Positions 1 through 32,443 of a DNA stretch of 32,443 nt are shown here, piece after piece. The notes beneath the pieces were generated by a model, which made no database searches, was not told the DNA's origin, and was given only the letters and a program-made list of their open reading frames with translations. This stretch comes from Bdellovibrio sp. GTDB taxonomy: Bacteria; Myxococcota; SpSt-1050. Made by a program: the position numbers and the translations under genes. The stretch lies in assembly GCA_020725805.1 (NCBI GenBank), contig DYEF01000078.1, positions 1-32,443 on the forward strand, written 5' to 3'. The stretch's first letter is position 1; each line of letters begins with the position of its first letter.

Positions 1-132
1 ACAAAGGAAAAAGACTTTGCAAAACAAAATCAGGGATAGTAAAAGAATATAGTGAGGCAGTTATATGAAAATCAATGAAGCCGAAAAATGTAACATTTTA
101 ATTTTGCAGAAATGTAACATTTTGACGTTGCA
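1..132. mobile_element. End of an insertion sequence (IS21-like, tentative), running off the left edge
   Basis: The first ~130 bases end in two tandem 24-bp units (86-109 and 110-133). The same paired units occur in opposite orientation at the right edge of the window. Multiple short repeats inside each terminus, ending in a CA dinucleotide (131-132), are characteristic of IS21-family elements. The interior of the element would lie to the left of the window. The family assignment is inferred from architecture only, because no complete transposase is visible. The adjoining kinase gene stops at 134-136, immediately outside the repeat. Confidence 0.5.
3..68 (+). CDS. Possible C-terminal tail of an IS-encoded protein (partial)
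   Basis: An open frame enters from the left edge and ends at TGA 66-68, giving about 21 residues rich in Lys (KGKRLCKTK at its start). It lies just inside the putative IS terminus, where the last gene of the element would be expected to end. A second frame starts with an ATG overlapping this stop (65-67) and runs through the terminal repeats, but this is probably fortuitous. Too short to assign to any family. Confidence 0.25.
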   Translation, partial: KGKRLCKTKSGIVKEYSEAVI

Positions 133-133
133 G
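86..133. repeat. Two tandem 24-bp terminal repeats (left)
   Basis: Units 86-109 and 110-133 share 21 of 24 bases. Each begins AAATGTAACATTTT and ends TTGCAG; the differences are confined to the four bases after the shared start. The same architecture, read in the opposite direction, is at 32313-32360. Confidence 0.8.
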
Positions 134-3100
134 TTACACATTATCCTTCCCAATCTCTTTTAGTAGATTACCTCTAATACACAAAAATATTTCAATACTC
201 TCGGCATCACCACCTTCAAGTGCCTCTCTCAACTTTAATAACTTTTCTTTATATAAACCATCTTCAATAATTACAGACTCTCTCTCCTCCTCTACTGGAA
301 GTCTATCAATCTCCTCAGCTGCCATTTTAAACTCAAGGGAGAAAGACCTGAATGCCTCTTCAATTCTGAAATGTGGTGCATTTTCCTTCAAAAGTCTGTC
401 AAGATATATACTCTTTTCATAAAGACCCCTGATACTGAGATTCCCGCTGACACCCTTGATTGTATGTACCAAAGCCTCAGCCTCCTTCAGTTTATTTTCC
501 TTTATATACTGACTCAACCTCTCATCCACATCCCGGTACTTTTCAATAAATTTCCTGAGCATTCTGCTATAAGAATCCGCATCATTCGAAAATCGCTGAA
601 TTCCCTCAGAAACATTTACACAGGTCAGATTTTTCAGATAATCAGGCAAGACACTCTCCTTCTTCTCTTCCTGATAATTCAATCCGGCAGTCCTGTTGAA
701 GTAATATTTTGACATAACCTTCAATGCATCCGATTCATCGAACGGTTTGGGGATATGGGCTGACATACCTGCTCTGAGCATATCGTCCACATCGTCCTTG
801 AATGCGTGAGCTGTCATAGCAATAATCGGGAGACTTTTATACAATTCCTTTTCCTGTATAATCTTTGTGGCGGTCTTCCCGTCCATAATCGGCATCTGGA
901 TATCCATAAGGACGAAATTATAATAATCGGGCGGCTTTGAGAATATAATATCGACTGCCTCCCTCCCGTTTTCTGCAAAATCAACCTCTGCACCATATTT
1001 TTTAAGCAGATTTGCAATAAGTTCCTGATTGAACTCATTATCTTCTGCAAGCAGTATTCTGGCACCCTTCAGCATCATAGGAAGCGGTACAAACTTCTCC
1101 TCAACCTCTATCTTATCCTCCGTGATAACCTCGAATTCGGCTGTAAAATAGAATACCGAGCCTTTACCTAAATCCGAATCCACCCATATATCCCCACCCA
1201 TCCTTTCAACAAAATATTTCGTAATTGCAAGACCAAGTCCGGTCCCGCCGAACTTCCTGCTGACAGAGGAATCTGCCTGAGAAAAAGGTGTAAATATTCT
1301 CACCTTATCCTCTTCCTTTATCCCTATCCCCGTATCCCTTACAGAGAATAGAAGTATAACCTTTTTACCGTCTTCCGCTTTTTTAACAATATTCACATAT
1401 ATACCGCCTTCATAGGTAAATTTTACGGCATTCGAGATGAGATTTATCAGGACCTGTTCGAGCCTCTTCGGGTCACCGACCAGATAACGGGGTATTCCCT
1501 TTTCAACATCAAACTCGAACTTCAACCCCTTCTCCTCAGCCTTAATGCCTGTTATCGACCTGACTTTTTCAAGAGACCTGAACAAATCAAAGCCTATATG
1601 TTCGATCTCCATTCTCCCCGATTCAATCTTCGAATAATCCAGAACATCATTGATTATCGAAACAAGATGGTCTGTTACTGTCTGTGCCTTGCGAACTATT
1701 GCACTCTGTCTCTCATCAAGGTCGGTCGATGCAAGTTCGTTGATATAACCCTTTACACCCGTCAGAGGTGTCCTCATCTCGTGAGTAATGGTTGCAAGAA
1801 ATGCGGTCTTTGCCATATTCGCCCTCTCCGCATCCTCCTTGGCAGCCTTGTTTGCCTCCTGAATCTCTATATGCTGTGTAATATCCTCCTTTATAACCAC
1901 ATAATCGTTTACGTCACCTGATGAATCAATAATAGGAGCAACAGTTACTGTTTCAAAGCATCTCGTTTGGTCTTTTTTCTCGAAATTATATTGTCTGTAT
2001 ATATTCTCCTTAGGTTTCCTCCTGATCAGTTGTGTAATTCCTTTATTTAAATCATCTATGTTCATATTTATTAAAACATCTTTGGGGATATCCGTATGTT
2101 TTTCAAATGCATCGTTTACATACTTTATATTACCTTCCTTATCAATAAAGCCGAGCGCAACAGGATACTGACCAAGAGCCGTTGCAAGCCTGTTTATCTC
2201 CTTAAGTTTCTTCTTCTCCTCTGTAATATCTCTGAAAACAATAACAATACCTGATACTATTCCGTTTTCAACTATGGGAGTTACTATCTTGTTGACACTG
2301 ATTTCTGTACCGCCTGACCCGAAGAATAATGCATCCTCTCTTTCTACCTTATTTGAAGTTGAAAGCGAAAGATAAAACGGACATTCCCCAATACTGTGTA
2401 ACTCTCTCTCGGGACCCGAGTGAAGAAGCCTGTGTATATTCATACCCATTACCTCTTTTTCGCTATAACCTGTTATCTTAAGTGCCGCATCATTGATAAA
2501 TGTAATATTCAGGTCCTTATCTGCTCCTATAATACCGTCACCGGCAGAGCTCAGAACCGACTCATACAATCTGCTCAGTTTTGCCTTGGCAACCTCTGTC
2601 ATTTTCTGCTCAATAATCGTCCCCAGCTGAATGGAGATCTGCTCGAATGCATCCATAATTATATCATCAATCTCAGTTCCTTTTCGCAGGAAGAATATCA
2701 TAAACCCGAAATTAATCTCTTTGTATACTGCGGGTATCAACAGAATCTCCTGACAGTTCTCTCTGAATTTTTCAGCAAATTCCGGAAAGAAATTTAACTC
2801 TTCACCGTATATTCTTACAGGCTTTCCAATATTTGTATAATTTCTGGCAAAATACTTGAGCACATTTTCGCTGAAAGACTCATAATCCATATCAATATTA
2901 CAAAGACCACTTCTTATGAAGAAGTTTACATTATAATCATTTCTGCCCGAAAGATAGTATCCGTAAGCCTTAAAATCCATATACTCAGAGAGGGAATATG
3001 CTGTCTCCTTCAGTATTTCATCTTCCGATACCAGATTGGTGGCTGTAACAATGATATTCTTTACCACCACAGCCAACTTCTCTCTCTTTCTGCTCTCAGC

Positions 3101-6100
3101 TGTCTGCCTTCTGACCTCTTCCTGCAAACCCTCGGTTAATCTTTCGAGCTCCCTGTTTGTCCTTAGGATTTCGTTCTGCATTCTGATTCGGTCAGATATG
3201 TCAGATGCAATTCCCAATATAATCTTTTTCCCACCAAGTTCTATATATCTCACAAATATTTCAAGTGTTGTCCTGCTGCCGTCTTTTTTCAGAATCTCCT
3301 GTTCAAAAGGACCTCCTTCCCCACCCATAATGCTCCTTCTGAAGAATTCAACTGCATCTGACAGCCTGTCTTCCGGAATAAGACCAACTTCAAGAAAATT
3401 CCGGCCAATCAGCTCCTCCTTCTTATAACCAACGAGTTTTTCGGCTACCGGATTACCATCAATGAATATGCCGTTCTCATCCTGCAGATAATACCCGACA
3501 GGAGCCTCATTAAAGAGTTTTCTGAATTTCTCCTCACTCTCTTTGATCTTAATCTCCGCCTGTTTTATTTCGGTAATATCATTATAAATCTGCAGCTTAC
3601 ATATTTTCCGGTCGGGTGCCCTGTAGGGAATATCAATCAGGTCATATATTCTGCCTGTCTTCGGTGCCTGAAATATCCTTCTTACTACCTCGCCGTTTTT
3701 AATCTTCTCCATCTGACAGAATTCACAGGGAGAGTCAAATCCATTGAAATACTCATAACACTTCCTCCCCTCTACCTCCCCGAGTTCCTTTCTGACATAC
3801 GGATTAAGATAGATGATTTCATATTCGGAATCGACGATATAAACACCAAACGGGGCAACATCGAGTATCTGCCTCAGTCTCTCTTCGCTCTCAATCAGAG
3901 CCCTTTCCTTTGCCTTCTTCTCTGTAATATCGACGAAATATATATTCGCATATCCCGAATCAGGAAACGGAACGATATAGGCATTATATACTTTACCGGA
4001 TATAAAATACTCCTTTTCCGTTTTATTACCGGTCTTAAACACAAAATTAATATCGTTTTTGACATATTCAGGGACCGGACGACCGACAGCAACTTCCCAT
4101 GCCTTAATAACATCCTGTGCCGAAGGATTGGCATACTGCAAAATGCCGCTTCTTTCAATTCTTACAAGCGGATTCGGATTTTCGGTCGGGAATCTGGCAA
4201 TACTCTTTATTCTCTCCAGATACCTTCTGTTCTGTATCTGAAGGTTCAGATTGTCAATTCTCAGGGCAATATCCTTACCGATACCTTCCAGTATCTTTAG
4301 TTCCTCCTCCGCCAGATGCTTGTTCTCCTTCAAAACAAGAACGAAATTGCCATAAAAGATATTATTTTCCTTAAAGGATGCAATAATGACCTCATCCTCT
4401 CTTCTCAGATTATAATATCTACAGCCGGAGCAATCATCTCCCTTCCTCTTGATATTTATTCTTCCATTGCTTTTGACCGAGTCGAGAATACATTCGGGAG
4501 TTACAGCATCATCAACCACCTCTGTTCCATTTATATCTATCCTTACAAGTTTCCTGAACTCATCTTCCACAAAAGTAAATGCGTGTATGTCCTTGAATAT
4601 CCCTGTCTGAGAGAATAATTCAACAGCCTTCTTTACAACCTGAGCCGTATCTTCGATCTTAGCTATCTCACGGTTAATCTCAGTATTTATCTTCAGAAGT
4701 AAGTTTATTGTATCTATCTTCTTCTGATTTAGTCTCTCGGCGGTAATATTTTCGAGAATCAGAACTATCCTCTTCCCGACATTCTTCTTGAAAAACTTGG
4801 CATAATAAGTTTCTTTATTTTTCCCTACTAATTTCAAAACAATATTTTTACTCTCATCTATTCCTTCCTCATTCTCAAAGACAAGTCTTGTATAGAAATC
4901 TATATCCTTATCCGATGCAAACGGAAATGCCTTCTTTATCCAGACATCGAAGTCAGCTATATCCTTCCTTTCATAGCCGTATGTATCTGTAAAAGCCTTG
5001 TTGAGGAAAATGATATTTCTGAATCTGTCCATCACAGCCACAGGGAGAGGTATATTTTCGAATATAGCCCTTATCTCCTCCTCTCTTTTAAGAATCTCAT
5101 TTTCATATCTCATCCGCTCCGATATATCACTTACCATTCCGTATCTTACGCTCTCCCCGCTCTTCTTATCCCTGATTGTAAATCCTCTCAGTTGTATATA
5201 AATGTAATCCCCGTCTTTCTTCCTGAATCTTAACTGAGTATCAATATAATCTATAGACGATTCAGAAATAATGCTCAGTTTCTCCCTGTCTTCCGGATGG
5301 ATAAGCTTTAGCACTTCTTCGGAGGTCTTTGGTAATTCATCCTGACTGTAACCTATTAACTTCTCGGTATTCCCCTCAAAAAAAACCTTTTTTGTATTCA
5401 GATTATATGTATAAACTATCTGTCCCGATGCTTCTACTGAAATATAGAATTTTTTAAGAATATCATTTAGTTTTTCACTGGCTCTTGCCCTTTCGAGGGC
5501 GAGGTTATAGAGACTTACAAGCCTGCTAAGACTCAGGATATCCTGCTCATTATAATCTCTTACCGAATTTGCAACCGCTATCTGCCCTATGAGTTCTTTA
5601 CCTCTTAATACAGGGAGAGCCAGAAATTTGTCAATTCTGATATGTCCTTTCGGAATACCTGAGGCCCTTTTATCTTTGCTGACATCATTCGAGAGTATAA
5701 TCTTCCTGTTTTTCAAGGACCAGCCCCACAGACCCCTGAAATCCTTGAATAAAACCTCTTTATCATCAAGTCTGCATTCCTTCATTATTTCTCTTGAGAA
5801 TCTGGGCATATAAAAGTAACCGGTCTTTTCGTCGATATATCCGGCATACCCATACCTGCTCTTGGTAACCTTCTTTGCTGCTCTTACAATTACATCTGCA
5901 ATCTTATCAATATCATTAAGTTTATTGAGTTTAATAGATGCATCTATCAATATTTCATTGACCTCTTTTAGCCTTTTTAATTCTTCACTCTTTCTGGCAT
6001 AATCGGTAATATCAATCCCGACACTCAACGTCCCTGTTATTCTTTTACCCTCTCTAATCACTGCGTTTGTAAAATGAACAACTTTAATTACTCCACTTCT

Positions 6101-6382
6101 GCACAAAACAGCATTTTGATATACCGCAAACCGTTTTAATCTCCCATTTATAATATTTTCAAATACTTTGTATATTCTTTCTCTGATATCTTCTGGAAGG
6201 AAGTTTTCAAACCAATCCTTACCAATGATTTCAGCTGGTTTATATCCGAGCAGTTTTGCACCGGCATTATTTATAAAAGTTACAGTACCTTTTCTGTCAA
6301 GAACTAGTATAAGGAGATTTTCAGAGTTCAGTATTGCCTGCTGAAAGAAAGGATTATTACATATATCTTTGTTTGTTTTCAT
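134..6382 (-). CDS. Giant cytosolic multi-PAS/GAF hybrid histidine kinase with receiver and Hpt domains
   Basis: A 2082-residue sensor kinase carrying a full internal phosphorelay. Approximate order: PAS (15-130), GAF (140-305), PAS (310-430), PAS (435-555), GAF (560-710), PAS (735-825), PAS with cysteine cluster CYEYF...PCEFC (830-945), PAS (950-1075), short coiled coil, GAF (1110-1265), two PAS (1270-1510), HisKA with THEMRTPL (His ~1534), HATPase with DTGIGI and GGTGLGLAI, receiver with LMDIQMP (Asp ~1826), and Hpt with VHTIKG (His ~1974). No membrane segment was seen, so it should sense cytosolic signals. The start is placed at ATG 6380-6382, preceded by AAAGGGG. An upstream in-frame ATG at 6571 is rejected because it would cross the promoter and the divergent gene. 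The protein ends about 100 residues after the Hpt histidine, exactly beside a putative IS end, so loss of a short C-terminal tail is possible. The target is unknown; no response regulator is adjacent. Confidence 0.93.
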   Translation of the reverse strand: MKTNKDICNNPFFQQAILNSENLLILVLDRKGTVTFINNAGAKLLGYKPAEIIGKDWFENFLPEDIRERIYKVFENIINGRLKRFAVYQNAVLCRSGVIKVVHFTNAVIREGKRITGTLSVGIDITDYARKSEELKRLKEVNEILIDASIKLNKLNDIDKIADVIVRAAKKVTKSRYGYAGYIDEKTGYFYMPRFSREIMKECRLDDKEVLFKDFRGLWGWSLKNRKIILSNDVSKDKRASGIPKGHIRIDKFLALPVLRGKELIGQIAVANSVRDYNEQDILSLSRLVSLYNLALERARASEKLNDILKKFYISVEASGQIVYTYNLNTKKVFFEGNTEKLIGYSQDELPKTSEEVLKLIHPEDREKLSIISESSIDYIDTQLRFRKKDGDYIYIQLRGFTIRDKKSGESVRYGMVSDISERMRYENEILKREEEIRAIFENIPLPVAVMDRFRNIIFLNKAFTDTYGYERKDIADFDVWIKKAFPFASDKDIDFYTRLVFENEEGIDESKNIVLKLVGKNKETYYAKFFKKNVGKRIVLILENITAERLNQKKIDTINLLLKINTEINREIAKIEDTAQVVKKAVELFSQTGIFKDIHAFTFVEDEFRKLVRIDINGTEVVDDAVTPECILDSVKSNGRINIKRKGDDCSGCRYYNLRREDEVIIASFKENNIFYGNFVLVLKENKHLAEEELKILEGIGKDIALRIDNLNLQIQNRRYLERIKSIARFPTENPNPLVRIERSGILQYANPSAQDVIKAWEVAVGRPVPEYVKNDINFVFKTGNKTEKEYFISGKVYNAYIVPFPDSGYANIYFVDITEKKAKERALIESEERLRQILDVAPFGVYIVDSEYEIIYLNPYVRKELGEVEGRKCYEYFNGFDSPCEFCQMEKIKNGEVVRRIFQAPKTGRIYDLIDIPYRAPDRKICKLQIYNDITEIKQAEIKIKESEEKFRKLFNEAPVGYYLQDENGIFIDGNPVAEKLVGYKKEELIGRNFLEVGLIPEDRLSDAVEFFRRSIMGGEGGPFEQEILKKDGSRTTLEIFVRYIELGGKKIILGIASDISDRIRMQNEILRTNRELERLTEGLQEEVRRQTAESRKREKLAVVVKNIIVTATNLVSEDEILKETAYSLSEYMDFKAYGYYLSGRNDYNVNFFIRSGLCNIDMDYESFSENVLKYFARNYTNIGKPVRIYGEELNFFPEFAEKFRENCQEILLIPAVYKEINFGFMIFFLRKGTEIDDIIMDAFEQISIQLGTIIEQKMTEVAKAKLSRLYESVLSSAGDGIIGADKDLNITFINDAALKITGYSEKEVMGMNIHRLLHSGPERELHSIGECPFYLSLSTSNKVEREDALFFGSGGTEISVNKIVTPIVENGIVSGIVIVFRDITEEKKKLKEINRLATALGQYPVALGFIDKEGNIKYVNDAFEKHTDIPKDVLINMNIDDLNKGITQLIRRKPKENIYRQYNFEKKDQTRCFETVTVAPIIDSSGDVNDYVVIKEDITQHIEIQEANKAAKEDAERANMAKTAFLATITHEMRTPLTGVKGYINELASTDLDERQSAIVRKAQTVTDHLVSIINDVLDYSKIESGRMEIEHIGFDLFRSLEKVRSITGIKAEEKGLKFEFDVEKGIPRYLVGDPKRLEQVLINLISNAVKFTYEGGIYVNIVKKAEDGKKVILLFSVRDTGIGIKEEDKVRIFTPFSQADSSVSRKFGGTGLGLAITKYFVERMGGDIWVDSDLGKGSVFYFTAEFEVITEDKIEVEEKFVPLPMMLKGARILLAEDNEFNQELIANLLKKYGAEVDFAENGREAVDIIFSKPPDYYNFVLMDIQMPIMDGKTATKIIQEKELYKSLPIIAMTAHAFKDDVDDMLRAGMSAHIPKPFDESDALKVMSKYYFNRTAGLNYQEEKKESVLPDYLKNLTCVNVSEGIQRFSNDADSYSRMLRKFIEKYRDVDERLSQYIKENKLKEAEALVHTIKGVSGNLSIRGLYEKSIYLDRLLKENAPHFRIEEAFRSFSLEFKMAAEEIDRLPVEEERESVIIEDGLYKEKLLKLREALEGGDAESIEIFLCIRGNLLKEIGKDNV

Positions 6383-6405
6383 ACAAACCCCTTTAACAGT
6401 CTTAC

Positions 6406-6433
6406 ATTTTACACAAAACCGGACCATATTCAA
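6406..6433 (-). promoter_or_regulatory. Candidate sigma-70 promoter for the giant kinase
   Basis: On the minus strand, TTGAAT (6433-6428), a 16-bp spacer, then TAAAAT (6411-6406). The predicted start near 6399 leaves a leader of about 17 nt with AAAGGGG before ATG 6382. Confidence 0.5.
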
Positions 6434-6461
6434 CAGCATTTTTAAAATACAGCACCGCTCT

Positions 6462-6490
6462 TTGACATCATAATTCGGAGGTGTTATACT
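6462..6490 (+). promoter_or_regulatory. Strong sigma-70 promoter of the deacetylase-family gene
   Basis: TTGACA (6462-6467), a 17-bp spacer, TATACT (6485-6490). The predicted transcription start is about 6497, with GGAGG at 6503-6507 ahead of ATG 6512. It is back-to-back with the kinase promoter. Confidence 0.8.
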
Positions 6491-6511
6491 GAATTCAAAT
6501 ACGGAGGTCCT

Positions 6512-7531
6512 ATGAGAACAGCGATCGTCAAAGATAAACTCTTTATCAGACACTCTGCCGGCAGTTTTCACCCCGAATCACCGAAAAGACTCATCGAAAT
6601 CTACAAAGAGATTGAGCCGCTTCTATCACAGCTCAAAACTATCGATTTAAGAGAGGCAACCATAAAAGAACTTTCAGCAGTCCATTCCGAAAAATATGTC
6701 GAACTTATAAATAACCTCCGGGAGAGGGAATTCTCACTCGATGCAGATACCTCCGGAAATAACTTCACTGCCGAGACGGCTTTCCTTGCGGCAGGTTCTT
6801 CGCTCGAACTTGCCAGAAAAATCATAAGAGGTGAATACGACAACGGTTTTGCCCTCGTAAGACCTCCGGGTCATCACGCAGAGAGCTCAAGGGCTATGGG
6901 ATTCTGTATCTTCAATAATATTGCTGTCGCCGCATCAAACCTCATAAATGAAGGTCTTGCCAGAAGGATTCTTATAATCGACTGGGATATTCACCACGGC
7001 AACGGGACTCAGCATATCTTCTATGACAGGGATGACATAATTTATTTTTCGACTCATCTCTACCCTTATTATCCGGGGACAGGATATTTCGACGAAACCG
7101 GAGAAGATAAAGGGAAAGATTTTACAATCAACGTACCTCTGACCTCACATAAGACCGATGATGACTTTCTGTACATTTTTAAGGAACTGCTTATACCTGT
7201 ATGTGAGAGATTCAGACCCGACATAATCCTGATTTCTGCCGGATACGATATTTATTACAGAGACCCGCTCGGCTCGATGAAAGTAACAGAAGAGGGATTT
7301 TACAGAATTACCGAATTCTTCAAATATCTGGCACATACCTATTGCAATAACAGATTGTCTCTCTTTCTGGAAGGCGGATATAATACGGAGGGACTTGCAA
7401 AATCAGTTTACAGAACACTCGAAAGTCTTCTGAATGATAAAACAGAACTCATACAGACAGGCAAACCATCAGAGGAGATCAGGGAGATTCTGAACAGAGT
7501 TAAATCATACAACAGGAGATTCTTTGCCTGA
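6512..7531 (+). CDS. Histone deacetylase superfamily hydrolase (AcuC/HDAC-like)
   Basis: A 339-residue zinc-dependent deacetylase-fold enzyme. Bacterial members remove acetyl groups from protein lysines, acetylpolyamines or other acetylated amines; the substrate cannot be told from sequence. Visible signatures are RPPGHHAE (His121-His122, general acid/base), DWDIHHGNGT (zinc ligands Asp159 and His161), SAGYD (zinc ligand Asp246), and a late EGGYN carrying the active-site tyrosine. All expected catalytic residues are present and the length is normal. GGAGG lies 4 bases before ATG 6512, under its own strong promoter. It is transcribed alone, divergent from the giant kinase and convergent with the DegP gene. 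No signal peptide, so it acts in the cytosol. Confidence 0.9.
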   Translation: MRTAIVKDKLFIRHSAGSFHPESPKRLIEIYKEIEPLLSQLKTIDLREATIKELSAVHSEKYVELINNLREREFSLDADTSGNNFTAETAFLAAGSSLELARKIIRGEYDNGFALVRPPGHHAESSRAMGFCIFNNIAVAASNLINEGLARRILIIDWDIHHGNGTQHIFYDRDDIIYFSTHLYPYYPGTGYFDETGEDKGKDFTINVPLTSHKTDDDFLYIFKELLIPVCERFRPDIILISAGYDIYYRDPLGSMKVTEEGFYRITEFFKYLAHTYCNNRLSLFLEGGYNTEGLAKSVYRTLESLLNDKTELIQTGKPSEEIREILNRVKSYNRRFFA

Positions 7532-7542
7532 TGAAAGTAAAA

Positions 7543-7566
7543 AAGACACCTCATAAGAGGTGTCTT
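7543..7566 (-). terminator. Intrinsic terminator of the degP gene
   Basis: A perfect 10-bp stem, AAGACACCTC (7543-7552) with GAGGTGTCTT (7557-7566), and a 4-nt loop. Read on the minus strand it runs into a U-tract (TTTTTTAC), so it primarily ends the degP transcript. The plus-strand side has no U-tract, so it would be a weaker stop for the deacetylase gene that ends at 7531. Confidence 0.9.
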
Positions 7567-7593
7567 CTGTATAGCCAAGGAGAAAATGAAGAG

Positions 7594-9069
7594 CTATTTT
7601 TTAATTACAATATAAAAGAATGCGCCGTCTCTGAGTATCATAAATCTTGCAGGTTTGCCTTTGGGAATCGATTTGTAGATACTCATAAACTGCGTTGTGT
7701 TTTGAATTTTGTTATTATTGAGTTCTACGATTATATCCCCCGCCCTTATGTCGGCCTCTTCGGCAAGTGAGCCCTGCAATACAGACTTGACCCTTATTCC
7801 GTAACCGAGTCTCTCCTTCTTGAGCATTTCAGGTGTCATATTCTCAACTTCAATACCGAGTTCACTGCTTTTCTCGACCTGCCCCATTGCCTTCTTCTCG
7901 AGTTCCTCATCTGTCGGCATCTTCGATGGCCTCACCTCGAGTGTCAGTTCCTTCCCCTCCCGTATCAGTCTGACCTTGACGGGTTTGTTTATGGCAGAAT
8001 TCGAGACGAGCCAGCGGAGGTCATCTGCATTATCAATCTTCTTGCCATCATATTCGACAATTACATCATCGGGTCTGATTCCTGCTTTATCGGCGGGAGA
8101 ATCCCTGAAAACAGAACCTACGAATGCCCCCTTTTTGCTCTTGAGATTAAGATTTTTCATAGTCTCATCTGTAATAAAACCGAGACCTATGCCAAGCCAG
8201 GCCCTCTCAACAACACCCTTCTCCTTGAGCTGGGGCATAATTACCTTTACCATATTTATGGGAACAGCAAAACCGATATTCTGTCCGACTGCCGATATCG
8301 ATTCATTTATACCGATTACTTCCCCTTTCATATTCAGAAGCGGTCCTCCTGAATTCCCCTGATTTATAGGAGCATCTGTCTGTATAAAGTCAGCCAGCAT
8401 CTGCGGCCCGCCGGGCTTGACCTCCTTCCTCCCTTTATATGAAATGATACCTTTTGTAACTGTATGACTCAGCCCGAGCGGATTACCTATTGCAATCACC
8501 CAGTCCCCTATCTCGGCGGCGTCAGAATCCCCGAGCGGTAGAACAGGTAAAGATTTTTTGGCATCAATCTTAATGAGAGCAATATCTGTCTTTTCGTCTG
8601 TTCCTACAATCTTTGCAGAATACTCATTTTCGTCGTTGTACAATTTAACAGTTATCTTGTCCACATTTGCCACTACGTGATGATTGGTCAGGATATATCC
8701 GTCCTCGCTTACGATGAATCCCGAACCCAGACCCGGCTGTCTTCCCTCCTTTGGCATATGCCTGAATCCGAAAAATCTCTCGAAGAAGTCATCAAAAGGG
8801 TCGTCCTGAAAGGGGGAAGTATTAAATTTAGGATACTTATACTTGATAATCTTCTCCACACTTATATTAACAACCGCCGGCATAGCCTTCTTGACAAGCG
8901 GAGCAAATGACGATGGCGTATCAGCAGTCAGGGCAGTTATATCCCTTGTAATGTTTTTTGCTGTATCATTCGGGGTAGCCTGCAGGGATTTCTGACCAAA
9001 CTCCAGACCTGCAAGGAAGGTAACTGCCCCTATCAGTATCACTGCAAAAAAGTATAAACTCTTTTTCAT
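7594..9069 (-). CDS. degP: Periplasmic serine protease of the DegP/HtrA (Do) family
   Basis: A 491-residue protease/chaperone that degrades or holds misfolded envelope proteins. The N-terminus is a signal sequence (KK then a hydrophobic stretch to about residue 22), placing the enzyme in the periplasm, possibly membrane-tethered. The trypsin-like domain carries the complete triad: His131 in TNHHVV, Asp162 in TDIALIKID, Ser240 in GNSGGPLLN. Two PDZ domains follow (about 285-380 and 400-488), the DegP/DegQ arrangement rather than the one-PDZ DegS type. A strong Shine-Dalgarno (AAGGAGGT) lies 8 bases before ATG 9069. The gene stands alone, divergent from the cyclase cluster, with an intrinsic terminator about 30 bases after the stop. 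No clear promoter of a stress sigma factor was recognised. Confidence 0.96.
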   Translation of the reverse strand: MKKSLYFFAVILIGAVTFLAGLEFGQKSLQATPNDTAKNITRDITALTADTPSSFAPLVKKAMPAVVNISVEKIIKYKYPKFNTSPFQDDPFDDFFERFFGFRHMPKEGRQPGLGSGFIVSEDGYILTNHHVVANVDKITVKLYNDENEYSAKIVGTDEKTDIALIKIDAKKSLPVLPLGDSDAAEIGDWVIAIGNPLGLSHTVTKGIISYKGRKEVKPGGPQMLADFIQTDAPINQGNSGGPLLNMKGEVIGINESISAVGQNIGFAVPINMVKVIMPQLKEKGVVERAWLGIGLGFITDETMKNLNLKSKKGAFVGSVFRDSPADKAGIRPDDVIVEYDGKKIDNADDLRWLVSNSAINKPVKVRLIREGKELTLEVRPSKMPTDEELEKKAMGQVEKSSELGIEVENMTPEMLKKERLGYGIRVKSVLQGSLAEEADIRAGDIIVELNNNKIQNTTQFMSIYKSIPKGKPARFMILRDGAFFYIVIKK

Positions 9070-9229
9070 AGCTCAACCTCCTTAAGATATATAACAGATG
9101 CAGGGAAAATTTATTCATTCTTTGACAAAATTCAACCCGGAAAGGTTTTTTGGCAAAAAAGTATGCCAGATACAGAAAATTCTCAAAAACTTATAGACAA
9201 AATCATATATTTAATATAAAAAGACTGAT
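9070..9229. other. Divergent intergenic region, degP / adenylate cyclase
   Basis: A 160-bp A+T-rich region that must hold both promoters. It contains an inverted repeat TGGCA (9151-9155) N8 TGCCA (9164-9168), a possible operator. The best plus-strand promoter candidate is weak: TAGACA (9194-9199), a 15-bp spacer, TATAAA (9215-9220). That would put the transcription start almost at the cyclase ATG. A TTGACA at 9122-9127 has no matching -10 element. Confidence 0.35.
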
Positions 9230-11464
9230 ATGAGCAGATTTAAGATTTCGGCATTAAAGATCGGAATATTTATTTCACTTGTCTTTGCATTTTTCAAATG
9301 GATTACCCCTGATATCGAGGACAGAATTGCTGCAATTAATATTCTCGAAAAGAGATTTTTAGACCAGATGTTCATAATCAGGGGACCAAAACCTGTTTCT
9401 GATAATATAGTTATAGTAGATGTAGATGAAAAGAGCATCGGCGAACTCGGCAGGTGGCCTTGGAACCGTTCGGTTATGGCAGAGGCTGTAAGGAGACTCC
9501 ACAATGATTACAATGTAAAAGCTATTCTCTTCGATATAATCTTTGCAGAACCAGACCCGTTTACACAATTCTGTGAAGAGATAATGGATAATATAAAGCA
9601 GAATATGGGTATTGAATCCGATTCGCTGAGATGTGAGGATAATGACCAGAGACTTGCAGACGCCATTAAAGAGGCAAAGAACGTGGTACTCGGATATTAT
9701 CTGAGCAATATCGAGGAAGTACCTGAAGAAATATCCGAAAAGAACAGACCTTACTTCACGAGCAGGTGCCTCAGCACCTCGATAATGGGAGATGCGGAGA
9801 TATGCAATATCCCCGAATATGACTATGCAATCCCGAATCTCGACAAAATAAAGGATGCCTCCGAATATATGGGGTTTTTCACCATAGAGCCGGATAATGA
9901 CGGTATGTTCAGAAGAGTTCCACTGATTCTCAAACACAAGAATGAATACTACCCTTCACTCTCGCTGACCGGACTCTCCCTTTTTCTTAACAAACCTATA
10001 ATTGTGCAGATGGGAGAGGACCTTCTCTACAATGAAGGCAAATGCGTATCGATAAAGATAGGGGATGATGAGATTCCGATGAATCCTTCCGAAGACAAGA
10101 CGATGTATCTTGTCAATTATTACGGCCCGGGAAGGACATTCAGATATATCAGTTTCTCCGACGTATTTGCCGGACGCGCCGAAAAGAACCAGCTGGAAGG
10201 AAAAATCGTTATAGTCGGTGTAAGTGCCCTCGGGATTTACGACCGCAGACCCATCGCCTTTGACTCCGAATTCCCCGGAGTGGAGATTCACGCCAATGTC
10301 ATTGAGAATGTACTGAAGAAGGACTACCTCGTAAGAATTCCCTTCTATATGCATATCGAGGCATTACTGATTCTGGTTATTGGTATTATTCTTTCACTTC
10401 TGCTCTCAAAGACAAGGCTCCAGTACGGGATAGTAGGTTCCATACTGGTTATGCTGGCTTATATGTTCTTTGTATATCACCTCTTTACCAAAGGCTACTA
10501 TACCAAACTTACCATAAGCACTACAGAGATGCTCCTGCTCATAATAATGATATCAACTTTCAGATATATTACGGAGGAGAAGGAAAAAGGGAAAATCAGG
10601 AAGGCCTTCTCCTATTACGTAACGAAACAGGTTGTCGATGAAATAATGAAGGATATCAATCAGCTCAAACTCGGCGGCGAAAAGAGGCTGCTTACGGTAT
10701 TCTTCTCCGACATCAGGGGATTTACAACCATCTCCGAAAAACTCCCTCCTGAAATGCTCGTAAATCTTCTGCACGAATATCTCAATCCTATGACAGAGAT
10801 TATCTTCAAATACAACGGCACCCTCGATAAATATATGGGCGACGGAATAATGGCAATATTCGGGGCACCCCTTCACTCCCCCGACCACGCCATAAACTGC
10901 ACAAAGGCCTCACTCGAAATGATAGAGGTATTGAAGACACTGAAGGCCGAATGGCTCAAGAGAGGTCTCCCGGAAATCAACATCGGAATAGGTATCAACA
11001 CGGGAGAAATGGTGGTAGGCAATATGGGTTCAAACGTCAAGTTTGAATATACTGCAATAGGAGATCAGGTAAATCTGGGCTCGAGACTCGAGGGGACCAA
11101 CAAGGAATACGGCACAAATATCATTGCATCGGAAGGAACGATAAAGCACCTTGATAATAAATTTATTGTACGTGAACTGGATTTTATCAGGGTAAAGGGG
11201 AAGAAAGAGCCTGTAAGGATATTTGAGGTCATAGGAGAGAGAACACTACTCGGTGAAGACCCGCAATGGATAAAAACCTTTGAAGAAGGGCTATCCCTCT
11301 ATAGGGCACAGAAATTCGAAGAGGCAAAAAAGAAATTCGAAGAGACCATAAAGATTCGCGGCGAAGATAAACCCTCAAAGGTCTTTCTGGAGCGAATAGA
11401 GATTTTCAGGGAAGACCCGCCTCCCCCTGACTGGGACGGGGTATTTATTATGAAGACCAAGTAA
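9230..11464 (+). CDS. CHASE2-domain membrane adenylate cyclase (class III)
   Basis: A 744-residue protein predicted to make cAMP in response to an extracytoplasmic signal. Order: N-terminal membrane anchor (8-25), periplasmic CHASE2 sensor (about 30-360, ending in the typical PGVEIHANVIENVL), three closely spaced membrane helices (about 370-445), then the class III catalytic domain (about 485-665). Catalytic residues are complete: metal-binding Asp494 (FFSDIRGF) and Asp538 (KYMGDG), adenine-selecting Lys534 and Thr608 (EYTAIGD), transition-state Asn615 and Arg619. Lys/Thr at the purine sites points to ATP rather than GTP. A charged helical tail of about 70 residues follows. First gene of the plus-strand cluster; the next two genes are a CRP-type regulator and a cAMP phosphodiesterase, which strongly supports the cyclase call. 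The Shine-Dalgarno is weak (AAAAGA). Confidence 0.95.
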   Translation: MSRFKISALKIGIFISLVFAFFKWITPDIEDRIAAINILEKRFLDQMFIIRGPKPVSDNIVIVDVDEKSIGELGRWPWNRSVMAEAVRRLHNDYNVKAILFDIIFAEPDPFTQFCEEIMDNIKQNMGIESDSLRCEDNDQRLADAIKEAKNVVLGYYLSNIEEVPEEISEKNRPYFTSRCLSTSIMGDAEICNIPEYDYAIPNLDKIKDASEYMGFFTIEPDNDGMFRRVPLILKHKNEYYPSLSLTGLSLFLNKPIIVQMGEDLLYNEGKCVSIKIGDDEIPMNPSEDKTMYLVNYYGPGRTFRYISFSDVFAGRAEKNQLEGKIVIVGVSALGIYDRRPIAFDSEFPGVEIHANVIENVLKKDYLVRIPFYMHIEALLILVIGIILSLLLSKTRLQYGIVGSILVMLAYMFFVYHLFTKGYYTKLTISTTEMLLLIIMISTFRYITEEKEKGKIRKAFSYYVTKQVVDEIMKDINQLKLGGEKRLLTVFFSDIRGFTTISEKLPPEMLVNLLHEYLNPMTEIIFKYNGTLDKYMGDGIMAIFGAPLHSPDHAINCTKASLEMIEVLKTLKAEWLKRGLPEINIGIGINTGEMVVGNMGSNVKFEYTAIGDQVNLGSRLEGTNKEYGTNIIASEGTIKHLDNKFIVRELDFIRVKGKKEPVRIFEVIGERTLLGEDPQWIKTFEEGLSLYRAQKFEEAKKKFEETIKIRGEDKPSKVFLERIEIFREDPPPPDWDGVFIMKTK

Positions 11465-11478
11465 AAAGGAGCTGTCTT

Positions 11479-12114
11479 ATGTCCTACGATAACTCACTTC
11501 TCGAAAAATACGGCAGAAAATTTGCAAAGAACAGCATCATTTTCAAACAGGGAGATTTATCCCGCGAAATTTTCATCCTGCAGCAGGGGAAGATAAAGAT
11601 ATTCAGGAATATCAGAAACCAGAAGAAGACTCTCGCCGTTCTCTCCGATGCAGGAGACTTTTTCGGGGAGATGTCATTTATCAATAACAAACCTCGCACA
11701 GCCACTGCACAGGCACTCGAGGATACCACACTCATCGTCCTCGAACCGGAGATATTCGAAAAGATGCTCTTTCAGAATCCCGAAATATCCTTCAGGTTCA
11801 TAAAGAAACTCGCACAGAGACTGGACGAGGCCGATATGCAGATCGAAAACATACTTCTGAAAGATCCGGAGAGCAGATTCATTCATTTTCTTATCAACCA
11901 GTCTCAGGAAAACTCATTTGAACTGCCTCTGTCCTTAAATGACGTTGCAGAGTGGCTCGATGAACCATACGAAACCCTCAGCCAGAATCTGGACAAACTG
12001 ATAAAGAAGGGTTTTGCACAGATTACAAACAACGGAATCAGGATACTAAACCGTCAGCTTATGTCCGAATATCTTGAGTTTCTGGAGATGAAGAAAAAAT
12101 TCGGGGAGGTTTGA
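11479..12114 (+). CDS. CRP/FNR-family cyclic-nucleotide-responsive regulator
   Basis: A 211-residue regulator with a cyclic-nucleotide-binding beta-roll (about 15-120), a dimerisation helix, and a C-terminal winged helix-turn-helix (about 150-195). The phosphate-binding cassette keeps the key residues: Gly63-Glu64 (FFGEMSF) and Arg73-Thr74 (KPRTATA), matching the Gly-Glu...Arg-Ser/Thr pattern of cAMP binders. There is no FNR-type cysteine set. The recognition helix reads EPYETLSQNL and lacks the usual Arg at the start (RETV in E. coli CRP), so its operator may differ from the standard TGTGA-N6-TCACA. It starts 14 bases after the cyclase, with AAGGAGC ahead of ATG, and is followed 3 bases later by the phosphodiesterase. 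cAMP as ligand is inferred from residues plus context. Confidence 0.9.
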   Translation: MSYDNSLLEKYGRKFAKNSIIFKQGDLSREIFILQQGKIKIFRNIRNQKKTLAVLSDAGDFFGEMSFINNKPRTATAQALEDTTLIVLEPEIFEKMLFQNPEISFRFIKKLAQRLDEADMQIENILLKDPESRFIHFLINQSQENSFELPLSLNDVAEWLDEPYETLSQNLDKLIKKGFAQITNNGIRILNRQLMSEYLEFLEMKKKFGEV

Positions 12115-12117
12115 TTT

Positions 12118-12885
12118 ATGAATATTGAGATTTTAGGTTCGTCCGGCGGAGATTACAACAGATTCAGGTCCACATCCATTCTCCTAAACCGCAGGATTCT
12201 TATAGACGCAGGTGCAGTCGTTTCACTCTTAAAAATCGATGAGATACTCGAGATAGACAATGTCATTCTGACACACCCTCATATGGACCACGTCAAGGAT
12301 CTGGCGATGATGTCAGACCTGATTGTAAAAAGAAGAAAGAGACCACTCTCTATCTGGGGGACAAGACACACAATATCCGTATTGAAAAAGCATTTCTTCA
12401 ACGACCTTTTATGGCCGGATTTTACAAAAATTCCTTCAGCAAAAAGTCCGACAATTAGATACAGGATATTCGGGAGCGAAAAAAAGAGCAGAATTGACGA
12501 CGTTACGATCTTTCCTGTCCCTGTCAACCACACCGTAGAGACTATGGGATTTATCATAACACAAAACAACTCGTCCTTTGCCATCAGCGGTGATACCGGA
12601 CCCACAGATAAACTCTGGGAATACATTAATAAGCAGAAAAACCTGAAGTGTATATTCGTCGAACTCTCTTTCCCCGAGAGCAGAAAAGATATAGCCAGAG
12701 ATTCGAAGCATCTGACACCTCTCATGCTCAGGGAAGAACTCGGCAAACTGAAAAACCACAAAAACGTACCTGTTTTTCTCTACCATATGAAACCTCTCTT
12801 CTACGATACACTTCAAAAAGAGATAAAGAAAATTTTCAATTCCAATGTCCTGCCTCTCAATTCCTCAGACCGGTTCAGATTCTGA
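12118..12885 (+). CDS. Class II 3',5'-cyclic-nucleotide phosphodiesterase (metallo-beta-lactamase fold)
   Basis: A 255-residue metal-dependent hydrolase predicted to convert cAMP to AMP. The zinc motif THPHMDH (His53, His55, Asp57, His58) followed by VKDLAMMSD fits the class II PDE signature (HxHLDH then a hydrophobic run). Further ligands are His138 (VNHT), Asp159 (SGDTGP) and His223 (YHMKP). The block GDTGP...LWEYIN...FVELSFPES...SKHLTP is the characteristic class II PDE C-terminal half (as in yeast PDE1 and its bacterial relatives), not that of a generic lactamase-fold RNase. It lies between the CRP-type regulator and folC; its TGA stop overlaps the folC ATG. It would switch off the signal made two genes upstream. 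Confidence 0.87.
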   Translation: MNIEILGSSGGDYNRFRSTSILLNRRILIDAGAVVSLLKIDEILEIDNVILTHPHMDHVKDLAMMSDLIVKRRKRPLSIWGTRHTISVLKKHFFNDLLWPDFTKIPSAKSPTIRYRIFGSEKKSRIDDVTIFPVPVNHTVETMGFIITQNNSSFAISGDTGPTDKLWEYINKQKNLKCIFVELSFPESRKDIARDSKHLTPLMLREELGKLKNHKNVPVFLYHMKPLFYDTLQKEIKKIFNSNVLPLNSSDRFRF

Positions 12886-14171
12886 TGAAATCGCACCCTT
12901 TTCTGGAAGAACTCAAAAAGAGAGGAATTGTTCAGGGGCTCGAAAGAGTCTACGACGCCCTTGTAGAAATCGGCAGTCCGCATCTCAGACAAAGAGGGGC
13001 ACTCGTAGCAGGTACAAACGGAAAGGGCTCGACCTCATATATACTTTACAGACTTCTTCACTCACACGGATTCAGCACGGCACTCTACACCTCCCCTCAT
13101 ATAAAAGAAGTCAATGACAGATATATAATTGATAATGTTCAGATTTCCGATGAAAGACTCGGATACTATATTGAAAATCTTAAATATCTTGCTGTCAGAT
13201 ACAATCTGACGCTCTTCGAATTTGAAACAATTATAGCATTTCAGTATTTCAGCGATATGAAAGTGGATTATGCCATATTTGAAGTCGGTATGGGCGGAAG
13301 ACTTGATGCCACCAACTGTTATAATCCGGAAATCAAGATAATTACATCCATTTCAAGAGACCATACCGAATATCTCGGCAATACCGAGGAAGAAATTCTC
13401 TATGAAAAGGCCGGAATAATCAGACCCAACAATACAGTTATAACAGGGATTGACAAATCCAATCTCCTCTCTCTGACAGAAGATTACTGCAAAAAACAAA
13501 ACGCAAAGCTACTTATACTTCAGAGGGATTTTGCAATACAGAATACGCGGGAGGAGGATTTTTATGAAATATTCGACTACCGATACAGGGACTATTTCCT
13601 AAGAGATATCAGACTCTCACTATTCGGCAGACATCAGGTCACAAACTGTTCACTCTCACTTACATCATTTCTGAAAATAATGGATTCGGACGGTCATAAA
13701 CCTGACCCGGAAATAATCTGTAATGTCCTGAAGAATATCAGATTCAGCGGGAGATTCGAAATTTATTCGAAAAAACCTCTGATAGTTATCGACGGTGCAC
13801 ACAACTCAGACGGAGTAAAAAAACTGAGAGATTCTCTTCTGGCATTCAACAGGCAGAATAAAAGAGTAATCACAATATTTTCAAGTCTCAAAAACAAAAA
13901 GCCTGAGGAGAAGATTAATATTCTGAAGGATATTACCAATAGATTCCTGTTTGTCGAAAACGACCATCCCCTCTCACTTAAAAATGACGATTTTATTATT
14001 CTTGCCCGCAAGACAAATTTAATGTACTTTGAAACGATGGATATCGAAACCGCCATACAAAAGGTATTCGGTGAATACAGAGATGACCTGATTCTTATTA
14101 CAGGCTCGCTGTACACTCTGCCTGAGATATATATGAAACTGGAGAAATACAGAGACTATGGAGAACAATGA
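12885..14171 (+). CDS. folC: Folylpolyglutamate / dihydrofolate synthase
   Basis: A 428-residue Mur-ligase-family enzyme that adds glutamate to dihydropteroate and/or to folates, using ATP, in the cytosol. Visible motifs are the P-loop GTNGKGST (43-50), TSPHIKEVNDRY, FEVGMGGRLDATN, SRDHTEYLG...EKAGI, and the C-terminal-domain DGAHN. Length is normal for FolC. The frame extends upstream to 12648, but the start is set at ATG 12885-12887, which overlaps the phosphodiesterase stop (TGATG) and begins directly at the conserved N-terminal helix. Translation is probably coupled, as no clear Shine-Dalgarno precedes it. A housekeeping gene inside a cAMP signalling operon; whether it also makes dihydrofolate cannot be decided from sequence. 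Confidence 0.94.
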   Translation: MKSHPFLEELKKRGIVQGLERVYDALVEIGSPHLRQRGALVAGTNGKGSTSYILYRLLHSHGFSTALYTSPHIKEVNDRYIIDNVQISDERLGYYIENLKYLAVRYNLTLFEFETIIAFQYFSDMKVDYAIFEVGMGGRLDATNCYNPEIKIITSISRDHTEYLGNTEEEILYEKAGIIRPNNTVITGIDKSNLLSLTEDYCKKQNAKLLILQRDFAIQNTREEDFYEIFDYRYRDYFLRDIRLSLFGRHQVTNCSLSLTSFLKIMDSDGHKPDPEIICNVLKNIRFSGRFEIYSKKPLIVIDGAHNSDGVKKLRDSLLAFNRQNKRVITIFSSLKNKKPEEKINILKDITNRFLFVENDHPLSLKNDDFIILARKTNLMYFETMDIETAIQKVFGEYRDDLILITGSLYTLPEIYMKLEKYRDYGEQ

Positions 14172-15096
14172 TAAAATTCATATACCCGATCTGATTACAA
14201 GGGAAGGCAGGATATACTCACAGTATATACCTCCGAAGAAGAAGTTCCCCTATATAAATATCATCCTGTTTATCATTACAGTAATCACAACGACACTTGC
14301 AGGAGCCGGCCTCGAAGGAGTATCCCTTCTGGAGTTTATCAGACATCCTGTAAATTCTGTAATAAAGGGACTCCCCTTCTCACTGACACTGCTGGGAATT
14401 CTGCTCACCCACGAAATGGGTCACTTCTTCACTGCCAGAAAATACAGGGTCGATGCCTCTCTGCCCTATTTTATCCCTGCCCCGTTCGGAGTCGGGACTT
14501 TCGGAGCGATAATAAAGATGGAATCACCCCTTAACAGCCGGAAAGCTCTCATTGATATAGGGGCCGCAGGTCCTATAGCCGGCTTTCTGGTGGCAACAGT
14601 TGCTATATTCTACGGTATCAAGACATCCACAATTATCAGTATTCAGGAGATACCCGAATATGGCATCAGATTTCAGGACCCGCTTATCGTAAAGATTCTG
14701 CAATATTTTATCATTGGTCTTATACCTCAGGGTTATGAAATGATGCTCAACTCGATCGGATTTGCCGGATGGCTCGGAATGCTCGTAACATCACTCAACC
14801 TGCTTCCGGTAGGTCAGCTGGACGGAGGCCACATTTCGTATGCCCTCTTTGGCAGATTCGCTATCTGGATTTCAAGATTAACATTTATCGTCCTGATATT
14901 TCTGGGTATTTTCTACTGGCAGGGATGGCTCCTGTGGGGTCTTTTGAGTTATTTCGTTATCGGACTCAGGCATCCGCCTCTGAGAAATGATGCAGATATT
15001 AATCTTGACACAAGGCACAAAATTGTAGCATATATATGTATTATGATATTTATCCTCACATTTATGCCCTCACCTGTAACGGAGATAAGAAAGTGA
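14158..15096 (+). CDS. Site-2-type membrane metalloprotease (peptidase M50)
   Basis: A 312-residue polytopic protease with about six or seven hydrophobic segments. The zinc motif HEMGH (85-89) lies in a membrane segment, and the third ligand is in NLLPVGQLDGGH (Asp222), the standard M50 arrangement. There is no PDZ domain, so it belongs to the compact S2P group close to plant EGY-type proteins (PYFIPAPFGVGTFGAIIKM-like block at 103-121) rather than RseP. Such enzymes cut membrane-anchored regulators within the bilayer, but no anti-sigma factor is nearby. The start overlaps the end of folC by 14 bases, and the end overlaps the next gene by 4 bases, so all three are probably translated together. 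The substrate is unknown; the adjacent single-pass protein is a possible candidate. Confidence 0.9.
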   Translation: MENNDKIHIPDLITREGRIYSQYIPPKKKFPYINIILFIITVITTTLAGAGLEGVSLLEFIRHPVNSVIKGLPFSLTLLGILLTHEMGHFFTARKYRVDASLPYFIPAPFGVGTFGAIIKMESPLNSRKALIDIGAAGPIAGFLVATVAIFYGIKTSTIISIQEIPEYGIRFQDPLIVKILQYFIIGLIPQGYEMMLNSIGFAGWLGMLVTSLNLLPVGQLDGGHISYALFGRFAIWISRLTFIVLIFLGIFYWQGWLLWGLLSYFVIGLRHPPLRNDADINLDTRHKIVAYICIMIFILTFMPSPVTEIRK

Positions 15097-15455
15097 CGAC
15101 AGAGAAAAGAGAAAAATTCAATCTTCTTGCAGATTCGCTGAAAAATGATTTTAAAAACGAAAGTCTTCATAATGTTCTGATAGATTACTGTATCGAAAAC
15201 GATTTGGAGATGGAACTCATAGAATTCTACAAAAGACACACAGAAGAATATCCCGGGATATGTAACCGTATGCTTGAAAATCTTTCCGACCGCTCTGTTG
15301 AGAGACTTTACAACAGCAAGATAAAAACAAAGACAGTCGAGGAAGGGAAGAAGACGGCAATCAAGCTGATACTCATTCTTGTTGCAACAATAATCGCAAT
15401 GTTCTTTATCTGGAAAGGTCTTCTTTCGTCATTCAAAGGGCAGTTTCTGCAATAA
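15093..15455 (+). CDS. Small protein with a C-terminal membrane anchor, function unknown
   Basis: A 120-residue protein not recognised as any named family. A soluble, charged, helical N-terminal region (about 1-88) is followed by a single hydrophobic helix (about 92-112, IKLILILVATIIAMFFIWKG) and a short tail, so it looks tail-anchored with its domain in the cytosol. The frame is open further upstream, but the best start is GTG 15093-15095. That GTG overlaps the protease stop (GTGA) and has GGAG at 15081-15084 at good spacing. It sits between the M50 protease and the FAD oxidase (3-base gap to the latter). The position suggests a partner or substrate of the intramembrane protease, which is inference only. 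Confidence 0.75.
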   Translation: MTTEKREKFNLLADSLKNDFKNESLHNVLIDYCIENDLEMELIEFYKRHTEEYPGICNRMLENLSDRSVERLYNSKIKTKTVEEGKKTAIKLILILVATIIAMFFIWKGLLSSFKGQFLQ

Positions 15456-15458
15456 AAG

Positions 15459-16997
15459 ATGGAACGTGATTTTCACAAAATCAAAAAGTCTTTTATATCC
15501 CTTCTGGGAGAGAGATGGGTATCAGACAAAAGCAGGGATATCACATTCTACAACCGTGACCTCTGGCCAAGGGAGGTAATCTCCTCCAAATTCGGTGTTT
15601 TCAGACACAAACCCGACCTGATTCTCTGGCCGAAAGACGAAAAAGAGATAGCCGAAATTGTCAGAATTGCCAACGAAAACAGACTCAATATAATCCCCTT
15701 CGGAGCCGGAAGCGGGGTATGCGGCGCAACAGTTCCGACTTCCTCCGTTCAGAATATAATTGTAGATATCAAACGGATGAACCGGATTCTCAATGTAGAT
15801 TATCAGAGCCTTATTCTGGATGTAGAGGCGGGGGCCATAGGTTTCCCTCTCGAAACCCAGCTCAACAACAAGGGCTTTACGCTCGGTCATTTTCCATCAT
15901 CCATATACTGTTCGTCGGTCGGTGGCTGGCTCGCGGCAAGGTCTGCAGGACAGGAATCATCGAAATACGGCAAGATTGAGGATATGGTTGTATCTCTGAG
16001 AGCAGTTACAGGCAACGGAGAGATAATCGATACATCCGACATAATCTCATCCGATATAGGACAGGACCTCAATCAGCTCTTTATCGGAAGTGAGGGGACA
16101 CTCGGGATAATCTATTCCGCCTGTCTGAATATCAGCTATCTGCCCAAATTCAAAACATATTCATCCTACCTCTTCAAGAATATCGGGCATGGATTGAATG
16201 CCATAAGAGAGATGATGCAGAATGATGTGGGCGGAACGGTCATCAGACTGTATGACGAACTCGACTCATTTATCGCGCTCGGGCATAAAAAGGAAAAAGA
16301 GAAGAAGGAAAACATACTCAAAAAATATTTCGAAGACCTAAACGGTGATTTTTCGGACATATTCCTAAAGAGGATACTTTCATTTCCCCAGATACTCAAC
16401 TCCCTCTCAAATCTGATTACTCAGGGCTGCCTGATGATAATTCTGCACTCCGGCAACGAAAATGACTACGTAAAATACTGTCAGATAACATCACAGAAAA
16501 TAGCCGAGAAATACGGCGGCAGGGATATGGGAGAAGAGCCCGCTAAAAGATGGGAGAAAAACAGGTATTCAATATCATACAAGCAGCCGCGGATATTCTA
16601 TGCAGGCGGTTTTGTCGATACGATGGAAATCGCAACAACATGGGACAGAATTGAGGAACTTTATTACGAGGTCAAGAAGGTCATTCAGGATAAGGCATTT
16701 CTGATGGCTCATTTCAGTCATGCCTATCAGGACGGCTGTTCGATATACTTTACATTTGCATCGAGAGCCGAAAACTATAATGATGCCGTAAAAAGATACG
16801 ATGCAGTCTGGAAGAATGCACTTGATACAGTAATCAAAATGGGAGCAACCGTCAGTCATCATCACGGAATAGGTATATCAAAGGCCGAACATCTCAGGAA
16901 ACAGATCGGTGAACAAACGCAGCTTTTCAGAATACTGAAAAAGACGTTCGACCCGAACAACATTATGAACAGAGGCAAATTCTTTTCGGAGCAGTAA
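15459..16997 (+). CDS. FAD-linked oxidase, alkyl-DHAP synthase / GlcD type
   Basis: A 512-residue flavoenzyme of the VAO/PCMH family. The N-terminal FAD domain (about 50-230) shows PFGAGSGVCGA, SSVGGWLAARSAGQESSKYG and FIGSEGTLGI. The C-terminal cap has AHFSHAYQDGCSIYFTF and SHHHGIG followed by FDPNNIMNRGK. The AHFSHAY...DGCSIYFTF and triple-His blocks resemble alkyldihydroxyacetone-phosphate synthase (ether-lipid synthesis) more than D-lactate or glycolate dehydrogenase, although both belong to the same superfamily. Cytosolic, no signal peptide. It begins 3 bases after the small membrane protein, and its stop overlaps the start of a degenerate paralogue (TAATG). Substrate uncertain: an ether-lipid role and a 2-hydroxyacid dehydrogenase are both possible. 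Confidence 0.85.
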   Translation: MERDFHKIKKSFISLLGERWVSDKSRDITFYNRDLWPREVISSKFGVFRHKPDLILWPKDEKEIAEIVRIANENRLNIIPFGAGSGVCGATVPTSSVQNIIVDIKRMNRILNVDYQSLILDVEAGAIGFPLETQLNNKGFTLGHFPSSIYCSSVGGWLAARSAGQESSKYGKIEDMVVSLRAVTGNGEIIDTSDIISSDIGQDLNQLFIGSEGTLGIIYSACLNISYLPKFKTYSSYLFKNIGHGLNAIREMMQNDVGGTVIRLYDELDSFIALGHKKEKEKKENILKKYFEDLNGDFSDIFLKRILSFPQILNSLSNLITQGCLMIILHSGNENDYVKYCQITSQKIAEKYGGRDMGEEPAKRWEKNRYSISYKQPRIFYAGGFVDTMEIATTWDRIEELYYEVKKVIQDKAFLMAHFSHAYQDGCSIYFTFASRAENYNDAVKRYDAVWKNALDTVIKMGATVSHHHGIGISKAEHLRKQIGEQTQLFRILKKTFDPNNIMNRGKFFSEQ

Positions 16998-18151
16998 TGG
17001 ATAAGGTACTGAATGAATTTTTCGAAAGACTCAGAGACGAGGGAGTCCAGTCACATTATTCCATCAATACAGGCAAAATCTATATAAGCGTTTCAAAAAA
17101 CGAAGATACAGATAAAATCAGACCCCTTCTGAAAAAATACAGGCTCAGGCTTTCATTTATTGACTCGGCAAATTCAAATGTAATTCTCGAAAACAGAATC
17201 GGTGAAAACGACATATCAGTCAACAGCGAATCTATGCTTCTGACGGCCGGAGCCAGTAGTACAATTCTTCAGGCGGAGACAATGCTCAATAACGAAGGAC
17301 TTACAATAGGATATTATTTCCCGCCCGTTCTTGCATCTGAAAGTATGACCTTTGCGGACTGGCTTAAAAATTCTCACATACCATCACTCAACTATTACAA
17401 CCGGGACCTGTCCGGCAATATCAGGGGAATAAAGGGGATATTCACCGACGGGAGCAGATTCGAGACCATAAATGCACCGAGAATGGCAGCAGGTCCTGAC
17501 GTCATCAGACTTCTTCTGCTCGCCGGACAGAATCTCTTCTCCCCCACAGGTGTCACAATCAGGATAAACAAACTTAAAAATGACATAAATATTCTGTCAT
17601 TTTCTTCACAGAAGATAAAAAACCTGTTCTCTGCTCTTGCATCACTTGCCCTCAAAAATGTCAGGATAGAATTTGCTACCCTCTATACAAGAGAAGATGA
17701 ACACAGTGACCCTGTCCTTGAAATAGGATATAATACAAACGGACTATATGATTTCAAGAACTGGATTATAAGGACGGTAAACAACGAAGGTGCCTCTCTG
17801 ATAAACACGGTATCAGACTATAAGATGATACGGGACAGGCTCGCACATCTTACTAAGAGCGAATGTCAGATAGAAATTCACGCAAAATACAGAAGTATCG
17901 GCAGACTCTCGGATATACTCAAGCAGTTTTCACAGAACGTGAATCTTAAGAGTTATCTCTACCGCTACGAAAAAGGTTCATTCTCAATCAGGGTCATTCT
18001 GCCTAAAGACCCCTACAGCCAGATCAAGGATAATATCCTTGCGGAGTGCAGTAAATACAGAGGGGATATCAGACTTACAGAGTGCTCGAAGAGTTCATCG
18101 GACGAGATACCGCTCCCCATATATTCCCGTATAATTCATTCCTGTTCCTGA
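16997..18151 (+). CDS. Degenerate FAD-domain protein, GlcE-like partner of the upstream oxidase
   Basis: A 384-residue protein with weak but ordered similarity to the PCMH FAD domain of GlcE/GlcD proteins. MLLTAGASSTILQAETMLNNEGLTIGYYFPP (about 80-112) corresponds to the mid-domain helix and loop. NYYNRDLSGNIRGIKGIFTDGSRFE, then MAAGPDVIRLLL and SPTGVTIRI, follow the usual order of the second half. The usual N-terminal FAD-pyrophosphate loop (rich in Gly/Ser) is replaced by unrelated sequence, so FAD binding is doubtful. Its start overlaps the stop of the oxidase, which argues for co-translation and a two-subunit complex like GlcD-GlcE. It is the last gene of the cluster, ending 3 bases from the convergent glycogen phosphorylase stop, with no terminator between. 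Confidence 0.65.
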   Translation: MDKVLNEFFERLRDEGVQSHYSINTGKIYISVSKNEDTDKIRPLLKKYRLRLSFIDSANSNVILENRIGENDISVNSESMLLTAGASSTILQAETMLNNEGLTIGYYFPPVLASESMTFADWLKNSHIPSLNYYNRDLSGNIRGIKGIFTDGSRFETINAPRMAAGPDVIRLLLLAGQNLFSPTGVTIRINKLKNDINILSFSSQKIKNLFSALASLALKNVRIEFATLYTREDEHSDPVLEIGYNTNGLYDFKNWIIRTVNNEGASLINTVSDYKMIRDRLAHLTKSECQIEIHAKYRSIGRLSDILKQFSQNVNLKSYLYRYEKGSFSIRVILPKDPYSQIKDNILAECSKYRGDIRLTECSKSSSDEIPLPIYSRIIHSCS

Positions 18152-18154
18152 CTT

Positions 18155-20644
18155 CTAATCCCTTGTATTGACCTCGATAATCGGTGCCTTCCAGATATCG
18201 CTGTTGTATTCGAGTATAGCCCTGTCAGAACTGAATTTTCCCATCCGTGCGATATTCAGGATTGCCTTATGATACCAGATTGCTGATTTCTTATAGGTAT
18301 CATCTACGTCCTTTTCAGCCCTGACATACGAGTCAAAATCCGCAAAGAGCATATATTCATCATAATTGATGAGGGAGTTTACAAGAGGTGTAAAGATATT
18401 ACCGTTTCTGCCGTTTATCTCATTTGACATAATAAAATCGATTACGGACCTCAGACGGCTATTGCTGTTGAATATCTCACGGGGATTATAGCCTTTTTTC
18501 TTCATCTCGATAACCTGAGATGCATCAAGACCGAACAGGAAGAAATTATCCTCCCCCACAGACTCCCTTATTTCCACATTTGCCCCGTCGAGTGTTCCGA
18601 TGGTGAGTGCCCCGTTGAATGCAAATTTCATATTGCCGGTCCCTGATGCCTCCTTGCCGGCTGTACTGATCTGCTCTGAGAGGTCTGCCGCCGGATAAAC
18701 AGGCTGGGCATTCTTCACATTGAAATCGGGCAAAAATACGACCTTTATCAGACCCTTTACTGCCGTATCTGAATTAATCACATCAGCAACTGTATTTATA
18801 AGTTTGATAATCAGTTTTGCCATAAAATAACCCGGAGCGGCCTTACCTGCAAATATGAAGGTCCTCGGGACATAGGAGAAATTCTTGTTGTATTTGATAT
18901 CCAGATATCTTGCGATAATCTGCAACAGATTGAGGTGCTGACGCTTGTATTCGTGTATCCTCTTTGCCTGTATGGCAAACATAGATTCCGGGTCAACGGC
19001 CACTCCGGTCTTCTGCCTGATAATCTCACTGAGTCTCCTTTTATCATTCAGTTTTATCTTTCTTATTCTTTCCTGAAACGGCACATCATCGGCGTACTTT
19101 TCAAGAATCCTCAGCTCACTGGTATCGACCAGCCACCTCTCCCCTGCTGTCTCGGATATCAGCGAAGCAAGTTCGGGATTGCAGACAACGATAAATCTTC
19201 TCGGAGTCACTCCGTTGGTCTTGTTATTGAATTTTTCAGGTGATATTCTGTAGAATCCGTTCAATACAGTCTTTTTCAGGAGTTCGGTATGCAGTCTGGC
19301 GACTCCGTTTATCGAAAAACTACCAAGGGATGCAAGATTTGCCATTCTCACATATTTTTCCCCTCCCTCCTCAAACAGCGATACTTCCCTGACAAGCTCC
19401 TCATCCCCGGGGAATCTCTTTCTGACATCTTCGAGAAAACGTCTGTTAATCTCGTATATAATCTCTATATGTCTGGGGAGGAGCCTGCCGAAAAGGGATA
19501 CAGGCCATTTCTCGAGTGCCTCGGGCAGAAGGGTATGATTCGTATATGCAAACGTCTTTCTGGTCGTCTCCCAGGCGTCATCCCAGCTGAAAGAGTGCTC
19601 ATCGAGAAGAATTCTCATAAGCTCGGCAACAGCAATCGCCGGATGTGTATCATTCAGCTGAATTACATACTTTTTATAAAAATTGCGTAAATCCTTATCT
19701 CTCTGGAGAAATATCCTTACCATATCCTGAAGTGCACAGGAGACAAAGAAGTACTGCTGTTCGAGTCTGAGTTGTTTGCCTGCCGCTGGTTCATCATTCG
19801 GATAGAGAACCTTTGTAATATTTTCAGAAACGACTTTCTCGTGTACGGCACCATAATAATCACCGACATTGAAACTCGCAAAATCAAATGATTCACAGGC
19901 CTCGGCCTTCCAGAGCCTGAGCATTATCGAGTTGTTTGTCCTGTAACCCGGTATACATGTATCATACGGTGTACCCACAACCATTCTGTCGGGAATCCAT
20001 CTTACCCTGAACCTTCCTGATTCATCGTTATAATTCTCCGTATGCCCTCCGAATTTTACATAAAATTCGATATCCGGCCTCGGAATCTCCCACGGATTTC
20101 CCAGATGAAGCCACTTATCTGTAATCTCAACCTGCCATCCGTCCCTTATAACCTGGTCAAATATCCCGAATTCGTATCTTATACCATAACCTATTGCCGG
20201 TATTCTCATAGTTGCAAGTGAATCCAGATAACAGGCTGCCAGCCTCCCCAGCCCGCCGTTCCCAAGCCCCGGCTCCTCCTCGGCATTAATAATAGTATTG
20301 TAATCCAGATTAAGCAGAGCAAGCGCTTCCTTTACCTGTTCTGTAATACCCAGAGCAAGCATATTATTTTCGAGTTGAGGGCCAAGCAGAAATTCGGCAG
20401 AGAGGTATACAACCGTGCGGCTCTGTTTTTCGAAGTATGTATGTGAACTGTATATCCATCTCTTCATCATCCTGTCCCTTACCGTCTCGGCAACAGCCAG
20501 ATACCAGTCATTAAGCGTAGCAACCTCGGGGAACTTCCCCTGATGACAGAACAGATTATTCAGAATATCCCTTTTTATCTCCGATGCAGAACAGTTTTCA
20601 ACAATCATATTCTCTCTCGTCCTGAAATCATCTTTCTTGGCCAT
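18155..20644 (-). CDS. glgP: Glycogen/starch/maltodextrin phosphorylase
   Basis: An 829-residue enzyme that releases glucose-1-phosphate from alpha-1,4-glucans using inorganic phosphate and pyridoxal phosphate. The whole protein follows the family: EFLLGPQLENNM, NGGLGRLAACYLDS, FVSCALQDMVR, QLNDTHPAIAVAELMRILLDE, and the cofactor-binding EASGTGNMKFAFNGA with Lys673, then TIGTLDGANVEI. Length is typical. The start is set at ATG 20644, preceded by AAAGGAG. The frame extends to 20689, but the promoter -10 element lies within that extension. Transcribed alone; it converges on the cAMP cluster with a 3-base gap. Control of glycogen breakdown by cAMP would be classical, but no CRP-type site was recognised upstream. 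Confidence 0.97.
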   Translation of the reverse strand: MAKKDDFRTRENMIVENCSASEIKRDILNNLFCHQGKFPEVATLNDWYLAVAETVRDRMMKRWIYSSHTYFEKQSRTVVYLSAEFLLGPQLENNMLALGITEQVKEALALLNLDYNTIINAEEEPGLGNGGLGRLAACYLDSLATMRIPAIGYGIRYEFGIFDQVIRDGWQVEITDKWLHLGNPWEIPRPDIEFYVKFGGHTENYNDESGRFRVRWIPDRMVVGTPYDTCIPGYRTNNSIMLRLWKAEACESFDFASFNVGDYYGAVHEKVVSENITKVLYPNDEPAAGKQLRLEQQYFFVSCALQDMVRIFLQRDKDLRNFYKKYVIQLNDTHPAIAVAELMRILLDEHSFSWDDAWETTRKTFAYTNHTLLPEALEKWPVSLFGRLLPRHIEIIYEINRRFLEDVRKRFPGDEELVREVSLFEEGGEKYVRMANLASLGSFSINGVARLHTELLKKTVLNGFYRISPEKFNNKTNGVTPRRFIVVCNPELASLISETAGERWLVDTSELRILEKYADDVPFQERIRKIKLNDKRRLSEIIRQKTGVAVDPESMFAIQAKRIHEYKRQHLNLLQIIARYLDIKYNKNFSYVPRTFIFAGKAAPGYFMAKLIIKLINTVADVINSDTAVKGLIKVVFLPDFNVKNAQPVYPAADLSEQISTAGKEASGTGNMKFAFNGALTIGTLDGANVEIRESVGEDNFFLFGLDASQVIEMKKKGYNPREIFNSNSRLRSVIDFIMSNEINGRNGNIFTPLVNSLINYDEYMLFADFDSYVRAEKDVDDTYKKSAIWYHKAILNIARMGKFSSDRAILEYNSDIWKAPIIEVNTRD

Positions 20645-20671
20645 AAAGTCTCCTTTTGTTGAGAGAATCAT

Positions 20672-20700
20672 ATAATAAAAAAGTGCCAAATATCAATCAA
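20672..20700 (-). promoter_or_regulatory. Sigma-70 promoter of glgP
   Basis: On the minus strand TTGATT (20700-20695), a 17-bp spacer and TATTAT (20677-20672). The start would fall near 20665, giving a leader of about 20 nt. The TTTGGCAC inside the spacer resembles a -24 element but has no -12 GC partner. Confidence 0.65.
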
Positions 20701-20747
20701 AATAATCTAAAATATAATCTGAAAACAATAATATAAGTTGTTTTTCT

Positions 20748-20776
20748 TTGACAAAGAAGAAGCAGAATATTATATA
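20748..20776 (+). promoter_or_regulatory. Sigma-70 promoter of the 7TM hybrid kinase
   Basis: TTGACA (20748-20753), a 17-bp spacer, TATATA (20771-20776). The transcription start is predicted near 20783, leaving a leader of about 57 nt that contains the 20803-20820 hairpin. Confidence 0.75.
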
Positions 20777-20802
20777 AAATTCATAAACAGATTAAAAACA
20801 GA

Positions 20803-20820
20803 AGGTTACTGATGTAACCT
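20803..20820 (+). promoter_or_regulatory. Palindrome / leader hairpin before the 7TM kinase
   Basis: AGGTTAC (20803-20809), loop TGAT, GTAACCT (20814-20820): a perfect 7-bp inverted repeat between the promoter and the ribosome-binding region. It could be an RNA hairpin in the leader or a downstream operator for a dimeric regulator. No U-tract follows, so it is not a terminator. Confidence 0.5.
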
Positions 20821-20839
20821 CTGGAAGAGAACAGAATCA

Positions 20840-23626
20840 ATGAACATATTATCAACGCTTACATATACATCTTTTATAGTTTATCTGGCTTTTGGCATCT
20901 ACATTCTCTACCTCAACCGAAAAGAGACTATCAACAGGATTTTTGCCCTTCTAAGTTTTGTGCTGGCCGTCTGGTCTCTCGCAGACTCATTCTACTACAC
21001 GGCACCCGACAAAGATACTGCTATGATATTCTGGAGAATATCAACTGTCGGCTGGGTACTTTCACCGGCTTTTATGCTCCACCTTATGCTCCTTGTAGGA
21101 AAGTTCAGAAAATTTACAGACAGATGGTACAAGATTCTTACAATTTATATTCCTGCGGTCGTTTTAGAGATTCTCGCTCTGACCACCAAATTCTATCTCG
21201 AAGACATATTTATTACCCCCTATGGCTGGGCTGACCTTATAGACCCTGATTCAGTTACTACAATCTCTTTTCTGACCTATTACTGCACATACTCTCTTTT
21301 ATCACTAATTGCTGTCTATATCTGGGGGAAGAACAGCCCTGTGCAGCAGGAAAAAAAGCAGGCGGCAATAATTTTCATTGTTTCACTGATATCTCTTATG
21401 CCATCATTTTTTACAAATACCATGCAGATAGCATACGGAGTCGATTTCCAGATTCCCTCATTTGCAGAGGTCTTCATACTGATATGGGTAGGCGGAATAA
21501 TGTATGCTATCAAAAGATACAACTTTCTTGCGAGAGAGGAGGAAATATCAGAGCTAAACGAAAAGATTATGCTGGAGAAAAAGATCGTAGCTATTCAGAG
21601 TGAATATATTAAAAACCAGAATTATATCCTTGAAACGCTTTTCGATTACTTCAAAAAAAATCCATCAGATGATATTTATTACTTTATTGCCGACAGGATA
21701 TATCAGACGGGCGGCATTAAATTACTGATGATTACTGAATATGATATGCACAATTCCAAATTCACTCTTAAATCATTAAGATGTGAAAACACCCTTGAGG
21801 AAGAATTCAGAAAACTCATCTCCTCATACCTAATCTCTTCCGAGGCTGATATTATAAAGACCGAAAAGGAACTTATTCTTCAAAAACTACTCTCATCCCA
21901 TATCATAAAACTCGGGGGTGGTCTTTATGAAGGGATTCTAAGAACGATTGACAAGGAGAAAATCGTTCAATTCTCAGAAAGACACTCGCTCGGAGATGCT
22001 TATTCGATCGGATTTAGTTCCGGAAATAATCTCTACGGGGCGGTAACTATTATTGTTGAAAAGGATAAAATACTCGAAAATACCGATTTTCTGGAAATTC
22101 TTATAAACGTGTTATCTCTCATACTCCAGAAATGGCACGCAGATACCAGACTCAAAAAATCTGAGGAACTTCACAGAGCCATATTCGAATATTCCGATGA
22201 CTGCATTTATATTCTTGACCAGAGAGGCAATATACTTTCAGTCAGCCCGTCCTTCGAAAGGATTACTGGATATAAAATATCTGATTTCATTAACAAGTCA
22301 ATGGCAGAGATAATACATCCCGAAGATATCGAGGAATCCTTCAGTATGCTCAGAAATGTAATAAACTCACAGACTCCCCTGAGGAAGGTAATCAGAATCA
22401 TCAATTCGAAAAATGAAATTATGTATGGTGAATTTGCTGCAACGAAATTTATTCTCGACAGCGGAGAGACGGCGTTACTCGGGATTGGAAGAGATGTTAC
22501 AGAGAGAATCAGAAACGAGGAACTGATAAAATCCTATCAGAAAGAACTTGAATTAAAGACGACAAAGATCGAGACTGCCGGACTGATGGCAGCAGGAGTC
22601 CTTCACGACCTTAATAATATTCTGATGAATATCTCCTCGAAAGTGGATAAAATCAAAAAAATCAATCTGCCTGACACTGAAATAAACCATTATGTAACCG
22701 ACATAGACCGTACACTGGAAATGGCAAAGAGATTATCACGCAGTCTTTTCAACATAAGCGGTGGAAAGGTTCCGGAAGATTCGGACTCTTCGCTCAGAAA
22801 TATCATTAAAGAGAATCTCCATCTTCTGGTACGGGAACCAAAATATCAGGTAAATACAGACATACCCGAGAATATCCCCGATATAGCACTCAGTTATTCC
22901 CATTTTACACAGATATTCAACAATCTTGTCATAAATGCAGTTCAGGCGATGCCCGACGGCGGAACAATAATGGTATCTGCATCCGAAAAGGATATCAACA
23001 ACAGACGCTTTATTTCCCTCTCTGTTTCGGATACCGGTAAAGGTATTCCTGAGGAATTTCATGGGAAAATCTTCGAGCCTTTCTTTACCACAAAACCGGA
23101 AGGAACCGGACTCGGACTGCCTACTGTCAAATCTCTGATAAAGTCATACGGAGGAGAGATAGAATTTAGTTCAGTTGCGGGCAGGGGAACAACTTTTACG
23201 GTCTTAATCCCTGTCAGAACCGACAGCAAAATCAAAGCAGAACCGAAAGAAGAGAGCAAATCCGGCAATAATAACAAAATTACCACAGTGCTGATTACCG
23301 ACGATGACGCCAATATCAGAGAGCTTGCAGTTGAAATGCTGAAGCATCTCGGTTTTAGCGCCTTTTCAGCATCAGACAGTACAGAGGCATTTAATTTCAT
23401 TAAGACAAGTCCGATTGATGCGGTAATCCTTGACCTTCACCTGAAGGACAAATCAGATGCTCTCCAAACATTAAAGCAAATCCGTGAAATGAAAACAGAT
23501 ATAAAGGTAATAGCATGTTCGGGTTCACCGAATGATTCATTTCTTACACGCTACAGTTCGTACGGATTCGACGGGGCGCTTTCCAAACCTTTCAATCTGA
23601 AAGACCTACAAAATGCTTTAAAATAA
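20840..23626 (+). CDS. Membrane-bound (7TM) hybrid histidine kinase with PAS and receiver
   Basis: A 928-residue sensor. Seven membrane helices (about 7-25, 33-52, 63-87, 97-117, 142-162, 173-193, 205-226) fit the histidine-kinase N-terminal 7TM sensor family. A coiled coil and a GAF-like region (about 270-420), a PAS domain (about 440-560), and a dimerisation/phosphoacceptor helix with VLHDLNN (His589) follow. The ATPase domain has NNLVINAVQAMPDGG, DTGKGIP and EGTGLGLPTV; the C-terminal receiver (about 812-928) has LITDDD, phosphoacceptor Asp865 in VILDLHL, and LSKPF. There is no Hpt or output domain, so the receiver either feeds a separate Hpt protein or modulates the kinase itself. Transcribed alone, ended by a hairpin 3 bases after the stop, which is shared with the convergent lipoprotein gene. 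Confidence 0.93.
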   Translation: MNILSTLTYTSFIVYLAFGIYILYLNRKETINRIFALLSFVLAVWSLADSFYYTAPDKDTAMIFWRISTVGWVLSPAFMLHLMLLVGKFRKFTDRWYKILTIYIPAVVLEILALTTKFYLEDIFITPYGWADLIDPDSVTTISFLTYYCTYSLLSLIAVYIWGKNSPVQQEKKQAAIIFIVSLISLMPSFFTNTMQIAYGVDFQIPSFAEVFILIWVGGIMYAIKRYNFLAREEEISELNEKIMLEKKIVAIQSEYIKNQNYILETLFDYFKKNPSDDIYYFIADRIYQTGGIKLLMITEYDMHNSKFTLKSLRCENTLEEEFRKLISSYLISSEADIIKTEKELILQKLLSSHIIKLGGGLYEGILRTIDKEKIVQFSERHSLGDAYSIGFSSGNNLYGAVTIIVEKDKILENTDFLEILINVLSLILQKWHADTRLKKSEELHRAIFEYSDDCIYILDQRGNILSVSPSFERITGYKISDFINKSMAEIIHPEDIEESFSMLRNVINSQTPLRKVIRIINSKNEIMYGEFAATKFILDSGETALLGIGRDVTERIRNEELIKSYQKELELKTTKIETAGLMAAGVLHDLNNILMNISSKVDKIKKINLPDTEINHYVTDIDRTLEMAKRLSRSLFNISGGKVPEDSDSSLRNIIKENLHLLVREPKYQVNTDIPENIPDIALSYSHFTQIFNNLVINAVQAMPDGGTIMVSASEKDINNRRFISLSVSDTGKGIPEEFHGKIFEPFFTTKPEGTGLGLPTVKSLIKSYGGEIEFSSVAGRGTTFTVLIPVRTDSKIKAEPKEESKSGNNNKITTVLITDDDANIRELAVEMLKHLGFSAFSASDSTEAFNFIKTSPIDAVILDLHLKDKSDALQTLKQIREMKTDIKVIACSGSPNDSFLTRYSSYGFDGALSKPFNLKDLQNALK

Positions 23627-23628
23627 AA

Positions 23629-23653
23629 AAAGGATACCGCACGGGTATCCTTT
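23629..23653. terminator. Bidirectional intrinsic terminator between the 7TM kinase and the lipoprotein gene
   Basis: AAAGGATACC (23629-23638) pairs with GGTATCCTTT (23644-23653) around a 5-nt loop. On the minus strand it is followed by a long U-tract, making it a strong stop for the lipoprotein transcript. On the plus strand the tail (TTTATTATG) is weaker but serviceable. Confidence 0.9.
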
Positions 23654-23676
23654 ATTATGATAGTTGCGATTCTGCT

Positions 23677-24498
23677 CTATTCCCAGAGACCAACACCCTT
23701 TGTCTTGGTGTTGATAAATGAATTTACACTCTTCTGAACCGGATTCGGTACCAAGACGCCATTCAGTTTTGATGCCTTGCTGCCCGAACCTGATGCCGTC
23801 CCGTTAGGATTCTCCTGAGAGGCACTTCTTCCGGTCTTGACCTCAAACTTATCATTGAATTCCTTCTTGACCAGATTCTTTACTCCTACTACGTCCCTAT
23901 AATCGGAAACAACGCCTGACTTTTCTTCTTTTGCATCATCCGTGGACGTAGTGTAGCTGGGTGCTAAGTTTTCGTCCTTGGGATTTGTAATTGCATCTGT
24001 CTTGAGCATTATTCTGTTGCCTGTCTCCTTCTGTGCAGGACTTTCGATTCCGTACCCTTCTTTTCCTTTCTGGGTGTTTGACTGGCTCTCGGGCTTGACA
24101 CCGGTTTCAGAATATGGATTCGTATCCACTTCACCTTTTCCGGACCTGATGAATGCATTATTAAGCTTCTCCTTTTTGGCAACGTTATGAATTGATACAC
24201 CTGGATATTTAACCGCATTTGGGTCTTCCTTCTCTGACAATGTATTATTGCTTGCGGTCGACATATCAGTTACATCCATATACATCTTCTTTGCGTCACT
24301 TCCGGTTGAGGGAGCAGCCGGTGTCTGCGGTGCAGCAGGAGCAGCAGGCTGAGTCACATTGCCGGCCGGCTCAGGAGCTGCCGGTGCTGCAGGCGGACTC
24401 ACATTCTCTGCTGGATTTGTCTTTGCTACATCTGTTTTGGCCGTTGCACAGCCAAAGGCGATAAGACTGAGAAGAAGAAGCATAAAAATCTTTTTCAT
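23677..24498 (-). CDS. Putative lipoprotein with Ala/Pro-rich linker and degenerate repeats, function unknown
   Basis: A 273-residue secreted protein of no recognised family. The N-terminus is a classical lipoprotein signal (KK, hydrophobic core, IAFGC with the acylated cysteine at residue 17). A low-complexity Ala/Pro linker (about 30-65, with PAAPAAP twice) follows. The remainder is polar and probably disordered, with three loosely similar segments: VAKKEKLNNAFIRSGKG, LVKKEFNDKFEVKTGR and PVQKSVNSFINTKTKG. The spacing suggests an ancient threefold repeat. The residue after the lipidated Cys is Ala, which does not suggest inner-membrane retention, so outer-membrane anchoring is likely. A strong promoter (24537-24565), a near-perfect Shine-Dalgarno (AAGGAGGTG) and a strong terminator predict high expression as a single gene. 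Confidence 0.8.
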   Translation of the reverse strand: MKKIFMLLLLSLIAFGCATAKTDVAKTNPAENVSPPAAPAAPEPAGNVTQPAAPAAPQTPAAPSTGSDAKKMYMDVTDMSTASNNTLSEKEDPNAVKYPGVSIHNVAKKEKLNNAFIRSGKGEVDTNPYSETGVKPESQSNTQKGKEGYGIESPAQKETGNRIMLKTDAITNPKDENLAPSYTTSTDDAKEEKSGVVSDYRDVVGVKNLVKKEFNDKFEVKTGRSASQENPNGTASGSGSKASKLNGVLVPNPVQKSVNSFINTKTKGVGLWE

Positions 24499-24536
24499 TA
24501 AAACACCTCCTTAAAAGGTTTATCAAAGCTGGATAT

Positions 24537-24565
24537 ATTATATAACTTTACCAAACCCTTTACAA
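24537..24565 (-). promoter_or_regulatory. Strong sigma-70 promoter of the lipoprotein gene
   Basis: On the minus strand TTGTAA (24565-24560), a 17-bp spacer, and consensus TATAAT (24542-24537). The leader is about 30 nt and carries AAGGAGGTG before ATG 24498. Confidence 0.8.
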
Positions 24566-24669
24566 TATGTTTTTTTATATGGGAAAAACAGGAATTTTTT
24601 GTCATACCAGTTTTTTATAAGGGTCAATTTTGCTTTACTTTTTAACACTTACCACTTAAAGATTGCAAT

Positions 24670-26397
24670 ATGAAGATTCGCTTTAAGCTCACACCGGAAG
24701 GTTCTGATAAAAGTGCATGGGATTTCTGCACCCTTGCAAGACAGATTTCGCGTTCTGCCAACATGGGTGTATCACGCACCGAGTTTATAAAACTTATATT
24801 AAAGATGTTTCTCGATTTTTCGCGGTGCGACTCAACAGAATTCATATCAAGGGAAGAGAATAAATATTTCAGGGGAATTCTTTTGAAAAACCGCAGCCAG
24901 ACATTTTTATTTGAAATTATTAATGCTGTGCGAAAAAACAATTTTACTGTACCTGATTTCAAAAGTATATCTGCCACAGAAGAGTTATATTCACTGATTC
25001 TGTCCGAACAACTAAAGAAATCCGCCAAATATTTTACCAAAAACGGGAGTATGTGGATACCTGATACCGATATCCCGATTACGCTCAATATTATTGAAGA
25101 AGGTGAATCTGCCGTTCAGCAAACCATCAATCTGTCAGGTATCTACAAGTCGATGATTATCCTTCCTTTTCAGATTAATATAAGGGACAACGGCCTTCTG
25201 GTTCTGAAATCACGTAAAAAACACTTTTTCACAAGGAACGAGACAGAATTCTATGAGACTGTCAGCCAGACAATCGGAATCTCTGTATCAGACAGAAGAG
25301 CACAGTTTAGTCTGAGAGAGAGAATTAAGGAACTTTCCTGTCTTTATGACATCAATAAAATAATACAAAACAAGCAGTTCTCTTTCGATGAAGTAATTCA
25401 GAATATTGCAGATATCCTTCCTTTGGCATTTCTTTTGCCGCAATATGCTTCAGCAAGAATTATACTCGATTCCAGGGAATACAGGAGTAAGAATTACAGG
25501 GAGTCTCAGATAAACATAAAAACGCCTGTAAAGGTATGGGGTGAAGAAAAGGGATTTATTGAAATTACATATGTTTTTGATAAGCAACCCGCTACAACTG
25601 ATATATTTTTTCTCAAAGAGGAGATTTCGCTTCTTGAAACAGTAGCCGCCGAAATATCCAAATTCGCCGAACAACAGCAACTGGAGGACGAGAAGCAGAG
25701 AATATCAGTTCAGCTCAGACATGCAGACAAACTAGCGACCATAGGCCAACTCTCTGCCGGTATTGCCCACGAACTCAATGAACCACTGACAATCATACTC
25801 GGTTTTGCACAACTGATAAAGAAGAATCCGGTTCTGCCGGAACAGATAGAAAAGGATATCGATAAAATCATCAATGCAGCCATTTACGGCAGGGAGATTA
25901 TAAGAAAACTGCTCATATTCGCCCGCCAGATGCCTACCAAGAAGGCAAAGATTAACATCAACAATATGGTCTCTGACCTCATACAGTTCTTTGACCTGCG
26001 GCTGAAAAAAGAAAACATTATGCTCAGTCAGGAACTGCAGCCGGACCTGCCGGAAATCGAGGCAGACCAGTCTCAGATAACACAGGTGCTGATGAACATA
26101 ATCGTAAATGCCATTCAGGCTATGCCAAACGGCGGCACTCTTACAATCAGGACACTTTTGAGGGATTCACACATCTGCATTGTTATCAGTGATACAGGTA
26201 CCGGTATGTCAGAGGAAGTGAAGAAACAGATTTTTATCCCGTTTTTTACAACAAAAGAGGTTGGTAAAGGCACCGGGCTTGGTCTCTCTGTTGCATTAGG
26301 AATCATTGAATCCCACGGCGGGAGAATAGAGGTTGAAAGTGAAGAGGGAAAAGGTTCGGTCTTTTATGTCAAATTACCTTTGAAAAACGAAAAATGA
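24670..26397 (+). CDS. Soluble GAF-domain histidine kinase, cognate of the adjacent NtrC-type regulator
   Basis: A 575-residue cytosolic sensor kinase with no membrane helix. The N-terminal half holds two GAF-like regions (about 20-215 and 225-340, the second introduced by LSCLYDINKIIQ), then a coiled coil, and HisKA with GQLSAGIAHELNEPL (His367). The ATPase domain has MNIIVNAIQAMPNGG, DTGTGM and GKGTGLGLSVALGI. This is the NtrB/ZraS-like subclass that normally partners sigma-54 activators, and such an activator begins 12 bases downstream. The ATG at 24670 has no good Shine-Dalgarno and no convincing promoter was found in 24566-24669, so the start is less certain than the gene. The signal sensed is unknown; the promoter downstream of the regulator suggests a link to nitrogen or glutamate metabolism. 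Confidence 0.92.
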   Translation: MKIRFKLTPEGSDKSAWDFCTLARQISRSANMGVSRTEFIKLILKMFLDFSRCDSTEFISREENKYFRGILLKNRSQTFLFEIINAVRKNNFTVPDFKSISATEELYSLILSEQLKKSAKYFTKNGSMWIPDTDIPITLNIIEEGESAVQQTINLSGIYKSMIILPFQINIRDNGLLVLKSRKKHFFTRNETEFYETVSQTIGISVSDRRAQFSLRERIKELSCLYDINKIIQNKQFSFDEVIQNIADILPLAFLLPQYASARIILDSREYRSKNYRESQINIKTPVKVWGEEKGFIEITYVFDKQPATTDIFFLKEEISLLETVAAEISKFAEQQQLEDEKQRISVQLRHADKLATIGQLSAGIAHELNEPLTIILGFAQLIKKNPVLPEQIEKDIDKIINAAIYGREIIRKLLIFARQMPTKKAKININNMVSDLIQFFDLRLKKENIMLSQELQPDLPEIEADQSQITQVLMNIIVNAIQAMPNGGTLTIRTLLRDSHICIVISDTGTGMSEEVKKQIFIPFFTTKEVGKGTGLGLSVALGIIESHGGRIEVESEEGKGSVFYVKLPLKNEK

Positions 26398-26409
26398 GAG
26401 ATTAAAGCC

Positions 26410-27756
26410 ATGAACAAAGATTTCAGAATTCTTGTAATCGATGACTCGGCAGAAACGCTTGAGATGATCGAGAGGATTCTCAAGCCGAAGGGATTTGACC
26501 TTATTCTCACAGCAAGCGGTGAAGAAGGGATAAGAATCCTCAGGTCCGAAAAGATAAATATAGTAATAACAGATATTAAGATGCCCGGTATTTCAGGTCT
26601 CGATATCCTGCGGTTCGTTTCAGAAAATTACAGAGATATCCAGACTATAGTTATTACCGGATATGCATCCATTGATACAGCTGTTACCGCCATTAAGAGA
26701 GGTGCAGAGGAATATCTTCCCAAACCATTCACCGATGAAGAACTCCTGAATGCTGTAAATAAAGCAATGGAGAAAATCAGTCTCAAGAATTCCGTCAGCA
26801 ATACGGAAGTTACCGCAAATGAATTCGGTATAATAGGAGAATCTGCCGGTATAAAAAAGGTGATTACTGCCATCAAAAAGGCTTCTCAGACCAATGCGAC
26901 TGTCCTTATAAACGGAGAGAGCGGAACAGGCAAAGAGCTTGTTGCAAAGGCAATACACTACAACAGCCCGAGAGCAACCGCTCCTTTTGTAGCCGTAAAC
27001 TGCGGAGGTATTCCCGAGAGCCTTCTCGAAAGTCAGCTGTTCGGTCATCTCAAGGGCTCTTTTACAGGTGCAAACGAGACACGGGCAGGATTTTTCCAGA
27101 CAGCTGAAAGAGGTACGATATTTCTGGATGAGATTACCGAGACAACTCCTTCGACTCAGGTAAAACTGCTTCGCGTTCTTCAGGAAAAAGAGATCTATAT
27201 GGTAGGCTCGAGCAAGAGCATAAAGATAGATACAAGAATAATAGCAGCCACAAACCGTGACATAATGTCATTTGTAAGACAGGGGAAGTTCAGGGAGGAT
27301 CTGTATTTCAGGCTGAATGTCATACCAATCGACATTCCCCCTCTACGGGAACGCGGAAATGATATTATAATGCTTACAAGTTATTTCCTCGACCTTTACA
27401 AAAAGGAATACAGCAAACCGGAACTCACCATCTCAGATGATGTGTTGCAGATCTTCCTCAGATACTCCTGGCCCGGAAATGTCAGGGAATTGCAGAATCT
27501 CATTCAGAGGATAGTAGTAATGTCCGAAGGAAACTTTGTGGATATACCCGACTTACCTGAGATAATGCGGTTTACGGTCTCTTCCCAGAAAAGGGTAAAT
27601 ATGAGCCTTGAAGATGTAGAGAGAGAACACATCATAAGCGTGCTGAGACATACGAAGAACAACAAGACCAAAACGGCTGAGATTCTCAAAATAGACCGCA
27701 AGACACTAAGAGAGAAGCTGAAAAAATATAATATTGCCGACGAAAACGGGGAATAA
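26410..27756 (+). CDS. NtrC-family sigma-54-dependent response regulator
   Basis: A 448-residue transcription activator. The receiver (about 5-120) has VIDDS, phosphoacceptor Asp55 (VITDIKMPG), VITGYAS and LPKPF. The AAA+ domain (about 140-375) has Walker A GESGTGKE (169-176), FLDEI, and a sigma-54-contact loop reading GSFTGA (216-221) instead of the usual GAFTGA. A Fis-type helix-turn-helix lies at the C-terminus (about 405-445, KTKTAEILKIDRKTLREKLKKY). It is co-transcribed with the upstream kinase, probably its phosphodonor. A -24/-12 promoter begins 110 bases after its stop, with a palindrome overlapping the stop codon, so the obvious target is the downstream Cys-rich protein and glutamate dehydrogenase genes. 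The Ala-to-Ser change in the loop is a tolerated natural variant in this family. Confidence 0.95.
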   Translation: MNKDFRILVIDDSAETLEMIERILKPKGFDLILTASGEEGIRILRSEKINIVITDIKMPGISGLDILRFVSENYRDIQTIVITGYASIDTAVTAIKRGAEEYLPKPFTDEELLNAVNKAMEKISLKNSVSNTEVTANEFGIIGESAGIKKVITAIKKASQTNATVLINGESGTGKELVAKAIHYNSPRATAPFVAVNCGGIPESLLESQLFGHLKGSFTGANETRAGFFQTAERGTIFLDEITETTPSTQVKLLRVLQEKEIYMVGSSKSIKIDTRIIAATNRDIMSFVRQGKFREDLYFRLNVIPIDIPPLRERGNDIIMLTSYFLDLYKKEYSKPELTISDDVLQIFLRYSWPGNVRELQNLIQRIVVMSEGNFVDIPDLPEIMRFTVSSQKRVNMSLEDVEREHIISVLRHTKNNKTKTAEILKIDRKTLREKLKKYNIADENGE

Positions 27757-27780
27757 TTCCCCACCGGAGAGAAATTCCCC
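27748..27780. promoter_or_regulatory. Candidate enhancer (upstream activator sites) for the NtrC-type regulator
   Basis: A perfect palindrome GGGGAAT-A-ATTCCCC (27748-27762) overlaps the regulator's stop codon. A second half-site ATTCCCCACC recurs at 27774-27783, repeating the ATTCCCCACC of the palindrome's right half. The sites lie about 85-120 bp upstream of the -24/-12 promoter, the normal distance for sigma-54 activator binding. No U-tract follows, so a terminator is unlikely. Confidence 0.6.
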
Positions 27781-27866
27781 ACCTTAACACAGGCGTCAGA
27801 GAAAAAGCTACCTATAAAACCTCAATGTTTTCAATGGGTTAAACAATATCTGGCCCCAGAATAATC

Positions 27867-27883
27867 TGGCACACTACTTGCAT
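27867..27883 (+). promoter_or_regulatory. Sigma-54 (-24/-12) promoter for the Cys-rich protein and glutamate dehydrogenase
   Basis: TGGCAC (27867-27872), 5 bases, TTGCAT (27878-27883): a full match to the RpoN consensus TGGCAC-N5-TTGCW. The transcription start is predicted near 27893. It lies directly downstream of a sigma-54 activator gene and upstream of two plus-strand genes. Confidence 0.92.
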
Positions 27884-27894
27884 AAATAAATTAA

Positions 27895-27908
27895 CCTCCG
27901 GATGGAGG
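27895..27908 (+). promoter_or_regulatory. Small leader hairpin with an anti-Shine-Dalgarno arm
   Basis: CCTCC (27895-27899), loop GGAT, GGAGG (27904-27908), at the predicted 5' end of the sigma-54 transcript. The CCUCC arm is complementary both to its own hairpin and to the AAGGAGG that serves the next gene (27940-27946), so it could modulate translation. Stem of only 5 bp; function unproven. Confidence 0.35.
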
Positions 27909-27953
27909 GCGCGCGCAACAGATAATGCTTAACACCTTTAAGGAGGTATGGTT

Positions 27954-28220
27954 ATGAAAAAGTCAATGTCAAAAGGTCTTTGTGAGACCTGCATAAGAAA
28001 GGATGAATGCACATATATCAGAATGAATTCCGAACCTGTACACTTCTGTGAAGAGTTTACATCAGGCTGCAAAGGGAATGACGGATTTGAGTTCAGAACA
28101 GAGAGCGAAAATGTATGTGAGGAAGGTTATGCAGGGCTCTGCAAGAACTGTGAAAACAGAAAATGTTGTTCGATTTGTCAGAAGGGAATGCCTGTATGGC
28201 AGTGTGAGGAATATATTTAA
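27954..28220 (+). CDS. Small 12-cysteine protein with an internal duplication, function unknown
   Basis: An 88-residue cytosolic protein with 12 cysteines. Two related halves are visible. Residues 8-35 read GLC-x2-C-x5-C...PVHFCEEF; residues 61-87 read GLC-x2-C-x4-CC-x2-C...PVWQCEEY. The repeated GLCxxC and PVxxCEE(F/Y) blocks suggest two metal-binding (zinc or Fe-S) knuckles. AGGAGG (27941-27946) is at normal spacing from ATG 27954; the ATG at 27948 is too close. First gene behind the sigma-54 promoter, 24 bases before glutamate dehydrogenase, so a role linked to that enzyme or to the same stress is likely. No family name is recognised. Confidence 0.85.
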   Translation: MKKSMSKGLCETCIRKDECTYIRMNSEPVHFCEEFTSGCKGNDGFEFRTESENVCEEGYAGLCKNCENRKCCSICQKGMPVWQCEEYI

Positions 28221-28244
28221 TAAGTCATCGGAAGGAGGCAAATT

Positions 28245-29537
28245 ATGGCAAAGGCCGAAAGAGAAATTAATGCAAAACCAAGAAAGAGGTCGGTTTACGA
28301 GTCCGTAAAACTGCAGTTTGAAAAGGCTGCAGACCTGATGAACTTTGACCCAAATATCAGGAAAATTCTCTCGCAGACCCAGAACGAGATAATTGTTCAT
28401 TTCCCTGTCAAAATGGACAACGGAAAGATCGAAATGTTTACTGGTTACAGGGTCCAGCACAATAACGTACTCGGGCCATACAAGGGAGGTCTGAGATTTC
28501 ATCCTGATGTGGATATAGATGAGGTCAGGGCACTTGCGACATGGATGACATGGAAATCTGCAATTGCGGACATTCCTTTCGGAGGCGCCAAGGGAGGTAT
28601 ACAGATTGACCCGTCGAAATATTCTATCGCCGAACTGGAAAGAATCTCGAGAAGATTTGCATTTGCTCTCGGTAACAATATCGGACCCGAATACGATATT
28701 CCTGCACCGGACGTGAATACAAATGCCCAGATTATGGCGTGGATACTGGACACCTATCTGTCTATGGTACCGGCAAACGAGAGGCAGAGATGTATACATG
28801 TCGTCACCGGTAAACCTATTGAGTCCGGCGGCTCACTCGGGAGAGAGAAGGCAACCGGACAGGGAGTAGTATACTGCATCGAGGAATGGGCAAAAGACAA
28901 GAACTTTGACCTTTCAAAAGCCACATATATCGTTCAGGGATTCGGGAATGTCGGAAGCTGGGCTGCAAAACTCCTGAAACCGAAAGGTTCGAAACTTATT
29001 GCGGTTCACGATGTAACCGGCGCCATTATGAACGAGAACGGAATCGACCCGGATGACCTCGCTGCCTATGTCAAGAAAAACGGCGGTGTCAAGGGTTATC
29101 ATAACTCAAAACCAATCGATTTCGAGACCTTTATTGCCATGAATGCCGATATCTTTATACCTGCGGCCCTCGAAAACCAGATTACAGATGAAACTGCACC
29201 TCTATTGAATGTAAAACTTGTCGCCGAAGGTGCAAACGGCCCCACGACACCGGAAGGAGATATCATCCTCAATAAGAGAGGGATTGACTTCATTCCGGAT
29301 ATTCTCTGCAATGCCGGAGGCGTCATTGTGAGTTACTTCGAATGGTTGCAGAACAAGAGGTCGGAATACTGGGAACTCGAAGAGGTTGACTGCAAACTGA
29401 GAAAGAAGATCGTTCCCGCATACAAAAAGGTCCGCGATACAGCCAGGGAATTCAACACCGACTGGAGAACGGCTGCGTATATTGTAGCACTGAGAAGACT
29501 CGAGAAGGTATATCAGGAAAGAGGAATCTTCCCCTGA
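28245..29537 (+). CDS. gdhA: Glutamate dehydrogenase (hexameric type)
   Basis: A 430-residue enzyme interconverting glutamate and 2-oxoglutarate plus ammonium with NAD(P). Signatures are PYKGGLRFHP (80-ish), MTWKSAIADIPFGGAKGG with the catalytic Lys116, PAPDVNT, the Rossmann motif QGFGNVGSW (231-239), PAALENQIT and AEGANGPTTPEGD. Length and order fit the Glu/Leu/Phe/Val dehydrogenase family, and the substrate-pocket motifs fit glutamate. NAD versus NADP preference was not resolved. GAAGGAGG precedes ATG 28245. Second gene behind a sigma-54 promoter, which fits nitrogen-status or catabolic control. A large stem-loop 25 bases after the stop probably ends the transcript. Confidence 0.95.
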   Translation: MAKAEREINAKPRKRSVYESVKLQFEKAADLMNFDPNIRKILSQTQNEIIVHFPVKMDNGKIEMFTGYRVQHNNVLGPYKGGLRFHPDVDIDEVRALATWMTWKSAIADIPFGGAKGGIQIDPSKYSIAELERISRRFAFALGNNIGPEYDIPAPDVNTNAQIMAWILDTYLSMVPANERQRCIHVVTGKPIESGGSLGREKATGQGVVYCIEEWAKDKNFDLSKATYIVQGFGNVGSWAAKLLKPKGSKLIAVHDVTGAIMNENGIDPDDLAAYVKKNGGVKGYHNSKPIDFETFIAMNADIFIPAALENQITDETAPLLNVKLVAEGANGPTTPEGDIILNKRGIDFIPDILCNAGGVIVSYFEWLQNKRSEYWELEEVDCKLRKKIVPAYKKVRDTAREFNTDWRTAAYIVALRRLEKVYQERGIFP

Positions 29538-29561
29538 TACCGTTATCGTAGACTAATATTC

Positions 29562-29620
29562 CATTGCCCGGAGTTTAGCAATAAAACCCACAGTCCTCAA
29601 ATGACTAAACCCGGGCAATG
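29562..29620 (+). terminator. Large stem-loop after glutamate dehydrogenase (terminator or mobile palindrome)
   Basis: CATTGCCCGG-A-GTTTAG (29562-29578) pairs with CTAAACCCGGGCAATG (29605-29620): 16 base pairs with a single bulged base around a 26-nt loop, followed by ATTTTATA. Position and trailing Ts fit a terminator. The long loop is unusual for an intrinsic terminator and could instead mark a REP/MITE-like palindrome. Confidence 0.65.
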
Positions 29621-29713
29621 ATTTTATATACATCAGAAATCCTTCTTTTCAAATCCAAAAAATTGGAAAATTTAATAGTTGTATAAAGCCTGTTTTGTGT
29701 TATCTGATATATT

Positions 29714-30493
29714 ATGAACACAACAATAACGGCTCTGATTCTACTCCTGCTCACCCAAAACAACAGCGGAACCGAATTTAAAATACTGGCTGAAGGAATC
29801 GAATACAGCAAAGTCGAACTGAAAAACTACTCCGATTATACAGGAGAGCTTCACCTGATAAGGATAAATCCCCAAATAATCAAACCCCGTGTTCTGATAA
29901 GCAAAGAGCAGAACATCAAACCAATGACTGCAAAAGACTGGTGCAATAAGTTTAATCTGAACATAGCAGTCAATCTGGGTATGTATCATAAGGATTTTTC
30001 AAGCCATGTAGGATACCTTAAAAACGGTGAGTATATAAACAATCCAAAATTTAACGAATATAAATCAGCCCTGCTGATCAATCCGTCAGAAAAGCATATG
30101 CCTTATGCAACAATTATTGACCTCGATAATCCCGACGAAAAGATTATGATAAAAAAATACAACACTGTAGTACAGAATCTGAGACTTATAAAAGGGAATG
30201 GCATCAATGTATGGAAGAAGACAGGTCAGAGCTGGCCGGATGCAGGGATAGGAACTGATAAAAAAGGGAATTTAATTATTTTTTTCACATCAACGCCGGT
30301 TCTGGTCTATGAACTGAATGAGATTCTTCTGAAGCTCCCTCTGGGTATCATTAAGGCATTTCATACGGACGGCGGCCCTCCCGCCAGTCTGTCGGTTCAT
30401 ATCAGGGATTTTCATCTGGATTTGTCGGGAAACTTAATCTCCAAAGAGCAGGAACCGATTCCAAACATATTAGGCTTCGGAACCAGAGACTGA
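29714..30493 (+). CDS. Phosphodiester glycosidase (NAGPA-domain) family protein, probably exported
   Basis: A 259-residue protein. A hydrophobic N-terminus (ALILLLL, about 7-14) looks like a signal peptide, although it lacks positive charges. The body fits the NAGPA/phosphodiester-glycosidase domain: IAVNLGMYHKDFSSHVGYLKNG (start of the core), LRLIKGNGINVW, AGIGTDKKGNLIIFFTSTP, FHTDGGPPASLSV and PNILGFG. The DGGPPASL block is the family's signature loop. Bacterial members act on exported glycan or cell-wall phosphodiesters, but the substrate here is unknown. No good Shine-Dalgarno or promoter is visible. Its last 24 bases overlap the end of the convergent dynamin-like gene. Confidence 0.8.
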   Translation: MNTTITALILLLLTQNNSGTEFKILAEGIEYSKVELKNYSDYTGELHLIRINPQIIKPRVLISKEQNIKPMTAKDWCNKFNLNIAVNLGMYHKDFSSHVGYLKNGEYINNPKFNEYKSALLINPSEKHMPYATIIDLDNPDEKIMIKKYNTVVQNLRLIKGNGINVWKKTGQSWPDAGIGTDKKGNLIIFFTSTPVLVYELNEILLKLPLGIIKAFHTDGGPPASLSVHIRDFHLDLSGNLISKEQEPIPNILGFGTRD

Positions 30494-32185
30494 ATCAGGG
30501 ATAAAGCCCGACACCTCATCCTTGAGAGCCAAGAGTTTCTTTACTTCGCTGTCGACTTTACCTTCCCCTTCCCTGACAACTGATTCTGCATAATTTATGG
30601 CTTCATTCGTACGTTCCACAATATCTGTAATCATCTTCCTGAAATCTGCCTCAATCTTTCTCCGGCTCTCGATTATTCTCTGGTTTATATCTCCGTTATA
30701 TCTCGAACAGTTGGCATATATAAGCCAGTCCAGATAATCTTTAAGTTCACCTTTCATCCTCGTCAATCTGCTCCGCGCAGGCAGAAAGAGATTTATGAGC
30801 AAATTCAGCGGTGAGGAAGATGTATATCTCATAAAATGGTGAAAATAAAAGTCGCTCTTACTGCACATTGATGTATCAATACCGGCTATCAGTTCAGTAA
30901 AACTGTCAAGATTCACTATCCCCTCAATTCTCCCGATCAGCTTTTTCAACTCATATGCATACCGTTCCATAAATTCGCTGTATAATCTGCTGGAATTGGA
31001 TTTTATCTCATTAATACACATAAAGACATACTTTTCGGCGATACTATGCATCTGGTTGTAATAATATTCCCTGCCGCTGGAAGGTTTCTGCATAAAACTC
31101 TTGAAGAGATTTTCGAATTCTTCATCAATCTCTGCCCTGCGGCTTTCGATAAACTTCTTCTGCTCGATATCTATCAGCTGGGAAATCCTGTCCTGCTCTG
31201 CCTGAAACCTGTAACCGAGTTCCCTTAAGAAAATCTCTGACTCTTTCCTGAAATTAAGAAGGACCTCTGCCTGATTCTTTGTCTCATCGAGCGGCTTTTT
31301 CAATACAGAAATATACCTGTCTATCTCATATACGAGCTGCTCAGACAACCTCTTAAGTGCATTTTTGTAGCTGACAGAGATTATCTCGGCTTTATTATTG
31401 AGCATATTCTCGATTTTGTGATTGAATTTCTCCCAGTCAAAAGTAATTCTGCCTTCGAGCCTGTCTTTGGAACTTAGACAGTAAATGACGGGGTTTTCAT
31501 CTCCAATCTCTTTTTTCAGAACATCGGCAGTAAACTTTTTTATAGTATTAATACTTTCGGCATTCTCCTTGTCAACCTTATTGATAACAAATATCAGTTC
31601 CTTTACCCTGTCCTTTATCTGCCTTATAATCTGCAATTCATCGTACGAGACGGGTGGGTCTGTACCAAGGACGATTACAGCTGTATCGATGTTCTGGATG
31701 AAACCCTTTGTTACCATTGTGTTGGATTCGAATACAGAACTTATTCCCGGGGTATCTACGATAAAAAGACCTCTTCTCAGATATTCATTAGGGAGTCTGA
31801 TATCCAGATAAGCAATATTTTTTATATTGTCCGGATTCTCTTCCTGTGTCGCATAAAGGTAAATGTCACCAAGCTGAATCCTTTCCTCACTGCCATCAAG
31901 TTTTTTGAGAATACAGAATCTCTCATCCGAATATCTAATTACAGAGACAACAGCTGTTACAGGGATCAGTCCGTATGGTAGGATACTCTCTCCAAGAAAG
32001 GCATTGATAAGAGATGATTTGCCACGCTTAAACTGACCCAGAAAAACAATATTGAAACCACCTTTCAGCAATCTCTCTGATATCTCATTCGAATCCCTCT
32101 CGATAAAATTCAGCCTGAGACCTCTGGCAATCTCTGATATGCGGCTAAGTCTGTCGTTGTTTGGTATAATCGTCTGGAATGACAT
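30470..32185 (-). CDS. Bacterial dynamin-like GTPase, under a fluoride riboswitch
   Basis: A 571-residue large GTPase of the dynamin superfamily. G-domain motifs are G1 GQFKRGKS (50-57), switch-I Thr77 in PVTAVV, G3 DTPGI (144-148) and G4 NKVD (202-205). A long helical stalk of about 350 residues follows, with a moderately hydrophobic patch (SSPLNLLINLFLPA, about residues 450-465) that could insert into membrane. Bacterial dynamin-like proteins bind and remodel or protect the membrane. Here the gene is alone, and its leader is a fluoride aptamer whose 3' strand can pair with AGGAGG just before ATG 32185. Expression is therefore predicted to rise with intracellular fluoride. The last 24 bases overlap the convergent glycosidase-like gene. 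Its biochemical link to fluoride is unknown. Confidence 0.88.
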   Translation of the reverse strand: MSFQTIIPNNDRLSRISEIARGLRLNFIERDSNEISERLLKGGFNIVFLGQFKRGKSSLINAFLGESILPYGLIPVTAVVSVIRYSDERFCILKKLDGSEERIQLGDIYLYATQEENPDNIKNIAYLDIRLPNEYLRRGLFIVDTPGISSVFESNTMVTKGFIQNIDTAVIVLGTDPPVSYDELQIIRQIKDRVKELIFVINKVDKENAESINTIKKFTADVLKKEIGDENPVIYCLSSKDRLEGRITFDWEKFNHKIENMLNNKAEIISVSYKNALKRLSEQLVYEIDRYISVLKKPLDETKNQAEVLLNFRKESEIFLRELGYRFQAEQDRISQLIDIEQKKFIESRRAEIDEEFENLFKSFMQKPSSGREYYYNQMHSIAEKYVFMCINEIKSNSSRLYSEFMERYAYELKKLIGRIEGIVNLDSFTELIAGIDTSMCSKSDFYFHHFMRYTSSSPLNLLINLFLPARSRLTRMKGELKDYLDWLIYANCSRYNGDINQRIIESRRKIEADFRKMITDIVERTNEAINYAESVVREGEGKVDSEVKKLLALKDEVSGFIPDSVSGSEA

Positions 32186-32190
32186 AAATC

Positions 32191-32214
32191 CTCCTGCTAT
32201 TTAATAAGCAGGAG
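32191..32214 (-). promoter_or_regulatory. Shine-Dalgarno-sequestering hairpin (expression platform of the fluoride riboswitch)
   Basis: On the minus strand CTCCTGC (32214-32208) can pair with GCAGGAG (32197-32191) across a 10-nt A/U loop. The second arm contains the Shine-Dalgarno AGGAGG of the GTPase gene. The first arm shares its CUCC with the aptamer pseudoknot strand GACUCC (32216-32211), so hairpin and ligand-bound pseudoknot exclude each other: fluoride binding should free the ribosome-binding site. Confidence 0.82.
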
Positions 32215-32253
32215 TCATCAGCCTCCCGGCGGTTTACGGAGGACTCCATCTCC
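32207..32253 (-). ncRNA. Fluoride riboswitch aptamer (crcB motif)
   Basis: Read on the minus strand from 32253: GGAGAUG, then GGAGUC overlapping CCUCC, GUAAACCGCC, GGGA, GGCUGAUGACUCCUGC. This matches the crcB/fluoride RNA order: P-stem GGAG/CUCC, the invariant GAUG, the AAAC-CGCC joining segment, a short GCC/GGC hairpin, and the invariant UGAUG followed by the pseudoknot strand. The pseudoknot is a perfect 6 bp, GGAGUC with GACUCC. It compares closely with the known Thermotoga and Pseudomonas aptamers; the only notable departure is CUGC in place of the common 3' CUAC. The aptamer begins within about 2 nt of the predicted transcription start and lies directly upstream of a dynamin-like GTPase gene. 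Confidence 0.92.
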
Positions 32254-32261
32254 TGAGTTAT

Positions 32262-32290
32262 TTATTACACTAAATAATAAGCTGTGTCAA
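32262..32290 (-). promoter_or_regulatory. Sigma-70 promoter of the riboswitch-GTPase transcript
   Basis: On the minus strand TTGACA (32290-32285), a 17-bp spacer and TAATAA (32267-32262). The transcription start is predicted at 32254-32255, immediately before the aptamer GG at 32253, so the RNA begins with the riboswitch. The -35 element lies only about 20 bp from the putative IS end. Confidence 0.85.
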
Positions 32291-32309
32291 AAGTTATTAT
32301 CTCATTTGT

Positions 32310-32443
32310 TGTTCCAAAATAGAAATGTTACATTATCTGCAAAGTAGAAATGTTACATTTAATAGGTTTGGATATAAAGAAAAGTTAGGGATTAAAGTGG
32401 AATTACAGGGAAAAGTATATGTTTCCCTATGGGGGGTAATAGG
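32310..32443. mobile_element. End of an insertion sequence (same type as the left edge), running off the right edge
   Basis: Two 24-bp units (32337-32360 and 32313-32336 on the minus strand) repeat the left-edge units in opposite orientation, and the outward sequence again ends in CA (32311-32310 on the minus strand). The interior would lie to the right. Frames to the right edge are open for short stretches only and match nothing recognisable. The 32-kb segment is thus bracketed by two outward-lying IS ends, or the sequence assembly broke at a repeated element. Confidence 0.5.
32313..32360. repeat. Two tandem 24-bp terminal repeats (right)
   Basis: On the minus strand, unit 32360-32337 begins AAATGTAACATTTC and ends TTGCAG; unit 32336-32313 begins ATAATGTAACATTTC. 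Both share the TAATGTAACATTT-like core and 24-bp period with the left-edge repeats at 86-133. Confidence 0.75.

Follow-up and report, generated by a model that had tools for sequence, protein, structure and literature searches.

A gene for a dynamin-like GTPase lies directly behind a fluoride riboswitch in the 32,443-nucleotide (nt) stretch of DNA analyzed here (the window). We favor reading this pair as a fluoride-induced, dynamin-like membrane GTPase that is dedicated to the fluoride response and is placed under a translational ON switch by a hairpin over its Shine-Dalgarno sequence (probability, roughly 0.6). At the level of sequence, the predicted regulation of the GTPase by the riboswitch is strongly supported; its cellular role is one that we infer.

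The riboswitch itself is typical of its class, and the effector is new relative to the target lists in PMC2864571 and PMC11139923. An initial annotation of this DNA, made from the letters alone, had named no established dynamin target. A literature search that did not extend to the tables of Baker et al. 2012, in which such a target may be listed, found no paper that brings fluoride, riboswitch, and dynamin together, and a 2024 review of fluoride responses (PMC11139923) names neither a GTPase nor a dynamin.

The leader RNA contains a complete fluoride aptamer

The full-length fluoride riboswitch aptamer (RF01734, crcB motif) is located at positions 32202 to 32262 on the minus strand, as are all features of the leader and the gene described below. 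It matched the Rfam covariance model with 60.0 bits (gathering score, 34; E = 1.9e-14), with model positions 1 to 64 complete, and was the only Rfam match in the window; a whole-genome search with the Rfam model recovered the same aptamer (32262 to 32202). Its P1 stem (GGAG/CUCC, 32238 to 32253) has its arms at 32253 to 32250 and 32241 to 32238. The pseudoknot is perfect, with all 6 base pairs formed between the 5' strand GGAGUC (32242 to 32247) and the 3' strand GACUCC (32211 to 32216), and the latter strand also contributes to the 5' arm of a hairpin that sequesters the Shine-Dalgarno sequence. The initial annotation had proposed a crcB-type aptamer with a perfect 6-bp pseudoknot and had suggested a covariance-model search as a check, and both the strong RF01734 match and the GGAGUC/GACUCC pairing bear it out. 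All of the nucleotides that bind Mg2+ and fluoride in the structure of the Thermotoga petrophila aptamer (A6, U7, G8, U38, A40, U41, G42, and U48, numbered as in that RNA) occur in the window aptamer. With its full model match, P1, P2, 6-bp pseudoknot, a pseudoknot 3' strand common to the expression platform, and a predicted ON switch, the RNA resembles the RF01734 class throughout; the difference lies in the controlled gene.

Upstream of the aptamer, a perfect -35 element, TTGACA (32285 to 32290), is separated by a 17-nt spacer from a probable -10 element, TAATAA (32262 to 32267), which matches the consensus weakly. From the position of the latter, transcription would start immediately 5' of aptamer P1. 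The consensus-like promoter named in the initial annotation thus holds in its -35 element and spacing, but a strict scan of the leader reported no full sigma-70 promoter and did not accept the TTGACA/TAATAA pair.

The expression platform buries the Shine-Dalgarno sequence of the GTPase gene

After the aptamer, the leader continues in the order CTCCTGCT-TATTAAAT-AGCAGGAG, a perfect 8-bp hairpin (CTCCTGCT paired with AGCAGGAG) closed by an 8-nt loop (TATTAAAT) at positions 32191 to 32214. The Shine-Dalgarno sequence of the GTPase gene, AGGAGG (32190 to 32195), lies in its 3' arm, 4 nt 5' of the ATG. This hairpin, which had been overlooked in the initial annotation, supplies a switching mechanism. 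Because CUCC belongs both to the hairpin 5' arm and to the pseudoknot 3' strand, the two structures are mutually exclusive, so that fluoride should expose the ribosome-binding site, as in a translational ON switch. When fluoride is missing, the end of the leader would fold into the 8-bp hairpin, burying the ribosome-binding site and keeping the gene off. When fluoride is present, the aptamer pseudoknot would close using the CUCC strand; the hairpin then could not form, the Shine-Dalgarno sequence would be free, and the GTPase would be made. Of these elements, the window sequence itself shows the aptamer, both of the competing pairings, and the intact gene; switching by fluoride should follow from the established behavior of RF01734 RNAs. 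Relatives likewise have an expression platform that competes for the pseudoknot 3' strand: in some, the overlapping hairpin covers the Shine-Dalgarno sequence, and in others it forms a terminator with a T run. In the only other genome of the same genus, that of a sister species (G001), the loop has changed, but the aptamer and the two arms of the hairpin persist.

The controlled gene encodes a dynamin-like GTPase

The GTPase gene is an intact open reading frame (ORF) of 571 amino acids at positions 30470 to 32185, and its product matches the Dynamin_N domain (PF00350) with 83.8 bits (cutoff, 27). It is the only gene downstream of the aptamer; a convergent ORF on the plus strand (29714 to 30493) follows and overlaps its 3' end by 24 bp. 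The assignment to the dynamin superfamily and the single downstream gene, both put forward in the initial annotation, therefore stand. The G1/P-loop GQFKRGKS (residues 50 to 57; 32015 to 32038) contains G50, F52, K53, R54, G55, and K56, which are invariant in 39 homologs. G3, DTPG (residues 144 to 147; 31745 to 31756), is invariant in the homolog alignment, and in G4, NKVD (residues 202 to 205; 31571 to 31582), K203 and D205 are invariant and N202 is nearly so. Between G1 and G3 lies the motif NPxN (residues 117 to 120; 31826 to 31837), of which N117, P118, and N120 are invariant in the homolog alignment (A3).

In the confident AlphaFold2 model (mean pLDDT, 85.7), the GTPase head sits atop a long helical neck and trunk. 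A loop of lower pLDDT lies between two long trunk helices (residues 372 to 421 and 470 to 538), and these residues, 422 to 470 (30776 to 30922), presumably form the membrane-binding tip, or "paddle." They are only mildly hydrophobic, as is a segment at the same place in homologs, and neither a transmembrane segment nor strong paddle hydrophobicity was found in the window protein. Profile searches matched BDLP1 (3.9e-47), IniA (4.2e-32), and the Campylobacter jejuni dynamin-like protein (DLP) pair, and the best Foldseek matches of the model were BDLP, IniA, the C. jejuni DLP, and mitofusins. The Foldseek matches have 16 to 18% identity and whole-length TM-scores of only 0.3 to 0.4, so that they support the fold class and domain order rather than the detailed shape; such scores would be expected for hinged molecules that differ in their domain angles.

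BDLP1 of Nostoc punctiforme (2j68/2j69) is the best profile and fold match and shares the Dynamin_N GTPase and the long helical neck and trunk, but identity over the fold match is about 16 to 18%, the window protein is shorter, and BDLP1 has no fluoride link. IniA of mycobacteria and DynA of Bacillus subtilis are similar in being stress-related bacterial DLPs, though without riboswitch control: IniA is drug induced and performs fission, and DynA accumulates where membranes are damaged (PMC6715688, PMC8844932). The window GTPase, unlike DynA, is not a double-length fusion and scored 59 of the 1600 bits required by the DynA equivalog model (NCBIfam NF052648). The LeoA/LeoBC dynamins (PADLOC) resembled the window protein weakly in profile comparisons covering the GTPase and trunk, with low scores, and no Leo partner genes were identified in the neighborhoods examined; a phage defense reading based on LeoA was set aside, the PADLOC scores being weak only.

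Fluoride riboswitches recur at the genes of homologous GTPases

To survey homologous loci, as the initial annotation had suggested, we scanned a set of genomes, one for each species, with a query alignment built from five relatives and took the best 80 homologs, ranked by protein similarity alone. With a fluoride covariance model (R1), 53 of the 80 showed a same-strand aptamer less than 700 nt upstream of the GTPase gene, and 13 more showed one at another place in the retrieved sequence; the Rfam whole-genome search added four, one direct (L116) and three nearby (L104, L109, and L130). Four of the 80 GTPase genes begin at a contig end and are not informative; 70 of the 76 informative homologs therefore have a fluoride riboswitch directly upstream or nearby. 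In the genomes of a few homologs (L102 and L108), the Rfam whole-genome search detected no fluoride riboswitch. R1 had been built partly from GTPase-linked aptamers, and the resulting circularity was checked with Rfam's own model on whole genomes and on 14 loci, all 14 of which proved to have the aptamer; R1 actually missed the L116 and L130 sites that Rfam found. Carriers include Deltaproteobacteria, Myxococcales, Acidobacteria, Nitrospirae, Planctomycetes (Brocadia and Kuenenia), Aquificota, Bacillota (Moorella, Sporomusaceae, and Desulfallas), Synergistaceae, Anaerolineae, and others.

Among 52 GTPase-linked aptamers, every cell of the pseudoknot was paired (100%), and 4 of its 6 pairs showed compensatory changes; P1 covaried, with 97.6% of cells paired, and the whole structure was paired in 96% of cells, against 35 to 55% in shifted-partner controls. 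By this covariation, the GTPase-linked aptamers are judged to be functional and not relics. What is kept at the homologous loci is the aptamer and not a mere generic hairpin, and the survey, the covarying pseudoknot, and the independent sample of Desulfobacterota described below all agree with the initial annotation.

Of the 49 strong family members encoded in 40 carrier genomes, 45 lay less than 12 kb from a fluoride riboswitch, 29 of them directly behind it, versus none of the 21 other Dynamin_N proteins in the same genomes. In 247 evenly drawn genomes of Desulfobacterota, in which proteins over 140 bits were counted as family members, 35 of 44 members lay directly (less than 500 nt) behind a fluoride riboswitch and 4 more lay nearby; conversely, 35 of the 134 fluoride riboswitches precede a family member. 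A riboswitch was present in 41 of the 42 genomes with the GTPase, compared to 51 of the 205 without it (Fisher P = 7e-20). In Bacillota, 19 of the best 30 members had a riboswitch within about 1.5 kb at the strict Rfam cutoff. Chance colocation was ruled out by the 0 of 21 other DLPs and the unbiased Desulfobacterota sample.

The linked proteins fall into one clade (SH-aLRT, 99), with other DLPs outside, in a quick tree in which the window protein sits inside the clade on a long branch. The NPxN motif is a signature of this clade: it was found in 80 of 82 proteins of the riboswitch-linked clade, the window protein among them, and in no true outsider. To judge from these sequences, the NPxN clade is almost confined to fluoride riboswitch loci in many phyla, and it follows that the GTPase is almost certainly a dedicated component of the fluoride response.

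The GTPase gene accompanies known fluoride resistance genes

Neighboring genes were assigned by homology, since longest-ORF calling gave antisense artifacts in GC-rich loci. The most frequent recurrent neighbors in the 80 loci were CPA-type Na+/H+ antiporters (18), an MFS transporter (14), DUF190/CBS proteins (13), Fluc (11), enolase (11), Usp (11), MutS-like proteins (7), and pyrophosphatase (3). The literature lists antiporters, Fluc, enolase, pyrophosphatase, and MutS among the targets of fluoride riboswitches and places Usp in the fluoride operon of E. cloacae (PMC11139923, PMC2864571, PMC5533749). As in known fluoride resistance operons and islands, riboswitch-controlled enolase, Usp, pyrophosphatase, and Fluc recur (L076, L084, L128, and L149); the loci described here differ in adding a dynamin-like GTPase as a regular member, often with its own riboswitch. 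At L149, one stretch holds riboswitch-enolase, riboswitch-antiporter-Usp-DUF190-Fluc, riboswitch-GTPase, and then MutS, and one operon (G075) has the order riboswitch-CLC-Fluc-GTPase.

In the genome from which the window comes, the window GTPase is the only Dynamin_N protein found, and the second and only other fluoride riboswitch lies on a different contig, 18 nt 5' of a Na+/H+ antiporter gene. Neither Fluc (PF02537) nor CLC (PF00654) was detected in this 97.9%-complete assembly, in which a gap is possible; on the same grounds, a hidden exporter was considered and rejected. Together with the RF01734 match, this supports the central proposal of the initial annotation, that a dynamin-like GTPase, rather than an exporter, is probably under the control of a fluoride riboswitch.

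Possible role of the GTPase in fluoride resistance

Fluoride enters the cell as HF and weakens the proton motive force (PMC11139923). Since the fold relatives act on membranes under stress, membrane sealing or remodeling is the favored role, with BDLP, DynA, and IniA as its basis in homology (16 to 18% identity in the Foldseek matches). We see an even chance that, during fluoride/HF and acid stress, the GTPase would polymerize on the inner membrane and remodel or seal it as a complement to exporters and antiporters. Current accounts of fluoride resistance comprise exporters, antiporters, and the replacement of inhibited enzymes. Tentatively, and at slightly less than even odds, a riboswitch-made clade of dynamin-like GTPases that remodels or seals the membrane may form a third arm beside export and enzyme replacement; where, as here, neither Fluc nor CLC is detected, the GTPase and a Na+/H+ antiporter might then be the main riboswitch-controlled response. 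As the pairing recurs across many phyla, often beside known fluoride resistance genes, the GTPase looks like an overlooked part of fluoride survival. It stands directly behind about a quarter of the riboswitches in the sampled phylum and would thus rank among the major targets of the class. The pairing points to membrane damage or remodeling as an unstudied side of fluoride toxicity, and it gives the little-understood bacterial dynamins a defined inducing signal, which makes their function directly testable.

The initial annotation had offered two guesses at the role, a protected enzyme or a membrane factor, of which the latter seems to fit better and the former poorly. A protected GTPase would itself be inhibited by fluoride, its active site being occupied by GDP with AlF4-, BeF3-, or MgF3-, and would be overproduced to compensate. 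Dynamin-family GTPases do bind aluminum fluoride together with GDP. Enolase and pyrophosphatase, which adjoin the GTPase at several loci, are both accepted as riboswitch targets for this reason (PMC11139923, PMC5533749). Such protection, however, requires a housekeeping GTPase, and here the only Dynamin_N copy is the switched one; a dedicated clade tied to fluoride loci, rather than a second copy of an ordinary gene, argues against it, as do other DLPs in the same genomes that lack riboswitch control, and we consider it unlikely. It is also improbable that the GTPase serves to assemble, cluster, or gate adjoining fluoride or proton transporters (Fluc, the CPA antiporter, or MFS). The antiporter (18), MFS (14), DUF190/CBS (13), and Fluc (11) counts among the 80 loci and the G075 operon with CLC and Fluc would suit such a helper, but the GTPase gene is solitary here and at many loci, its own genome has no detected Fluc or CLC and carries its antiporter on another contig, and another genome (G005) is without Fluc.

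Aluminum fluoride traps dynamins in their transition state. Fluoride-metal complexes might accordingly lock the GTPase into a lasting membrane coat, so that fluoride would both induce and activate the protein. The fold is that of filament-forming DLPs, but free Al or Be is probably scarce in most of the anoxic habitats of the carriers, and we regard this as very unlikely. The notion with the least probability, and one that is in effect refuted, is that the aptamer is left over from a lost exporter gene and the GTPase is unrelated to it. The sister species does show that a leader can outlive its gene; against this stand the pairing in many phyla, the 35 of 44 members in the unbiased phylum sample, the covariation of the pseudoknot, and a perfect platform hairpin built on the GTPase gene's own Shine-Dalgarno sequence.

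A fluoride-induced membrane GTPase appears to be dispensable in some lineages, since most of the GTPase gene has been lost from the sister species, in which the leader persists, and a GTPase remnant is found within a Fluc operon of another genome (G120).

GTPase gene remnants at fluoride riboswitch loci

In the sister species (G001), the only other genome of the same genus, the fluoride riboswitch and the hairpin burying the Shine-Dalgarno (SD) sequence are both intact and precede a decayed GTPase gene (L051:8225-8813). Roughly residues 31 to 425, most of the coding region, are gone and the gene is out of frame; here the leader has outlived the GTPase gene. In genome G120, a riboswitch is followed by a gene for the fluoride exporter Fluc and, immediately 3' of it, by a short remnant of the GTPase family (L055:5688-6367).

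Divergent riboswitches and riboswitch islands

At six loci (L080, L082, L094, L097, L122, and L076), fluoride riboswitches lie back-to-back, each driving one of two divergent genes, often an antiporter on one side and the GTPase opposite. Two riboswitch-GTPase pairs, divergent from each other, are also found on a contig labelled Methanofollis, an archaeal bin (L114), which may be wrongly binned. Islands of 5 to 9 fluoride riboswitches per contig occur on G147:C163, G151:C61, G148:C5, and G157:C12 (L230 to L235), the first of which additionally carries five dynamin-like genes.

The second fluoride riboswitch of the window's genome (G000:C48:30879-30939, equivalent to L069:6880-6940; minus strand, 51.3 bits) lies 18 nt upstream of a Na+/H+ antiporter gene. 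Its SD-like GAGGTG is complementary to CACCTC within P1 of the same aptamer, a pairing that could possibly form an expression platform differing from the window's.

An MFS transporter, recurrent in fluoride islands (14 of the 80 loci with the best GTPase homologs) and directly downstream of a riboswitch at L099:403-1626, is a candidate fluoride-regulon transporter. DUF190 proteins, some of them CBS-domain fusions, adjoin Fluc and stand under fluoride riboswitches (13 loci, including L073:1390-2676), and at L139, L145, and L109, in genomes of anammox bacteria and their relatives, DUF6062 proteins are encoded close to fluoride riboswitches.
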